This document shows positions 1 to 64,000 of a stretch of 64,000 nt of DNA, piece after piece. A program made the translations under genes and the position numbers. This stretch comes from Planctomycetota bacterium (GTDB lineage: Bacteria > Planctomycetota > Planctomycetia > Pirellulales > Pirellulaceae): positions 1 to 64,000 of the forward strand of contig CAUJHS010000076.1 of the NCBI GenBank assembly GCA_963204915.1, given 5' to 3'. The notes below the pieces were generated by a model. That model was not told the origin of the DNA and made no database searches. It was given only the letters and a program-made list of their open reading frames with translations. Each line of letters opens with the position of its first letter. The stretch's first letter is position 1.

Positions 1-128
1 TGCTGCGAGCCGAAACCACTGCCTGGCGCCAGGCCAGCAACAACAAGCAGCGCGGCGTCGATTGGCATTTTCGAATCGCTGACGCTCGCCAAAAACTCAA
101 GAGCCTCTATCCCAAAATCCTCGATTGA
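1..128 (+). mobile_element. IS630-family transposase, C-terminal fragment (cut by window edge)
   Basis: The frame that opens at base 3 reads 41 residues to a TGA at 126-128. Its segment GVDWHFRIADARQKLKSLYP is typical of the extreme C terminus of IS630/DDE transposases. The catalytic core would lie to the left of the window, so completeness and activity cannot be judged. The insertion sequence should end within a few tens of bases after the stop. The next recognisable sequence is a headless TIGR00300 gene, so the element probably sits in, or has deleted part of, that gene. I could not identify the terminal inverted repeat or a target duplication. Confidence 0.7.
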
Positions 129-615
129 CAGAGCACTAGGAGTACGTCTCGACTGCGGCGCCATTGCAGAAGCGGGGCACGAACATCATTTACGCGCGAT
201 CAATCACATACGGCGAATTGGGAGTATTCGGAAAGCTGTCGATGAAGGAGTCCTCACCTCTGGCATCATGTACGAGTGTGAAATCAATAATGTCGACTAC
301 TTACTGGCGGGCAGCATCCGCGATGACGGCCCTCTTCCCGAAGTCGTAACCGATGTACTTGAAGCACAGCGGCTGATGCGACAAAAGATCCGCGATATTT
401 CTTATTGCTTGATGATTGCTACAACCTTGCATTCCATCGCCGTTGGGAATTTGCTTCCAGCTTGGGTACAGGTGGTGTGCGTAGACATCAACCCGTCGAC
501 AGTCATCAAGCTAAACGATCGCGGTTCGTTTCAAACCGTCGGGCTGGTTACTGATGTCGAGCCGTTTCTTCGAGCGCTTGTCGCCGACCTAGAAGATTTG
601 GAAAATCAGTCGTAA
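127..615 (+). pseudogene. TIGR00300 (LOR/SDH-type, AgrE-like) protein, 5'-truncated remnant
   Basis: One frame is open from about base 127 and runs to TAA at 613-615. From about base 175 it reads GHEHHLRAIN, then GVLTSGIMYECE, LAGSIRDDGPLP and CVDINPS, ending in VGLVTDVEPFLRALV. I recognise this as the C-terminal part of the TIGR00300 family, also described as a LOR/SDH or ornithine-cyclodeaminase-like domain. Full-length members are around 400 residues, and only about 150 remain here. The N-terminal part is replaced by the IS630 end. An ATG at 268 could allow a 115-residue product, but it would lack most of the domain. The recognisable part has no internal stop, which suggests a fairly recent truncation. 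The exact junction, somewhere between 129 and 175, is unclear. Confidence 0.7.
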
Positions 616-1108
616 CACGGTTCTGTGATACGCTGGCAGGATCTTGAATGTAGCGGAAACGCGCAAGTTATCCGGTTGGCATATCCACAAACAAGAAAAG
701 ATTCGTGCTGATCCGCCGTCGATCAAAAGCAAACGTAATCAAAAGACGCCGCCCTCGGTTTATCCATGGAATTCAATCAAAAATGCACCATATTACTCAC
801 GTCACATTGGCATACGATCTCCCACATAGCACTAGCCGGTTGCCAGGTTTGCAAATTGCTCACCGCCGGAGATACTTCCAAACACGTTCCACTAACGCTT
901 TTCCGGGTGTTTGGCTACTAACTCAGCAAAACGATAACAGTTATTAGCAACTGAGGCTCATTCTATCACATACTTGCATTAAGTTGCGTTACGGTGATTC
1001 GCGGAACGTGGCATACTTGGTAACTGGCTAATTACAAGAACTCCACTGACGTATCTGTGAGAGCACTGTTCTAAACAGCATCATAATCACCAGGCGGACG
1101 CCGAGCCG
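616..1108. other. Intergenic stretch with no supported gene
   Basis: This holds only short overlapping ORFs with unconvincing composition. I see no RNA gene, repeat or transposase remnant. It lies between the truncated TIGR00300 gene and the 3' end of yqgE and could be decayed sequence associated with the IS insertion. Confidence 0.4.
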
Positions 1109-1666
1109 CTAGTTGCTACTCACATCGTCAGGAAAATGCTTCAAACCCAACGCCGACTTGAGAACAGACTGGCCAATTTGGAAAACTAAATTCTTCCAAA
1201 GGTTCTCATCGTCGCCAAAAACGTGGCCTGCCGTTGCAGGTGCGATCATCCACACTCCTGTTCTTAACTCTTGTTCGAGTTGGCCACTCGTCCAACCTGC
1301 GTGACCAATAAAGAGTCGAAAAGGCTGCTCTTCGGTAAGCACCAGCTGTTCCAAGTGCTCTTTTGTCGCAGCAACGTACACGCCGCCGGGAACTTGAACA
1401 TCCATTTCGGCGAGCGATTTCTCTTTATGCAACGCCATAATCGGCCCTGAAACAGGCCCACCCATACTTAGACGCTGAGTGCTCTGGCAAGGTTGATCGC
1501 TCAGGTGCTCCCAAAGACTTTTCACGGTTTGATCGATGGGACGGTTCAACACAATGCCGAAAGCGCCGTCCTCATGATGATAAAGCAGCAACACCACTGT
1601 CCTCGAAAACGGAGACTCGTGCAAATGAGGTGATGCGACTAAGAGATTGCCCTGGAGCGAGTACAT
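1109..1666 (-). CDS. yqgE: YqgE/AlgH family protein (UPF0301)
   Basis: This 185-residue cytoplasmic protein matches the usual length of the YqgE/AlgH (DUF179) family. Visible family features are the N-terminal GNLLVASPHL, the segment GAFGIVLNRP near residues 35-45, GGPV near 70, and FIGHAGWTSGQLEQEL near 120-135. The biochemical role of the family is not settled; AlgH has been linked to alginate regulation in Pseudomonas, but that need not apply here. The ATG at 1666 begins the conserved MYSLQGNLLVA and is a natural start. The gene stands alone, transcribed away from the tRNA-Leu. Confidence 0.9.
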   Translation of the reverse strand: MYSLQGNLLVASPHLHESPFSRTVVLLLYHHEDGAFGIVLNRPIDQTVKSLWEHLSDQPCQSTQRLSMGGPVSGPIMALHKEKSLAEMDVQVPGGVYVAATKEHLEQLVLTEEQPFRLFIGHAGWTSGQLEQELRTGVWMIAPATAGHVFGDDENLWKNLVFQIGQSVLKSALGLKHFPDDVSSN

Positions 1667-1912
1667 AAGTGTGTTACCTTCCGACTGTCGTTTTGGCTAG
1701 GAACGACGACTGTTGTGTAGCTTTTCCGCAATTACGGCGCCAAACCCCGCCGTTATGGCGCGGCGCTGTAAAGTCTTTCGCGGTAAAGTTTTTCATTGCT
1801 TTCTGTCCATTTCCTCGCAACGACGCCGGTTCGCCAAGCAAATGAGACGTGCTACCGCTTGACGTTTACCAGCAACTTCCTAGACTTAAAACACGCTGTG
1901 CAACTTTCGAAC

Positions 1913-1996
<84 letters not shown>

Positions 1997-2350
1997 CTTC
2001 TTCCCCTCTCCCCTCTTATTTTGGGCATTTCCAAGCGTTCCTTACTTGGTCATTTCCGCCCCAATGCTTGTGGAGCGCGTACGGATCGTCAAAAAATGGC
2101 AATCCCTTGCACTCAACATTCTGTCGTTGGCGCCTCGGCCGCAACCACACGGCGTGTCGCGCATCCATTAGTTACTGCGAAATACTGCATGACGGCACGG
2201 TAACACGACCGTCGGAAATATCTTTTGAGCAACACGAGCGTGGAGAGTTCAAGATCGCGAGCGTTCGCGAGTTTCTTTTTGTCGGATCGGACTTGACGCG
2301 ACGGCGGCGAATCCGTTATTCCGCCATCTCCACATGGGGCCTCGTCGCTT
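1997..2350. other. Intergenic stretch, no supported gene
   Basis: About 350 bases between tRNA-Leu and the BBP7 gene. Overlapping short plus-strand ORFs are present but have no recognisable content. It presumably contains the BBP7 promoter, which I could not pinpoint. Confidence 0.4.
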
Positions 2351-3808
2351 TTGTTTTCTCATCGGGGTAACACTCGCGTGTCACAATACTGGCATATCTT
2401 GCGCGGATTGACACTGCTTGTTCTTATTGTCGCGCCCGCGCCGTCTATGGGACAGCGAATTCGCTTCGCGAAAACGCCATCAGAGCACGAGGCGACACCG
2501 AGCGAAGGTGCTAAAACCGCCGACGACTCTTCATTGATGCCGAGAAAGCCAAGGGCGACGCCGCCGAACGATGCGCGACCTGCCGCGTCTCATGCCAACG
2601 CTCGTGCCTCGCAGGTCGCAAGACGCGCTGCGATCGTCAATAGTCACGTCTCTGAAGAGATCATTGGTCCTGGAACATTTGCGCCAGATGGCGACGTAAT
2701 TCCGCCGCACGTTATGCTTGACCCCGGGGACGGATATGAAACTCCTCCCCCCTTCCTCGTGGAGCCTGATTTAAGCATTCCCATGTTTGGTGCCCAGTGT
2801 GGTCCCGATTGCGCACCTTCGTACTCGCGCCGCCGGACGACGTTGGGTGGGATTTTCGGATTGTCAGGCAACCCATGCGCGCCGGGAATGACCAGTTTGC
2901 GCCGCTTTGGCGTGTTCGGCGAGTTCCTCTATTTGCGGCCACGGGACACAGAGGTCGCCTTTGTCGTACCGGGCAATGGCTTGATTCAACCCGGTATCAA
3001 TCCTATCCCAGTGGGCACAACCTACGTGGTTGATCCTGACCATGCGCCGGGATACCGCGGTGGTGTCAACATTTGGACCGACGATTGGACATCGATTCAG
3101 GCCAAATATACCCTCTTCGAGTCGTCAACATCGAACGGCGTTCAATTGACCCCAGATCAAATCGCACAGGGTTTTCAATTGCATCCCTTGACCGTTCACC
3201 CTTTGACGATAATCCCTAACACCACGGCAGTCGCATCAAACGCCGCGCTCGATGTGGACTTCGAAATGATTGACGCCGACATGCGCCGGACGCTTTGGTG
3301 TAGTCCCGATTTGATGGTGAATGGATATGCGGGCGCTCGTTGGGCGAATCTGGAACAAGCGTTCGGCGCTGACTATTTAATTAACCAGGGCGTTTCTGTG
3401 CGAGTCAACTCCGATTACGAGGGTGTTGGACCACGGATTGGCGTGGATGGCTCGGCCGCGCTGGGTTGTGGCGGTTTTGGTTTCTATGCTCGCAGCGAAG
3501 TGAGTTTTCTTTATGGCGCCGCGAGGGCCGACTTCATTCAATTTGAAGTAAATAATCGGGCCAATCCCCAAGCATTTACTGACTGGAAAGCAGATCGCTT
3601 GTCACCCCTATATGAATTAGAACTTGGTTTCCAATGGACTGGTCCACAACGACGGGTCCGTCTCAGCGCGGGGTACATGATGAACGTCTGGTTCAACGTC
3701 GTAACCGCAGAGGACTTCATTCAAGGCGTACAGCAAAACTACTATGACGACCTTGGAGACACGGTAACCTTCGATGGAGTGACGGCTCGAGCGGAATTCC
3801 GGCTTTAG
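2351..3808 (+). CDS. BBP7 family outer-membrane beta-barrel protein
   Basis: This 485-residue secreted protein has a hydrophobic signal segment near residues 18-34 (LRGLTLLVLIVAPAPSMG). A proline- and alanine-rich spacer follows, then a Cys-containing stretch (FGAQCGPDC) and a long beta-rich domain. FGVFGEFLYLRPRD near residue 185 and repeated alternating aromatic strands such as LYELELGFQWTG resemble the BBP7 family of planctomycetes, first noted in Rhodopirellula. The final residues EFRL fit an outer-membrane strand. Its cargo or function is unknown. The true start could be a later GTG at about 2381 just before the signal segment. It is transcribed alone. Confidence 0.75.
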   Translation: MFSHRGNTRVSQYWHILRGLTLLVLIVAPAPSMGQRIRFAKTPSEHEATPSEGAKTADDSSLMPRKPRATPPNDARPAASHANARASQVARRAAIVNSHVSEEIIGPGTFAPDGDVIPPHVMLDPGDGYETPPPFLVEPDLSIPMFGAQCGPDCAPSYSRRRTTLGGIFGLSGNPCAPGMTSLRRFGVFGEFLYLRPRDTEVAFVVPGNGLIQPGINPIPVGTTYVVDPDHAPGYRGGVNIWTDDWTSIQAKYTLFESSTSNGVQLTPDQIAQGFQLHPLTVHPLTIIPNTTAVASNAALDVDFEMIDADMRRTLWCSPDLMVNGYAGARWANLEQAFGADYLINQGVSVRVNSDYEGVGPRIGVDGSAALGCGGFGFYARSEVSFLYGAARADFIQFEVNNRANPQAFTDWKADRLSPLYELELGFQWTGPQRRVRLSAGYMMNVWFNVVTAEDFIQGVQQNYYDDLGDTVTFDGVTARAEFRL

Positions 3809-3838
3809 TTTGCTTTCACGTGAGCCGAGCCAGTTGTG

Positions 3839-5233
3839 CTAGTGTAACCCTGCGATCGGCGCACCACTCGTTACTGCGGTCAAAACCTCGGGAGGAACAC
3901 CGCGGATCGTGCGAACTTCGCCTACGTCAAGCAATGTGTGCATGATCGTTGACATCAAATGCTTGATTGTGTGAGGCTCGGATTGTGGTGCGCCCCCATC
4001 CGCAGTCGATTGTCCTATGACCTGCCCCATTGCTAACCCTCCTCCCGATAGAAGAAGCGGCGCCAACCCACCCCAATGATCACGACCGCCCAGGTTGTTA
4101 ATTTTGGGAGTGCGTCCCATTTCTCCGGCGACGACTAACAAGATCCTTTCCGAAAGTCCCCGGCTTTCGGTATCTTCGAGGTAGGCCGACAGCGCGTGAT
4201 CGAGCGGACGGCCCATATACTCCATCCCTTCCTCTACGCCCGCATTGTTGGCGTCGGCGTGCATATCCCAAACAAAATTCGTGGTAATGGTCACAAAGCC
4301 GCAGCCCGCTTCACAGAGGCGCCTTGCTAATAGTAGCAATTTCCCTAGCGATTTCGCGTTGTCGACGTAATTATGGTAGTTGTTCCAACGCCGGCTGATT
4401 TGGTTCGGCAGCACGCGCGTCGATGTATCGTACCGCGCGACGACCCGAGGGTCTTCTTTTGACAAGTCAAACGCCTCGGCCGCTCCGCCGATGATGGTCT
4501 CGAACGCTTGCGCGCGGAATCGATCGGTTCCTTCCAAGGAGCCGTTCGCATCCATCGTTCGCTTGATTTGATCAAGCTGCCCCAACAAACGTCGACGGTC
4601 GTCTAATCTTGCCATGGGCAAGGTAAGTTCTAGGTTCTTTTGAAACTCACCGCCGGCGCCAGGGACGAAGGGGGCGTAACCTGCGCCGAGCGCGCCCGTG
4701 GCGGCAAAATTCCCAAAAGCTAACGTCGTGGGACGTGTCTCGGCGTCAACGGCGCGCGGGTAGAGGACGACATTCGTCGGCAGCCCCGTCGTGGGATGGT
4801 TTACGCCTGCCACGCGAGAGTAAAGTGTTCCTAAATTAGCACCAAGAGTCTCCGGGCACATAATCGGTTTAATGTCGTGATTGCCATTTCCCGTCGTAAA
4901 CGATCGAACGATCGAGATTTTTTCGGATAAAGCGGCCAGGCGTGAAAACGTTCCACCGAAAGTGACGCCAGGTAATCGAGTCGATGTTTCGCCGGTGACG
5001 CTTCGCACGCCGGCCGGCGCCGCCATCTTTGGATCGAAAGTTTCGAACTGGCTTGGACCACCATGGAGAAACAGAAATATGACCGATCGATCCTTAACGG
5101 GGCGCAGCGACGTATTGGCGTAAGATTGCGTTGCCAATAAGTGCGAAAGCGATAACCCGCCCAGCGCCAAACCGCCGATTTGCAGAAACGCGCGCCGCCC
5201 CCGCCTTCCCCATCCTTCATGTACTGTAAGCAC
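3839..5233 (-). CDS. DUF1501 domain-containing protein, Tat-type signal
   Basis: This 464-residue protein starts at a GTG. It has a twin-arginine-like leader (RRGRRAFLQIGGLALGGLSL) followed by the DUF1501 core: FLFLHGGPSQFETFDPK near 50-70, GNHDIKP, and GEMGRTPKINNLGGRDHW near 365-385. DUF1501 belongs to the alkaline phosphatase/sulfatase-like superfamily; its substrates in planctomycetes are not known. It is the last gene of a minus-strand series that includes a second DUF1501 protein, a PVC CxxCH dehydrogenase and a DUF1549/1553 protein. Such genes often occur side by side in planctomycetes, which suggests a joint periplasmic role. Confidence 0.9.
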   Translation of the reverse strand: MLTVHEGWGRRGRRAFLQIGGLALGGLSLSHLLATQSYANTSLRPVKDRSVIFLFLHGGPSQFETFDPKMAAPAGVRSVTGETSTRLPGVTFGGTFSRLAALSEKISIVRSFTTGNGNHDIKPIMCPETLGANLGTLYSRVAGVNHPTTGLPTNVVLYPRAVDAETRPTTLAFGNFAATGALGAGYAPFVPGAGGEFQKNLELTLPMARLDDRRRLLGQLDQIKRTMDANGSLEGTDRFRAQAFETIIGGAAEAFDLSKEDPRVVARYDTSTRVLPNQISRRWNNYHNYVDNAKSLGKLLLLARRLCEAGCGFVTITTNFVWDMHADANNAGVEEGMEYMGRPLDHALSAYLEDTESRGLSERILLVVAGEMGRTPKINNLGGRDHWGGLAPLLLSGGGLAMGQVIGQSTADGGAPQSEPHTIKHLMSTIMHTLLDVGEVRTIRGVPPEVLTAVTSGAPIAGLH

Positions 5234-5360
5234 CGAGGTTCACCTTTCAGAAATCAGGCGTTCATGGCGTCTTGCGCCGACGCTCCCGCGTCACGATATG
5301 TCAAAGCGATCCTAGAAAAAAGTTGGGAGCCAAAGAACGCGATTGACGCCACGGCTCACC

Positions 5361-7850
5361 CTAACGTCCTGCTTGAAACACTGGATCCGTCGCCACGCCG
5401 CCCGACTTGAGGTATGCCAACAGATCAAGCAATTCATCGCGCGTAAGCACATCGGCCAAGCCGGTTGGCATGGGAGAGACACTGGCTGCCTGAGAAGCCT
5501 CAATCGAGGCCCTCGCTATTGTCGCCGTGGCTTGCGTCAATGGGTTTGTTTCGACCACGATCTTATTTGCATCCACTTGGATGGGGCGTCCCACAATGAC
5601 CTTTCCATCATTCAAAATATACGCGGTATCACAATATTTCGGATCAATGACTTGCGATGGATGTATAATCGACTGGAGCAAAGCCATTAGATCGTATCGA
5701 CGTCCTACGTGAGATAAGTCGGGCCCAATCGCCGCACCTTCGTGCCCAATCTGATGGCATTTCAAGCAGGACCCCGCGGCAAGCGCGGCTTTGGCGTTTG
5801 TAAGGGATCGTCCTTGTAAAGGTTGATCTAGTTCACTCGCAAAGTCTTCCATCGACCATTGGCGAACGAACGGTCGCGTCGAAACGGTAATGCCTTCCGA
5901 GATTGGCCGTTCGAGCGATGTGATCTCCGACGCCAGCTTCTGTTGTTCGTCATCACTGAGAGATTGTACGAAATCGGTTTTCATCTGTTGTAACACGGTC
6001 GCGAGCAATTTCCCGCCACGAAATCGCTGCGTCTGCTTCAACCATGAAAAAAAACGCAGTCGCTGGTTTAAGGACCAGTCGTTACGCGCATGAAGCAAGG
6101 CTTGTGCGTAATGAATCTGCAGTTCTTGCGAAGGGGACGACTCCAACAGATCGAGCGTCCGATCGATCGCAACGGTCGATTCTAAATAAACCAGCAACTC
6201 GCACAATTCTTGGTTTACCAAAGCGTTTTCGTGCGGATAAAGCGATGCGAGACGACGTTCAACCGCCTGCTGAATTTCCAATGATGGTTTACCTTGGCGT
6301 ATGAAGGACAAGGCATAGGCGCGCAGCACGGTGAAAAGTGCTTGGTGATCAAGAGAATCAAACGGTAAACGATTGAGCGATGTGAGTAAATCGGGTTGAT
6401 CCGACGTCTCGCCGACGCGCGCCAAGGCAAGCAAAGCCGTAGCGGCCGCGGTCGATCGGGTTTCTCGCAGCGCCTTCGAGCGCCACAGAGAAACGTCCTG
6501 ACGTTCGATCGCCAAACGAGCGGCGTAACGCAACCACCGGTCTTCCGCGTCGAGGTGCGGCCATGCCTCGGTTACTGCCCTTGGATCCTGATTGGTATGA
6601 AAAGCCTCCAATGAACGACGTAAGTTGCGAGCAGACCTCCCCGACGAATCGACTCGATTATCGCCTGATGCGTTAGGTTCCACGGCCTCATCGCCAACAT
6701 AGCGAACGCGATACAACGCAGACTGAGACCCACGCCCTCCGGTAATGAAATACATTGCACCGTCGGAACCGAACGTCAGATCGCAGACGTTCATCGGGGC
6801 GCCTTGAATGAACACCTCATATTCGCCAGCGTAGCTTGCGCCCTCAGACTGCAAGTGCGCAATTAGAATACGGCCGTTTTGCCAGTCGCCAAGGAATAGC
6901 CCGTTTCGATATTTCTCGGGGAATCGTCCACGGTAACCAAACTCCAGACCCGTAGGGGAGCCAAGTCCCGTATCAAGCGTCGTGGGCAAACTGTCCGCGT
7001 AGTAAGTCGGCCATTTGCCCGTTCCCCAACGCCAGCCATATTCACCCGCCGAGGTGACATGATTCACTCGCGTCGGTCGATACCAAGGCATGCCGACATC
7101 CCATTCCATATCGGCATCGTAGGTAAACATCTCGCCTTCCGAGTTGAAGGCCACATCGACAGGGTTGCGAAAACCGCCCGCCAGCACTTCCCACACTTGG
7201 GCCTCCGCATCGATACGGGCGATGTAGCCCACACGGTTGTCGTGACCTGCGTCGTGGGGATTTGGCAGAAGCCAGTCGTTACGCGGATCTCGATAGGGTG
7301 AATCTTGTTTCATACCGTCGGGAAATGAAACGTCATTACCCACAACCACGTAGATCGAGCCATCCGGCCCAAGCGTCATTTGATTAGCGCCGTGACCATA
7401 TCGACTCCGATAATCGAAGTTTTTCAGCAGTTTAACATCCTCAAAGCGGTCGTCGCCGTCGATATCTTTCAGGCGATATAGCGCGTTACTGTCCGTGGCG
7501 ACAACGTATAAAGAGTCATTGGCATAGAGTACGCCGCGACAGTGGCGTAGTTTCGTTGAGCCGGCATCAATCGATTCGCTTGTGATCTCGTTAGCGTCCT
7601 TAGCCAACGTAATGCGAGTTAGGCCCGCGTCATCACGCCCGAAAATCAAGCGACCTCGATTATCAAACGTCATACTTATCCAAGAACCCTCGCTATCACT
7701 CGCTGACCGTAGCAACTCAACCTGGAATCCTTCCGGCGCGAGCGGTAGAGCCGAGGAAGCGTGGCTTTGGGCGAAGGCGATGGCCGCACTTAAGACGATC
7801 CACGCTGCCGACGCGAAACGGCACAACCAGTATAGAAGCCGAACGCTCAT
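5361..7850 (-). CDS. PVC-type heme-binding CxxCH dehydrogenase-like protein
   Basis: This 829-residue secreted protein has an N-terminal signal peptide ending near AIAFAQSHA. Residues about 35-400 read as a sugar-dehydrogenase-like beta-propeller, with repeats such as GPDGSIYVVVGND, YIARIDAEAQVWEVLAGG and FGSDGAMYFITGGRG. The middle, about 410-650, is helical and HEAT-like. The C terminus has a cytochrome c site CLKCHQIGHEGAAIGPDLSHVG near 695. The architecture matches the planctomycete family annotated as PVC-type heme-binding CxxCH or membrane-bound dehydrogenase. A periplasmic oxidation passing electrons to the heme is likely; the substrate is unknown. It lies 37 bases downstream of a DUF1501 gene. 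Confidence 0.9.
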   Translation of the reverse strand: MSVRLLYWLCRFASAAWIVLSAAIAFAQSHASSALPLAPEGFQVELLRSASDSEGSWISMTFDNRGRLIFGRDDAGLTRITLAKDANEITSESIDAGSTKLRHCRGVLYANDSLYVVATDSNALYRLKDIDGDDRFEDVKLLKNFDYRSRYGHGANQMTLGPDGSIYVVVGNDVSFPDGMKQDSPYRDPRNDWLLPNPHDAGHDNRVGYIARIDAEAQVWEVLAGGFRNPVDVAFNSEGEMFTYDADMEWDVGMPWYRPTRVNHVTSAGEYGWRWGTGKWPTYYADSLPTTLDTGLGSPTGLEFGYRGRFPEKYRNGLFLGDWQNGRILIAHLQSEGASYAGEYEVFIQGAPMNVCDLTFGSDGAMYFITGGRGSQSALYRVRYVGDEAVEPNASGDNRVDSSGRSARNLRRSLEAFHTNQDPRAVTEAWPHLDAEDRWLRYAARLAIERQDVSLWRSKALRETRSTAAATALLALARVGETSDQPDLLTSLNRLPFDSLDHQALFTVLRAYALSFIRQGKPSLEIQQAVERRLASLYPHENALVNQELCELLVYLESTVAIDRTLDLLESSPSQELQIHYAQALLHARNDWSLNQRLRFFSWLKQTQRFRGGKLLATVLQQMKTDFVQSLSDDEQQKLASEITSLERPISEGITVSTRPFVRQWSMEDFASELDQPLQGRSLTNAKAALAAGSCLKCHQIGHEGAAIGPDLSHVGRRYDLMALLQSIIHPSQVIDPKYCDTAYILNDGKVIVGRPIQVDANKIVVETNPLTQATATIARASIEASQAASVSPMPTGLADVLTRDELLDLLAYLKSGGVATDPVFQAGR

Positions 7851-7887
7851 TGCAATGCACTCACTTTTGCGGTCAAGTAGTTTCGCG

Positions 7888-9354
7888 TTATGCCAGAAGA
7901 TCGGTCACTACCTTACCGTGTACGTCGGTCAGGCGAAAGTCACGCCCTTGGAAACGGTAGGTTAACCGCTCATGTTGAATTCCCAAGCAATGGAGAATTG
8001 TCGCGTTTAAATCGTGGATATGCACCGGTTTCTCTATGACGTTGTAGCTGAAGTCATCAGTTTCGCCATATACCATGCCGCCTTTGACGCCCCCGCCGGC
8101 AAGCCACATGGTAAAGTTCCGAGGATGATGGTCGCGCCCATAGTTGTCTTGGGTAAGCGTTCCTTGGCTATAAACCGTCCGACCGAATTCGCCGCCCCAC
8201 ACAACCAGCGTGTCATCCAACATACCGCGCTGTTTGAGATCCTTGATTAGCGCGGCCGTTGGTTGGTCCATCGATTTGCACAAATCGGGAATTTGCTTGG
8301 GCAAGTTTCCGTGATGGTCCCAACCGCGAAGAAACACTTGTGTGAAACGTACTCCTCGTTCGGCAAGTCGTCGGGCAAGCAAACAGTTGTAGGCATACGT
8401 TCCAGGATCGGTCACTTCTGGACCGTACAAGTCAAGCACGCTTTTGGGCTCCTGCGCAATGTCTGTCAGTTCTGGAACCGAGGTTTGCATGCGGAATGCC
8501 ATTTCATACTGAGCGATGCGAGCCTGAATCTCGGGATCTCCAATTGACTCAAATCGCTTTTGATTCAATACGGCCAGACCGTCAAGCATTCGCCGCCGCG
8601 TGTCTGAATCGACCCCCGGGGGATTGGACAAATAAAGCACTGGGTCGCCTGACGAGCGCAACGCCACGCCCTGATGCCGCGTGGGCAAGAATCCTGAGCC
8701 CCACAACCGGGAAAACAACGCTTGCGGCTGTGAACCGCTGGCCAAACGCGAATGGAGAACGACAAACGTGGGTAAGTCTTGATTTGGACTGCCTATACCA
8801 TAGGAAACCCACGCCCCCATGCTAGGGCGTCCGGGGATTTCACTTCCTGTTTGAATGAAGGTGATTGCGGGATCATGATTGATCGCCTCCGTATAGACCG
8901 ATTTGACGATGGCGATATCGTCGACAATACCGGCGGTGTGAGGCAGCAATTCGCTCAGCCAGGCGCCATGCTTGCCATGCTGTTGAAACTTAAAAATCGA
9001 CGGCGCAACGGGAAACCGAGCCTGACCCGACGTCATTGTTGTAATGCGCTGCCCCATACGCACTGAGTCGGGAAGATCTTTGTCGAAATGTTGTTGAAGC
9101 GAGGGTTTGTAGTCGAACAAATCGAGTTGAGACGGCGCATCGGCCATAAACAGCCAAATCACTCGCTTCGCTTTAGGCGCATGGTGCAACGAAGGAAGCG
9201 CCCCCAGCGATTGAGAAATGGCCGGGTTCCCGTCACTACCCCATGCAGGCGAGTTCAACATCGTGGCCAGCGCCCCAGCGCCCAGCCCCGCGGCGCACCG
9301 ACCAAAAAAGTACCGGCGAGTCTCTTGCGCAAGGTAATTCTGCAACGGATTCAT
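7888..9354 (-). CDS. DUF1501 domain-containing protein
   Basis: From the ATG at 9354 this is 488 residues. A longer reading from 9393 adds 13 residues but would place the leader less well. The leader [20 protein letters not shown] is Tat-like. Core motifs are [33 protein letters not shown] and [11 protein letters not shown]...DNYGRDHHP, as in DUF1501. C-terminal [16 protein letters not shown] and [17 protein letters not shown] resemble the ends of planctomycete members that sit downstream of DUF1549/DUF1553 genes. The gene begins 53 bases after the stop of that upstream gene and is probably co-transcribed with it. Confidence 0.92.
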
Positions 9355-9407
9355 TACTTCTCGTGCGGTACGGGTAGTTGAGCTTCGGGACAACGACGGT
9401 TACTCGG

Positions 9408-12400
9408 TTATTCCTTGGTTACCGTTTCATCCAAGTTGAAAATCAGATTCGCCGTTAATGTGGCCGCGGCCATCGAAGCCGTGTCGAGCGAGGGGTCTCG
9501 CGGTGCATCGCCTACGGCAAGCAACTTGTTGGCATCGTCCTGATGCTTCTGATAATGACTCAGGTTGACTTGATACATTTCGGTAAGCACATCCAATTCT
9601 TCGGGGGAAGGTTCGCGGGATGTCACCAGACGAAAGCCAAACGCTAGTTGCTCTGGCAATAATTTTCCGCCTTCGATCAACATCCGCTCGGCCAACTTTC
9701 GCGAAGATTCAACAAACTGCTCGTCATTAAGTAAAACAAGCGCCTGAAGGGGCGTGTTTGTACGAGCTCGCCGCGCCACGCAGGTTTCCCGTGACGGGGC
9801 GTCAAACGCCATTAGCGATGGGGGTGGTGATGTGCGTTTCCAGAATGTGTAGAGACTTCGCCGATACAGCGATTCTCCAGAATCTCGCTTAAACTCGCGA
9901 GTGTTACTTCCTACAAAGCCAACCGCTTCCCACAAGCCGGGGGGTTGATAGGGTTTCACGCTTTTACCGCCAACTTCATCAATTAGTTGGCCGCTACTGA
10001 ATAGAGCCGAGTCGCGTACAACTTCCGCGTCTAAACGAAATCGAGCTCCCCGCGCTAAGAGCACGTTTTCGGGGTCGCGCGCAAGAAGTTGTTGTTTCAC
10101 TGCCGATGATTGCCGATAGGTCGCCGACATAACAATCAGCTTCTGTAACCCCTTAACGTCCCAACCTGATTCCATAAACTCGACCGCAAGCCAGTCAAGC
10201 AATTCGGGATGCGAAGGCCATTCTCCCTGAGAACCAAAATCGCCTGCCGTATTTACAATTCCGCGGCCAAAGTACTGTTGCCAAAATCGATTCACCGCAA
10301 CGCGAGCAGTAAGTGGGTGCGAACGATCAACGAGCCATTGTGCAAGACCAAGCCGATTGTTCGGAGCGCCCTCAGGCAAGGGAGGCATAACGGCGGGTAC
10401 TGCCGCGGCGACCTTGTCGCCGAGTTTATCGTACTGCCCGCGAATCAACACGTGTGTGTCGCGTGGTTGAGGCAAGTCCTCCATCACAAGACTGATCGGG
10501 ATCGCATCCTCGACCGCCTTACGCTCGGCTTCCGCCGCGGCAATCTGTTGGTGAATCGGGTCAAAAACCGGACGTGTCTTTGCGTAAACGAACTCAAAAA
10601 AGTAGTCTCGAATTTGATTTGCTTGCTCAGTACTGCGTTGCGCGGCGCTGATCTTAATCGCATCACGAATCGGTTGCGGCACGAGGGATTGCGTACGAGA
10701 TTTTTCATACGCCTCCCAAGCGGTAAGCGACGGAAAGCTTTGACCGTCTTGCGGCGTGCGCGTGACAATTCCCGCTTTATCCCAGTACACGGAGCCGCCA
10801 AACTGCGTGAAGGCCCAACCGTTCAGAATGCTATCGGGCTTGAGCCCAACTTGAGCCGCATCCACTTCCAGTCGAACCCAATCTCCGGGCGCTGGAAGAG
10901 GTCCCATGTGACGGTGGTTTTCGCCATTACCCGAGCCGAACGGAATGAGGTCTTCGCCCCAAAATGCGCGATGCTCCCACGATCCATCGTTGAACTGGAG
11001 CATTACCGTCTTAGGTGGGTTTTGCGGATCGAGGTACACGTAGGCAAATAACTTGTCGCCTTCACCGATTTTGAGCACCGACGTTGCGCCGGTAAAGAAG
11101 TGTTGACTCAAGCTTGGCGCCGCTCGACGTGTTGACCTTTCGCCGCTGAACACGGGGTGTTCAGGTTTGCTCGTGAATTCCCACGCTGTATCGCCCTGGA
11201 GTTGTGCGCCTGCCGGCGCCGCGTCTTCGATCCAAACGTACTCTGCCGGCTCGGTGCTATTCGTAACTTCGAGCGTGTCGGGCTCGACGTATTCGATCTG
11301 CGCCAGCGCGTCTTTCGCACTTTGCCTCAGCTGGGCGATCCGGTTGTCAATTGACTTAAGCTTGGTCGTCTGTTTGTCGGAAGGCGCTTTTACGATTGGC
11401 GGAGGAGAAAGCTGATTTCCATCCATCGCCGCATCGGCCGCCGCATTAAAAAAGGCATAAAGTTGGTAGAATTCTCTTTGCGAAATTGGATCGAACTTAT
11501 GGTCGTGGCAAACGGCACAACCAAGCGTTAACCCCATGAACACAGTCGACATGGTTTCCGTGCGGTCGACCGCGTATCGAACAAGGACTTCTTCGTTGAT
11601 TGAACCACCTTCGCTGGTGGTCACATTGCAACGATTAAACCCCGTTGCAATTCGTTGATCGAGCGTTGGATTGGGCAACAAATCACCGGCCAATTGTTCG
11701 ATCGTGAATTGACTGTAAGGCTTGTTCGAGTTAAAAGCTTCGATGACCCAATCGCGGTACTTCCACAACGAACGTTCGTTGTCCAGGTGCAGTCCGTGCG
11801 TATCGCCATAGCGCGCCAAATCGAGCCAATATCGCGCCATATGTTCTCCGTAGCGTGTTGATTGCAACAATCGATCAACGACACGTTCATATGCAGCAGG
11901 AGAATCATCCGCAAGAAATGCATCCACTTCGTCAGGCGTCGGAGGTAAGCCGGTCAAGTCGAGTGTAACACGCCGCAGAAGCGTCACCTTGTCCGCCTCT
12001 GCCGATGGCGTAAGCCCTTCACGGTCCAGTCGCGCCAACACGAAACGGTCGATTGGATTCACCACGCGCGACTCATCACGAACGTCAGGCGGCGTTAGTT
12101 GTGTTGGCGTTACGAATGACCAGTGCTCTTTCCAGGCGGCGCCTGTGTTAATCCAACGCTTGAGAAGGTTTATTTGCTCCTCAGTTAAGGACTTACCCGA
12201 GTCTGGGGGCGGCATTTGTTCGCCTGGGTCCGTCGCGGTAATTCTCGCGATCAGTGCGCTCTGGCCTACATCACCGGCGACAACAGCTCTTTCGCCCGAA
12301 TCCAACTTAGCGACGGCACCTTCTTCGCGATCTAAGCGAAGTCCGGCTTGGCGTTCGCCCGCATCGGGACCATGGCATTGGTAGCAATTGTCAGAAAGTA

Positions 12401-12515
12401 TTGGTCGAATTTGACGGTTGTAATCGACCACCGTGTCGTCCGCTAACGACGACGCCCCAGTTAAAAACAGGCAAGCGCAGAAGAAACCGACAAAGAAAAG
12501 GCGGGAATAAATCAT
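9408..12515 (-). CDS. PSCyt1-DUF1549-DUF1553 secreted protein
   Basis: This 1035-residue protein has a signal peptide (residues about 5-25). A PSCyt1 cytochrome-like domain follows with CYQCH at residues 44-48, then DUF1549 at about 155-360 (INPIDRFVLARLDREGL, RVTLDLTGLPPTPDEVDAFL, CAVCHDHKFDPISQREFY). The middle contains a lectin-like beta region (about 430-610), and DUF1553 occupies about 740-1000 (NRLGLAQWLVDRSHPLTARVAVNRFWQQYFGRGIV, SREPSPEEL). It is the first gene of the minus-strand cluster. The family is abundant in planctomycetes and has a presumed role in periplasmic redox or polysaccharide breakdown that is not established. CAVCHDHK could be a second CxxCH heme site. Confidence 0.93.
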   Translation of the reverse strand: MIYSRLFFVGFFCACLFLTGASSLADDTVVDYNRQIRPILSDNCYQCHGPDAGERQAGLRLDREEGAVAKLDSGERAVVAGDVGQSALIARITATDPGEQMPPPDSGKSLTEEQINLLKRWINTGAAWKEHWSFVTPTQLTPPDVRDESRVVNPIDRFVLARLDREGLTPSAEADKVTLLRRVTLDLTGLPPTPDEVDAFLADDSPAAYERVVDRLLQSTRYGEHMARYWLDLARYGDTHGLHLDNERSLWKYRDWVIEAFNSNKPYSQFTIEQLAGDLLPNPTLDQRIATGFNRCNVTTSEGGSINEEVLVRYAVDRTETMSTVFMGLTLGCAVCHDHKFDPISQREFYQLYAFFNAAADAAMDGNQLSPPPIVKAPSDKQTTKLKSIDNRIAQLRQSAKDALAQIEYVEPDTLEVTNSTEPAEYVWIEDAAPAGAQLQGDTAWEFTSKPEHPVFSGERSTRRAAPSLSQHFFTGATSVLKIGEGDKLFAYVYLDPQNPPKTVMLQFNDGSWEHRAFWGEDLIPFGSGNGENHRHMGPLPAPGDWVRLEVDAAQVGLKPDSILNGWAFTQFGGSVYWDKAGIVTRTPQDGQSFPSLTAWEAYEKSRTQSLVPQPIRDAIKISAAQRSTEQANQIRDYFFEFVYAKTRPVFDPIHQQIAAAEAERKAVEDAIPISLVMEDLPQPRDTHVLIRGQYDKLGDKVAAAVPAVMPPLPEGAPNNRLGLAQWLVDRSHPLTARVAVNRFWQQYFGRGIVNTAGDFGSQGEWPSHPELLDWLAVEFMESGWDVKGLQKLIVMSATYRQSSAVKQQLLARDPENVLLARGARFRLDAEVVRDSALFSSGQLIDEVGGKSVKPYQPPGLWEAVGFVGSNTREFKRDSGESLYRRSLYTFWKRTSPPPSLMAFDAPSRETCVARRARTNTPLQALVLLNDEQFVESSRKLAERMLIEGGKLLPEQLAFGFRLVTSREPSPEELDVLTEMYQVNLSHYQKHQDDANKLLAVGDAPRDPSLDTASMAAATLTANLIFNLDETVTKE

Positions 12516-12538
12516 GGGTAGGCTTGCGGCAAGGAAGG

Positions 12539-12554
12539 ATCAACGACCGTTGAT
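12539..12554. promoter_or_regulatory. Perfect 7-bp inverted repeat upstream of the DUF1549/1553 cluster
   Basis: ATCAACG-AC-CGTTGAT lies 23 bases before the ATG of the minus-strand gene that starts at 12515. The symmetric half-sites and the position suggest a repressor or activator operator for the four-gene cluster, but no matching regulator is recognised in the window. Confidence 0.3.
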
Positions 12555-12723
12555 TATAACCGCCCCCGCAAGCCCCCGCAAAGCACCAAAGTATGGCGAG
12601 CCCGCGACCCGACCCTCGTAAAGAAATTGCACCAAAAAACCGCCGAGCGAGCTACGACCTTCGGCGGGGAACGCTTCACGATAAAGCAAGAGAGACGTTT
12701 GCGGAGTTATTAAACTCGCAGCA

Positions 12724-12999
12724 TTACGCCTGGGGCTGTTTCGCGTTTTTGATAAGGTGCTGCAAACGAGATTTGTAACGTCCTGCCGTATTGGCGTGAA
12801 TGATGCCCTTTGCCGCTGCTTGATCCAATTTCTTTGCCGTTACACGAAACTCGGTCTCGGCCGCGGCAACATTGTTTTCCTCAACGGCGGTTCGAACCTT
12901 TTTGATATACGTACGCAGGGACGAACGAATCGAGCGATTACGAAGGCGGCGGTGCTCTTGCTGACGCAGGCGTTTCTTAGCGCTACGGGAAGTCGGCAT
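12724..12999 (-). CDS. rpsT: 30S ribosomal protein S20
   Basis: From ATG 12999 the product is 91 residues and begins MPTSRSAKKRLRQQEHRRLRNRS, the typical basic N terminus of S20, which binds 16S rRNA in the small subunit. The remainder (RTYIKKVRTAVEE, AAAKGIIHANTAGRYKSRLQHLI) fits the three-helix S20 fold. A longer open frame to 13050 exists, but it would overlap the TPR gene and add a non-family extension. A GGAG lies a suitable distance upstream of 12999. The gene lies 43 bases downstream of the TPR gene on the same strand. Confidence 0.95.
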   Translation of the reverse strand: MPTSRSAKKRLRQQEHRRLRNRSIRSSLRTYIKKVRTAVEENNVAAAETEFRVTAKKLDQAAAKGIIHANTAGRYKSRLQHLIKNAKQPQA

Positions 13000-13042
13000 G
13001 GAACGTAATGTCTCCAACAAGTCGCGAAGTGTGATTTGGAAA

Positions 13043-14611
13043 CTAAACACTATCGCGAATTTTGCGAATTTTGTCTAGCCGGGCAGGCAGATCTTTGTAA
13101 TTGGGATCCAAGGACTCCAAGTCACGCAAAAGCGTTTCTGCCTTGTCAAGTTTCCGCATACCAGTGGCTAGAATCCCGCTGCGATACAACGCCTTTTTCC
13201 GACACTCCAGGTCGTCCTCACCGGCTAACTCAATCGCAACTTCATAACTGGATAACGCGTCATGAAATCGCTTCAGATGTTGTAATGTTTCGCCCAATTC
13301 AAGCGCCGCGGCCGCGCGATTTGGTCCACGTTCTCTCGCTGCCAAGAAGTTTTGAGCGGCCTCTTCGAAGTTCCCGGCACGCTTCAATCGAACGGCCAAT
13401 TCGAACTTTAGCTCATGTTCTTCAGGATACCGCTCCACCCGATGACTCAGCACGCTCAGCTCTATGCGGTTGAGCTCCCGCCTTAGCGTTTGAACTAAAT
13501 GCTGGGCCTCCTCAGATTTCTCGTTAACTTGACGCTTTTCCGCAACGGCAACCTGATGCTGTGCCCGCTCGATTAACAAGTCCTCTAATCTTTCAATAAT
13601 AGCAAGACTTCGCCCGGAAGCCGCCAACCCCCGGTCGAGCAACTGTTGTGCTTCGTCAAAGTCGCCCCTCTCCGCGAACAAATCGGCCAGTAAAACATAG
13701 CTCCCGGCGTCGCCTGGATGGTCGGCGATAGCTTTTTCTAAAGAACGACGAAATTCGTCATTGGTCGGATCACTCTTTGCGAACGCAGCGGCTACTTCTG
13801 GTGAATCGATAATGGCGCCTTCCTGCTCGACAGGCTTTTTCCGAGTACCAGCGCTAGCCTCGCGAGTAGTTCGAGTTTTGGGCGAAGACTCTGGGCCAAG
13901 ATCTTGGCCTTTCAACGCCGTTTTTGCTGATGAAGCAGGCAGAGGATGGGCCTCGCCAGGCAAACCACTGCGACCGCGTGCTCGCTCCACAGTCAATTCC
14001 GAAACCTTGGAAAGTGCTTCGTCTTTATCTTTCCCTTTGCCAAATTCCTCAACCCGCTTCCAGCACGCAATTGACTGATCAAACTGTCCCATTCGAGCTA
14101 AGGATTCTGCACAATGGCGGTTTACTTCAACATCCTTAGGATTCGCATCAAGCGCGTTCTTCAAATAACGGAGTTCTACTTCATTATAGTGGTGTGCCTG
14201 GCAAGCCCTCGCTAACGCACGGAGTGTGGCGACGTCCCACGGGTTCGACGATAGCGCATCGGGTCCGAGCGCCAAAACATCGGTCCACTCGCCTTTGGAG
14301 GCGGCCTTTTTAACGCCGCCACGAGCTCCGCCCAAACCAGCCAAACGGGCGCCCTTCTTGTTTCTGTCGAACTTACGCTCCAGATTGTCAAGCAAGGCCT
14401 CTACATAGAGCAGATTACCTGGGTCTTGCGTAACGCATTCCGTCAGCAATGTATGCGCATAGTCGTAATCCGGCTTGGTTTCCTGAGTTGACAGCTTAAG
14501 TGCATGGGTATAGCACTTTTGCAGCCGCTGCCGCTGCGCTGGCGTTACGACATGCGCTTCCAACGGCGCGATTGATTCCGCTACCTGCTCCGTCTGCCTA
14601 TCCTTTGCCAT
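13043..14611 (-). CDS. Tetratricopeptide-repeat protein
   Basis: This 522-residue protein has no signal peptide or membrane segment and is probably cytoplasmic. Several TPR-like pairs are visible: residues about 125-180 (WDVATLRALARACQAHHYNEVELRYLKNAL, KDVEVNRHCAESLARMGQFDQSIACW), about 300-340 (DAGSYVLLADLFAERGDFDEAQQLLDRGL) and about 415-500 (FELAVRLKRAGNFEEAAQNFLAARERGP). A charged low-complexity linker (about 225-265) separates the first and second blocks. TPRs mediate protein-protein contacts, and the specific partner is unknown. It directly precedes rpsT on the same strand. Confidence 0.85.
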   Translation of the reverse strand: MAKDRQTEQVAESIAPLEAHVVTPAQRQRLQKCYTHALKLSTQETKPDYDYAHTLLTECVTQDPGNLLYVEALLDNLERKFDRNKKGARLAGLGGARGGVKKAASKGEWTDVLALGPDALSSNPWDVATLRALARACQAHHYNEVELRYLKNALDANPKDVEVNRHCAESLARMGQFDQSIACWKRVEEFGKGKDKDEALSKVSELTVERARGRSGLPGEAHPLPASSAKTALKGQDLGPESSPKTRTTREASAGTRKKPVEQEGAIIDSPEVAAAFAKSDPTNDEFRRSLEKAIADHPGDAGSYVLLADLFAERGDFDEAQQLLDRGLAASGRSLAIIERLEDLLIERAQHQVAVAEKRQVNEKSEEAQHLVQTLRRELNRIELSVLSHRVERYPEEHELKFELAVRLKRAGNFEEAAQNFLAARERGPNRAAAALELGETLQHLKRFHDALSSYEVAIELAGEDDLECRKKALYRSGILATGMRKLDKAETLLRDLESLDPNYKDLPARLDKIRKIRDSV

Positions 14612-14829
14612 AACCGGCCTGGGGGGTGAAAGGCCGACACGTCGCCCACGGACTGACTGTAAACGACGTTACGTGAACGTGAATATCCTTATAATTGAGT
14701 TCAGCGTCATGTCAATCCATAACAAACAATTCCGATTTCCCCTGGGGGAAATTCCCTTTTCGAGTCTGCCCATCTAACGAAGCGCTGGGCGATGTGTTCA
14801 CCCTGCTCAGCAATGCTGAATCGCTTGTA

Positions 14830-15660
14830 TTAGTGTTTATCAATCATGGGTTTTATGCGTTCCGGAAAGTCGGTAATGATCCCGTCAATGTCCGCTTCCA
14901 AGAGTTCGTTTGCTCGGGCCACTTCGTTCACCGTATAAGCCCAAACTTTGAAGCCACGTTCGTGAAGCGCCGTAATGTCCTTGGATGTCAGGTATTTATG
15001 GCTCCAACCAACTGCCTGCACATCAAGCTGTTCCAGTTCCTGGAGGCGTTGTTCGGTTAGTTCCTTATCGCCCAGTGCTCCCAGAACCAAGTCAGGCGCC
15101 AGTCGGCGACAATCGCGAAGGTAATCCCAGTCGAATGCTTGAACAACAACGTTTCCTAACAACTTTTTCTGTCGTAACATTTCAACGCAAGTCGCAGCGT
15201 CACCGTGTTTGCGTTCAATCAGCGTCATGCCACGCGCCTGTATTTCATCGAGCGATTGCTCCAGTGTGAGCATGTGTGTGCCCGCAAATTGGGGCGAAAA
15301 CCAACTACCAACGTCGAGTCGCCTCGCTTCTTCGAGGGTTAATGAGGTGATGGAGCGGGAATCGTCTCCGAAAACCTCCTTTGCATTGGTGGTGCGTTTC
15401 AAATCTTTATCGTGAAAGACCAAAGGTACGCCATCTATGGAGTGATAATAATCCAACTCCACGAGATCCACGCCGACCTCCGTCGCACGTCGAAAAGCCG
15501 GACGCGTGTTTTCAGGCGCGACACCACTGGCGCCGCGATGTGCAATAACAAGCGTTTTATCACGTTGCAGTAACTCTTGGGCGGGCGTTAGCGACTTGCC
15601 TTCGCCCGCAGCACCAGCCGCCGACATGATCAATAATCCCCAGGCCAAGAGAAATCGCAT
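14830..15660 (-). CDS. Glycerophosphodiester phosphodiesterase, secreted
   Basis: This 276-residue protein has a short signal peptide (MRFLLAWGLLIMSAAGAAGEG). The GDPD domain is clear: VIAHRGASGVAPENTRPAF near 38-56, VELDYYHSIDGVPLVFHDKDLKRTT near 71-95, LDVGSWFSPQFAG, LIERKHGDA, and the C-terminal VWAYTVNEVARANELLEADIDGIITDFPE. The catalytic His pair (HRG and FHD) and the metal-binding Glu/Asp residues are present. It would hydrolyse glycerophosphodiesters to glycerol-3-phosphate and an alcohol outside the cytoplasm. The ATG lies 2 bases after the frr stop, so the two are likely co-transcribed. Confidence 0.92.
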   Translation of the reverse strand: MRFLLAWGLLIMSAAGAAGEGKSLTPAQELLQRDKTLVIAHRGASGVAPENTRPAFRRATEVGVDLVELDYYHSIDGVPLVFHDKDLKRTTNAKEVFGDDSRSITSLTLEEARRLDVGSWFSPQFAGTHMLTLEQSLDEIQARGMTLIERKHGDAATCVEMLRQKKLLGNVVVQAFDWDYLRDCRRLAPDLVLGALGDKELTEQRLQELEQLDVQAVGWSHKYLTSKDITALHERGFKVWAYTVNEVARANELLEADIDGIITDFPERIKPMIDKH

Positions 15661-15662
15661 CG

Positions 15663-16223
15663 TTAGTCCTCCATGACCTCGGCTTCACGCTTTTTCGCCA
15701 TCTCCGACGCTTGATTCTCATATTTCTTTGTTAATTCCTGAATCTCTTCCTTGACGCGGTCGCGGTCGTCCTCACTCAATGTCTTGTCCTTCTCCGCTTG
15801 ATCAGCGGCCTTATTTGCATCTCGCCGAATGTTGCGGACCGAAACTTTGGCATCCTCGGTAAGTTCTTTAACACGAGCAACGAGTTTGCGTCGCACTTCT
15901 GTGGACAATGGGGGAACGTTAATCCGCACCACGCGTCCATCACTCTGAGGATTAAACCCCAGATCGCTCGCAACGACCGCCTTTTCAATATCCTTGATAA
16001 TACTGACATCGTAAGGACGAATAACAATTTGCTGAGGTTCGGGCGCCCCCACCGAAGCGAGTTGCTTTAAGGGCGTCGACGAACCATAAACATCAACGCG
16101 AATCGAGTCGACCAAGCCAGGATTAGCGCGACCCGTGCGAATACCAGCCAGCGCGTGTTTCAATACGCCAATCGCTTTGTCCATTCGATCTTCGGCGTCG
16201 AGGAGAATATCTTCGGCGTTCAT
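15663..16223 (-). CDS. frr: Ribosome recycling factor
   Basis: This 186-residue protein has the standard RRF length. Family features are ALAGIRTGRANPGLVDSIRVDVYGS, the segment QLASVGAPEPQQIVIRPYD, DGRVVRINVPPLSTEVRRKLV, and a C-terminal charged coiled-coil helix. RRF works with EF-G to split post-termination ribosomes. In many bacteria pyrH sits immediately upstream; here the upstream 500 bases contain no pyrH, so the usual pair is broken. The gene is followed after 2 bases by the GDPD gene. Confidence 0.97.
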   Translation of the reverse strand: MNAEDILLDAEDRMDKAIGVLKHALAGIRTGRANPGLVDSIRVDVYGSSTPLKQLASVGAPEPQQIVIRPYDVSIIKDIEKAVVASDLGFNPQSDGRVVRINVPPLSTEVRRKLVARVKELTEDAKVSVRNIRRDANKAADQAEKDKTLSEDDRDRVKEEIQELTKKYENQASEMAKKREAEVMED

Positions 16224-16740
16224 ACTTCACGTTCCGTGTCGTTAACAATAGAAATTATGGGAAGAGATTTATCATAAGGACATATCAAGATTTTCGCCAG
16301 CGCCCGCAGGGAGCACATCGGCGTCAGCTTGGGTTAATTCCCGACAAGAAACCTTACGACGGCGCAACACAAATGTGGGAATGATTGAAGCTAGCTGGGG
16401 CGAATAGTACAACCTAATGATGAAGCGTCGGCGAGCATTAAGATTCAACTTCTCAACAGACTGGGGACGTATTGCTTTTGGTTCGGGTCGAGCAAAGTCG
16501 TCGGATGTGCACAAAAAGACAGGTGGCAATGGAATAGTTTACAAGCGCGACCTTCTAGCGCCACTGATTTGATCGACGCTTGCATTTGCATGCGTATACC
16601 CTTTACGCAAAACAACTTACGTCGCACGGGTTCGCATTTTTCCCACGTCCAACGCAAACGTAGCAAATGAGTTCCAGCGGTCAAAGAACGTTGTCGGGAA
16701 CTTTTTTCAGTTAGCGAACATCTCATCAAGTAGCGAATTT
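16224..16740. other. Intergenic stretch between frr and the sigma factor; weak minus-strand ORF
   Basis: About 500 bases. An 85-residue minus-strand ORF (16272-16529) has a somewhat protein-like end (ELTQADADVLPAGAGENLDMSL), but I do not recognise it. Its N-terminal part overlaps another, less convincing ORF (16445-16729). It could be a decayed or frameshifted gene. The divergent promoters for frr and the sigma gene should be here. Confidence 0.3.
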
Positions 16741-17307
16741 GTGAACGACGCCTCGTTGATCAATCAGTCGCTCGCGGGTGATACGGGAGCCTTCGGCCAG
16801 TTGGTCGAAAAGTACCAACTTCGCCTATTCAATACGTTGCTTCCTATGGCTTCGTCGCGCGAAGAAGCGGAGGATTTGACACAAGACGCGTTCGTCCAGG
16901 CTTTCACCAAACTTCATACATTTCAACAACAAAGCGCTTTCTACACTTGGTTATATCGAATTGCGTTTAATTTGGCGCTCGGACGAAAAAGAAGACGCCG
17001 TCGCATAGAAATATCGGTGGAGCAAGCGCGTGAAAGTACAGGTGCTGAACCGGTAGACACGCGCGAGGCGCCAAACGAGCGAATGGAGCGTACCGAACGA
17101 GTGCGTCAGGTCCGTGACGCCTTGGAAACATTGACTGAAGAGCACCGCGCCATCCTCGTGCTGCGCGAGATGGAGGGGTGTTGTTATGAAACAATCGCCG
17201 AGATCCTGGACTTACCGGTTGGCACCGTGCGAAGTCGCCTGCACCGTGCCCGCCTCCAGCTTCGGGACCAACTTCACGAAGTTTTGAACGAGCATATGGC
17301 GGAATAG
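16741..17307 (+). CDS. RNA polymerase sigma factor, ECF (sigma-70 family)
   Basis: This 188-residue protein starts at GTG. Region 2 is visible at about residues 10-80 (GAFGQLVEKYQLRLFNTLLP, EEAEDLTQDAFVQAFTKLHTF, FYTWLYRIAFNLALGRKRRRRR). Region 4 is at about 125-180 (ALETLTEEHRAILVLREMEGCCYETIAEILDLPVGTVRSRLHRARLQLRDQL). There is no region 1 or 3, which defines the ECF class; the DLTQDAF signature resembles the SigW/RpoE-like group. The downstream gene at 17436 encodes a membrane protein that looks like its anti-sigma factor. It probably controls an envelope-stress regulon, though the signal is unknown. Confidence 0.93.
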   Translation: MNDASLINQSLAGDTGAFGQLVEKYQLRLFNTLLPMASSREEAEDLTQDAFVQAFTKLHTFQQQSAFYTWLYRIAFNLALGRKRRRRRIEISVEQARESTGAEPVDTREAPNERMERTERVRQVRDALETLTEEHRAILVLREMEGCCYETIAEILDLPVGTVRSRLHRARLQLRDQLHEVLNEHMAE

Positions 17308-17435
17308 TAGAAGCGGCCCCTGGAAATTTTTGACAACTCCTAAGTCGGCAGCGCCCGGTTGCTGGAACATCAACTGAGGCCTTCCGATGAACTTCGGCCT
17401 ATTTAACGCCGACCGCCGCCTTACGGCCTTGTAAC

Positions 17436-18899
17436 ATGAACGATTTGGCACTGGAAGAACTGATCAGCGCATACCTCGACGGTGAATTGACATCGGACGA
17501 ACAGGCGCTGGTCGAACGCGCTCTCCTCGAGAGCGAACGTTGTCGACAGGTTCACGACGAATTCGTCGCATTGAGAGGTTCACTCCAGTCTCTGCCGCGC
17601 GAGCAACTTGATGCAAACTTCACAGGACGCGTACTCGAACGCATTCGAGCGTTGCCTGCTTCGTCCATGAACCCAGGCATCAGTAGAGTCGATTCCCGTG
17701 AAGCGATAGTCGGGGAAAATATCCACGGTTTGTCCGCCGCGCCTCAAAACGATACATCCAGCGCTGCACAGCCGCATTCCGACACGAAACCTCCTCGTTT
17801 TTGGAACATGGGAAAACGTACCGTCGGTTTGTTTCTTACGGCGGCGGCCGTCCTGCTGTTCGGTTTTTTGATTTCCCAATTCCACGAGGAAATAAACTGG
17901 CGAAATCCAGACAATTCACCAACCGTGATAAATGATTCGGTAAACCCCGACCACGTTATTCCAGACGAAGCGTTGTCGCCTTTGGATTCTTCGCCGAGTC
18001 TCGCCGAGGGTCAACTCGCATCGAGCAACGCGGCACCCCGAGAAACGACCAACGGGGCCGAAGCGACGGCGGGCTTTACGGATTCCGGTACAAACCAACC
18101 CGCTTCCGAATCAACGCACGGCGCCATGGCGGAAGCAAGTCCGTTGCCGAACTTGCCAACCGGAACGGATTCTACCGAGCCTCAAGATATTCCCGAAGTT
18201 GCGAGTGTTGAACAACCTGCGCCCGACGAGAATTCAGATGCTCCGACATCGATCACAGGGTCTGATCTGGTGATTGACTATGGCGACCGGAATCTTCATG
18301 TGATCCGTTTAGCGGTTCGCCGACAGGTGCTGCGGACAGGCGCCTTTGACCACCTCTTGGAAAAGGAGGGCGTATCTTTTCTAGGCGCGGGCGCTGTTGC
18401 GGCAAACGCAGCGAGCACTCCCGCGGACGAAGCTGCGCCGCCTGCTGCCGCTGCGGATCTTGATGTCAACTTGGTGCTTGTGAAAGGCGTTCCAGGACAA
18501 ATCGAGGGGTTACTTAGCGCTGTTCGAAAAAACCCAGGTGATTATAAGACTTTGGCCGTGTATACAGCACCGACGGACCGCATACTCGACTGGATGCTAG
18601 CTGTCGTTGAGAACCTACCGTCCGCACCCAAAACACCGCAACCTAATCTGTCGAATCAATCGGTACCTGACGTTGGTGGCGACGCTGCGCGCAATCCGTG
18701 GGATGAGTATCTACAAATGCAATCGTCTGGCAAAATCCAGAATGCATACGCATGGCGGGCGCCACCGCTCTCGCCGCAACTTTTGGATCGATTCTTTCCT
18801 CCGCCGCAAGCGACTACCGCGCACCGATCTCGCTTGAACGCCAACCAGGTTTCCCCAGATTTGCCCGTGCAAGTCATGTTTGCGCTATTCTCAAACTAA
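17436..18899 (+). CDS. Probable anti-sigma factor, single-pass membrane protein
   Basis: This 487-residue protein has an N-terminal anti-sigma-like domain (residues 1-70: LEELISAYLDGELTSDEQALVERALLE, then a helix with CRQVHDEF). One membrane segment lies at about 129-148 (VGLFLTAAAVLLFGFLI). A long Ser/Thr/Pro/Ala-rich extracytoplasmic linker follows, then a folded C-terminal part (about 270-400: VIRLAVRRQVLRTGAFDHLLEKEGV, LVLVKGVPGQIEGLLSAVRKNP). The zinc-binding HxxxCxxC of ZAS anti-sigma factors is not present. It lies 128 bases after the ECF sigma gene on the same strand. The large outer domain could be the sensor. Confidence 0.8.
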   Translation: MNDLALEELISAYLDGELTSDEQALVERALLESERCRQVHDEFVALRGSLQSLPREQLDANFTGRVLERIRALPASSMNPGISRVDSREAIVGENIHGLSAAPQNDTSSAAQPHSDTKPPRFWNMGKRTVGLFLTAAAVLLFGFLISQFHEEINWRNPDNSPTVINDSVNPDHVIPDEALSPLDSSPSLAEGQLASSNAAPRETTNGAEATAGFTDSGTNQPASESTHGAMAEASPLPNLPTGTDSTEPQDIPEVASVEQPAPDENSDAPTSITGSDLVIDYGDRNLHVIRLAVRRQVLRTGAFDHLLEKEGVSFLGAGAVAANAASTPADEAAPPAAAADLDVNLVLVKGVPGQIEGLLSAVRKNPGDYKTLAVYTAPTDRILDWMLAVVENLPSAPKTPQPNLSNQSVPDVGGDAARNPWDEYLQMQSSGKIQNAYAWRAPPLSPQLLDRFFPPPQATTAHRSRLNANQVSPDLPVQVMFALFSN

Positions 18900-19109
18900 C
18901 TTGGGCACGAGCTGAATCTCGCAAGCGTTCCTTGACTTTCCGTCATTTCTTCCTTCTCCGCGCCGGCGCTGTCACGCGTCAATTGTCAACTGTAATTGCG
19001 CCAGACGAGTTTTTCGTAAGCGTGATTCGGTTAAAATTGAGTGCGATTGCAAGTTGCATTTCGTTTCAGCCCGGTCTGCCGGACGCCTAGGAACTGTTGA
19101 ATCGCGATA

Positions 19110-19499
19110 ATGAACGTTATTGGAATTGGGGCCGACATCGTCGAATGCCTGCGCATCGCCCAAATGATTGAACGTCACGGAGAGCTATTTCTACAGCGGG
19201 TTTTTACATCGTACGAAATTGCGTATTGCCAGGACCGTAAGGCGGCGACGCAGCACTTCGCCGGTCGATGGGCCGCCAAGGAAGCCGTTCTCAAAGCCAT
19301 GGGAACCGGATGGACACGCGGAATCAGTTGGCAGGACGTCGAAGTCCGAAACGAGTTTGGGGGTAAGCCGCAGATCATGCTGACTGGCGGCGCACGTGAA
19401 ATCTGTGGTAGTCTCGGCATCGATCGAGTGATGATAACGATCTCTCATTGTCGTCACTATGCAACTGCTTACGCGCTTGCGATTAGCGACAAAGGGTGA
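19110..19499 (+). CDS. acpS: Holo-[acyl-carrier-protein] synthase
   Basis: This 129-residue protein matches AcpS in size. It opens MNVIGIGADIVECLRIAQMI, with the conserved Asp of the GxD motif. FAGRWAAKEAVLKAMGTG near residues 50-67 contains the Mg-binding Glu of WAAKEA, followed by the C-terminal ISHCRHYATAYAL. It transfers 4'-phosphopantetheine from CoA to the serine of apo-ACP. It is transcribed alone, between the anti-sigma gene and the zinc-ribbon/heme protein. Confidence 0.96.
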   Translation: MNVIGIGADIVECLRIAQMIERHGELFLQRVFTSYEIAYCQDRKAATQHFAGRWAAKEAVLKAMGTGWTRGISWQDVEVRNEFGGKPQIMLTGGAREICGSLGIDRVMITISHCRHYATAYALAISDKG

Positions 19500-19665
19500 A
19501 CAAGCGCAAAGGGCAGCCCAAACGATTTCGCATTTCTGATCCAATCTTTGATTTGCCGCATTCTTGCTTTCAATCGAAAGCGACGTGGAAGTTTTCTTGC
19601 TCGTGTTCGTTTTCTCTGTTAGAAAAACGGACTACCCCCCAACTTGGACGAGAGAACCCGCTTTT

Positions 19666-22314
19666 ATGGCGATCCAAGTCACGTGCCCCCAATGCCATAA
19701 CACGATCACTGTCCCGGAACCTGGGGCCGGTCGTGAGGGCCGTTGTCCGCATTGCAATACAGCGGTCCGAGCGCCACTTTCTCAGGTTCCGACGCCGCCT
19801 CCGGTTGCGCCGCCGCAAAAACCACCACCGATTGCGCTTGATCATACTCGAGGCGCATCGCCGATTAAGACCGCGGTGATGATTTTGGCAGCGCTGTTTC
19901 TTGGCGGTCTCCTATGCGCTGGCATGGTTGCCGGCGCCGTGTGGTGGTACGCAGTCCGTATTGACAACGCATTAAGCGGGCAATCACTCGAAACTACCGA
20001 TGTCGCTGATCAGGAACTAGTTGACGCGGGAAAAACTGAAGACAACATCGCTACACGCGCGCAGGGGATCTTGAAGAAAAACTGTTATCGTTGTCATGGA
20101 GAAGGTGGGGCGGCCGAAGGTGGATTCAATTACGTTCTCCAGCGTGACAAACTGGTCGAGGAATCGTTTATCTCCCCTGGAAGCCCTACTGATTCGCTAC
20201 TCCTGGAACGCGTCAAGGACGGCGAAATGCCGCCGGAAGGCGACGATCCTCGCCCAACCGCCGAAGAGATCGCAGTTTTGCATGAGTGGATTGCGCAGGG
20301 CGCCCCCAACTTTACAACTCCGTTGGCTCGCACCTTCGTCTCGAACGAACAAATATTCGAGCTTATGCGGTCGGACATCGAAAAGACCAACGCGCGCGAT
20401 CGTCGCTTTCTAAGGTATTTCTCTTTCGTGCATTTGCAGAATGCAGGCATCTCGGACGACGAGTTAGCGACCTACCGCCTTGCATTATCAAAACTGATTA
20501 ATAGCTTGTCTCGAAATCGAACGCTCATCAAACCGGTTTCCGTCGACTCCGCCGGCAATTTGCTTCGCCTCGATTTGCGTGACGTGAAATGGAATTCTGA
20601 CATTTGGAAGAAACTTACCGATGCGACGCCCTATGCGGTCGTGTTTGACTTTCCTCAGGCGACGGCGGTTTACGACGCGACAGGAACAAAAATCCCCATG
20701 CTCCGGGGCGATTGGTTTGTGGCTGCCGCCTCACGCCCTCCTTTGTATCATGATGTGCTTCAAATTCCCGCAACGCTTAACGAATTGCTTGTTGAGCTTG
20801 ACGTCGATGTGAAACGCAACATTGCCGAAGATCGTGTCGTGCGTGCGGGATTCAACAACTCGGGCGTTTCGCAAAACAACCGACTCATTGAACGCCACGA
20901 TTTTCGCGACGGCGCCGTCTGGATTAGCTACGACTTTGCAGAGAATACGGGGCGGCGAAATCTTTTCGCGCATCCCTTGGGCCCCGGAGTTGAAGACAAG
21001 CATTTCTTTCACGATGGCGGCGAAATCATCTTCAACCTACCGAATGGATTACAAGCGTATATGCTTGTCGATGGCGCCGGCAAGCGCATTGATAAAGGTC
21101 CTACAAACATTGTGAGTGATAAGCGTCGACCTGATCGACAAGTCACGAATGGAATCTCGTGCATGTCGTGCCACTACGCGGGCATCATTACCAAAGCCGA
21201 TGAAGTTCGTGCACACGTGCTTGCGAACCGTTCAGGATTTGCGGCCGACGAAGAGGACATTCTCGCGCTCTATAAAGACAATCAAGCTGTAATCAAACTG
21301 CAAACCCAAGATGCTACTCGATTTCAAATTGCGATTCACCAGGTTGGCGTAGAGCGATTGACCGAAACGAATGAACCAATCGTCAATATGGCGATTCGCT
21401 TTGAATCGAACCTTGATCTCGCGTTGACCGCTGCAGAACTCGGTCTAACCGCGACAGATTTTGCTAGAGGCCTTCAGGCTCATCCCGAACTTGCGCGTGT
21501 TCTGGGAGTAGTTAACTCTGGAGGCGCTCTTAAACGGGACGTCTTCGTAAAAGTCTTTCGCGATGCGATTCGAGCGTTCGACACAGGTACGCCGGTAAGT
21601 CAGGTCGATACGCCGACTCCAACAGAAAACAAGGTTGTCGCCGCCCCACCGCCTGCCCAGAGCGCGCAGGATTCGGCAGTCTCCAATCCACCGTCAACCG
21701 AAAATGCAAATGGAATGCGAGTTTGGACCGACATCACCGGTCGGTTTCAAGTTCGGGCGACGTTTGAAGGTTTCAACGGTCGTGTCGTGCGATTACGCAA
21801 ACAGGATGAGCGTATTGTCGCCGTGAATTTCGGCTCGCTCAGCGCGGATGATCAAAAATTCGTCCTCAACCAACCACCGGACGCGACGCTCGATCTGCCA
21901 CCAGGCATGGGCGAAGGTGAACCAATCGCGGACAATGACGAAGCGTTAACACCAAATGGGACGGGGCCGGAACAACAAGCCAGCACAAAGCCGCTTTACG
22001 CCAACGAAGACGATTACGAAAGCTCTGAGGGCAACAGCCGGACACGTCGCGGACCTATCTTGCGTGAACCGCCGCCGCTTGCCTATGCCGATGCGCTGCC
22101 CAGAGTTTGGACACCAAGTTCGCATGACCCTTTTATTGGGGTATTTCATGGACTAGAAGCCGGAGTCTTGCGAATTCGCCTCTCGAATGGCATTGTTCTT
22201 AGCGGGCCCGTGATGGACATGAGCGCGAAGGACCATGCGTACATGCGAGAAGTGATGGGTGAGGCGGCATTCGAAGAACAACTGAGACCGCCACCTGCGT
22301 TGTTCGGACCGTAA
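19666..22314 (+). CDS. Zinc-ribbon, membrane-anchored heme and SHD1-domain protein
   Basis: From ATG 19666 the product is 882 residues; the longer open frame from 19564 adds a poorly conserved extension. It begins with an MJ0042-type zinc ribbon (CPQC...CPHC, residues 7-30). A membrane segment lies at about 67-93, then a cytochrome-like domain with NCYRCHGEGG near 139-148 and GEMPPEGDDPRPT. A second heme-type site CMSCH is near 502. An SHD1 (SLA1 homology) domain lies at about 695-740 (FEGFNGRVVRLRKQDERIVAVNFGSLS), and a second degenerate copy is near the C terminus. The zinc ribbon is probably cytoplasmic and the rest periplasmic. Function is not established. Confidence 0.82.
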   Translation: MAIQVTCPQCHNTITVPEPGAGREGRCPHCNTAVRAPLSQVPTPPPVAPPQKPPPIALDHTRGASPIKTAVMILAALFLGGLLCAGMVAGAVWWYAVRIDNALSGQSLETTDVADQELVDAGKTEDNIATRAQGILKKNCYRCHGEGGAAEGGFNYVLQRDKLVEESFISPGSPTDSLLLERVKDGEMPPEGDDPRPTAEEIAVLHEWIAQGAPNFTTPLARTFVSNEQIFELMRSDIEKTNARDRRFLRYFSFVHLQNAGISDDELATYRLALSKLINSLSRNRTLIKPVSVDSAGNLLRLDLRDVKWNSDIWKKLTDATPYAVVFDFPQATAVYDATGTKIPMLRGDWFVAAASRPPLYHDVLQIPATLNELLVELDVDVKRNIAEDRVVRAGFNNSGVSQNNRLIERHDFRDGAVWISYDFAENTGRRNLFAHPLGPGVEDKHFFHDGGEIIFNLPNGLQAYMLVDGAGKRIDKGPTNIVSDKRRPDRQVTNGISCMSCHYAGIITKADEVRAHVLANRSGFAADEEDILALYKDNQAVIKLQTQDATRFQIAIHQVGVERLTETNEPIVNMAIRFESNLDLALTAAELGLTATDFARGLQAHPELARVLGVVNSGGALKRDVFVKVFRDAIRAFDTGTPVSQVDTPTPTENKVVAAPPPAQSAQDSAVSNPPSTENANGMRVWTDITGRFQVRATFEGFNGRVVRLRKQDERIVAVNFGSLSADDQKFVLNQPPDATLDLPPGMGEGEPIADNDEALTPNGTGPEQQASTKPLYANEDDYESSEGNSRTRRGPILREPPPLAYADALPRVWTPSSHDPFIGVFHGLEAGVLRIRLSNGIVLSGPVMDMSAKDHAYMREVMGEAAFEEQLRPPPALFGP

Positions 22315-22335
22315 GCCCTCGCCACGGTGTTGCCG

Positions 22336-23427
22336 TTATCGATAGGGCTTCCAGACAGGACGGCGACTATCGTTCAAATCTTCGGACGATGCGGGCGGAG
22401 GCACGGCCTCAACATCTTCCGAATTTGGAGTATTTGTCGGGGCGTCGGTTTGCAGCGCCATTCGCGGCGTCGCAGCGCCGGGTTGCGTGGGCGCTCCTGT
22501 GTCAGGCGCTGGCCAATTCGCGTTCTGGATTAACCCGGGCGCGAGCGGGGTCCATCGATGGGAAACATGGCCGGCGGACTCGATGAAAATCTCGCGGTCA
22601 GCCTCTAGTTTTCCTCCATCGGGCGTCGTATATCGTACATAGATATGGAGCCGCGAGTTCGTAGGAGGTCGGCTGGGCCAAGGAAGCCTCAAATGGACCC
22701 CTTTGCCAAATACCGAACGCTTCATCAGATCGCGAGTTTCTTGTATGGTGAAATCCCACCTTGCCACTCGCGCAGCATCCCCTTGCAGAGCTGGATCGAG
22801 CAACACGATCGAAATAGGGCCGGCGATGGCAAGGTACTGATTCGCGTTGTTGCGCGGTTCAACGACGATTGACACACCTTCGTCACCGGGCTGATCATCA
22901 AAGTCAGAGCCGCCCGTCAACAAGGGGTTCAAGTGAATGTGCGTGACGTGCGGATCAACCAACTCTTCATGTTCGACGGAAGCACCCTCGCGGTACTGTT
23001 CATCATTCTGAGGGTCAAGCGACGGCCCGACAGGCTCATTCGGCTGTAGATCCGGCGGAGTGATTGGCGGCGATTCAATCGTGGGCGTCGAAGGATCGCC
23101 TAAGTCTATCTCGGGAGGAGTCAAGTCATCTAGATCGGGTGGTGGGCGTAGAGAATCGTTTTCCCCTTGAGGCCCATCAGATTCGGAGGGTGCCCCGTTC
23201 GAGCGATCCTTGAGCGATTGTCGAAGGGACTCGTTCTCCCGCTGGACCGAGGCATACTTCTCCTTCAGCAGGCCGTACTCGTAGTCCAAGTCATAAATCT
23301 GGTCTTCGAGCCAACGTTTCTCCGCGTCGAGAAGCTCTTGATAGGCGTCATTGCGCCGCCGCGCAGGGCTACACCCAAGCGCCATCAGCAGCGCCAGCCC
23401 CACGGCGAACATCCAACGCACATTCAT
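22336..23427 (-). CDS. Putative lipoprotein with coiled coil and Pro-rich linker
   Basis: This 363-residue protein has a lipoprotein-type leader (MNVRWMFAVGLALLMALGC, Cys19). A predicted coiled coil follows (about 28-75: YQELLDAEKRWLEDQIYDLDYEYGLLKEKYASVQRENESL region), then an acidic Pro-rich linker (about 80-150). A beta-rich domain covers about 160-290 (HVTHIHLNPLLTGG, GVSIVVEPRNNANQYLAIAGPISIVLLDP, WTPLAPGLIQNA). I do not recognise the domain by name. It is convergent with the SHD1 protein gene and ends only about 20 bases from it. Likely anchored in a periplasm-facing membrane. Confidence 0.75.
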   Translation of the reverse strand: MNVRWMFAVGLALLMALGCSPARRRNDAYQELLDAEKRWLEDQIYDLDYEYGLLKEKYASVQRENESLRQSLKDRSNGAPSESDGPQGENDSLRPPPDLDDLTPPEIDLGDPSTPTIESPPITPPDLQPNEPVGPSLDPQNDEQYREGASVEHEELVDPHVTHIHLNPLLTGGSDFDDQPGDEGVSIVVEPRNNANQYLAIAGPISIVLLDPALQGDAARVARWDFTIQETRDLMKRSVFGKGVHLRLPWPSRPPTNSRLHIYVRYTTPDGGKLEADREIFIESAGHVSHRWTPLAPGLIQNANWPAPDTGAPTQPGAATPRMALQTDAPTNTPNSEDVEAVPPPASSEDLNDSRRPVWKPYR

Positions 23428-23570
23428 TTCGGCCTCCGTGCCGACCTTACGGAAATCGCGTCAGGTCTCCGCTTGAATTGGTCAAGTATGGCATATTGCC
23501 CGCTACGTTTGATTCTCCCATGATGAAACAACCGAAAGCTTCACCAGCGAGATCGATCCGCACTTGGGCG

Positions 23571-24182
23571 TTAGTTGGTTGCCGGCTTTGATGTTTTCTC
23601 GTTCACGTGCTCAATCACGCGGTCGATCAAGCCATATTCACAAGCTTCCGGGGCCGTCATGAACCGGTCCCGATCGGTATCTTGCTTGATCTTATCTAAG
23701 CTCTGACCAGTATGCTTGATAAGAATTTCATTCAACCGTTCTTTGATTCGTTGAAACTCCTTCGCATGAATCATGATGTCTTCGGCGGTCCCTTCCATGC
23801 CGGCCAAAGGTTGATGAATCATGATTCGTGCGTTAGGCAGAGCGTGCCGTTTGCCTTTGGCGCCTGCGGTCAAAAGAACAGCGCCCATCGATGCCGCTTG
23901 ACCTATGCAATAAGTCGCTACATCACACTGGACAAACTGCATTGTGTCGTAGATCGCTAAACCCGCACTCACACTGCCGCCAGGTGAATTGATATACAAA
24001 TGAATATCCGCGGAAGGATCTTCCGATTGAAGAAATAGCAATTGCGCCACAATGGCGTTCGCTACTTCGTCATTCACTTGCGTACCGAGAAAGATGATTC
24101 GGTCTTTGAGCAGCCGGCTGTAAATGTCGTACACTCGCTCCTCGCGACCGCTCTTCTCAACGACATAGGGGATCAAAGGCAT
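23571..24182 (-). CDS. clpP: ATP-dependent Clp protease proteolytic subunit
   Basis: This 203-residue protein is of normal ClpP length. The serine protease triad is visible as Ser98 (GQAASMGA), His123 (RIMIHQP) and Asp172 (DTDRDRF). The oxyanion segment NSPGGSV is near 65-71. It forms a barrel that degrades proteins fed by ClpX or ClpA/C. It lies downstream of a second clpP on the same strand with a 176-base gap, so this genome has at least two ClpP subunits. No clpX follows here. Confidence 0.96.
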
Positions 24183-24358
24183 GTGTGATCATTCTCCGAG
24201 AACTGTATGAACGCGAGCGAGGCAAACTGCGATGTGAATTATTTGAGAACTTCTGTGCTTTATATACGGACCACGAAGAGGTACGTTTCGCCGACTTGGA
24301 TGTTTTGGATGCGAAGCCAAGCGCGCCTCTTCGAGGACATTTTCTGGTCCGCCAATCA

Positions 24359-24988
24359 TTAATCGTCGTCTTCGGTATCCACCGGAGGTCGTACGATGAT
24401 CTCATCTACCAAACCGTATTCTTTCGATTCGGCCGCGCTTAAGAAGAAATCACGGTCCGTATCTTTCGCGATCTTTTCCACAGGTTGCTTGGTATGGTGC
24501 GCAAGGATCTGGTTCAACTCCTCACGATAGCGCAAAATCTCACGAGCTTGGATTTCGATGTCACTGACTTGGCCTCCGACGCCGCCATGCGGTTGGTGCA
24601 TCATTACGCGTGCGTGTGGTAAGGCGTAGCGTTTGCCAGCGGCGCCTCCTGCTAACAAAACAGCGGCGCCGCTAGCCGCTTGGCCAACGCAATAGGTCGC
24701 CACAGGACAACTCAAAATCTGCATCGTATCGTAGATCGCAAGTGTCGACGTTACGCTTCCACCCGGCGAATTGATATAGAAATGGATCTCCTTGCGGCGA
24801 TTTTCGCTTTGCAGGTACAGCAACTTCATGACCATTTCGTTGGCGTTGCCGTCGTAGATCTCGCCCTGCAAGAACACAATACGGTTCTCAAGCAACAGAT
24901 CTCCGAGCGTCATTTGCCGTTGACGTTGATAGTCGATATAGGCAAACGGGCCCCGTTGGGGTTGGGAAATCGAAGAAGTCAGACTCAT
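24359..24988 (-). CDS. clpP: ATP-dependent Clp protease proteolytic subunit (second copy)
   Basis: From ATG 24988, which has AAGGTGG upstream, the product is 209 residues; an earlier start at 25012 is possible. Catalytic residues are retained: Ser in GQAASGAA, His in RVMMHQPHGG and Asp in DTDRDFF. The substitution of Gly for the Met after the active serine and the acidic tail VDTEDDD set it apart from the downstream copy. The N-terminal axial region (PQRGPFAYIDYQRQRQM) differs strongly, so it may be a specialised subunit or form mixed rings with the other ClpP. Confidence 0.94.
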   Translation of the reverse strand: MSLTSSISQPQRGPFAYIDYQRQRQMTLGDLLLENRIVFLQGEIYDGNANEMVMKLLYLQSENRRKEIHFYINSPGGSVTSTLAIYDTMQILSCPVATYCVGQAASGAAVLLAGGAAGKRYALPHARVMMHQPHGGVGGQVSDIEIQAREILRYREELNQILAHHTKQPVEKIAKDTDRDFFLSAAESKEYGLVDEIIVRPPVDTEDDD

Positions 24989-25405
24989 GTCCCACCTTGT
25001 CCTTAACGTCAAACGCCGCAGAGCGTGGATTCGGCAACTGACCGGTTAATTCAATCCTAGCGCGGGAAAAATCTAGGGCAAGTATTCGCGAACGAATGCG
25101 AAACATCGCGTCAAACCGACATAGCGCGACCCCGAGATTTCCGCATTCCGTTCTTGTAGGGCGCCTACGATTTTCGTGCAAGCCGGGTTTGCGCGATGTC
25201 GCGTGGGTCGAGACGCCATCTTCGCAGCTGAATGCCGTGTTTTGACTGAAACTCCCAACGAGCGGCGCCTGCCCCATTTGCCAGGATGAGGATAGAATAC
25301 CGCAGGCTCAATTCGCCGAGGTCGTTCCGTCCGCGCGACTGTCGAGCATTTTTAAAGCTGCCGGTTTTTCGGCGGTTGCGAAATCCCGTTGATTACTAAA
25401 GGCTT
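24989..25405. other. Intergenic region between divergent clpP and ettA
   Basis: About 415 bases. It must contain promoters for both divergent genes. A 129-residue minus-strand ORF starting at 25277 overlaps the clpP 5' end in another frame and is not convincing. No RNA gene is recognised. Confidence 0.35.
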
Positions 25406-27079
25406 ATGGGACAACAGTACATCTTTACCACCTCCGACCTATCCAAAAAATATGGACAACGCGAGGTCCTAAAAGACATTGGATTGTGTTTCTATCCGGG
25501 CGCCAAAATCGGCGTTCTCGGGCGGAATGGTTCCGGCAAAAGCACGCTCCTGCGGGTTATGGCGGGCGTTGAGAGAGATTTTGACGGAGAAGCGCGATTA
25601 ACCGACGGGTTTACTCGCGGCTACCTACCGCAGGAACCGCAACTCGACCCAACGAAAAACGTGTGGGAGAATTTACAGGACGCCGTCACTCCGCGACGCG
25701 CGGTTCTCGATCGTTACAACGAAATCAGCTTGAAATTGGGTGAGCCGTTAGACGATGACATCATGCAAAAACTGTGTGATGAAATGGCCCGATTGCAGGA
25801 CCAGATTGAAGCGACTGGCGCCTGGGAGCTAGACCGCGAAATCGAAATCGCGATGGATGCGATGAACTTACCGCCAGCAGATGCCGACGTCGCCACCCTC
25901 TCGGGAGGCGAGCGGCGCCGGGTGGCGCTTTGCCGGTTGTTGCTACAGAAGCCCGATTTACTGCTGCTGGACGAACCAACGAACCATCTGGATGCGGAAT
26001 CCGTCGCTTGGCTCGAAAGGCATTTGGCAGAGTACTCGGGCACCGTGGTCGCGGTCACGCATGATCGGTATTTTCTTGACAATGTCGCGGAATGGATCTT
26101 GGAGCTAGATCGCGGAAGAGGCATTCCATGGAAGGGTAATTATTCGTCCTGGCTGGAGCAAAAGAGGACGCGACTGACGTTGGAAGAAAAATCGAGCGCC
26201 GCGCGGCAAAAAACGCTCGAACGTGAACTCGAGTGGATTCGACTTGCCCCGCGAGCACGCCAAGCCAAAAGCAAGGCCCGCATCAAATCGTATGAACAAT
26301 TGGCGGCCCAACAGTTCGAAGAACGGCCAGAAGAGTTCGAAATTCAAATTCCGCCAGGTAAGCACTTGGGCGAACTGGTGGTCGAGGCGACCGACGTCAA
26401 CAAGAGTTATGGCGACCGTATTCTCATTGAGAATCTCAGTTTTCGACTTCCCGCGGGTGGAATCGTCGGCGTAATTGGCCCTAACGGAGCCGGAAAAACA
26501 ACTCTATTCAACATGATCACGGGCAAGGTCAAGCCGGATACCGGCGAACTGCGCGTGGGGCCGACCGTCGAATTGGGCTACGTCGATCAATTGCGTGATG
26601 AGCTAGATCCCAATAAGACGGTTTATCAAGAGATCTCGGGGGGACATGACACGCTTGAAATGGGCGGCCGCAAAGTGAACTCGCGGGCTTATGTTTCGCG
26701 GTTCAATTTCAAAGGCGCCGACCAAGAGAAAAAAGTTGGCAATCTCTCCGGCGGAGAACGCAACCGCGTCCACTTAGCCAAGTTGCTACGTCGCGGCTCG
26801 AATGTGATGTTGCTTGACGAACCAACCAACGACCTCGACGTTGACACGTTACGCGCGCTGGAAGAGGCGATCTTGAATTTCGTAGGTTGCGTTGTTGTCA
26901 TCAGCCACGATCGATGGTTCTTGGATCGCATCGCAACGCACATTCTCGCGTTCGAGGGCGATGGGCACGTGCATTGGTGTGACGGTAACTTTCAAACCTA
27001 TGAGCAACAACGCCACGAGCGCTTAGGCGCCGCCGCGGACCAGCCGCATCGCTTTCGATACAAGAAGCTTCAACGCTAA
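25406..27079 (+). CDS. ettA: Energy-dependent translational throttle protein EttA (ABC-F ATPase)
   Basis: This 557-residue soluble protein has two ABC domains and no membrane segments. Walker A motifs are GRNGSGKST (about 39-47) and GPNGAGKTT (about 357-365). Signatures are [12 protein letters not shown] and [12 protein letters not shown]. Walker B motifs are [12 protein letters not shown] and [12 protein letters not shown]. The linker contains the charged arm (about 240-310) and [16 protein letters not shown]. Length and motif spacing match EttA closely. It binds the ribosomal E site and gates entry into elongation according to the ATP/ADP ratio. It is transcribed alone. Confidence 0.95.
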
Positions 27080-27221
27080 TGCTTGCATGTTTGTCAAAAG
27101 TAGACTGTTGCAGGTTGTGGCCAAAAAGCATGACAACCGAATAAGGCTGCCCAGCAAACAGCATTGCAAATGCAGCAGGAATGTCCGGTCGTGAAGTACC
27201 GGGTAAGGTTCGTCGAATCTT

Positions 27222-29036
27222 ATGGCGAAATTTCCGCACGAACCGACGAGCCACCGGCGGAACCCTAACGGATGGCCGTTTTATCTCAAAAGTCTAGGGG
27301 TCGTCCTGATACTGGCAGCGTTCGTCTTACGTTTCGCCGCACCCGAACGAATGGCGGTCGAACATTTCGACGAGGGAGTTTATGCATCGAATCTTTGGTT
27401 TGATGCAGAAGAGGCGTATCAGTATCCCAATCGCCATCTCTACGCCCCACCGCTACTACCTTTCTTCATTGAATGGAGTGTGGTGCTATTTGGCCCCAAG
27501 GGGATGGCCCCAATGCTGCCCAATTTGGTTGCAGGGTGGGGGACGATTCTCCTCACGGGATGGGCGGCATATCGCTGGTTTGGCCCCGTCGCCGCGATGG
27601 TTTGTATGGTGCTGGCGGCATTTAGCGACGTTCATATCCTTTTTTGTCGCACGGCGCTCACCGATGCATTGCTCTGTTTCTTGTTGATCGCGTCGGTATA
27701 CCTGGCAGCCTCGGCCTACGAACATCGACACTTCGGTTTCGCAATTGCGGCTGGAGTTGTCGCGGGTCTGGCATGGTGGACTAAGTACAACGGTTGGCTG
27801 GCCATCGGCGTCGCCGGTGGGGGCGTCGTCTGCGAAGTCCTTCATCGACGTCCTTGGCGAGAGCTTTATTTGTCGCTGACGATCTGGTGCATCATCGCGT
27901 TGGTAGCGGCCCTCGTTTGGTTGCCGGTTCCACTTGCCTTAGAGCAAGGCTTCGGAGGCTACACGGCAGTCGCACAGAACCACGCTAAGTACGTCGTTGG
28001 ATTTGACGGTTGGTTTCGTTCCCTCATTACACAGACCTTATTGCTGCGAGAGTTGGAAGGTCCGTCCACCATCGCGGGCATGATCATTGGCCTCTTGGGA
28101 CCACTTTTGGTAATGGCCCCCTCTCAGTTTGGCATGTCTGTCGATGACGGGGTCTCAGTCAACCGCATGAGCACGAGGCGCCTTGGAATATCTATCGGCG
28201 TCGTCACGGCCGTGGTTGGGGCTGGTCTCTTGTGGGGATTTGTATTGGTGTTGGCCGTTCTAGGGATGGTGGGAAACTTCGTCGGTGTTCGATCCCAATG
28301 GACGATCTGGCGAGCGGGAAAGCCGTCTCATCGAATTGACTACCCGCTGGTCATGCTCATGGTGTGGTTTCTGGGGCTTTGTGCGGCAACGCCGTTTTAT
28401 CATCCCTACCCACGACTCACGCTTCCGTGGCACCTCGCAGCTTGGTTGTTGGCAGGATTCGCAATCGCTCACACCACCGCCTTCGGCGCTTTTCGGCCCG
28501 AGTATCGGAGTTGGACAGTTCGGAGAGTGTGGTTGGCAGGGTTTTCGGTTCTTATCGGCGTAGCCGTGGTCATCGGGGGAATCGCTGCCTCGCCTTGGGG
28601 CCAAGCCGCTTGGCAGCCGCGAACTGGTTTGAAGCGAGTTGCCCATGCAATGCTTGACGACATTTTCGAAGGTAATCGGAAGGATGGCTCACGGACAACT
28701 CCGTACGTAGTCTATGTCTATGGCGAACCAGCGTTGCTGTACCACTTGCATGCTGCGAAATTAGAGGCGGCGCAAAAGGCGATTCCACTTCCGGTGGCGC
28801 ACCTGAACTGGTTGGAAGAACCGGCTCCGAACGAGGTTAAGGTTTACCTTGTCACGGCGATGCATGCTGAAGCGACACCGGGGTTTACCGAAGATTTACG
28901 GAAACATGCGCATCGACTGCAATTGGTCAAGAGTTATTCCTATGAAATCAGCGACCTCGTGCTTTCCGACAACTTCCCCCCTCGGGAATGGAAGAAGCAA
29001 CGACTACAAAAAGCGTTCCTGTACCGCGTCAAATAG
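27222..29036 (+). CDS. GT39-type membrane glycosyltransferase (ArnT/PMT-like)
   Basis: This 604-residue multi-pass membrane protein has about ten hydrophobic segments between residues 20 and 460. The luminal motif HFDEGVYASNLWF near residues 50-62 carries the acidic pair typical of GT39/ArnT enzymes, and the next loop reads HLYAPPLLPFFIEW. The soluble C-terminal part (about 480-604) contains YVVYVYGEPALLYHLHA and LVKSYSYEISDLVLSDNF. It probably transfers a sugar from a polyprenyl-phosphate donor to a lipid or protein at the outer face of the inner membrane. The acceptor is unknown. A short membrane protein follows. Confidence 0.85.
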   Translation: MAKFPHEPTSHRRNPNGWPFYLKSLGVVLILAAFVLRFAAPERMAVEHFDEGVYASNLWFDAEEAYQYPNRHLYAPPLLPFFIEWSVVLFGPKGMAPMLPNLVAGWGTILLTGWAAYRWFGPVAAMVCMVLAAFSDVHILFCRTALTDALLCFLLIASVYLAASAYEHRHFGFAIAAGVVAGLAWWTKYNGWLAIGVAGGGVVCEVLHRRPWRELYLSLTIWCIIALVAALVWLPVPLALEQGFGGYTAVAQNHAKYVVGFDGWFRSLITQTLLLRELEGPSTIAGMIIGLLGPLLVMAPSQFGMSVDDGVSVNRMSTRRLGISIGVVTAVVGAGLLWGFVLVLAVLGMVGNFVGVRSQWTIWRAGKPSHRIDYPLVMLMVWFLGLCAATPFYHPYPRLTLPWHLAAWLLAGFAIAHTTAFGAFRPEYRSWTVRRVWLAGFSVLIGVAVVIGGIAASPWGQAAWQPRTGLKRVAHAMLDDIFEGNRKDGSRTTPYVVYVYGEPALLYHLHAAKLEAAQKAIPLPVAHLNWLEEPAPNEVKVYLVTAMHAEATPGFTEDLRKHAHRLQLVKSYSYEISDLVLSDNFPPREWKKQRLQKAFLYRVK

Positions 29037-29110
29037 GTTTGACAAATTTCGTGCGTCCAGCGCGAAGGCGATCTGATCGAACCGCCCGACCTTTATCCAT
29101 TGAGCTCCTA

Positions 29111-29614
29111 ATGCGCAAGCTGTTCGCCATCGGTCACGCGATCATTTGCCTATTGTTTGTCATTGGGGCGCTCGTGTTGATTGGCCTCTCCTCATTGCAA
29201 TTGTGGAGCGCAGTCCAGCCGTTCGAGGCAATGACGTTAACCGAGCGATTACATGAGGTCTTAGAGGCGATTGCCCAGTTGACAGTAGCGTTGGCATCGC
29301 TTGAGTTGGGGCAAACAATACTAGAGGAGGAAGTCCAACGCGAGGCGCATATGAGCGCGCCAACCCGCGTGCGCCGATTCCTCTCGCGCTTTATGATCGT
29401 GTTGGTTGTGGCTCTGACCATCGAAACTTTGGTAATCGTCTTCCGTCTCAGTCACGAATCACCCGAAAATCTCCCCTATGCCGCCACCGTTGGTTTAACT
29501 GCTGCGGCGCTCTTGGCCGCATGGGGGTTGTTCATCCACCTAAACCGGAGCGCCGAGGAGCTAGAGCCGGAAGCGATGAAAACGGCGAAAGAGGAGGACA
29601 AAAAGCTCGACTGA
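29111..29614 (+). CDS. Small membrane protein, unknown function
   Basis: From ATG 29111 the product is 167 residues; the longer open frame begins inside the preceding gene and is unlikely. Three hydrophobic segments lie at about 8-32, 93-113 and 121-142, with a helical stretch between the first and second (AMTLTERLHEVLEAIAQLTVALASLELGQTILEEEVQ region). The tail is highly charged (EELEPEAMKTAKEEDKKLD). I do not recognise the family. It lies between the GT39 enzyme and the phospholipid genes and could be co-transcribed with either. Confidence 0.7.
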   Translation: MRKLFAIGHAIICLLFVIGALVLIGLSSLQLWSAVQPFEAMTLTERLHEVLEAIAQLTVALASLELGQTILEEEVQREAHMSAPTRVRRFLSRFMIVLVVALTIETLVIVFRLSHESPENLPYAATVGLTAAALLAAWGLFIHLNRSAEELEPEAMKTAKEEDKKLD

Positions 29615-29673
29615 CTCCAGTTTTTGCGACAACGTGATTTCCTCGCCCAACAATTCGTGTAGCGAAATTGTCA

Positions 29674-29705
29674 GGCGGTGCAGTCCGACCGCCCGTTGAC
29701 GGGCG
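29674..29705. promoter_or_regulatory. Overlapping inverted repeats upstream of psd
   Basis: GGCGGT (29674-29679) can pair with ACCGCC (29688-29693). CGCCCGT (29690-29696) can pair with ACGGGCG (29699-29705). The two hairpins share bases 29690-29693, so only one can form at a time. They lie between the small membrane protein and psd. A terminator or leader regulation is possible; no U-tract follows. Confidence 0.3.
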
Positions 29706-29779
29706 CCGGGTCTGTCCGTTCTGATAGATGTAACGATTCAATTAACCCACCGTGAATTTTCCCTTCCCGCTTCTTGCGC

Positions 29780-30772
29780 ATGGAGCAAGACTGTACGACT
29801 TCTCGCATGGGTAACGCACCCACGACCCCTGACGCTGTGCGCGCGCCAATCGAAGCCATCGATCCACAGATTACGTCGATTCAGCCTGGTGGGGGGGTGT
29901 GCATGCGTCTAGAACTGGCGTGGGGGCGCATTCGGCGCGCCTACTTGAAGGCGTTTCGGCGCGGCTACGTTGATCGTATGAGGACGTTGCGGCGCGGCGA
30001 TTACAATCCCTGCCCCCATGAAGTGCTTGACCCGCGCGATTTGAAGTTTTATCGCAATCAAGGCGGTTATTGGTGGGACCGTGCATATGACCCATTTGTA
30101 TGGCGTGACCGACTACCCTTCGCGAGGGACGGGCTCGCCGAATTAGTGCTATTCGGCGGAACGGCGGTTGTTGCAACTCTCTTAGTGGCATTGGTTTCCA
30201 TCCCGGCAGCTATTGTGCCAGGCCTTCTGGCGCTCGAGTTTTTCTGGTTTTTCAGAGATCCTCGCCGAACGCCTCCGCCGGGGAAGGATCTTGTCCTGGC
30301 GCCTGCGGACGGGAAAGTTGTGTCGATCGAATCAATCCCTTACGACGAATTCATTGGCGGGCCCGCCGTGTTAGTCGGTGTCTTTCTTTCGATCTTTAAC
30401 GTACACATTAACCGAGCGCCGATTAACTCGCGTATTATTGGAATGACTTACCGTCGTGGGAAATTTCTCAACGCGCTCCTACCCGAATCGGCCCGCGAAA
30501 ACGAACGAATGACCTTGCGTTTGGAGGCGAACGAAGCACCACATCGACGCTTTGTCGTCCGGCAGATCGCCGGCGCGCTCGCCCGACGCATTGTATGCAC
30601 GGTTTCACCTGGAGAGGATATTGAAGCGGGCGCGAGATTCGGCATGATTAAATTGGGTTCACGGACGGAATTAGTCCTACCCGCCGAGAATGGATTGGCG
30701 ATGGAGGTGCGCGTTGGCGACCACATCAAGGCAGGTGTCACGATTGTTGCGAGATTTAAGAGCGAAAATTAA
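29780..30772 (+). CDS. psd: Phosphatidylserine decarboxylase (archaeal-type)
   Basis: From ATG 29780 the product is 330 residues; an in-frame TTG lies 6 bases before, and ATG 29903 is also possible because conservation seems to start there. The C-terminal catalytic part is clear: FFRDPRRTPPPGKDLVLAPADGKVV, FLSIFNVHINRAPI, and FGMIKLGSRTEL, where the Gly-Ser is the self-cleavage site that creates the pyruvoyl cofactor. Two hydrophobic segments near 125-155 give membrane attachment. It converts phosphatidylserine to phosphatidylethanolamine. It is followed after 43 bases by pssA, which makes its substrate. Confidence 0.93.
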   Translation: MEQDCTTSRMGNAPTTPDAVRAPIEAIDPQITSIQPGGGVCMRLELAWGRIRRAYLKAFRRGYVDRMRTLRRGDYNPCPHEVLDPRDLKFYRNQGGYWWDRAYDPFVWRDRLPFARDGLAELVLFGGTAVVATLLVALVSIPAAIVPGLLALEFFWFFRDPRRTPPPGKDLVLAPADGKVVSIESIPYDEFIGGPAVLVGVFLSIFNVHINRAPINSRIIGMTYRRGKFLNALLPESARENERMTLRLEANEAPHRRFVVRQIAGALARRIVCTVSPGEDIEAGARFGMIKLGSRTELVLPAENGLAMEVRVGDHIKAGVTIVARFKSEN

Positions 30773-30815
30773 ATCTTTTTCATCCCGGCCTACGTTTGTT
30801 TAGGGAGTTGCTGCA

Positions 30816-31649
30816 TTGAAGCGACCACACGTCATTGCCGTCGTACCCACGTTACTTACGTTGGGCAACGCCGCTTGCGGTTTCGGCGCCATTACGATCG
30901 CAATGAAGGCCGACTCGGGCATAGCGCCTGAGCAATTGCTCGCGACGGCCGGAATGTTGATTATGGCGGCCATGTTTTTTGATATGATCGATGGCAGTGT
31001 GGCTCGTTTGACCCGGCAAACAAGCGATTTTGGCGCTCAACTCGACAGCCTTTGCGACGCCATCAGCTTTGGCGTCGCTCCCGCATTGCTCGTAGTAAAC
31101 AGTTCATACCATTATCACCCAAGAGTGCTTTGGTGTCTGGCCGTCCTTTTTGTGCTTTGCGTTCTCCTGCGCTTAGCAAGGTTTAATGTCGAAACGGGCG
31201 ACAATGACTCACACACGTCATTTGAAGGTCTTCCGTCGCCTGCCGCGGCAGGGGCGGTCGCATCGTTTGCAATCGCGTCGCCTGGCTTCTTGCGATTGAC
31301 AGAAGCACAGATGCCGGAACGCATGCAAGAGTTGGGCAATTGGCTGATCACCGCGACAAGTCTGTGCCTCCCAGTGCTGGCGATCGTGCTGGGCTGTCTG
31401 ATGGTTTCACGGATTCGCTATCCGCACGTATTTAATCTTGTATTCCGTGGACAGCGAACGTTTCCGCATTTGATACAACTCGTTTTTGCGTTGGTCGCCA
31501 TTTTCGCTTTTCATGAATTGGCTGCCCCCTTGATCTTTCTCTTTTTTGTGCTGGAATCTCCTGTTCGAGCCTTATTATTTGATGTTGTGGCTCGCCGATT
31601 GCAGGGTATTCGCGCCGAGGCACACGAGTTTTTACCTCCAGGTCGATGA
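30816..31649 (+). CDS. pssA: CDP-diacylglycerol-serine O-phosphatidyltransferase
   Basis: This 277-residue membrane protein starts at TTG. The CDP-alcohol phosphotransferase signature DGx2ARx8Gx3Dx3D is present as DGSVARLTRQTSDFGAQLDSLCD near residues 54-77, inside the first hydrophobic block (TLLTLGNAACGFGAITIAM). Several further membrane segments follow (about 95-115, 125-150, 180-205, 220-255). It makes phosphatidylserine from CDP-diacylglycerol and serine. Its place between psd and a methyltransferase defines a phospholipid head-group block. Confidence 0.94.
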   Translation: MKRPHVIAVVPTLLTLGNAACGFGAITIAMKADSGIAPEQLLATAGMLIMAAMFFDMIDGSVARLTRQTSDFGAQLDSLCDAISFGVAPALLVVNSSYHYHPRVLWCLAVLFVLCVLLRLARFNVETGDNDSHTSFEGLPSPAAAGAVASFAIASPGFLRLTEAQMPERMQELGNWLITATSLCLPVLAIVLGCLMVSRIRYPHVFNLVFRGQRTFPHLIQLVFALVAIFAFHELAAPLIFLFFVLESPVRALLFDVVARRLQGIRAEAHEFLPPGR

Positions 31650-31685
31650 TTTCCTCGTCCATCGCATTTATGGTAGGCGTAGGTC

Positions 31686-32387
31686 ATGGCGGAAGTTCAG
31701 CTTCGCTCGCATCAGAGTAAGGTCTATCACCAGTTGGCGGGCTGTTATGAAATGCTGTTTGCGCGATTCTTTCAGAACCGAATCCTGCAAACGATCGATA
31801 CGTTGCGAATGCCTCCCGGAGCCAAGGTGCTCGAAGTCGGTGTCGGCACGGGGCTGTCGTTCGACGCGTATCCTGAACATGCCCACGTGACGGCAATTGA
31901 CCTGTCCAATGAAATGCTCGACCGCGCTCAAAAGAAGCTTGACGCGATGAATTCGAGTCATATCGAACTACGCCAGATGGACGCACTGAAACTCGAATTT
32001 CCTGACGAACATTTCGACTATGTAATGTCGTTCCATGTCATAAGTGTGGTTCCTGACCACCAACGGATGGTACAAGAGATGGTTCGCGTCGCCAAACCCA
32101 ATGCGACCATCGTGATTATCAATCATTTCCGTAGTCCCTCGCCGTGGGTAGCATCCGTGGTCGATCGGTTAGATCCGGTGACACGTCGTTTAGGTTGGCG
32201 CACCACGCTTCGCTTGGAAGACGTGGTTTCATCCGGCCCATTAAAAGTGGAGCGGGTTTACAAGACTTCACGCCGGTCGCTGTTCACCGTAGTCCACGCG
32301 AACAAAGGATGTGAACATAAGCAATTTCAGCGAGACGGAAAGATTGTCTCAACTCCCGCGCTTCACGGCGTGTGCCAAACAAATTAA
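31686..32387 (+). CDS. pmtA: SAM-dependent methyltransferase, probably phosphatidylethanolamine N-methyltransferase
   Basis: This 233-residue soluble class I methyltransferase has motif I VLEVGVGTGLSFDAYPEH near residues 47-64, an acidic motif II ending in TAIDLSNEMLDRAQKKL, and the later strand FDYVMSFHVISVVPDHQRMVQEM. The N terminus SKVYHQLAGCYEMLFARFF resembles the PmtA enzymes of alphaproteobacteria, which methylate phosphatidylethanolamine to phosphatidylcholine. It begins 36 bases after pssA and follows psd, which strongly supports a lipid substrate. A ubiquinone/menaquinone methyltransferase is the main alternative. Confidence 0.78.
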   Translation: MAEVQLRSHQSKVYHQLAGCYEMLFARFFQNRILQTIDTLRMPPGAKVLEVGVGTGLSFDAYPEHAHVTAIDLSNEMLDRAQKKLDAMNSSHIELRQMDALKLEFPDEHFDYVMSFHVISVVPDHQRMVQEMVRVAKPNATIVIINHFRSPSPWVASVVDRLDPVTRRLGWRTTLRLEDVVSSGPLKVERVYKTSRRSLFTVVHANKGCEHKQFQRDGKIVSTPALHGVCQTN

Positions 32388-32431
32388 GCACTCGCGTCTT
32401 GGGGGCTCTCTTTCACGTTTGCCGATTCAAC

Positions 32432-32447
32432 AGGGTCACTTGACCCT
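32432..32447. repeat. Perfect inverted repeat AGGGTCA-CT-TGACCCT
   Basis: A 7-bp perfect palindromic arm pair with a 2-base centre lies 45 bases after the pmtA stop. It is too tight for a usual hairpin loop and looks more like a protein operator, or part of a larger structure with the next repeat. Confidence 0.5.
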
Positions 32448-32451
32448 TAAC

Positions 32452-32476
32452 CTCTTATCAGGTAATACGATAAGAG
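32452..32476 (+). terminator. Hairpin CTCTTATC / GATAAGAG, possible terminator or operator
   Basis: An 8-bp perfect stem with a 9-base loop, directly after the previous inverted repeat. There is no clear U-tract after it (TATTCGTT), so intrinsic termination is uncertain. It separates pmtA from the lysine-rich small gene. Confidence 0.35.
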
Positions 32477-32561
32477 TATTCGTTGTGTGTGGGAGTGGCC
32501 CATCGCGACATCACGCGTCTGTTGTTTATTTGGACTTTAGAAAGTCAAGGAATCTTTTATC

Positions 32562-32735
32562 GTGACCATCGTACGAGTCGGATCGAACGATCAATACGCA
32601 TCGAACTGGGACAGCATTTTTGGCGGAAAGAAGTCGAAAACCGCAGGGGCGTCCGCTTCGAAGAAGACATCGAAAAAGGCGGTCAAAAAGGCGCCCGTCT
32701 CAACGAAGAAGAAGACCGCCAAGAAAAAGAAATAG
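32562..32735 (+). CDS. Small lysine-rich protein, 57 residues
   Basis: GTG start with AAGGA about 10 bases upstream, and TAG stop at 32733-32735. The N terminus MTIVRVGSNDQYASNWDSIF is neutral and protein-like. The rest is Lys/Ala/Ser/Thr-rich (GGKKSKTAG, then KKAVKK and a final KKKTAKKKK), resembling histone H1-like tails. I recall similar short proteins with an N-terminal VRVG...W...FGG segment in planctomycetes, but that is from memory. The tail suggests nucleic-acid binding. The UGA-containing Rdx gene begins 6 bases after its stop, so the two are probably co-transcribed. Confidence 0.7.
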   Translation: MTIVRVGSNDQYASNWDSIFGGKKSKTAGASASKKTSKKAVKKAPVSTKKKTAKKKK

Positions 32736-32741
32736 CATTCA

Positions 32742-32978
32742 ATGAAAATCTGCGTGGAATATTGTTCGCTTTGAAACTACGAACCGCAGGCCGTCAGTCT
32801 GGCGGCCAAATTACTTGCAGAATACAAGCAGAAGATTTCTGGGCTTGAACTTATGCCTTCTTCCGGCGGGTGTTTCGAAGTGACCGTCGGTAATGAACTG
32901 CTCTACTCGAAGCTACTGACGGGCGAATTCCCCGATGAGGATGCCGTTTGCCGTCTTGTCGCCCAGAAGCTGAAGTGA
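32742..32978 (+). CDS. Rdx/SelW-like selenoprotein with in-frame UGA (Sec11)
   Basis: The reading is ATG at 32742, a UGA at 32772-32774, then 67 further codons to TGA 32976-32978. With selenocysteine at UGA the product is 78 residues. It opens MKICVEYCSLUNYEPQAVSL, with a CxxU redox motif at residues 8-11 just after the first beta strand, as in SelW/SelT/SelH (Rdx) proteins. The later segment has SSGGCFEVTV, ELLYSKLLTGEFP and a C-terminal helix, all typical of this thioredoxin-like family of about 70-100 residues. A SECIS-like hairpin lies just after the UGA. Reading UGA as stop gives a useless 10-residue peptide. Probable role: thiol/selenol redox; substrate unknown. Confidence 0.85.
32784..32805 (+). 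promoter_or_regulatory. Candidate bacterial SECIS hairpin
   Basis: Bases 32784-32786 (CCG) pair with 32803-32805 (CGG). G32802 is bulged. 32787-32791 (CAGGC) pairs with 32797-32801 (GTCTG, including one G-U). The apical loop CGTCA (32792-32796) has G as its second base. There are 17 nt between the UGA and the loop. These values fit the published bacterial SECIS model as I remember it: loop about 16-37 nt after UGA and a G among the first two loop bases. SelB would bind here. Confidence 0.75.
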
Positions 32979-33065
32979 CTCGACGTCGCGCAAATGTTTT
33001 GCGAAGTTTTCACTTACGCCTGTTCAAACGAACGGGCGTCATTGGGTCCGATCTTCTTACCGTCG

Positions 33066-35384
33066 TCACCTGGCCGTCTGATTGCTCGGCACATCCGCTA
33101 GAATCGCGGCAACATCGGCGAGGACTTTAACTGCTTCCTCGGGAAATGCATCTCTTTCTGTACTCCAGAAATTGAGTGTCGCCGGTGAAACGTGCGATTT
33201 GAAGGGAATGTGTAAACTTGCGGAAAATGCGGTCCGCATAAAACGCATATCAGGATTCGAAACTTTCGATAAGTCCTGAACGACGACGGGCCTGTCGTGG
33301 TCCACGTAGCTTGCGAGCGCCAACCCTTGCGCGGGAATCTCAGCACCCGCGCCGCCGACCAATCGACGAAATTGTTTCTCCTGCGCAGCGCGTTCGACCT
33401 TGAGCTTCTCGTCACGCACCACAGTCAAGCAGACACGGTCCAATTGAGGGAGAATCTCTCGCAACTTGACAGCGAATCTCTGGAAGTTTTCATCGGACTG
33501 AAACGCCGTTTTCGCCTCCTGTCGGACGTCTTCGTTCAAAAGCTCCTTCGATTGCCTTACGGACTTTAGAAACGTGTCGGTACGCCTTACAGCCGAGGTG
33601 CTTTCGGGAACAATTTCTTCGACGGTCGTCAGGTCGAAATAACCAATCATCATTTCTTCCCAGGTTTGGTCGCCCCAGGTGACATCCTTGGTAGGATCAG
33701 GATTCGCAAGATTTTCCTCCGAGTTATCAAAGTGGGCTACACAGTGAATCTCTGTTCCCTTGGGCAATCGCTTGGGTTCCGGAAATACGTACGAGTTCTG
33801 CCAATTAAAGTCGTATCTGGGAATATCTAGCAACACTTCGCTCTGCCCGTCAGGATACTGGGCCGTGTAGCGAAACGCCTTCCCACGTAAATGCATATGA
33901 GGGAACATCGCCAACATGAGCGAATCCTTCGTGATCGTATACTTCGAATCAACACGATGGTTGTTTGCTCCGGCCGGAATGCGAAACCGACTATTGGCCG
34001 CACTTTGCGTAATAACTTCGCGTTTCACGGTCTTCGGATCGGCAAAGACAAGGCCGACACTGCTCAGGTCGTCTTGGGCGACGCCGTTCGGCGTGTAATG
34101 CATCTGAAACACCAATCGTGAGCCAGCGGGCACCCGCTTCGCAAATCCATCGGGCAAGATTAACGGCATCGCTCCTGGGGCTGTTGCGGTCAACCACGCT
34201 GATTCAAGGTTGTCATGAGAGCGATCTCCACGACCGCCCGGGGGAATTGCCGCGACAATGATATGGTGCACGACAGCTCGATTCCCGGGCCTGCACTCAG
34301 CGGCGCGAATCCACTTATCCTCGGTGAATCCTGGGTCAACGACAAAATACTGATACTTAACTTCACCTTCGGCGGGTACGTGAAACGGTTTGTCAGCCAT
34401 CTGGATCACTTGGTCTGGCTTCCCGATTCGCCACCCTTGAACAAATTGACGCGGTGGCGGCAAATCGGCCGGATCACCTTCCGGCGCCCCAGAATTCACC
34501 CATTGACGAAGCATTTCCTTTTCTTCGTTGGACAACCGCGCATCATTGGAAAACTGACCATGCTCAGGATTGGCATGCCAGGGCGGCATTCGACCGTCTT
34601 GGACGACTTCGAGGATCATTTCAGCCCAGCCGACAACCTCTTCATAATCCGTGAGCGAGAAAGGCGCAATCTCTCCTTCGCGATGGCATTCGATGCAATG
34701 CGCCTGCAGCAAACGGCTGATCTGCTTCGAGTACGTTACGTCAGAATCGCGTTGTTCCTTGAATACGCGGCCAATAAGGCAACCGACGGCCTCGGCGTGC
34801 GATGTGACAACTTCTCGATGCTCGAGCAAGGAGTCGACGGCCTCTGTCAGGTATTCGTGTTTTACTTTAGGGCGCTGCACGCCATAGGTGTATTGATCGT
34901 CAATGCGTCCTTGGTAACGTACGCGGCGTTCGCGATCGAGCACAAACACTTCCGGCGTACGAGCGGCCTCAAAAGAATCAGCCACGGTATTGCCGGGATC
35001 CTTTAGCAAGGGGAATTCGATTTGATTAACTCGTGCAAAGTGCGAAATCTCGGCCAGCGAATCTTGCTGGTTCGAATAAACGCCCACGAATTGCAGCCCA
35101 CGGTCGTTGTATTTCGACTGGATTTCTTTCAATCGGGGGGCATAAAGCCGAACAATTGGACATTCCGTTCCCAGAAAAAGAACAACTACAATCTGACGGT
35201 CACCAAAGTCAGAAAGCCGCCACAGCTTACCGCGATAGTCCTGCAGAGAAAACTCTTGGACCTGCTTTCCAACGGCGTTTTTTCCCTCAAGCGGACCCTC
35301 AGCGCCTTCAGCACCGGGAGCAAATGCCCCCCCAAACAGAGCGCAAATCAAGCCGGCGATAAGTCCAAACCGCACGCACTTCAT
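33066..35384 (-). CDS. Redoxin - CxxCH - copper monooxygenase-like fusion with GAF-like tail
   Basis: This 772-residue secreted protein has a signal peptide at about 1-27. A redoxin domain covers about 35-190 (FSLQDYRGKLWRLSDFGDR, FLGTECPIVRLYAPRL; only one Cys of the usual pair). A heme-type site CIECH is near 231, with DGRMPPWHA after it. A region about 310-600 resembles copper type II ascorbate-dependent monooxygenases: candidate copper ligands are HH (AVVHHIIV), His in FQMHYTPNG, and HMH in FPHMHLRGKAF. The C terminus (about 640-765) reads like a GAF domain (RPVVVQDLS, ASLHIPFKSH, WSTERDAFPEEAVKVLADVA). The first three modules recur in planctomycetes; the tail is less usual. It is convergent with the selenoprotein gene. 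Confidence 0.8.
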   Translation of the reverse strand: MKCVRFGLIAGLICALFGGAFAPGAEGAEGPLEGKNAVGKQVQEFSLQDYRGKLWRLSDFGDRQIVVVLFLGTECPIVRLYAPRLKEIQSKYNDRGLQFVGVYSNQQDSLAEISHFARVNQIEFPLLKDPGNTVADSFEAARTPEVFVLDRERRVRYQGRIDDQYTYGVQRPKVKHEYLTEAVDSLLEHREVVTSHAEAVGCLIGRVFKEQRDSDVTYSKQISRLLQAHCIECHREGEIAPFSLTDYEEVVGWAEMILEVVQDGRMPPWHANPEHGQFSNDARLSNEEKEMLRQWVNSGAPEGDPADLPPPRQFVQGWRIGKPDQVIQMADKPFHVPAEGEVKYQYFVVDPGFTEDKWIRAAECRPGNRAVVHHIIVAAIPPGGRGDRSHDNLESAWLTATAPGAMPLILPDGFAKRVPAGSRLVFQMHYTPNGVAQDDLSSVGLVFADPKTVKREVITQSAANSRFRIPAGANNHRVDSKYTITKDSLMLAMFPHMHLRGKAFRYTAQYPDGQSEVLLDIPRYDFNWQNSYVFPEPKRLPKGTEIHCVAHFDNSEENLANPDPTKDVTWGDQTWEEMMIGYFDLTTVEEIVPESTSAVRRTDTFLKSVRQSKELLNEDVRQEAKTAFQSDENFQRFAVKLREILPQLDRVCLTVVRDEKLKVERAAQEKQFRRLVGGAGAEIPAQGLALASYVDHDRPVVVQDLSKVSNPDMRFMRTAFSASLHIPFKSHVSPATLNFWSTERDAFPEEAVKVLADVAAILADVPSNQTAR

Positions 35385-35419
35385 GACGAGTTACCAGGAA
35401 TGAGAGTGAAGTAGGCAGG

Positions 35420-35457
35420 AAAAAAAGACCGCCCAAACGTTAAACCCCACATGGCGG
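35420..35457 (-). terminator. Rho-independent terminator downstream of efpL
   Basis: On the minus strand, CCGCC (35457-35453) can pair with GGCGG (35433-35429), and a run of seven U follows two bases later (35426-35420). An alternative AAACCC/GGGTTT hairpin (35462-35441) competes for the same bases. It would end the proC-efpL transcript. Confidence 0.5.
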
Positions 35458-35504
35458 GTTTAGGTTTCAACAACCAGCAAAATCCTGCGAGATCTTAACA
35501 GGAA

Positions 35505-36068
35505 TTAGGCCCGCGACAGAAAGTCGCCCGTGCGGGTGTCGACTTTAACGCGTTCGCCCTCGCTCAAGTACTCTGGACCGTGCACCACGAGGCCCGTTTC
35601 CAAAGTAAGCGGCTTAGTCCTGGCCGTGGCCGAATTACCCCGAATCGCGGGGTCGCAGCGCGTGATCGTCAATTCAACCGCCGTCGGCAGTTGAACGCCC
35701 ACGCACTCGTCGTCGTAGATCAGTGCGTATGCGCCTTCTAGTTGTTCGGTAATGTAGGGCGTTTCTCGCTCTATGTCTCCGAGGGCGATTGAGTACTGAT
35801 TGAAGTTTTCTTGATCTAACAAATGCATCTGCTCGGCATCGCGGTACATAAGCTTGACAGGGCGTTTCTCAAAGTTCGCCATCGTTAGCGAATCGGCCCC
35901 CTTGAGCGTAATATCGGTCTTTTGCTGGGTGACAAGATTCCGGCCGCGAAACTTATAAAGCGTGGCCGCACCGCGCGCCGAGGGACTTTGCACCGATACC
36001 GACTCAATCATCACCGGAGCGTCATTGTAGACCACCACAGCCCCTGGCTTGATTTCCTTCGCTTGCAT
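35505..36068 (-). CDS. efpL: Elongation factor P-like protein (EfpL/YeiP)
   Basis: This 187-residue three-domain protein is homologous to EF-P. The tip loop reads QSPSARGAATLYKFRGRNL at residues 27-45, with Arg32 where canonical EF-P has a modified Lys. This is the YeiP/EfpL signature. Domains II and III follow (LTMANFEKRPVKLMYRD, YALIYDDECVGVQLPTAVELTITRCDPA, and the C-terminal YLSEGERVKVDTRTGDFLSRA). It should relieve ribosome stalling at polyproline and related sequences without needing EpmA/EpmB. A second, Lys34-type EF-P lies at 57631. The gene starts 9 bases after the stop of the 161-residue protein. Confidence 0.92.
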   Translation of the reverse strand: MQAKEIKPGAVVVYNDAPVMIESVSVQSPSARGAATLYKFRGRNLVTQQKTDITLKGADSLTMANFEKRPVKLMYRDAEQMHLLDQENFNQYSIALGDIERETPYITEQLEGAYALIYDDECVGVQLPTAVELTITRCDPAIRGNSATARTKPLTLETGLVVHGPEYLSEGERVKVDTRTGDFLSRA

Positions 36069-36077
36069 TGCAGTGCG

Positions 36078-36563
36078 CTACATTAAGGTTCCGGTTTGTG
36101 GGTCGAAGCCCACGCCGTCGCATAGTTTCGCCAGCCGCTCTAAAACAATCAAGAGCGCTCCAGGGTCGAGCATTTCGTCGCCTTCAAAATCGTCGTCGAA
36201 ACCGACTTGCTCAAAGTGGTAAACATCGAATCGAGCATCGCATTGGGCAATTTTCTTGAGCTTGTCGACTTGCCCGACATTGAGCGTCGCCTTGCCGATC
36301 TCTTCAAGCATCTCGTCCAGTTGTTCGCGCACCTCATCGCCGGTCACATACGTGATATCCATTCCTGAGAAATCGTCGGGCGCAAGAACTGTCGCCGACT
36401 CGAACCGCCCGTCGTCGTCGGTACGCACATCGTGAACGCGGTATCGCGACCCCAGTTCCTTAAGAAACTTTTCCATTTGTGTTTTGGATGGGCGCGACTT
36501 TTCGAAAAAGTAAACAAAGTAGGTTTCGCGCCAAGTGTAGCGATCATCTTCAAAGAGCGACAT
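36078..36563 (-). CDS. Conserved-looking protein of unknown function, 161 residues
   Basis: This soluble acidic protein has no signal or membrane segment. It begins SLFEDDRYTWRETYFVYF; the middle is charged (YRVHDVRTDDDGRFESATVLAPDDFSGMDITY region), and the end reads LDPGALLIVLERLAKLCDGVGFDPQTGTLM. I do not recognise the family. Its composition and tight spacing with efpL (9 bases) argue for a real gene. The unit proC, the 76-residue ORF, this gene and efpL looks like one operon, so a link to translation is possible but unproven. Confidence 0.75.
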   Translation of the reverse strand: MSLFEDDRYTWRETYFVYFFEKSRPSKTQMEKFLKELGSRYRVHDVRTDDDGRFESATVLAPDDFSGMDITYVTGDEVREQLDEMLEEIGKATLNVGQVDKLKKIAQCDARFDVYHFEQVGFDDDFEGDEMLDPGALLIVLERLAKLCDGVGFDPQTGTLM

Positions 36564-36688
36564 GTGGCGCCTTTGGGGTAGGCCAGCGCGAAAGGGCGAA
36601 CCGCCCTACGCAAGCAGTAGAAGAAGAGCGACAAGTTTCTATCAATGTAATCGCTACGTGTACGGAGGCCCAGTCCCGTCTGATTCGC

Positions 36689-36919
36689 TTAGGCCCAATC
36701 GCCGCGCCCAGAATCTGAACGCCATTTGCGGAGTGACTTCAAACAATCGTCGCGTTCGTCGCGGCTTGCAAAAAGAGACTCATGTTGGTCAAGTCGGACC
36801 TCGTAACGACCTTCAAATACACAACCATCTTTGCCGCAAAAATGGGGCAATTCCGATATCCAGAGTATGCGATGGAGTAGGACGTGCTTATCGTCAATCA
36901 GACAAAATGTCGAGTCCAT
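36689..36919 (-). CDS. Probable small protein of 76 residues directly after proC
   Basis: The ATG lies 3 bases after the proC stop, which suggests translational coupling. The sequence has credible composition: LIDDKHVLLHRILWISELPHF, then FCGKDGC (a CxxxxC pair), VFEGRYEVRLDQHESLF and SRDERDDCLKSLRKW. I do not recognise a family. The Cys pair could bind metal. No competing gene lies on the other strand. Confidence 0.6.
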   Translation of the reverse strand: MDSTFCLIDDKHVLLHRILWISELPHFCGKDGCVFEGRYEVRLDQHESLFASRDERDDCLKSLRKWRSDSGRGDWA

Positions 36920-36922
36920 GGC

Positions 36923-37732
36923 CTATTTCCCCAGATCATCCGCATGACGGGCCGCCGCCTCGACCGCAGCGATCACGGCGCCTCGAACGCCACGGTCCTC
37001 CAGTACTTGGAGCCCCACAATCGTTGTGCCGCCAGGGCTTGCGACACGATCCTTGAGCATCGCAGGATGCTCATGCGTTTGAAGCACCATTTTGGCGGCG
37101 CCCAACAGTGTTTGCGCTGCAAGGGTGAGCGCCACCTCGCGCGGCAACCCCATTCTCACGCCGCCGTCCGCCATCGCCTCGATCATCAAGTAACCATAGG
37201 CTGGCCCAGAACCTGACAACCCAGTGACCGCGTCTAACAATCGCTCTTCCACCGGAATGGCGACCCCCACCGATTGCAACAGTTCCGCGACGATCTCCGC
37301 ATCTGCTGGCGTAGCGCCGCGCCCCAAGCTATACGCCGCCGCACTCGCGCCAACTAAGCAGGGCGTATTCGGCATGACACGGATTAATCGCGAGACGCCC
37401 AGATTTTTCTCTAAGGCGGCAAGCGTTACCCCCGCCACGATCGAGACCACGAGTTTCGATTCATTCAACGCCGTACGGGCCTCGGCGGCGGCTGGGGTAA
37501 CATACAGCGGTTTGACAGCTAAAAACACGATGTCTGACCGCTCGACGACGTCAAAATTCGTTTCACACAGGTGTGCTGCCGGAACAATTTGTGCGAATGC
37601 GTCGCGCGCTAAGGCGGAAGGATCCGCGGCCGAGATACTTTCGGCCCGTATTAGTCCCGCATTGATGAACCCTTGTGCCAAGGCGCGGGCCATTTGACCG
37701 GCGCCGAGAAAACCAATACTTCGTTCAGTCAT
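36923..37732 (-). CDS. proC: Pyrroline-5-carboxylate reductase
   Basis: From ATG 37732 the product is 269 residues, the usual ProC length; a TTG start 9 bases earlier is less likely. The NAD(P)-binding N terminus reads IGFLGAGQMARALAQGFI. Later motifs are VFLAVKPLYV, VSIVAGVTL, RVMPNTPCLVGASAAAYSLG, and the C-terminal LSGSGPAYGYLMIEAMADGGVRMGLPRE and HPAMLKDRVASPGGTTIVGLQVLE. It reduces pyrroline-5-carboxylate to proline in the last step of proline synthesis. Its place in a unit with efpL is notable because EF-P proteins assist proline-rich translation. Confidence 0.97.
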   Translation of the reverse strand: MTERSIGFLGAGQMARALAQGFINAGLIRAESISAADPSALARDAFAQIVPAAHLCETNFDVVERSDIVFLAVKPLYVTPAAAEARTALNESKLVVSIVAGVTLAALEKNLGVSRLIRVMPNTPCLVGASAAAYSLGRGATPADAEIVAELLQSVGVAIPVEERLLDAVTGLSGSGPAYGYLMIEAMADGGVRMGLPREVALTLAAQTLLGAAKMVLQTHEHPAMLKDRVASPGGTTIVGLQVLEDRGVRGAVIAAVEAAARHADDLGK

Positions 37733-37930
37733 GACAAGCAAGAAATTGATGCGGTCAACCAGGCATAGCGGAGTTTAGCCCGCCAAGGGCCAGCCAACGA
37801 AGCGATCTTGGAAGCAGTTTGATAACAGCCGCTATTGTGACTTGTGAGTATGCCGTCGTAAATCTCAGGAACTCCCGAATGTCGACCAAAGTCCCAAGAT
37901 AGCAGCGAAAATTCGTGCGCGGACGAACGA

Positions 37931-40927
37931 CTAAAATGCGTAGTACCAACCTGCCCAAACGGCGTCGGACCCACGGCGCAACGCATGCGCGTACTCCGTT
38001 CGAAAAGTGAAGTTTTCCACGAGGCTGAATAACGGAATGTCAAAGTAGAGGCCAGCCCCAACGCTATGTTCGATTCCTAACGATTCGTCCAGCAGGTACG
38101 CTTCGCCAACGTCATAAAACACAGAAGTGTAGATGGACCGAAGTCGTGCGACGTTATCATAAAGCGAAATATCAAGGTCTTCCTTCAGCGGCAAACGCCA
38201 TTCTCCACTGGCGATCCAATACGCGTTTCCTTTGACGTCGTCGCGTCGCAGGCCGCGTACGTTGAACGGTCCTCCCAGCCGGAAATGCTCGCCGTTATCC
38301 GGACCTCCAATTCCTCCGGCAAGACGTCCGGCGACCTTCGTTGCCGAAATCGGCCCGAGTTCATCGGGAAGACGACGAACCGCTGAGGCTTGCGCCCACG
38401 TTCGATGATAAGATTCCCCCTCACCGAACGCTGGGAAGCCAAATTCATACGTAGCGTCAAAGGCGAAGCCCGTATCGGGGTTCCAATAGGGCATGCGAGA
38501 GTCCGCATGAACGGTGACGCCAGCCGCCCGAATGTCTCGGTAGTTCTCAATTTCAGGATCTTGCGACGGATGGGTCGCTTCGAAAGGATAAAAGTTGTCG
38601 CCGAACCTCGTGTAGAATTCCCAATACTTCAAATTGGGGTACAAGAGACTGGTTGTGTAGACCTGATCCCAGCGCAGGTAAATCCGACCCTGATCCTCAG
38701 GGTCGTCAATCAAGTCGCTTGCGAGCGAATGTTCGTAAACTGCGCCAAGCGACCAGTTCGGCGCCGGCAGGTTATAGACGATCGTATCTACACCCGCGGT
38801 AAGGTGGTTTTCGTTATTACCGGGTGTGTACGCAAGGAACGGAGAGACGCGATATTCGTGGATCGAGACGATCGATCCGCGCACGACCATGCGCCCTAAC
38901 GCGTCGATCCCCGGCCCGGCCGCGATTCCGACCCGGTCTAAAGGCTGCATTAACGCCGTTTCGTCCAGCGGTGTGTAGAACGGCGTGAGGCGGACCAAAG
39001 GTGTCTTACGCCAGCGGTTGTTGTGCAAGTTCGCGTCGAGCACCCAATGGTCAGGATCGATCGTAACTTGTTTCGGTCGTTCTTCCGTCGCAACCGTTAC
39101 GGTCCAAGCGTTTGGCGCGACCTGCTTGACCTCAGCGTCTCCGACGGAATAATCGCCGGCCGCCGGATCGAGAAAAACTCGGGCTTCGGACGGATGCTTC
39201 GCGTCGAAGGACCACCCCACTTCGACGGGCTCCGCAATGTCGTGCAATTGTTCAACCCGCACGGTTGTCACGTATCCGTGATCGCGGGGCTCCACCCATA
39301 CTCCTGCAACTTTCCAGTCTGCCAGTTTTGGCGAGTAAAGCCATTCGTCAAAAAATACTTGCCAGCTTTCGCCGGTGTACGCCTCGAGCTCTTGTTGGAA
39401 GTCCTCAACGCGCAGTACGCGGTATTGATACTTACAGTAGACGATGCGCAGGAAGTCGAAGAACCGTTGCGTGCCAAGCCGTTGATGAATCATCGCCACC
39501 ACTTTGTTCCCGCGATCATAGACCAAGAAGAACAGATTGTGGACATGCTCATGCTCGTGCAACGGCGCGACGGTTTGGCCGTGCCCGCCTCGACCGAGGT
39601 ATAAGTAGTACCCGTTATGGGCCAGCGTCTGGTAACGAATGTTCGGCAGCCAAGCCAGCGCCTTCGGCCACTTAAACACGGGTGGATTGTCGCCGTATTT
39701 TAATTTGACCCGCCATTCGGTCAGGTACGATACCAAACCTTCATCCATCCAACTTTGGCGGAACCCGTCGGTGCCAACTGTGGAATACCACCACTGGTGA
39801 CAAATCTCGTGGCTGACTAAGTGATCAACATAAAGTGACGCCAACTTCGGGGCGTCAAAGATTCGTTCATCAATTAGAATCATGCCCGAAGACTCATTGC
39901 CATTCCAACCAAAATAGGACTCAGCAATCTTGAATTCGGCGTGGGGGTATGCGCCGAACCACTGGGAGTAAAGCTGAAGGCATTCCGCAGCGGTATTGAG
40001 CGCTTCTTGGGCATAAAAGCGATGCTCGGGAAACGCGTAAACCTGAATTCGAATCCCTTGAACCTCGCACTCCACCACTTCGTACCGCGCGCTACAGACA
40101 ATCGCCAAATCGCGTAAACCTTGCCCACTCATCAACAAGTGTTGATAACCATGATCGTCCACCCGGCGCGACAACACCTGCGCACCGCTGGCGACATGTT
40201 CTTCAACCGGCACCGTGAGGCGCACCGTATAATTGCCCGCTTCGTTGAGCCACGGCTGATGCCACGCTACATAGGGAGAATCGTCCCATCCGTGATGATC
40301 GTAATACGCCAAGATTGGATACCAATTCAACAAGCTCGTTACACCACGAAACCGTCCGAAACGTCCCTGCACGGGCGGAATATCTAGTTTGTAGTCTAAG
40401 GTCACTTCGACGGTTTCGCCCGGCTGAACCGGAGCAGGTAGTTGGACGATCAAGAGCGTGTCGGTGTGCTTGTCAAAATGGAATGCGAGAGGCGTATCGC
40501 ACGACTGCACAGCCGTTATCTGAATTCGTCGCCCTTCCGAATCGACAGCGTCCCGCGGATCAACACGAAACGACTCAAGTGTTCGTTGGTACTTAGCAAG
40601 CAATTTCGCGTCGGGTTTGTGCCGCGGATAAACATGAAATACGAGGCGATCCGTCGATCGATCGGCCGGATTTGTCCATCGAACCGTTTGTTGTACTTTC
40701 GCCCAATGCGCCCCAGGCTCTAAGTGCACATTGAGGTCATACTCCGGGAGATAAGCCGGCGGCCCGGCAAGTTCCACGAGCGATTCACCGTCGGGGGCTA
40801 CCAGTAATGGCTCGGGAAGCGATTCGGCTTGCACGTCAACGGGGGGGAGCAACTCCTCCTGGCCATGTACGGCGCATACCGTCATCCATAAGAGGCAAAC
40901 GATGCTCGCGTTGACCAATCGTCGCAT
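37931..40927 (-). CDS. M1-family metallopeptidase fused to an Omp85/D15-like outer-membrane barrel
   Basis: From ATG 40927 the product is 998 residues with a signal peptide (about 1-23). Residues about 50-500 resemble M1 aminopeptidases: a beta-rich N-terminal domain (YDLNVHLEPGAHWAKVQQTVRWTN), then the gluzincin motif HEICHQWW with the third zinc ligand Glu in SWMDEGLVSYL. The canonical GAMEN-type loop is seen only as WNGNESSG. From about 640 the protein becomes a beta-barrel with GPFNVRGLRRDDVKGNAYWIASGEWRLPL and SVGAGLYFDIPLF, as in the D15/BamA barrel. I see no POTRA domains. The fusion predicts a peptidase tethered to the outer membrane. Confidence 0.82.
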   Translation of the reverse strand: MRRLVNASIVCLLWMTVCAVHGQEELLPPVDVQAESLPEPLLVAPDGESLVELAGPPAYLPEYDLNVHLEPGAHWAKVQQTVRWTNPADRSTDRLVFHVYPRHKPDAKLLAKYQRTLESFRVDPRDAVDSEGRRIQITAVQSCDTPLAFHFDKHTDTLLIVQLPAPVQPGETVEVTLDYKLDIPPVQGRFGRFRGVTSLLNWYPILAYYDHHGWDDSPYVAWHQPWLNEAGNYTVRLTVPVEEHVASGAQVLSRRVDDHGYQHLLMSGQGLRDLAIVCSARYEVVECEVQGIRIQVYAFPEHRFYAQEALNTAAECLQLYSQWFGAYPHAEFKIAESYFGWNGNESSGMILIDERIFDAPKLASLYVDHLVSHEICHQWWYSTVGTDGFRQSWMDEGLVSYLTEWRVKLKYGDNPPVFKWPKALAWLPNIRYQTLAHNGYYLYLGRGGHGQTVAPLHEHEHVHNLFFLVYDRGNKVVAMIHQRLGTQRFFDFLRIVYCKYQYRVLRVEDFQQELEAYTGESWQVFFDEWLYSPKLADWKVAGVWVEPRDHGYVTTVRVEQLHDIAEPVEVGWSFDAKHPSEARVFLDPAAGDYSVGDAEVKQVAPNAWTVTVATEERPKQVTIDPDHWVLDANLHNNRWRKTPLVRLTPFYTPLDETALMQPLDRVGIAAGPGIDALGRMVVRGSIVSIHEYRVSPFLAYTPGNNENHLTAGVDTIVYNLPAPNWSLGAVYEHSLASDLIDDPEDQGRIYLRWDQVYTTSLLYPNLKYWEFYTRFGDNFYPFEATHPSQDPEIENYRDIRAAGVTVHADSRMPYWNPDTGFAFDATYEFGFPAFGEGESYHRTWAQASAVRRLPDELGPISATKVAGRLAGGIGGPDNGEHFRLGGPFNVRGLRRDDVKGNAYWIASGEWRLPLKEDLDISLYDNVARLRSIYTSVFYDVGEAYLLDESLGIEHSVGAGLYFDIPLFSLVENFTFRTEYAHALRRGSDAVWAGWYYAF

Positions 40928-41313
40928 AGCGCGAGAAGTACCCAGGGGGAGCACAGGAGTGCGAGACTATAACGAGGCGGGGGGGCCGGCAACAGGCCGA
41001 TTCGCTGGAACCCAAACCCGTTTAATTCAAAAACGTCTAAAAAACGTTTATGGCGCGGAACACGGGTCCTGGCCCATATGTCGAGCGATCCGCAAGCGCG
41101 GCCGTTCATGTCCTATTCGGCTACGCTGGATTTGGGGGATGAGCGAATTATCGGTAACTGCGGAATCACGGTTAAACTAGGTTGTCTAGCAAAGAGGAAC
41201 CGACGGCGATTTTCCAAAAACTCGGGCATACGTGTACAAACGTATTGACTGTGTACGTGCGTATATTAGATTATTAGAGGACGACGCACGCACCACGTTT
41301 GAGGGAGGCCATT
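40928..41313. other. Intergenic region between the M1-barrel gene and lexA
   Basis: About 385 bases between divergent genes. The lexA-proximal part contains a promoter-like stretch with inverted repeats (see 41228-41263). The rest has no supported gene. Confidence 0.45.
41228..41272 (+). promoter_or_regulatory. lexA promoter with candidate operator repeats
   Basis: ATACGT-N6-ACGTAT (41228-41245) is a perfect inverted repeat. TACG-TG-CGTA (41254-41263) is a second smaller one. TTGACT (41245-41250) and TAGATT (41267-41272), 16 bases apart, make a fair -35/-10 pair overlapped by both repeats. LexA normally represses its own gene, so one or both may be its operator. They match neither the E. coli CTGT-N8-ACAG nor the Bacillus GAAC-N4-GTTC box. 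Confidence 0.45.
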
Positions 41314-41919
41314 ATGCCCGCATTTGATCAACTGACAGATAAACAACTCGCCGTATATCAATTTATACGCGACACCATACGCGGACGAGGCTACGGTCCT
41401 ACCGTGCGCGACATTGGCGATGCCTTTGGCATCAAATCGCCAAACGGCGTTATGTGTCATTTAAAAGCCTTGGAGACGAAGGGATTCATTCGGCGTGAAG
41501 GAAAATTAGCTCGCGCAATTGAATTGACTCAGGAGTCGATCGAGGAAGACAAGGGACTGCCATTAGCAGGTCGAATTGCCGCCGGCGCATTGCATGAAGC
41601 CATTGAGCAGAAGGAGCGGATTGACCTGGGCGAGTTCTTTCGGGGTAAAGGCATGTACGCACTAGAGGTGTCGGGCGACTCGATGATCGAGGCTCAAATT
41701 GCCGACGGCGATTATGTCGTCGTCAAGAAACAAAAGACGGCGCAGCCTGGGCAAATCGTTGTGGCGATTACCGATGAGGGGGAGACGACGCTGAAGTACT
41801 GGCACCCGGAGAAAAAGCGAGTTCGTTTGCAACCGGCGAATTCGACCATGGAGCCCATCTATTGCTCGAATGCTCAAGTCGAGGGCGTTGTGGTTGGCGT
41901 TGTTCGCAAACTGAAGTAG
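41314..41919 (+). CDS. lexA: LexA repressor
   Basis: From ATG 41314, preceded by GGGAGG, the product is 201 residues. The N-terminal winged helix reads LTDKQLAVYQFIRDTIRGRGYGPTVRDIGDAFGIKSPNGVMCHLKALE. The Ala-Gly autocleavage site lies in PLAGRIAAGALHEA. The C-terminal serine-lysine peptidase has Ser in EVSGDSMIEAQIADGDYVVV and Lys in GETTLKYWHPE. It represses SOS genes and cleaves itself with RecA after DNA damage. The promoter region carries candidate operators. It is transcribed alone. Confidence 0.96.
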   Translation: MPAFDQLTDKQLAVYQFIRDTIRGRGYGPTVRDIGDAFGIKSPNGVMCHLKALETKGFIRREGKLARAIELTQESIEEDKGLPLAGRIAAGALHEAIEQKERIDLGEFFRGKGMYALEVSGDSMIEAQIADGDYVVVKKQKTAQPGQIVVAITDEGETTLKYWHPEKKRVRLQPANSTMEPIYCSNAQVEGVVVGVVRKLK

Positions 41920-42049
41920 TTGCGCAAAGGAAATTGGGCCGGAATCACATGCCTGCCCGTCGCCAGGGTCTACTTGCCTTTGCAGCGGGGTGTGTTAAAT
42001 TCTCACTTTCGATGTTTCGTCGTTAATTCGAAGTATGGGAGACACACGC

Positions 42050-42547
42050 ATGTCGTTCTATGTTGGCGAGGCGCTGGCCGGAGAAGGATTCGAGATTGCC
42101 CACATTGACTTGATAATCGGCCGCAAAGACGGACCTGCTGGACACGCCTTTGTCGATGCCTTGGCTCGACAAAGCAAAGGCCACTCGAACTTGCTCGCCG
42201 TGTTGACTCCTAACTTGGCCGTGAAACCTGCTACGGTACTCGTCACAAAAGTGTCGATTCAAGGGGCCAAGCAAGCCACACAAATGTTTGGCCCCGCACA
42301 AGCAGCCGTTGCGAAAGCGGTCGCGGACTCGGTAGGCGAAGGCGTAATTCCCAAGGACCAAGCCGAAGATTTGGTGATCATCTGCGGCGTGTTCATCCAC
42401 TGGGAAGCGAACGACAACAAGAAGATTTACGACTATAACTACGAAGCGACGAAGTTGGCCATTGCGAACGCAATGAAGGGTAAACCGACGGTCGATGAGA
42501 TGCTCGCTGGCAAAGACAAGGCCGAGCACCCATTCAAGGGCTTCTAG
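42050..42547 (+). CDS. fae: Formaldehyde-activating enzyme
   Basis: From ATG 42050, with GGGAG about 9 bases before, the product is 165 residues; an ATG at 42035 is in frame. It opens [34 protein letters not shown], including the catalytic His of the Fae family. It continues with [33 protein letters not shown] and the C-terminal tail EHPFKGF. Fae condenses formaldehyde with tetrahydromethanopterin to methylene-H4MPT. mtdB, the next enzyme of that pathway, follows 101 bases later. Confidence 0.96.
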
Positions 42548-42648
42548 TTTTAGTCAACGCGTATGGTCGCTAGTCACGCGATCTCTACAACTACATCATG
42601 GCTAGGTATGCGTACACTGCAACCTGGCCTTTTTTTATGGACGTCATT

Positions 42649-43521
42649 ATGGGTAAGCCCAAGATCTTGCTACAGCTTGATCCGGATCGCCAGGCCAGCG
42701 TATTTGACGCCGTTGTAGCAATTGACGCTGGCGTCGATCAATTGCTGGTTCGCAATGCGGTGGAAGTCGCACATGTGCGGGACCTCGTATTCGGTGCCAT
42801 CTTTACCCGAGGTCTGGAAGATTTACCTAGAACCGCAATTTTTGTTGGGGGATCAAACGTCGCGCAGGGTGAATCGATCTTTGAAGAAGTCAAACGAACA
42901 TTCTTCGGTCCCATGCGCGTGAGTGTGATGTTGGATGCGAATGGCGCCAACACGACAGCGGCCGCGGCAGTCCTCGCGGCGGCTCGGCATATCCCGCTTC
43001 GCAACGCCATTGTTACCGTTCTCGCCGGGACCGGCCCAGTTGGGCAACGCGTGGTGCGGCTCCTTGCTCGCGAAGGAGCCAAAACGCGAGTCGGCTCTCG
43101 AAGCAAAGACAAAGCTCAACACGTGTGCGACACACTAACATCGGTTGTCCCAGCAGCGATGCTCGAAGCCGTCGCGGCAAGCACGCCAGAGGAAACTGCT
43201 GCCGCGATCGACGGCGCTCATGTTGTCATAGCGGCTGGCGCCGCTGGCATTGAACTTCTGTCCGCCGAGCAACGAATTGCTACACCTACGTTACGCGTAG
43301 CGATTGATTTGAACGCCGTTCCACCGCTTGGGATCGGCGGAATGAAGGCAACCGACAAAGCGCAAGATCGCGATGGATGCGTTTGTTATGGCGCCATTGG
43401 TGTCGGCAGAACCAAAATGAAAATTCACAAGGCCGCCTTACGTCGCCTCTTCGAGACGAATGACCAAGTAATGGACGCCGAGGAAATCTTTGCTCTCGGC
43501 CGATTGCTTGAGTCTGAATAA
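42649..43521 (+). CDS. mtdB: NAD(P)-dependent methylene-tetrahydromethanopterin dehydrogenase
   Basis: From ATG 42649 the product is 290 residues; earlier in-frame ATGs (42598, 42637) would add a stretch without family features. Conserved segments are KILLQLDPDRQASVFDAVVAIDAG, SVMLDANGANTTAAAAVLAAARH, the nucleotide-binding VTVLAGTGPVGQRVVRLLAREGAKTRVGSRS, and CVCYGAIGVGRTKMKIHKAAL. It oxidises methylene-H4MPT to methenyl-H4MPT. Together with fae it forms part of the H4MPT-linked C1 oxidation route known in some planctomycetes and methylotrophs. The other genes of the route (mch, fhc) are not in the window. Confidence 0.92.
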   Translation: MGKPKILLQLDPDRQASVFDAVVAIDAGVDQLLVRNAVEVAHVRDLVFGAIFTRGLEDLPRTAIFVGGSNVAQGESIFEEVKRTFFGPMRVSVMLDANGANTTAAAAVLAAARHIPLRNAIVTVLAGTGPVGQRVVRLLAREGAKTRVGSRSKDKAQHVCDTLTSVVPAAMLEAVAASTPEETAAAIDGAHVVIAAGAAGIELLSAEQRIATPTLRVAIDLNAVPPLGIGGMKATDKAQDRDGCVCYGAIGVGRTKMKIHKAALRRLFETNDQVMDAEEIFALGRLLESE

Positions 43522-43537
43522 CATCACTGAATCTAAG

Positions 43538-44773
43538 CTAAAAGGCGCCGTTCAAATACGCGGCAATCATTAATGCAACGGTCAAAAAGATCATTCCAAA
43601 ACCCGCCAAGAACAAATTGCGTTTAAACCTTAATTGTTGCTTCTCTTCAGGAGTGAGGCGACGAAGTTCTACCTCTCTCCCATCAACGTTAACCGTCTTA
43701 ATCGGCTCTCGTAGCGCGATGTATTTTCCGGCCTCCGTGGGGATTAACACCGAGCCATCTAACGTTTTACTTATGGAGGATGTCTGAAAACCACCGGGTT
43801 CCCGCGGCGCTCCTGATCTTGCGCTCTTAACTTCAGTTTCGCCCGCAGCGGCGGGGGGCAATAAATCGTCTGCTGTTGGCCCAGCGGATTCCTTGGACCG
43901 ACCGCTCTCGCTTCTTTCCGCCCGCTTCGGCAATAACTCGTCGATCGTCGTACTTGCGTATGGAGTGGATTGTGAACTCGACGCAGGAGGCGACATTTGC
44001 TTCGTTTCGCCGGACTGAGGGAGTCTCGACGGATGTCGCGTTTCCTCGCTCGGTTGCAGCGTAGGCGATAAATCGGCCGGCTCACGACGCCCGACCTCCC
44101 GTCGATGCGCATCTGCGACAACATCCATTTCGCGCGGACGGACTACGTGACTTGGCGATGATGCCCCACGGTCATGAACGGCGGAACTGTTCGCCGTAGC
44201 ACCCGGCGGAAGCAAGTCACTCTCCCTTACGGTCTCCGAGTCCGGGACATTTTGCGTTGAAATGGTCAGCATCGAAACCGACGAAATTGGCGCATCCGCG
44301 TAGTGTGGCGTAGTACGACCTGTTGCCGACTGTGCGAAAGAGACGTTCGTTGAATGTATCGGCGGTGCGTCAGGCTCCATCGACGGCGCGCCTCCCGGCG
44401 GGGAAAATGCAGGCGGCGGCGTCGCGTGGCCCTCAAATTCCTGCTCGTGCCACTCGCTCAAGGGCGTTTGCCAAACGGGCGCCATCACACGATGATAACA
44501 ATGAGGGCAGGATACTTCGCCGCCCGTCATCGATCGCATCACTTGGAATCCCCCCCCACAAACCGGACACGAGAGCTGACAAGCATCCTCTGAGCAGGCC
44601 GGTGGCGCTAAGCTGTCGAAAACAGGCGGTTCAACTGCCGTTGGTGGAGGCGCCAAATTTGCGATCATTACGGCGCCAGCGCAACTAGGGCAGAAGACCG
44701 TTTGACCCACCGCGGAGTCGTCGGTTTGAAAAAGCCCGCCACAATGCGGACAATGCAACTGAACTGCGGCCAT
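43538..44773 (-). CDS. Zinc-ribbon protein with disordered middle and C-terminal membrane anchor
   Basis: From ATG 44773 the product is 411 residues. Two zinc ribbons open it: CPHCGG...CPSC (about 8-30) and CPVCGG...CPHC (about 65-85). A long low-complexity Ser/Pro/Glu-rich stretch (about 95-345) follows, containing repeated ..DDLLPPA and ..DELLPKR-type segments. A short conserved part (GKYIALREPIKTVNVDGREVELRRLTPEEKQQLRFKRN) precedes a single C-terminal membrane segment (about 388-408). Tail anchoring would keep the ribbons in the cytoplasm. Its function is unknown. It is convergent with mtdB. Confidence 0.75.
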   Translation of the reverse strand: MAAVQLHCPHCGGLFQTDDSAVGQTVFCPSCAGAVMIANLAPPPTAVEPPVFDSLAPPACSEDACQLSCPVCGGGFQVMRSMTGGEVSCPHCYHRVMAPVWQTPLSEWHEQEFEGHATPPPAFSPPGGAPSMEPDAPPIHSTNVSFAQSATGRTTPHYADAPISSVSMLTISTQNVPDSETVRESDLLPPGATANSSAVHDRGASSPSHVVRPREMDVVADAHRREVGRREPADLSPTLQPSEETRHPSRLPQSGETKQMSPPASSSQSTPYASTTIDELLPKRAERSESGRSKESAGPTADDLLPPAAAGETEVKSARSGAPREPGGFQTSSISKTLDGSVLIPTEAGKYIALREPIKTVNVDGREVELRRLTPEEKQQLRFKRNLFLAGFGMIFLTVALMIAAYLNGAF

Positions 44774-44853
44774 CGCGCGAGAGGAGTTGAGGTAGGAACG
44801 TTTCACTTCCTATCGTAAACGTGGCCCCATTGTGCTTTCAACTAGTGCTTGTG

Positions 44854-45876
44854 TTCATGCCGCAATTTGAACTGCCGCCCAATCAACATCTTGCCGCTCC
44901 AGGCAAATGGCCGCTCGTCGGCGAACGAGAGCCTCCCTCGATCTTGGAGCCATGGACAATTCGTGTCGTTGGAAACGTTACGTCGCCCTGTTCCTGGACA
45001 TTACAAGAGCTGAAAGAGTTGCCACAGGTTGAGCAATCGATCGACATTCATTGCGTTACACGATGGTCGCAATTAGGCGCCGTATTTCGCGGCGTATTAC
45101 TTCGCGAAGTAGTCGCTCGCGTGGTCCCTTTACCGACCGCAAACTTCGTTTCCTTCGTCGCACATAGCAACCGAAACCATAGTACTTCGCTACCCTTGCG
45201 CGACTCGATCGAGTTGAAGGCAATGCTCGCCTTCGAGTGCAACGGCGGCGATCTCCCGGTTGAGCATGGTGGTCCCGTGAGGGTGATTGTTCCTAACCGG
45301 TACTTTTATAAAAGCGTCAAATGGCTGGAATGTATTGAGTTGCACGAGGAAGATCGACTCGGCTACTGGGAGCGAGTAGCGGGTTACCACAATCATGCAG
45401 ACCCATGGCGCGAAGAACGCTACATGGCGCCAGCGTTGGACCGCCAAACGACCGCCCGCGCGATTGCGCAGCGCAATTTTGAAAAGCTTGATTTACGCAG
45501 TATCGCGGCCGATTCACGGAATCTGTCGGGATTGAATGCTCGTAACGCCATCCTGCGGGATGCCGATTTTCGGCATGCGACGTTGATGGCGGCATGCTTC
45601 GACGCGGCAAATCTTTCCAACGCTCACTTTGAGTACGCCGATCTCCGTGACGCTTCGTTCTTAGACGCCGACGTCGAGGGCGCTAATTTCGCTGGGGCCG
45701 ATCTGCGCGGCGCCGATTTGCGCGGGGCGTCGCTTTTCGGAGCAACGTTCGTGATCGAATCGCCGACGTTGATCCCAGCCAACATTAATTGTACGACGCG
45801 GATGGATCTTGCCGCCATTGAGCAACTCGCGCCGCTACAACAAGAGTTCGTATTGAGGTTTATGCGAGATTCGTGA
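44854..45876 (+). CDS. Sulfite-oxidase-like molybdopterin domain fused to pentapeptide repeats
   Basis: From ATG 44854 the product is 340 residues; a GTG 33 bases earlier is in frame. Residues about 25-190 match the oxidoreductase molybdopterin-binding domain (PF00174-type). They include the Mo-ligating Cys in DIHCVTRWS, GVLLREVVARV, and PVRVIVPNRYFYKSVKWLECIEL. Residues about 205-300 are pentapeptide repeats (NLSGLNARNAILRDADFRHATL, then FAGADLRGADLRGASLFGATF). No signal peptide is visible, unlike secreted MsrP-type enzymes. Pentapeptide solenoids usually mediate binding. The fusion is unusual. Confidence 0.82.
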   Translation, partial: FMPQFELPPNQHLAAPGKWPLVGEREPPSILEPWTIRVVGNVTSPCSWTLQELKELPQVEQSIDIHCVTRWSQLGAVFRGVLLREVVARVVPLPTANFVSFVAHSNRNHSTSLPLRDSIELKAMLAFECNGGDLPVEHGGPVRVIVPNRYFYKSVKWLECIELHEEDRLGYWERVAGYHNHADPWREERYMAPALDRQTTARAIAQRNFEKLDLRSIAADSRNLSGLNARNAILRDADFRHATLMAACFDAANLSNAHFEYADLRDASFLDADVEGANFAGADLRGADLRGASLFGATFVIESPTLIPANINCTTRMDLAAIEQLAPLQQEFVLRFMRDS

Positions 45877-45930
45877 GATGCTGGTGCGTTGAAAAGATGG
45901 CATGCGATTCAACTTCGACACGCGGCCAAG

Positions 45931-46956
45931 TTAGGCTTGGGGCGCACGAGGCTGATAAAGGCAACAGTCCTCCGGGCAGACATCATGACTTGGACCGAGG
46001 TCTCCCCATGCCAAACGCGTGGGAGCGATTGAAAGTCGCTCTTCGATCAATTCGGCTATCATCTGCACGAACCGTGGATGACAACCCACGGTTCTCGCGC
46101 GATGAAGTGTAATCCCCAACTCTTTTGCTAGCGATTGGGCCTCGATATCCAAATCGTAAAGAACCTCCATATGGTCTGAAATAAAGCCCACGGGAACGAC
46201 GATGACGTCCGACGCATCACCGCCGGCCGCGATTTCTCGAAGCACCTCGCCAACATCCGGCTCAAGCCATGGTTGGTTTGGCGCCCCACTTCGACTTTGA
46301 TACACCAATCGCCATGCGCGAACGCCAGCACCTTCGGCGATCAATCGGCTCGCTTCGCGTAATTGGACTTCATAGCGACACCTCTCCGCCATGTTCATCG
46401 GAATACTATGCGCCGAGAACAGTACATGCGTCGACGATCGCCGCGCAGAATCAATTCCCGATAATGCGAGCGAAAGCGACTCTACCATCGGTTCAAGAAA
46501 ACCCGGGTGATTGAAATACACTCGCAGCTTGTCAACTTGAAGATCTTGAGTTTGGGTGTCAATCTGCGCCTGTGCGATATTTTCACGATATTGGCGACAC
46601 GACGAATAAGAACTATACGGAGAAGTTATAAAGGCCAATGCTCTTCGCACGCCTGCCGCCTTCATCTCACGAAGCGCGTCAGAAAGGTAAGGACGCCAGT
46701 TGCGGTTTCCCCAAAAAACCGGCAGTGAATGGCCGCGCTCCTGCAACAACTTCTCTAACGCAGCGATCAAAGCCCTATTTTGACCATTGATGGGACTTAC
46801 CCCGCCAAAATGGTAATAGTGCTTCGCCACCTCAAGCATGCGGGCATGCGGAATGTTACGGCCCCGCAGAACATTCTCAAGGAAGGGAACAACGTCTTGC
46901 TCCGCTTCCGGGCCGCCGAAAGAGACGAAAAGAATTGCGTCGTATTGATTTGGCAC
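45931..46956 (-). CDS. hemH: Ferrochelatase
   Basis: This 341-residue protein starts at GTG. Typical segments are AILFVSFGGPEAEQDVVPFLENVLRGRNIP, HYYHFGGVSPINGQNRALI, ALAFITSPYSSYSSCRQYREN, VLFSAHSIPMNMAERCRYEVQ (containing the catalytic His), YQSRSGAPNQPWLEPDVGEVL and VVPVGFISDHMEVLYDLDIEAQ. It inserts ferrous iron into a porphyrin to make heme. Heme supply is relevant here because the window holds four proteins with CxxCH sites and the CcsA/ResB system. The tRNA-Glu lies just upstream on the same strand. Confidence 0.95.
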   Translation of the reverse strand: MPNQYDAILFVSFGGPEAEQDVVPFLENVLRGRNIPHARMLEVAKHYYHFGGVSPINGQNRALIAALEKLLQERGHSLPVFWGNRNWRPYLSDALREMKAAGVRRALAFITSPYSSYSSCRQYRENIAQAQIDTQTQDLQVDKLRVYFNHPGFLEPMVESLSLALSGIDSARRSSTHVLFSAHSIPMNMAERCRYEVQLREASRLIAEGAGVRAWRLVYQSRSGAPNQPWLEPDVGEVLREIAAGGDASDVIVVPVGFISDHMEVLYDLDIEAQSLAKELGITLHRARTVGCHPRFVQMIAELIEERLSIAPTRLAWGDLGPSHDVCPEDCCLYQPRAPQA

Positions 46957-46962
46957 GAAAAG

Positions 46963-47035
46963 TGACCCCGACGGGACTCGAACCCGTGTTACCGCCGTGA
47001 AAGGGCGGTGTCCTAGACCGCTAGACGACGGGGCC
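46963..47035 (-). tRNA. tRNA-Glu(TTC)
   Basis: On the minus strand, acceptor GGCCCCG (47035-47029) pairs with CGGGGTC (46970-46964), discriminator A at 46963. The anticodon arm carries CTTTCAC with anticodon TTC; the T arm has GGGTTCGAGTCCC. Length is 73 nt, CCA is not encoded. It ends 6 bases before the hemH GTG, so the hemH mRNA may be released by tRNA processing. Confidence 0.96.
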
Positions 47036-47237
47036 AGCTCTACGCACCCCTTAAGGGCGATGGGTGTAGATTAAACCGGCGGCCGTAACCTCGTCAAGTG
47101 GGCCATGTATGACATAGATCTCGCCTACTTGGCAATAGTCCAAGTTCCCAATCCTGGATGCCGCTGTATCGAACCACATGCTGCTGCGATATGGTAACAG
47201 GAGAGCGACGTTTGACACCCACAAAATCTCTTAGAAA

Positions 47238-47266
47238 CAAAAAAAGCCGTCGCAGAAGCGACGGCT
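47238..47266 (-). terminator. Rho-independent terminator of csrA
   Basis: AGCCGTCGC (47245-47253) and GCGACGGCT (47258-47266) form a perfect 9-bp stem with an AGAA loop in plus coordinates. Read on the minus strand it comes 23 bases after the csrA stop and is followed by a run of seven U (47244-47238). Confidence 0.9.
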
Positions 47267-47289
47267 CACGAGACTAAATGTTAAGCGTT

Positions 47290-47502
47290 CTATTCTATCG
47301 TCGAATCAGCGCCGCTCGACGCACGTTGTTGCTCGGCCTCGACTCGTTTAATCGCTTCGTAAACTTCACGGCGATGTACGGGAACTTCTTTTGGCGCCTC
47401 AACCCCTAAGCGGACCTTATCGCCACGAATTTCAACCACCACAATCGTGATGTCGTTGTTAATGATAATGCTTTCGTTTTTCTTCCGAGACAAAACCAAC
47501 AT
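47290..47502 (-). CDS. csrA: Carbon storage regulator CsrA
   Basis: This 70-residue protein has the canonical N terminus MLVLSRKKNESIIINNDITIVVVEIRGDKVRLGVEAPKEVPVHRREVYEAI, containing the RNA-binding beta strands of CsrA, then a short acidic C-terminal extension. It binds GGA motifs in mRNA leaders and controls their translation. In many bacteria it is antagonised by FliW; neither flagellar genes nor fliW are in the window. It is transcribed alone with its own strong terminator. Confidence 0.97.
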   Translation of the reverse strand: MLVLSRKKNESIIINNDITIVVVEIRGDKVRLGVEAPKEVPVHRREVYEAIKRVEAEQQRASSGADSTIE

Positions 47503-47941
47503 GACTCATTCCTTTGCTTCTTGCGGTGGTCGTGGCAGCAATTGACCGAGGTGGATGACGCGCTCACCATAAGAGTTCACGTGCGTCCAAAAACGACTCA
47601 AAGTTTGACTATCCAGGAAGTTGCGCGTCGTTTTCCTTTCCTTCACTCTACGAGGTAAGAAACGTGAGTCAAGCAAACAGAGCCCAAGAATGCGATTTTT
47701 ATCCAAAGTTTTTCAACGTTTGGCATACAATTCGTATTTTTTGTGCGTTCACCATATTCCGCGGAGATCGTCCAGATTATTCCCCTTCCATCGGCCTTAT
47801 TCCGTCATAACACTTTGCTTAGCAAATGGTTATGACGATGAAATAGCCCCGCCGTTATCGCCAGCGCCTTAGTTGCGAAGAATTGGCACGGGCTTATAAT
47901 CAAAGGAAAACTCCCCTGCGGTCCAAGGACGTCGCTCCCTT
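47503..47941. other. Intergenic region between divergent csrA and nuoI
   Basis: About 440 bases. Short ORFs on both strands have no recognisable content. It should contain divergent promoters; I could not assign them. Confidence 0.35.
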
Positions 47942-48469
47942 ATGCGCGATTGGTTTTACAACATCGGCAATGCGGTTTTTACCGTTACCAAGGGCATGTA
48001 TGTCACGATGCGTTATTGGCTAGTGACCTACCGGGCCGATCGTGGCACATTCACGGAAATATTCGAGTATCCCGAGAAACCAGTTCCGGTCGCTGCTCGC
48101 TATCGCGGCTTCCACCGCTATGATCTCACGACATGCATTGCATGCGATCAATGTGCGAAAGCATGTCCAGTTGATTGTATTTACATTGGCAAAGAGCGGG
48201 TGGAGAACGGTAAGGGGTTTCGGGTTACCAACTTCACAATTGATTACACGAAGTGTTTGTTTTGTGCATTATGCGTTGAGCCATGCCCCGTCGATTGCAT
48301 TTTCATGGGCGCTACGCATGATCTAAGTTGTTACAGCCGTGACGGATGTATCGTGGATTTTTCGAAACTGCCGGTAGATGTCGCCTGGGGACGCGCCACG
48401 ATTAATCCAACGGCCGTGGCCGAATCGAAAGCAATTACGCGACCTGTTCATGTTGGGCCCAATCAATAG
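47942..48469 (+). CDS. nuoI: NADH-quinone oxidoreductase subunit I (two 4Fe-4S clusters)
   Basis: This 175-residue protein has an N-terminal amphipathic membrane-binding helix (VFTVTKGMYVTMRYWLV). Two ferredoxin motifs follow: CIACDQCAKACPVDCI (about 64-79) and CLFCALCVEPCPVDCI (about 103-118). FRGFHRYD-type sequence before the first motif (RYRGFHRYDLTTC) is typical of NuoI. It would pass electrons in complex I. No other nuo gene is nearby, so either the complex is encoded elsewhere and this is a scattered or extra subunit, or it serves another ferredoxin-type role. Confidence 0.9.
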   Translation: MRDWFYNIGNAVFTVTKGMYVTMRYWLVTYRADRGTFTEIFEYPEKPVPVAARYRGFHRYDLTTCIACDQCAKACPVDCIYIGKERVENGKGFRVTNFTIDYTKCLFCALCVEPCPVDCIFMGATHDLSCYSRDGCIVDFSKLPVDVAWGRATINPTAVAESKAITRPVHVGPNQ

Positions 48470-48540
48470 GCGAGATTCCTTTTGTCCGCGTCTAGGGGGG
48501 CAACGGTGCATTCTGGACGGCAAAACGCGGAGACGGAACA

Positions 48541-48993
48541 ATGACCCATCAAAAACTGCCCGTTAAACTTTTTACCGTCGAGGAAGCAAATCGGATGCTT
48601 CCTTTGGTTCGAGCCATCGCACGTGACTGGATTGAATTAAGCGAATCGGTAATCGAACGCCGCGAACGCATCAGCCGTTTAACGTTGGGGCGTGAGATTG
48701 ATCCTGATGATCCTTATGGGCAAGAGTTGCGTCACAGTGAAGCGGAACTTGAGAAGGATCTCAAGCGGCTGCGCGGTTATGTTGACGAACTGCGTCAATT
48801 GGGCGTCGAGCCAAAACAGGGGGGCATGATCGACTTTCCGTCGATATTTGATGGCCGTATTGTGTTTCTATGCTGGCAACCCGGCGAACACGAAGTTCTC
48901 CATTGGCATGAACTTGACGCTGGGTTCGCGGGTCGGCAACCATTAACGGCAACTGCCGGGGCCCCCGACGGCGAAGATTCACTCGGGGTTTGA
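48541..48993 (+). CDS. DUF2203 domain-containing protein
   Basis: This 150-residue soluble protein opens KLFTVEEANRMLPLVRAIARDWIEL, continues with a charged helix (LEKDLKRLRGYVDELRQLGVEPKQ), and ends with GGMIDFPSIFDGRIVFLCWQPGEHEVLHWHELDAGFAGRQPL, as in DUF2203 proteins. Molecular function is not known. It lies 71 bases after nuoI on the same strand and may be co-transcribed. Confidence 0.9.
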   Translation: MTHQKLPVKLFTVEEANRMLPLVRAIARDWIELSESVIERRERISRLTLGREIDPDDPYGQELRHSEAELEKDLKRLRGYVDELRQLGVEPKQGGMIDFPSIFDGRIVFLCWQPGEHEVLHWHELDAGFAGRQPLTATAGAPDGEDSLGV

Positions 48994-49137
48994 CTTATCT
49001 TTATTGCCCGAATATTTCGCCGGCGACTCGGGATCGCTGGTTGCTCTTGGCGGGCTCGGCTGAAGACCAAGCCCAATACCGTTGTTGTTTGCGAAAAATC
49101 GTGGACAATGCACCACGAAATCAAGCTGATCAGCAAT

Positions 49138-52100
49138 CTACTTGACTGACGCACTTTCTCGCTCAACCAGTTCCACCGCCATGGACGCCTCAGGATCAGG
49201 AACCGGCGCCTTGGTGACCGCGGTTGCCGAAAAGTAGCGCATTGTCGCAATGCCCAAAAACAGCCAGTTAAGAGCAATAAAGGCAAATACGTACGCCTGT
49301 CCTCCACTTCCTTCGCCGTACGAGTGCAGGCCCACAGCGCCTTTCGCGATCGTTGGCAACACAAAATTGACACCATACCACGACATCGCGATCATGGTGG
49401 CGCCAAACACGGTGCCAAAGATCAACCCAAAGTGGTTGAACCAACCGGCGAAGCGACCGTGAAGAATCGCCAGGTAAACCAAAAGCGAAATCAAGGCCCA
49501 GACTTCTTTGGGATCCCACCCCCAGAAACGTCCCCAGGAGACGTCTGCCCAAAGCCCTCCGAGAATTGTTCCGGCCGCCAAGAGCAGCACCGCCACCTGA
49601 ACGGCCCGATAGGAATAGTTGGCCAGCACACCAACTTCTTCCGGCGGTCGGCGATACGCTGATTTAAACTCTTGTACATGGTCCGCAGGCTTTAAACCCT
49701 CCGCAAGTCGAGCGGGAACGGCTGGATCGCGATACTTTCCAAACGTAATGTAGAAAAGCGCAATAACGCCCAATCCCCACGCCAACATACCAGCGCCATA
49801 ACTGGCCACAATCGACAAGACGTGAATTGTTAGCCAGAAATTCGACCGCAACACGGGTTGAAGCGGCTGAAAACTCTCGTCCAAGACCGGCGCCCACCAT
49901 GCGAGCATAAAGAAAAAGCATGCGCCTCCGGCCGCCGCAGCGGCGAAAGTTTGTCGCGGGTAAACCTCGCTGGCCATGCGTTTCAGCGTTCCCCGCTCGC
50001 GCCAACTGTACGGAATAAAGAACAGTGACAAGACCGACGCAAGGATGAATCTTGGTCCGAACCAAACCGTGAGCACCAAACATACAATTCCGACGAGCCA
50101 CACGCCTGCGGCATTTGCCATTGCCGAAATTCCCGCTGCATCGGAGAGATTCGGAATGACGGGGAAATAGGGTCTTCCGCCGTGCCCCAACTCCATAACG
50201 CTCAAAAAGTAAAAGAGCACCGCCATCAAAACGGCGCGGAACGGCAAGACAGCCCAGTTCAAAATCGACCACCCTCGCTCACGTAAGACATAGCGTTGGC
50301 GATCATCCAATTCGCTGGCTTCCCAAGTTAAAGGAACAGCAGTAGCGCGCCAGGCATTACGAAGGCCGGTCCAGTTCAATGGAATGAGCAAAAACCATAA
50401 GCCGAGCAATAGCATTACCCAGGGCACATAGACGACGGTCTCGTACATGTTCGTCACGGGCGCCCAACCCGTGATCAAAATCCGTAATGAAAAGCCATAG
50501 GCTGTCCAAATTGCGCAGAGAGCGAGGATCGCAGTTCCCGTCCAAAACAGCGGCTTGCGAGCTGAGCCAAAAGCGACACAGAAGCAGACCAGCGCCATCA
50601 TGCTCAAAATCCACGACCACTTAAACGGGTCGGTATTGTTATAGCGCACTTCCGTGTCGATCTTCCATTGCGGAGGATAGGCCGTGTACGCCAAGAGCAT
50701 TTGATCTTGCTCGCCGGGCGGAAGCGCATCCTCGATCTTTTGACGTCGAAGCGGCTCGACCGACTCGCCCAACGCCCGCAGGCTTGTCGCCAGCTCTTGT
50801 TGAGCTTGCGCTAACTTTTGCGAATCCGCTTCCTGATGACGCTCCGTGAACGCAGTTTTCAGTTCGCTCCACGCGGTACGTACATCAGCAATTCGGCTCT
50901 TCGGAAGTTCCTCAATTAGTTCGTCGCCATACAGAATGGCTTGCAAACTGAGCCACGGTTGTGAGGTATTCTCCGTGTCCCGGCGTCGAGCCAATGCATA
51001 AGGATTCATCCCTGGCGCGACAAGCAGCGAACCGCCTTCGTCATACAAGGATACGTGCATCTCCAACGACAGACGGTATAACTCGTCAGCTTTTGCAGCC
51101 AATTCCCGAAACATCGGGCGGAACGACTGCACTTGACTTGCACTCAAACCACCCGACTCTTCGTACATTCGGCTTTTGTGATCGGACAACACTTCCGAAA
51201 GGCTTTTCGACGCATCGCGAAAGCGAACCACCGCGTCGCGAGCGTCCTCGAGCGTGACTCCGGAGCCTTCACCGGCTTCTTCGGCGCTGCTGTACTGTTG
51301 GAAAAGTTTTTGGCCAAGGGACCGCAATCCTTCAAGGCCTCCCAGCACTCCCACGATCTCGCGCACCAGAGGCGTTTTAGGATCTCCGCCCAGTGCGCTG
51401 CCAAGGGCCTCTAAGCGACGAGAGAACGATTGCCCCTGCGCGTTTGGCTTATTAACCACATCAATAGCGTTCGTAATTTGACGAACAAATCGGCCACGGG
51501 TTCCTGGCTCCGCGATTTGGTTCAACGTGAGAGGTTGTCGCGGATCGAATGCGAGCGAGCGCCAAGCGTTGTATCGCTCAATGAGTTCTTGAGCAAGTTT
51601 ATCGAGAGTCGTTTCTTCAAACTCAACACCGGCTGCCTGGGCGGCCTCTTGTCGGTCGCGCATGTCGACCAGGTACTCCCGCAACGTTTCCGAGTGCATT
51701 ACCTCCGATGGCGACACGTATTTCAAATGGCCCGTATCCGTTCGGACGCCAAGCGCCTTGCGAAGGTCCTCGTGCGGCGCATAAATAAAAGGGACATGCT
51801 CCCACTTCTGCGGTTCGATCAACCAGCTCAGCACCAGCTCTGTCGGACCGAAGGTCTGAGCCTTACCTTCGGGAAACAAATCGAGAATTCCTGTATATTC
51901 AGGTTCAACGGCCAATTGCTCGTGAACAATATAGCTCCATTCGTCTCCTCGATATTTATTCTTAAGCTGCTCCCAGCTCTTCTGATCTTTTACCTCAAAG
52001 TAACCTTCTAAGGTCAGCGCCACTTTGCTGCTTCGATCGTAGATCGCGTCGGCGGCTTCGCGCGCGAACGTTTGCAGCGGCTTGACCCGGCCACGATGAA

Positions 52101-52209
52101 AAACCGGAATCGCAGCCGCGCTGTCCAGATCAAAACGCTCGCCGGCGCTCACGCACGGAACAACCACCAATACCAGTAATAAACTACTGAGCGAATGCAA
52201 AAGCTTCAT
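49138..52209 (-). CDS. ccsA: Cytochrome c biogenesis protein CcsA (ResC), large form
   Basis: From ATG 52209 the product is 1023 residues; an earlier in-frame start at 52272 precedes the signal segment. A signal peptide is followed by a long periplasmic part (about 25-520) with predicted helices, then about a dozen membrane segments. The heme-handling WWD region reads GGLWADVSWGRFWGWDPKEVWALISLLVYLAILH near residues 890-925, followed by NHFGLIFGTVFGATMIAMSWYGVNFVLP. It carries heme across the membrane and attaches it to CxxCH proteins (System II). The stop of the ResB-like gene lies about 90 bases upstream, so the two form a unit. Confidence 0.93.
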   Translation of the reverse strand: MKLLHSLSSLLLVLVVVPCVSAGERFDLDSAAAIPVFHRGRVKPLQTFAREAADAIYDRSSKVALTLEGYFEVKDQKSWEQLKNKYRGDEWSYIVHEQLAVEPEYTGILDLFPEGKAQTFGPTELVLSWLIEPQKWEHVPFIYAPHEDLRKALGVRTDTGHLKYVSPSEVMHSETLREYLVDMRDRQEAAQAAGVEFEETTLDKLAQELIERYNAWRSLAFDPRQPLTLNQIAEPGTRGRFVRQITNAIDVVNKPNAQGQSFSRRLEALGSALGGDPKTPLVREIVGVLGGLEGLRSLGQKLFQQYSSAEEAGEGSGVTLEDARDAVVRFRDASKSLSEVLSDHKSRMYEESGGLSASQVQSFRPMFRELAAKADELYRLSLEMHVSLYDEGGSLLVAPGMNPYALARRRDTENTSQPWLSLQAILYGDELIEELPKSRIADVRTAWSELKTAFTERHQEADSQKLAQAQQELATSLRALGESVEPLRRQKIEDALPPGEQDQMLLAYTAYPPQWKIDTEVRYNNTDPFKWSWILSMMALVCFCVAFGSARKPLFWTGTAILALCAIWTAYGFSLRILITGWAPVTNMYETVVYVPWVMLLLGLWFLLIPLNWTGLRNAWRATAVPLTWEASELDDRQRYVLRERGWSILNWAVLPFRAVLMAVLFYFLSVMELGHGGRPYFPVIPNLSDAAGISAMANAAGVWLVGIVCLVLTVWFGPRFILASVLSLFFIPYSWRERGTLKRMASEVYPRQTFAAAAAGGACFFFMLAWWAPVLDESFQPLQPVLRSNFWLTIHVLSIVASYGAGMLAWGLGVIALFYITFGKYRDPAVPARLAEGLKPADHVQEFKSAYRRPPEEVGVLANYSYRAVQVAVLLLAAGTILGGLWADVSWGRFWGWDPKEVWALISLLVYLAILHGRFAGWFNHFGLIFGTVFGATMIAMSWYGVNFVLPTIAKGAVGLHSYGEGSGGQAYVFAFIALNWLFLGIATMRYFSATAVTKAPVPDPEASMAVELVERESASVK

Positions 52210-52299
52210 AATTCTCGTGTCTTGTTGATCTGACGCGCAACGAGGATTTGCGCCTCGTCGCCTTTCATTCAAAGCATCACTTCGGAGTCCAACGCCTCG

Positions 52300-55200
52300 T
52301 TACGAAACTGCCTCAACCGTTTTCTTTCTATTCTTACGCGACGATGGAGCAGAGCGTTCCTTTTCAGGCGGCGGGGGCGACTCCTTCGCGGCTCGCTTGC
52401 CCGTGAAGAAATAGGCTCGCATATAGAACATCGTTGCGATTCCAAGCACGACGAATAGGCATCCCCAGTTGCGCACCCAACGACCAGGGTCATGATTCAC
52501 CGTAAGCACAGACTGATAAAGTTCGCTCTTGTCGGAGGTCGCGGGCACGTTCAATTCGAACTGCGGATCCCCCGGCTTCCAAGGTCCGTTAAACGCCTCT
52601 TGGAAAATACGATAACGCCTTCCGGATGTCGGATCAGCAATATCAACCGGGGCGTTCATCGTAATCCAGACATCGCGACGGAAGACGGCGTCTTGCGCCC
52701 AAAACAGGCGTTGTTGTTTTTCATCGATCGCCAAAGCGCCGGGACCATGCACTCCGTCCACTAGAAGATCCCTAACGTTTGCGCCGTCCAGGTCCGCTTG
52801 GCGAATTTTATGATACCGTTCGGGTACGCTTGGCCCGTTTTCTGGATGCTGAATTGGGCCTTCGCCTAGATCGCTCCAATAGAGCCTTTCAGCCTTGGAA
52901 TCTACGGCCAATCGGTTGGGTTTTTCGTATTGCTCACGAACGACGATAATCTTTTCACCGCTTCCGTCCGTGCTTGCTCGGCGGATCACACCTTCGGTGA
53001 CCTCCGTCCAATAGAGGTGCTGACGCTCGGCATCAAGTGCGATACCACCAGGGGTATTCAACCCGGCGATCAATTCATCATTAATTTCGCCGCCATCGTA
53101 CGCCATCCGCCCGATGGCGCCTCGCCATGAATCCAGCCAATAAATGACTTGGTTACGCGGATCCAACGCCAAGTCGGTCGGAACACCCTCAACTTGCGCC
53201 ACCGTTTCCACTTTCGTTCCATCCAAATTTGCACGGCGAATGACGCCGACATCGCCCTGCGGGCTGGCCTCATGATCGGACCAGAACATTTTCTGTGCGG
53301 ACGAATCGATCACGAGATCCTGCGGATCTTGCAATCCGCTCTCGATTAAGCCCTCCACCACCTCGCCAACTCGTCCTTCATCCACTTTGACACGCTGGAT
53401 CGTCTTTTGTAGCGGGTCAATCCAAAAGAGATATTCTCGCGGATCGTCGTAGGCAATGGCCGAGGCGCTCGCAATATCACTTGCGGCCCGAGGCGTTGGC
53501 GCCCTCAAGTCCACCGGGCGCACACGCTCGAGTTTGGCGGAAAACACCGTACGATCGCGCTGCCGATCGAGCACGTCGATCGTGCTAGAGTAATGCGACG
53601 GCTGACTCGTACCTGGATCGAGCTTGCGTTCGAATTGAAGCAGCCGGGTCCGAAAACCAACATCGACGGAATCGACGGGCATCAACAATGACACGAACCG
53701 ATCCTTGCCAAATACCGTACGGTTTTGCGATTCCAGTCTGGGCGGTTCTTCCGGAGGTCCAATGTATGCGAGAACCCAAAACTCCTCCGACTGTTTGTCG
53801 ACTGTGAGTCGCACCAGTGCAGCAGGCTGTCGAACGCCGATGTTCTTCTCACGATCAAAAGGCAATGGCAAAAACTTCTCAGCGACTGGCTCCTTCGACG
53901 GAATGTATTCGTTGACATACAACATTTGTTGCCCCGCAGGCATCGTAAAGGCCTCGACCGCCGACTCAGCGGAACCTTTAGATGGCAGCTTTCGGGCGAA
54001 CTCGAGTTGTTTCTCGCTGCGCCGCCAGTATCGATAGTACAATTCCTCATCCGGACCTTGGATAATGTCGATCCGCGAGCCACCGCCCGTCATGATCGAA
54101 GGCGCTTGGCCGGGGGCTTGCTGGGGCGGCTTGTGATCAAACCAATAATCGCCGAACACCTGATTCTTGAAGTCGTGAATGTTGTCTTCAGGCGCCTTTG
54201 CGAAAAGCACGAGCTCGCCAGCTTGCTTTCCATCTCGATGCAGGGTGATTTTGACTGCAGGATAATCAGGAGCCGACGCATCCGGATCGCCGGTCCAAAC
54301 AAACTTCCCGTCTTGCGATGCGGCGGCATCGACTTCCGCCTTCGGCCAATACGTCGTTAACTCCGCCTCGAAATCGGAGCCCTCCAGCGGAAAGCGACCT
54401 TCGCCCAGCTTCTCTTCCACTAAGAATTGCTGTCGCTTGTCGCCAACGAATAATACAACCTGCCCTTTCTCGCCGAGTTCACCTTGCGGTCCACCCTTGA
54501 GAAACGCCTCGACTTGCGCCTTGCTGCTGGTTAGCCAGAACGTCAAATGCCCACCGCCCGCTAACTCGCGGGCGCCAAGTCCATTAGGATACTGAGCCGG
54601 TTGTTTGGGCGCGCCGGTCACCGAGAGCGTAAACGGGGCCCAGCGGGTAGGGGCCACGATTGGTTTGCCGTCGGGGCCAAGCCGCTGTTCCGCCGGCAAG
54701 GCCAACATGACTTGGATCATCGGCGCGGCAACTTGCCGAGAATCGGCAAGGTAATCGAGCACCTCCAATTTCACGCCGTCCTGGTCATAGAGTACATCGC
54801 CCGCATTGGAACGATTCGCAATCGCAAAGACGCCTCCACAAAACGTACGGAATCCCTTCCACATCCACCACTCAGGACTGTTCAAATCTCCCGGTTGGTT
54901 GAACCGGAACATCGTTTTGTAATCGCGCCAACTGAAAATGCCGGGACGAAAGTTATGGAGGACGATAGCTTGTTCTGCAGCGTCGCCTTCATCCACTTCA
55001 TGCCGAGTCATGCGGAAATGGAGTTCATCGGCATACGCGCGATGGTCCGCACCCATTTCATAAACAAAAATCTGCGCGTCGATGCCATACAGCCGGCCGA
55101 TTCCTGCCCCCAACAACAAGATCAGCAAACCAATGTGAGTGATAACGAAGCCCGTTTGATGTCGCTTCCAAGGATAGCGAATCGCAGCTGCGGCAAAGAT

Positions 55201-55431
55201 ATTCACAGCCAGTAGTACCAAACACAGAGCAAACCACCACGTTTGATATACGCCAAATTGCGCCGCAGGAGTGCCCCATGCCGCTTCAACGACCGTTCCC
55301 AGGGCGAGAATGTACGCCATGGTTAAGATCAACACGACCGCCAGCTTTAGAGATGCCGAAAACTCATAAAGCCGCAAAAGCAAACGTATGGGGAGTGGTT
55401 GATCCGGCGAGACAAGCTTTGGCCGTGCCAT
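52300..55431 (-). CDS. ResB-like cytochrome c biogenesis protein with inserted YWTD beta-propeller
   Basis: This 1043-residue protein has N-terminal membrane segments as in ResB (about 20-115: SLKLAVVLILTMAYILALGTVVEA, FVITHIGLLILLLGAGIGRLYGID). A large periplasmic region follows. From about 660 to 930 there are LDLR class B (YWTD) type repeats: REYLFWIDPLQKTIQRV, QKMFWSDHEA, QVIYWLDSWRGAIGRM, QHLYWTEVTEGVIRRA and ERLYWSDLGEGPIQ. A final membrane segment lies near 998-1018 and the tail is charged. ResB partners CcsA in heme attachment. The propeller is not a usual ResB part and could dock apocytochromes or CcsA. Confidence 0.88.
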   Translation of the reverse strand: MARPKLVSPDQPLPIRLLLRLYEFSASLKLAVVLILTMAYILALGTVVEAAWGTPAAQFGVYQTWWFALCLVLLAVNIFAAAAIRYPWKRHQTGFVITHIGLLILLLGAGIGRLYGIDAQIFVYEMGADHRAYADELHFRMTRHEVDEGDAAEQAIVLHNFRPGIFSWRDYKTMFRFNQPGDLNSPEWWMWKGFRTFCGGVFAIANRSNAGDVLYDQDGVKLEVLDYLADSRQVAAPMIQVMLALPAEQRLGPDGKPIVAPTRWAPFTLSVTGAPKQPAQYPNGLGARELAGGGHLTFWLTSSKAQVEAFLKGGPQGELGEKGQVVLFVGDKRQQFLVEEKLGEGRFPLEGSDFEAELTTYWPKAEVDAAASQDGKFVWTGDPDASAPDYPAVKITLHRDGKQAGELVLFAKAPEDNIHDFKNQVFGDYWFDHKPPQQAPGQAPSIMTGGGSRIDIIQGPDEELYYRYWRRSEKQLEFARKLPSKGSAESAVEAFTMPAGQQMLYVNEYIPSKEPVAEKFLPLPFDREKNIGVRQPAALVRLTVDKQSEEFWVLAYIGPPEEPPRLESQNRTVFGKDRFVSLLMPVDSVDVGFRTRLLQFERKLDPGTSQPSHYSSTIDVLDRQRDRTVFSAKLERVRPVDLRAPTPRAASDIASASAIAYDDPREYLFWIDPLQKTIQRVKVDEGRVGEVVEGLIESGLQDPQDLVIDSSAQKMFWSDHEASPQGDVGVIRRANLDGTKVETVAQVEGVPTDLALDPRNQVIYWLDSWRGAIGRMAYDGGEINDELIAGLNTPGGIALDAERQHLYWTEVTEGVIRRASTDGSGEKIIVVREQYEKPNRLAVDSKAERLYWSDLGEGPIQHPENGPSVPERYHKIRQADLDGANVRDLLVDGVHGPGALAIDEKQQRLFWAQDAVFRRDVWITMNAPVDIADPTSGRRYRIFQEAFNGPWKPGDPQFELNVPATSDKSELYQSVLTVNHDPGRWVRNWGCLFVVLGIATMFYMRAYFFTGKRAAKESPPPPEKERSAPSSRKNRKKTVEAVS

Positions 55432-55682
55432 GCAAATGAGCTATTAGGGTATAGGATGCGCTAACGAACGCAGCGCCGGGAGGCAGGGTGGAGGCGGCGC
55501 CACGAAGGAAGGGAAGATGTCCTACAAGATTATAGCGCGTCCAACCCCAAAAGGTACAGCAGGGCATAGAATTGAACCGACCGCAACGGGTTTACGCGTT
55601 ACGGTTGGACGACAATTCGCTTTTCCACAGAAATTCCTCACAAGCGCTTCGGCCGATTCGGCGACGATTCGACAAAAACTGG

Positions 55683-57296
55683 TCAGGAATTAATACCCAA
55701 TGCTTGTAATAGCGAATTCATAATTGAGGTGGACGCCGAGTAAGGCTCATTAAAACTCCAAATGTTTCGCATCACGTCTACCATCAAAATGCCGGTAAAA
55801 GCCAACATCAAGGCAACCACTGCAAGGCTGCTGACTTGCCAAACACTGTAGGGCGCCTCCGGCATCTCATGCACGGGAAATTGAGCTTGTTGGCTCGGTG
55901 CCGCCACCGCGACCGGCTGTTGGCCCACGGGAGCCGCTACAAAACCACCCTCAAGAGGCTCTTCCGTAATAATCGCCTCACCGGCTTCCAGGCCCAACGG
56001 CGCCGCCCCACCCGCAATACCCCCAAGTTGGGTTGGAGCGTCTGCATCAAGAGCTTCGGTATCCAATGCGATTACCTGCGAACCGCTATCGGATTCATCC
56101 TCGATCGCCCCCTCTACAGGAGTAAGATCAAAATCTTCATCTGACTTGAGGTGCGTCGCAGCATCAGGATCGGCCAATTCATCATCAAGCGCGACAATAT
56201 CAATCTCTTCTGGCAATTGGAGTGCATCGGTGGACGACCCCCCCTCCAATTGCATGGCGTCCTCATCCTCCAGCATGAAACCGCTTTCACCGGGCGACGC
56301 CACCGAGATTCCACTTTCGTCGGCATTCGCCAAGTCAATGCCGCTGTCACTCGGCTTTGCCAAGTTGATTCCGCTGTCGCCGGCTAAGGCGATGTCACCA
56401 TCGAGCGCGCTTTCACCGTCCAGCACCAATTCCTCGTCACTTGCTAGATCCAGCGCAGAACCGCTATCAGAAACGTCGACATCCAAGTTGTCAGTTGCAA
56501 ACTCCAAATCGCTACTTCTGGACTTAACGTCGAGCCTTCCCGTATCTCCTGACGTAATATCACTGGCGCCAGCAAGCAAAAGATCTGATTCTCCGGCGCC
56601 TGCAAGAACCTCGGCGCCGAGATCCAAATCACTGTCGCCGGCAAGCTCTAAATCACTGCCGCCAAGCTTCTCCAAGTCGCTATCGGTAGGTTCAATGTCG
56701 CTCCCGCCAGCCATGGACAGGTCATCCTCCGAGCCCAACGATAAATCTTTCGCTTCCGCAGGCGCTTTGGCCTGGGCATGAGCCTGCCCCCCCGTCAGGG
56801 AAACACCGCTTTCCGGTGCGAGCCGCAGTTCGCCACTGTCGGCCGGTGGAACATCAAGACGTAAATCGCTCGCGCCAGCATGATCCGATTCGTCACCTTC
56901 CGATGCAAGGACCAAGTCGCTGTCGGCGCCGCCGGCACCTTCATCGTCGCCAATGATAGTGCTTGACGGATTTTCTGAGACGCCCAACTCCACCTCACTA
57001 ACAAGAATCGAGCTCGCGGCCCCGGTGTTTGCATCATCTTCGAGGTCGGGAGCTAAGGACTCAAAATCCAATGAGGAATCATCGAGTTCGCCGCCCCCCG
57101 GCGATGGTGAACCAACAGCCCCTAAGGTGATTCCGCGTTCATCGGCGTAACGCTCCAATTCATCCATCTTGAATTTCCATGCCGAACCGACGCGCACCCC
57201 GGCAATTTCGCGACGTGACTGCAAGTCACTCAATTGTTGCGGGGTGAGGTTCAGTAAACTCGCGGCTTCTTCAAGAGAAATCAGCTGGGCAGCCAT
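55683..57296 (-). CDS. Membrane-anchored HTH protein with acidic S-D-L repeats
   Basis: This 537-residue protein begins with an excisionase/MerR-like helix-turn-helix (residues 1-55: ISLEEAASLLNLTPQQLSDLQSRREIAGVRVGSAWKFKMDELERY). About 400 residues of acidic low-complexity repeats follow, such as SDLELAGDSDLDLG, SDSGINLAKPSDSGIDLA and DESGISVASPGESG. A single membrane segment lies near 487-510 (VSSLAVVALMLAFTGILMVDVM). The DNA-binding domain would be cytoplasmic and tethered by a flexible acidic linker. Function is unknown. Repeats may expand or contract between strains. Confidence 0.78.
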   Translation of the reverse strand: MAAQLISLEEAASLLNLTPQQLSDLQSRREIAGVRVGSAWKFKMDELERYADERGITLGAVGSPSPGGGELDDSSLDFESLAPDLEDDANTGAASSILVSEVELGVSENPSSTIIGDDEGAGGADSDLVLASEGDESDHAGASDLRLDVPPADSGELRLAPESGVSLTGGQAHAQAKAPAEAKDLSLGSEDDLSMAGGSDIEPTDSDLEKLGGSDLELAGDSDLDLGAEVLAGAGESDLLLAGASDITSGDTGRLDVKSRSSDLEFATDNLDVDVSDSGSALDLASDEELVLDGESALDGDIALAGDSGINLAKPSDSGIDLANADESGISVASPGESGFMLEDEDAMQLEGGSSTDALQLPEEIDIVALDDELADPDAATHLKSDEDFDLTPVEGAIEDESDSGSQVIALDTEALDADAPTQLGGIAGGAAPLGLEAGEAIITEEPLEGGFVAAPVGQQPVAVAAPSQQAQFPVHEMPEAPYSVWQVSSLAVVALMLAFTGILMVDVMRNIWSFNEPYSASTSIMNSLLQALGINS

Positions 57297-57630
57297 GGGA
57301 TTTTCGACGTCAATGGAATAAGGAAAACGCGCAGTCGCAGCAAGATTAGAGACTATTTTGCGAACCGCACGGGCGTAAGACTGAGTCGTAAGTTATTGTC
57401 GTCGTGAAACTAAACGCTATTCCCATTCTAAAAGCAGGCGGGCCGGATTCAAGCATTAACCGCCACAATGCCATAGTTTCTCCACGCATCGCTGCACGTT
57501 GTGAGCGGTAAAACGCGAGAAAGCCGCCTCGGTCGGCAGCTTTTTTTGATGAATAGTCCGGTTTTGATAAGTAGGGCGAACAAGGCACTGCTAGGACGAA
57601 GATCCTTATCAAACCTTCCCGCTACCAATT
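57297..57630. other. Intergenic region between efp and the HTH protein
   Basis: About 330 bases. GCCG-CCTCGGT-CGGC (57523-57537) followed by seven T (57541-57547) resembles an intrinsic terminator on the plus strand, although no plus-strand gene precedes it. On the minus strand, TTTC follows the hairpin, so it may end efp transcripts weakly. No gene is supported. Confidence 0.35.
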
Positions 57631-58200
57631 TCAAATATTGACTCGCTCAACATACTCCCCTGTCCGGGTGTCGACTTTGATCACGTTGCCAATTTCAATG
57701 AATGCGGGGCAAATGATCTCGGCTCCGGTTTCTACCTTTACAGGCTTTGTAACATTGGTTGCGGTGTCGCCCTTAACCCCCGGTTCGCAATACTCGACCC
57801 TTAATTCAATATGATTTGGCGGAGATATGGTAATTGGATTTCCATTGTAAAGCACAATGGAGCACTTAATCCCCTCTTTGAGGTACTTCCAATTATCGCC
57901 GACCTGATCCTCGCTCAATTCATACTGGTCGAAGGTGGAATTGTTCATAAATACGAACGTATCGCCTTGGTGATAGAGGTATTGTGTTTCCACTTCCTCC
58001 ACGTCTGCGGCCTCCAAGGTTTCGCCGCCTCGATACGTGCGGCTTAGTACAGTGCCGCGTACAAGGTTTCTCAACCGGCATTCATATAGCGCATTCCCTT
58101 TACCAGGTTTGCGAAAGTTCATTTCAATCATCAGGTAAGGTTCACCATCAATTTGAACCTTTAAACCTTTGCGAAACTCGCTGGTCTTGTAAACGGGCAC
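57631..58200 (-). CDS. efp: Elongation factor P
   Basis: This 189-residue three-domain protein has the modifiable lysine at exactly position 34, in RKPGKGNALYECRLRNL. Domain II and III segments are EVETQYLYHQGDTFVFMNNSTFDQYELSE, GNPITISPPNHIELRVEYCEPGVKGDTATN, and GAEIICPAFIEIGNVIKVDTRTGEYVERV. EF-P rescues ribosomes stalled on polyproline. Lys34 is the site of beta-lysylation in species with EpmA/EpmB, and an epmB-like gene lies divergently 123 bases away. It coexists with EfpL at 35505. Confidence 0.97.
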   Translation of the reverse strand: MPVYKTSEFRKGLKVQIDGEPYLMIEMNFRKPGKGNALYECRLRNLVRGTVLSRTYRGGETLEAADVEEVETQYLYHQGDTFVFMNNSTFDQYELSEDQVGDNWKYLKEGIKCSIVLYNGNPITISPPNHIELRVEYCEPGVKGDTATNVTKPVKVETGAEIICPAFIEIGNVIKVDTRTGEYVERVNI

Positions 58201-58323
58201 GAGCGATCCTCTCTTCCGCCGTAGCGGTTGTAAATTGTTCTGAGCGGCGTTGGGCGTTGCGAGCTTAACCGAGGGGCGATAGAAACAAGCTAGGCCCCTT
58301 AGGACTTGTACTCACTCATTTTT

Positions 58324-59352
58324 ATGCCAAGTGCCGGTCATTCCGTCAATTCCTTCTCAAACGATGGTTACTGTACGACTCCCACGTGGCGCGAGGCAAT
58401 AAAACTTGCGGTGCGAGATCCTGTTGTTTTATACCGCCAGCTACGAATACCAGTTACCCAAAGTAACGAAATCGCTCTTGCGTCGCGCCAGTTTCCGGTC
58501 TTTGCTCCCCTGGAATTCATCGCCCGCATGCGGCCAGGCGACCCCCATGATCCCCTATTACGGCAGGTGCTGCCTGGGCCCGAAGAACAACATGTCACGC
58601 CAACATTCGTAACCGACCCGGTCGACGACCTGCGGTTTGAGATCGCTCCAGGTCTTTTGCATAAGTACGTCGGCCGAGCCTTGTTGATTGTAACGGGCGC
58701 ATGTGCGGTCCATTGTCGCTATTGTTTTCGTCGGCATTTTCCCTATGAAACGACGCCCGCCTCGCCGAAGGCCTGGGAAGCCGCGCTAACGAGAATCGCG
58801 AATGATTCCACCCTAGAAGAAGTCATTCTGAGCGGCGGCGACCCGTTAACGCTTCAAGACGCTTCGCTGGAGTACCTTGCTCAACGTCTCGAAGCAATTC
58901 CGCACGTCCAGCGGTTAAGAATACATACGCGACTTCCCATTGTCATTCCTCAACGGGTCACTTCGGAACTCTTGGGATGGCTGCACGGGACGCGGCTCAC
59001 ACCCATCGTAGTTGTCCATGCGAATCATCCAGCCGAAATTGATGAGGCGACGGCCAACGCCTTAACGCGGCTTGGTTCTGGCGGTGCAATGGTTCTCAAC
59101 CAAGCAGTGCTCTTGCGCGGTGTTAATGACTGCTCCGAAACGCTTGCTCGACTTTCTCGACGCCTGATCGAACTGCGAGTGCTGCCCTATTACTTGCACC
59201 AATTGGATCGTGTGTCTGGCGCGGCGCATTTCGAAGTACCCATCGCACGTGGTCGCGAAATCATGGAGGAACTTCATCGCAAACTGCCTGGTTATGCGAT
59301 CCCTCGATATGTGCAGGAAGTGCCGGGTGCGCCTGGGAAGACATGGTTGTAA
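58324..59352 (+). CDS. epmB: EF-P beta-lysylation protein EpmB (lysine 2,3-aminomutase-like radical SAM)
   Basis: From ATG 58324 the product is 342 residues; a TTG 18 bases earlier is in frame. The radical SAM cluster motif CxxxCxxC is CAVHCRYCFRRHFPYE. GGDPLTLQDASLEYLAQRLEAIPHVQRLRIHTRLP and LRGVNDCSETLARLSRRLIELRVLPYYLHQLDRVSGAAHFEVP are typical of the KamA/EpmB family. EpmB converts alpha-lysine to beta-lysine for attachment to EF-P Lys34 by EpmA. Divergent placement from efp supports EpmB over a catabolic KamA; it also lacks the extra length of KamA. Confidence 0.9.
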   Translation: MPSAGHSVNSFSNDGYCTTPTWREAIKLAVRDPVVLYRQLRIPVTQSNEIALASRQFPVFAPLEFIARMRPGDPHDPLLRQVLPGPEEQHVTPTFVTDPVDDLRFEIAPGLLHKYVGRALLIVTGACAVHCRYCFRRHFPYETTPASPKAWEAALTRIANDSTLEEVILSGGDPLTLQDASLEYLAQRLEAIPHVQRLRIHTRLPIVIPQRVTSELLGWLHGTRLTPIVVVHANHPAEIDEATANALTRLGSGGAMVLNQAVLLRGVNDCSETLARLSRRLIELRVLPYYLHQLDRVSGAAHFEVPIARGREIMEELHRKLPGYAIPRYVQEVPGAPGKTWL

Positions 59353-59484
59353 CGACCGTCAGACGCCCTACTTACGCCTCGCCAGCATCGCTTTATAATG
59401 ATCGCACCTTGAAAATAGAGCCTATGAGGAGAAACGGCGAATCCTCGGGGTTTGACTTATTGTTCGTCTAACGGAGCATGCACG

Positions 59485-60741
59485 ATGGAATACGGATTTG
59501 GTGTGATCGGTTGCGGCATGATCGCCAAGTTTCACGCAAGTGCGATCGCCGATCTTCCCAATGCGCGGCTGGTTGCATGCTTCGATAGTTTTCCCGCGGC
59601 CGCGGATCGGTTCGCCGAACAACAAAATTGTCGTGCATATCATGATCTGAAAAAGATGTTGGCGGATCCCGAAGTTCACGTCGTCACCATTTGTACGCCA
59701 AGCGGCGCCCATATGGAGCCGGCGGTCGCCGCAGCGAAAGCCGGAAAGCACGTCATCGTCGAAAAGCCGCTTGAAATTACGTTGAAACGTTGCGACAAAA
59801 TCATTCAAGCCTGTGAAAAAGCTGGCGTGACGTTATCGGCGATTTTTCCTTCGCGTTTTCATGAGTCGTCTCGATTAATCAAGAACGCGATCGACGCTGG
59901 CCGATTTGGACGTTTGACCTTGGGTGACGCTTTCGTCAAATGGTTCCGCACTCAGGAGTACTACGATAGCGGCGCTTGGCGCGGCACATGGCAGCTTGAC
60001 GGTGGTGGAGCGCTAATGAATCAGGCGATTCATAGCGTTGATCTTCTGACGTGGCTCATGGGCCCTGTGAGCGAGATAGGCGCCGTCACCGACACTTTAG
60101 CCCATGAGCGAATTGAAGTTGAAGACGTTGCGGCGGCCACTGTGCGCTTTCAAAACGGAGCCGTTGGCGTGATCGAAGCAACGACGGCCGCCTACCCTGG
60201 TTATTTGAAACGAATCGAGATTCACGGGTCCGAGGGATCCGCAGGGCTAGAGGAAGAAGATATCCGTCTGTGGGACTTCAAGAATGCGGCGGAAGAGGAC
60301 GCAAGTATCCGCGAACGAATGGCCGGTAAAACGCAAACGGGCGGAGGCGCCGCTGATCCTTCGGCGATTGGCCATCATGGCCACATGCTTCAATTTCGCG
60401 ACGTTTTGGAAGCGATCGAAACCGGCCGGAAGCCCTTAATTGACGGCCATGAAGGCCGGCGCAGCGTGGAGATTATTCTGGCCATCTACAAAGCCGCGGA
60501 AATCGGTAAATCAGTTCAATTGCCGCTTAAGAACGATCCAACGCTAAAGGCCCGATCGAAAAAGAAGTCCGACATGATCGCTGCCGCAGATGCAGCCAAT
60601 GCGTCACCTTCCAGCGAGCCTGTCCAAGAGGAGACGCCTCAAACCCCGACGGAGCCGACCAATTCCCATGATCAACCGGCGCCCGAAACACTTAAGGCAT
60701 CCAACGGCGACTCACAGTTCCAAGGGGAAGTCGCTCAGTAG
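59485..60741 (+). CDS. Gfo/Idh/MocA family oxidoreductase
   Basis: From ATG 59485, with GGAG upstream, the product is 418 residues. The Rossmann start reads FGVIGCGMIAKFHASAIADLPNARLVACFD; then VHVVTICTPSGAHMEPAVAAAKAGKHVIVEKPLEIT with the catalytic EKP motif. The substrate domain has GGGALMNQAIHSVDLLTWLMGPV. A C-terminal tail of about 60 residues is Ser/Pro/Glu-rich and non-conserved. It is probably an NAD(P)-dependent dehydrogenase of a sugar or cyclitol; the substrate cannot be read from sequence. It is convergent with, and overlaps by 30 bases, the M24 peptidase gene. Confidence 0.93.
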   Translation: MEYGFGVIGCGMIAKFHASAIADLPNARLVACFDSFPAAADRFAEQQNCRAYHDLKKMLADPEVHVVTICTPSGAHMEPAVAAAKAGKHVIVEKPLEITLKRCDKIIQACEKAGVTLSAIFPSRFHESSRLIKNAIDAGRFGRLTLGDAFVKWFRTQEYYDSGAWRGTWQLDGGGALMNQAIHSVDLLTWLMGPVSEIGAVTDTLAHERIEVEDVAAATVRFQNGAVGVIEATTAAYPGYLKRIEIHGSEGSAGLEEEDIRLWDFKNAAEEDASIRERMAGKTQTGGGAADPSAIGHHGHMLQFRDVLEAIETGRKPLIDGHEGRRSVEIILAIYKAAEIGKSVQLPLKNDPTLKARSKKKSDMIAAADAANASPSSEPVQEETPQTPTEPTNSHDQPAPETLKASNGDSQFQGEVAQ

Positions 60742-61830
60742 TTCAACGCCGGTCTCCGTGACGAGATAGTCGTTTTCAATCCGCAAACCCGCGTTGAGCG
60801 GTGCCGCGTAAAGTCCTGGCTCCGCCGTAAAGACATCGCCTACCTCCAGCGTGTCGTCCCAGTTTGGATTCAAATGCGGCGCCTCATGCGGAAACATTCC
60901 AATTCCGTGCCCAAGGTGATGATTGAAAACGCCCAGTGGAGCATCGTCCAACATGGCTTGCGCTTCGCCAAATAGTTCCTTGGCGCTTTTTCCAGGCTTC
61001 GCGGTCTCCTGGACATGCTGCAAGACGCGAGTTACATGTTCCCAAGCCGTATGTTGTTCCTCGGTCACATTGGTGACCGCGATGGTTCGGGCATTGTCGG
61101 CGAAGTAACCACGAAAGGCCGGGCCGAGATCGAGAATGTACAGTTCACCGGCTTGCGCCTTCTTATCATGACGTGGCGGACCGCCGCGAGAAGCACATTG
61201 GTAATCGTTACCTGTCGCGGTTAACATCTCGCCAAGTTCTTCAACCGCTGCGGCCTGTAATTGGTTAAACACCTCCAACTCGCCAACGCCCGGAGCGATG
61301 ATTTGCCGCGCCCGCTCATACATACGCCCTGTCGCGGCAATCGCCTTCTTGATGAGCGCTAGTTCATCTGGGTCTTTGCGCCGACGGAAGTAGTATAGGG
61401 TGGGCTCGATGTCACAAATTTGGGCCGAGAACGCATTTGCTAAATGCGGCCCAAAGGAGGAAAACTCGACCCCCATACGCTTTGGGCTCTTTTTACGGTT
61501 CAGCGCCGATCGCAAAACCTCGCTTATCGCGTGTCGCTGATCGTTCCGCAGCGTTGAATGCCACTTCGCCTCATAAGTGACAATCTCATCCGCCGCGGAC
61601 GATTCAGGCGCTTTCTGCGGCGCTACGAGGATTAGTTCACCGTCTTGCGTCAGGACGGCGCAGCTCTGAAAGATCCATGCGAATCGCACGCCCGAAAGCC
61701 ATTGGACGTGTTCGGGCTGTGTCACGATCGCCCAATCGAGATTTTGTTCCTGAAGATGCGTCAACAAACGTTGCTGGCGACTTCGACAATACTCCAAATT
61801 CACTGCGTAAGGATCTACCATAGAAACCAT
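60712..61830 (-). CDS. M24 family metallopeptidase (Xaa-Pro aminopeptidase-like)
   Basis: The ATG at 61830 gives 372 residues; 61821 or an upstream start at 61875 are possible. The N-terminal creatinase-like domain reads RQQRLLTHLQEQNLDWAIVTQPEHVQWLSGVRF. The pita-bread domain carries metal ligands in LDLGPAFRGYFADNARTI (Asp, Asp), HHLGHGIGMFPHE (His), FTAEPGLY (Glu) and RIENDYLVTE (Glu). It would release N-terminal residues before proline. No signal peptide is seen, so it is cytoplasmic. Its 3' end overlaps the Gfo/Idh/MocA gene tail to tail. Confidence 0.92.
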   Translation of the reverse strand: MVSMVDPYAVNLEYCRSRQQRLLTHLQEQNLDWAIVTQPEHVQWLSGVRFAWIFQSCAVLTQDGELILVAPQKAPESSAADEIVTYEAKWHSTLRNDQRHAISEVLRSALNRKKSPKRMGVEFSSFGPHLANAFSAQICDIEPTLYYFRRRKDPDELALIKKAIAATGRMYERARQIIAPGVGELEVFNQLQAAAVEELGEMLTATGNDYQCASRGGPPRHDKKAQAGELYILDLGPAFRGYFADNARTIAVTNVTEEQHTAWEHVTRVLQHVQETAKPGKSAKELFGEAQAMLDDAPLGVFNHHLGHGIGMFPHEAPHLNPNWDDTLEVGDVFTAEPGLYAAPLNAGLRIENDYLVTETGVELLSDFPLEL

Positions 61831-61904
61831 CGTGAGCAGTTGATGGTCGCGAGCGTTGTTACGTTCGAGCGCCAAGTGACGCGCAAGGAGCGTGACCAGG
61901 TGAC

Positions 61905-63116
61905 TTACTTTGATTCGTTAAAATAGATTTTGACGTTGTGCGTTTGTCGGCCCACGGCCACGATATCGGGTTTTCCATCATTGTTCATGTCGCCTACAGC
62001 AAGATCTTCTACGGCCACACTGCCAGGGTCCACCATCTGCCGCTCCCAACGTTGACCGCTCGCATCCTGGGGGTCGTAAATGCGAATGCCGCAAGGGTGC
62101 TGAGGATCCTTATTATCGCGCACTCCGATGATAAGCTCCTCATCTTCATCGCTGTCAAGGTTTGCGCACCATACCGCGTGTCCCCACTGTAACTCTTCAT
62201 CGAGCACTCGGCGGGTCCACAGCCATTCGCCTGTTTTTGGCTGAGGTTCTTTGGGCCGTGCATAAACGACAATCTGATTTCCATGCCAGGGTTCGATCGT
62301 CGCAATGTAATCGCCTCCCCCGGCCAGCAAACCGTGTTTAATTTCACTAGCGCCACGATTCGGCGAAGTTTCTTGGTTTCCTGTACCAATCCGTGTGCTT
62401 CGCCAAGAGCCGTCATCATTTCTCTCTAACAAATTCACTCCCTCAAAACTCACCACAAGCAAGTCAAGTTTGCCATCTTTGTTAAGGTCGGTTGCGACAA
62501 AGTTGTGCGTTACATGCAATTCATTGGAGATAACCTGCGGCTCCCAAGAGCCTCGCACTGGGTCATTCGGAATAGAATACGACAACAGCCGCACGCCCTG
62601 TTCCTGGAAGTGAGGGCGACTTGAGTTTCGCCCCAAGAGCGGCGCCACAATCAACTCTTGGCGGTTGTCGCCGTCCAGATCCAACCACTGCATGCGATGC
62701 ACGGTTGGCTCTTCCCCAATGGGATGCAACGTCCAAGGTGCGGTCACGTTTACTCCCTGCTGAATCCAGGCGATTTGGCCACCTTGCGTGGTATTGAGCG
62801 TCCAATCGGCGCCGAGAGCGAAGTCAAGTTTTCCATCGCCGTCAATATCGTGTGGCGCAAAACATACGTTATCCGGTTTGGTCTGCCCCTCGATGAGCAC
62901 GTGTTCTTGCCAGGTTGGGTTCTCCAACCAAAGAATGCGTGTTTTGTCGACAATCGCGATATCCAACCGATCGTCATCGTTCATATCAATTAACCGAACC
63001 GCGTACCCGACGCCTAGTTTGGTCGGAAGTTCGATTGCGTTCAGGGGTACTTCGCCACTCGCCGCTGAAGCCAAAGTGATACACAGCAGCATACAAAACC
63101 CAATTGCATTTCGCAT
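61905..63116 (-). CDS. Secreted FG-GAP/VCBS repeat protein
   Basis: From ATG 63116 the product is 403 residues; 63128 is also in frame. A signal peptide (RNAIGFCMLLCITLASAASG) is followed by FG-GAP-like repeats with Ca-binding DxDxDG-type loops: DMNDDDRLDIAIV, DIDGDGKLDFALG, DLDGDNRQELIVA, DLNKDGKLDLLVV, NLDSDEDEELIIG and DMNNDGKPDIVAV. These fold as a seven-bladed propeller. The protein is exported; ligand unknown. It lies just upstream of the M24 gene on the same strand. Confidence 0.9.
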   Translation of the reverse strand: MRNAIGFCMLLCITLASAASGEVPLNAIELPTKLGVGYAVRLIDMNDDDRLDIAIVDKTRILWLENPTWQEHVLIEGQTKPDNVCFAPHDIDGDGKLDFALGADWTLNTTQGGQIAWIQQGVNVTAPWTLHPIGEEPTVHRMQWLDLDGDNRQELIVAPLLGRNSSRPHFQEQGVRLLSYSIPNDPVRGSWEPQVISNELHVTHNFVATDLNKDGKLDLLVVSFEGVNLLERNDDGSWRSTRIGTGNQETSPNRGASEIKHGLLAGGGDYIATIEPWHGNQIVVYARPKEPQPKTGEWLWTRRVLDEELQWGHAVWCANLDSDEDEELIIGVRDNKDPQHPCGIRIYDPQDASGQRWERQMVDPGSVAVEDLAVGDMNNDGKPDIVAVGRQTHNVKIYFNESK

Positions 63117-63468
63117 TTTACGAGTCAACTCCCAAGGGACCGTGTTTCCTGCTTAGTGGTAATAAACATTAAACGGCTACCAAACGCAAACGCTTTTTCG
63201 CAAGTCAAACGAATACCGCACGTCCGCGCACGTGGTCGTATCATGGAGGGCCCACGAAAGCGTTAAGCTTTCACCGGTCTTCGCATTTTAAACGACGGAT
63301 TCTAATGACAGTTCCTTCTGTGACGGATTTAGCGAATCTTCATACAACCGTACTCAGAAAAATCCGAATTATTAACACAGATTCACTTCGCCGAGCGGTG
63401 TCACGCCATGAACTGCCCAAGGGACGCCACTTTCGCAGTTTGCTACTGCGCATGCCTATGAGTTTGGA
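63117..63468. other. Intergenic region between divergent FG-GAP and porin genes
   Basis: About 350 bases with a 67-residue plus-strand ORF (63305-63508) that overlaps the porin start in another frame and is not convincing. It should carry divergent promoters. Confidence 0.35.
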
Positions 63469-64000
63469 ATGCGATCGTTCGGTAAATCGATTACGTCAAT
63501 CACGTTAACATTTTTTAGCATTCTCGGAATGCAAAGAATGGCGTTCTCCTTTGAACCAACGGTTCAAACCGCCCTTCCAGCTTCATCGATCGCCCTTGAC
63601 GAGGACAGCGATGAGAAATCCCTCGAGGATCGCTTCGACGCGTTGGAAAAAGAATTCAAGGAACAACAAGAAACCATTGACGACTTGAAATCTGACATCG
63701 AAACGGCGGTCAATCCCGGTCATTCCGACGCGAGCATGAAGGTGGTCGGCCGCATACACATGGATTACTGGACTTATCCGCACTCGGAGCCAGGAATCAA
63801 TCTGATTGAAACAGGCAACCCCGCGATTAGTCCCCAAGACGTACTTGGCTTCCGGCGTTTACGTTTTGGAGTGCGCGGCGATTTGCCCTCCAATATGGAG
63901 TATCGCATCGAAATGGAGTTTGCCGGCGGCAATGACGTTGAGTTTCGCGACGCCTGGCTTGGGTGGAACGATCTTCCAATTTTTCAAAAACTACTCATCG
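63469..64000 (+). CDS. Porin, phosphate-selective O/P-like (partial, runs off window)
   Basis: From ATG 63469 the frame is open to the window end (177 codons). Residues 1-26 are a signal peptide (RSFGKSITSITLTFFSILG). A coiled-coil segment (LEDRFDALEKEFKEQQETIDDLKSDIE region) follows, as is common in planctomycete and other porins with an N-terminal helical stalk. The barrel start reads VVGRIHMDYWTYP, FRRLRFGVRGDLPSNMEYRIEMEFAGG and FRDAWLGWNDLP. These strands resemble the OprO/OprP porin family. A later ATG (63529 or 63538) is possible but would break the signal peptide. The 3' part lies outside the window. Confidence 0.85.
   Translation, partial: MRSFGKSITSITLTFFSILGMQRMAFSFEPTVQTALPASSIALDEDSDEKSLEDRFDALEKEFKEQQETIDDLKSDIETAVNPGHSDASMKVVGRIHMDYWTYPHSEPGINLIETGNPAISPQDVLGFRRLRFGVRGDLPSNMEYRIEMEFAGGNDVEFRDAWLGWNDLPIFQKLLI

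Follow-up and report, generated by a model that had tools for sequence, protein, structure and literature searches.

The gene at 32742-32978 of the window, a 64,000-nucleotide stretch of genomic DNA from a planctomycete bacterium, almost certainly encodes a SelW-like (Rdx) selenoprotein, a CxxU redox protein in which an in-frame UGA would be decoded as selenocysteine (Sec) by way of a hairpin at 32789-32807 (Table 1). From the conservation of both the codon and the hairpin, we infer that Sec is actually inserted at residue 11. In the proposed mechanism, a ribosome arriving at the UGA of codon 11 would find SelB and Sec-tRNA(Sec) bound to the hairpin located just 3' of this codon, and Sec would be inserted there, so that synthesis continues to a thioredoxin-like protein of 78 residues carrying a CxxU redox site. 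Where selenium is absent, translation would instead end after 10 residues.

Table 1. Positions in the window of the predicted selenoprotein gene, its decoding signals and the neighbouring upstream gene.
Feature	Position	Strand	Details
Lys-rich small protein, 57 aa	32562-32735	+	GTG start; begins VTIVRVGSNDQYASNWDSIFGGKK, ends KKKK; separated by 6 nt from the Sec-Rdx gene downstream
Rdx/SelW-like selenoprotein gene (predicted)	32742-32978	+	ATG start; 78 residues; true stop TGA 32976-32978
Sec-encoding UGA (predicted)	32772-32774	+	codon 11; encodes the U of the CxxU motif (C8-S-L-U11)
Bacterial SECIS hairpin (predicted)	32789-32807	+	8-bp stem 32789-32796/32800-32807; apical loop GUC 32797-32799

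Reading frame and family identity

With the internal TGA read as a residue, the product of the gene is MKICVEYCSLUNYEPQAVSLAAKLLAEYKQKISGLELMPSSGGCFEVTVGNELLYSKLLTGEFPDEDAVCRLVAQKLK, and the sole in-frame stops across the gene are this codon and the terminal TGA. An ordinary listing of open reading frames misses the gene and returns only short overlapping chance frames, just as a first-pass annotation of the window, made from the sequence alone, had said of conventional ORF calling at this locus. The same annotation had assigned the gene to the Rdx/SelW family, an assignment borne out by the scores of the read-through product against Pfam Rdx (PF10262; 69.8 bits, cut-off 22.6) and NCBIfam TIGR02174 CXXU_selWTH (63.3 bits, cut-off 34.2), and by its predicted fold. 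An AlphaFold2 model built with the family alignment as input has a pLDDT of 95.3, and its top Foldseek matches are the SelW-related crystal structures 2obk, 2fa8, 3dex and 2p0g, each at a TM of approximately 0.9; a sequence-profile search leads to these same four structures, while mouse SelW is matched by Foldseek at a TM of 0.68. The modelled protein is thus predicted to adopt the thioredoxin-like fold of the solved SelW-related proteins. Near the N-terminus, both columns of the CxxC/CxxU motif are invariant among 33 aligned relatives, the first being Cys and the second Sec or Cys, and family membership makes thiol/selenol oxidoreductase activity at the CxxU site the likely role of the protein. 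Scans for promoters and terminators around the gene gave no signal above chance.

Conservation of the UGA codon

A lone in-frame stop in an otherwise intact frame can arise by mutation or by error, and the locus could accordingly be read as a pseudogene, in which a nonsense mutation or a sequencing mistake has interrupted a gene of the Cys or Trp type. The relatives of the gene make this exceedingly improbable. When 241 genomes of the same bacterial family, whose nearest named kin are the Pirellulaceae/Pirellulales, were searched at the protein level, 92 of them proved to have the gene with a single in-frame TGA. Seventy family loci, counting that of the window, were read as DNA, and at the codon aligned to residue 11, 69 of them have TGA and the remaining one TGC. 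A second set of 58 loci from named genomes of Planctomycetota, Verrucomicrobiota, Acidobacteriota and Clostridia, which partly repeats genomes of the first, has TGA at 56 and TGC at two, so that the same stop codon recurs in several phyla and in independent assemblies. Downstream of the UGA, pN/pS is 0.21-0.25 between the window gene and five relatives, with a median of 0.29 over 1128 pairs, and by this measure the frame 3' of the codon is under purifying selection. Since the TGA is conserved across loci and the sequence beyond it is selected, a sequencing error or pseudogene was excluded.

The first-pass annotation had placed the UGA at the position of the second redox residue of the CxxC/CxxU motif and described the frame beyond it as open and family-like. 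Both statements agree with the alignment of the product to its Rdx/SelW homologues, where the site holds Sec or Cys alone and no unrelated residue, the downstream sequence is conserved with selection at the protein level, and no stop precedes the terminal one. The TGC locus of the family, L029 (G230:C76:24970-25200; identical to L098), represents the family's own natural Cys version. At another locus, L075 (G176:C389), the frame diverges after approximately residue 56 (...ELKVLETCHG...), which suggests a frameshift or an assembly error.

A frame that runs on through UGA would also be seen if this codon were reassigned or suppressed throughout the genome, for example to Trp, Gly or Cys, but there is next to no likelihood of this, given that TGA is the real stop of 26 of the 69 genes with a known end, the window gene among them, that the genome possesses a tRNA-Sec with a UCA anticodon along with selA, selB and selD, and that Cys is the sole alternative residue seen at the site. 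Reassignment was therefore rejected together with the pseudogene, on the combined strength of the conserved TGA, the downstream selection and the use of TGA as a terminator.

The SECIS hairpin

Decoding of UGA as Sec in bacteria calls on a SECIS element, for which a published model specifies an apical loop of 3-9 nt on an upper stem of 4-16 bp, a G within the first two nucleotides of the loop that is usually followed by G or U, a distance of 16-37 nt from the UGA to the apical loop, and a minimum free energy of at most -7.5 kcal/mol (PMC13188914). The hairpin at 32789-32807 agrees with all four constraints, having a 3-nt loop on an 8-bp stem, a loop that begins with G and then U, 22 nt between the UGA (end 32774) and the start of the loop at 32797, and a folding energy of -14.1 kcal/mol; this fold is also preferred in each longer stretch tried. 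The loop G (G32797) is invariant (70/70) and the base that follows it is T in 67 of the 70 loci.

This structure is supported by covariation, analysed over 68 distinct sequences and 500 shuffles. Of all cells, 82.5% are paired and 23 are changed on both sides, compared to 7.1 in shuffles, and the covariation score is 0.220 compared to 0.119; not one of the 500 shuffles matches the hairpin on pairing, two-sided changes or score, and sliding the stem partners abolishes the signal. The clearest covarying pair lies at columns 21/33, the third bases of codons +6 and +10, and is C-G in 45 sequences, U-A in 14 and G-C in three. Codon choice within the element is strongly constrained. AGT encodes the loop serine in 66 of 68 sequences, compared to 9.7% of the other serines in these genes, and the leucine after it is TTG or CTG in 70 of 70 (51% background). 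A 5-bp apical hairpin with a G in the loop occurs in 54 of 70, where 2.5 would be expected under synonymous recoding. All of these synonymous-codon figures ignore the relatedness of the sequences. The core GTC AGT YTG is found in Verrucomicrobiota and Clostridia as well.

Conservation is not uniform along the stem. In 16 of the 70 loci at least one of the five apical pairs is broken, mostly owing to an internal mismatch at columns 22/32, and the outermost pair is found in less than half of the sequences. Folding energy over the region is barely better than that of synonymous shuffles (mean z -0.57), and the support for a SECIS thus lies in the specific apical hairpin. Rfam SECIS families gave no match at E <= 1 within 32000-34000. 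Taken from the sequence evidence, the assignment of the SECIS to 32789-32807 is supported.

The first-pass annotation had called for a bacterial-type SECIS directly after the UGA, and this much holds for the covarying hairpin, but the structure that it drew at 32784-32805, with a 5-nt loop (CGUCA) and one bulged G, does not covary. Folded by itself, this alternative reaches -8.8 kcal/mol, and both the G of its loop and its 17-nt spacing agree with the published general model (PMC13188914), yet its covariation score of 0.099 equals the shuffled mean of 0.099 (258/500) and it is less stable than 32789-32807 by 5.3 kcal/mol. The position of its loop G, 32793, is variable, being G in 57, A in eight and T in five of the 70 loci. 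With covariation at the shuffled level it was rejected as the main SECIS, a role for which it is very improbable, and it could represent a minor alternative conformer.

The two Cys versions of the gene, which are the two TGC loci among the 58 from named genomes, differ in what they retain of this core. At L149, a TGC locus of the Verrucomicrobiales, the AGT-YTG motif is lost (GTC ATG GAG CTG), while the Cys version at L029 still has most of it, a probable relic. This is as expected if the exchange between Sec and Cys were old in the former and recent in the latter.

Selenocysteine machinery of the host genome

The host genome (9.24 Mb in 118 contigs) carries SelA, SelB, tRNA-Sec and SelD. The tRNA-Sec (selC) scores 66.7 bits with Rfam (gathering score 47) and is called by ARAGORN as tRNA-SeC with anticodon TCA, and selA (552 bits) and selB (370 bits) are neighbours on contig C16. 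SelD makes up the C-terminal portion of a fusion protein of 757 residues on contig C57 of this genome, G000 (L021:1120-3393), which has no in-frame UGA and whose N-terminus, a pyridine-nucleotide oxidoreductase domain, matches TIGR03169 'Nterm_to_SelD'. The best whole-length model of this protein is TIGR04369 'fusion_not_SelD', at 453 compared to a cut-off of 700, and the SelD model reaches 252.7 bits compared to a cut-off of 125; because the SelD model is over its cut-off and TIGR04369 far under, the protein was read as a SelD fusion, resembling the Ndh-SelD fusions of ocean metagenomes (PMC2398784). The Sec-competent organism anticipated by the first-pass annotation is thereby confirmed at the level of gene content.

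Across the 241 family genomes, selA accompanies the UGA gene in 83 of 92 cases, whereas of the 149 genomes that lack this gene 42 have selA, a strong co-occurrence (Fisher p ~2e-22, not corrected for relatedness). The remaining nine genomes have the UGA gene without a selA match at the threshold used; most are incomplete assemblies, and four of the nine have selB over its cut-off. Another of the nine, G227, is 99% complete and has a UGA Rdx with a recognisable SECIS core, but neither selA nor selB over the cut-off, possibly as a result of an assembly gap.

A whole-genome search of the host for Rdx recovered the window locus, with one TGA inside, and a single ordinary Cys paralogue (G000 C103:1313-1534; 113.5 bits). 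This second member of the family is approximately 30% identical to the window protein and presents its CTGC motif by Cys codons, with no UGA. In a search for Sec in other known families, in-frame stops were absent from the 31 AhpC/TSA matches of the host genome and from its strongest formate-dehydrogenase-like matches. A weak formate-dehydrogenase-like match (33 bits) on the minus strand at G000 C94:40502-40891 has one in-frame TGA, and could be a pseudogene, a chance match or another selenoprotein.

The upstream gene

The gene directly preceding the Rdx gene encodes an undescribed small protein with an N-terminal motif, M[ST]IxRVGxxxxYxxxWxxxF, followed by a Lys/Ala/Ser-rich tail, and no match to it was found in Pfam or NCBIfam. 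The motif is widespread, occurring in 208 of the 241 family genomes (150 of the 159 of good quality), mostly once in each and in many that lack the Sec-Rdx gene. The two genes are directly adjacent in this order at 39 of the 70 loci, the Cys version included, at intergenic distances from -4 to 157 nt, and they are probably co-transcribed. Most simply, the small basic protein would be a conserved one whose operon also contains Rdx. That the Lys-rich protein is a functional partner of the selenoprotein, the pair constituting a two-gene redox module of Pirellulaceae-like planctomycetes, is doubtful when set against an Rdx gene that merely lies behind a conserved housekeeping gene.

Relation to known selenoproteins

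The 2005 Sargasso Sea survey (48 sequences; PMC1088965) and the 2008 GOS survey (427 sequences; PMC2398784) both had the SelW-like CxxU proteins as their largest selenoprotein family. A 2006 genome survey noted that Cys homologues of this family are very scarce among organisms that use Sec (PMC1794560), in agreement with the relatives of the window gene. The bacterial SelW-like selenoproteins of these three reports share with the window gene their family, the CxxU site, and a Sec-UGA followed directly by a bacterial SECIS. That Sec occupies the SelW-like CxxU site in bacteria has been established since 2005-2008, and the window gene adds a well-supported planctomycete case to a selenoprotein type known to be common in bacteria.

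The 2006 tables place the SelW-like family in deltaproteobacteria, Clostridia and Symbiobacterium, and the passages of that survey consulted here name no members from Planctomycetes (PMC1794560), the phylum to which the window gene belongs. The SelT/SelW/SelH family includes solved Cys proteins of bacteria (2fa8, 2obk, 3dex, 2p0g, 2oka and 2ojl), on which the predicted fold superposes at a TM of approximately 0.9, along with mouse SelW (2npb). The window protein would use Sec instead, and its score against the Campylobacter-type equivalog NF041051 is below the cut-off (76.2 bits, cut-off 88). Among planctomycetes, P1 and P2 from Porphyra were reported in 2016 to have full Sec machinery and several selenoproteins, of which the main text treats FdhA and FmdB, with the terms 'SelW' and 'Rdx' absent there, the supplementary table aside (PMC4807772). 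In the literature searched, supplementary tables aside, no description of a planctomycete SelW-like selenoprotein was found.

The gene and its relatives thus reveal, within the SelW-like selenoproteins, a widespread branch in planctomycetes that goes unnoticed in ordinary gene calling. The core of its SECIS (GCC GTC AGT YTG GC) is almost unchanged in DNA from planctomycetes to Verrucomicrobiota and Clostridia, which makes it useful as a natural data set on how bacterial SECIS elements are recognised.
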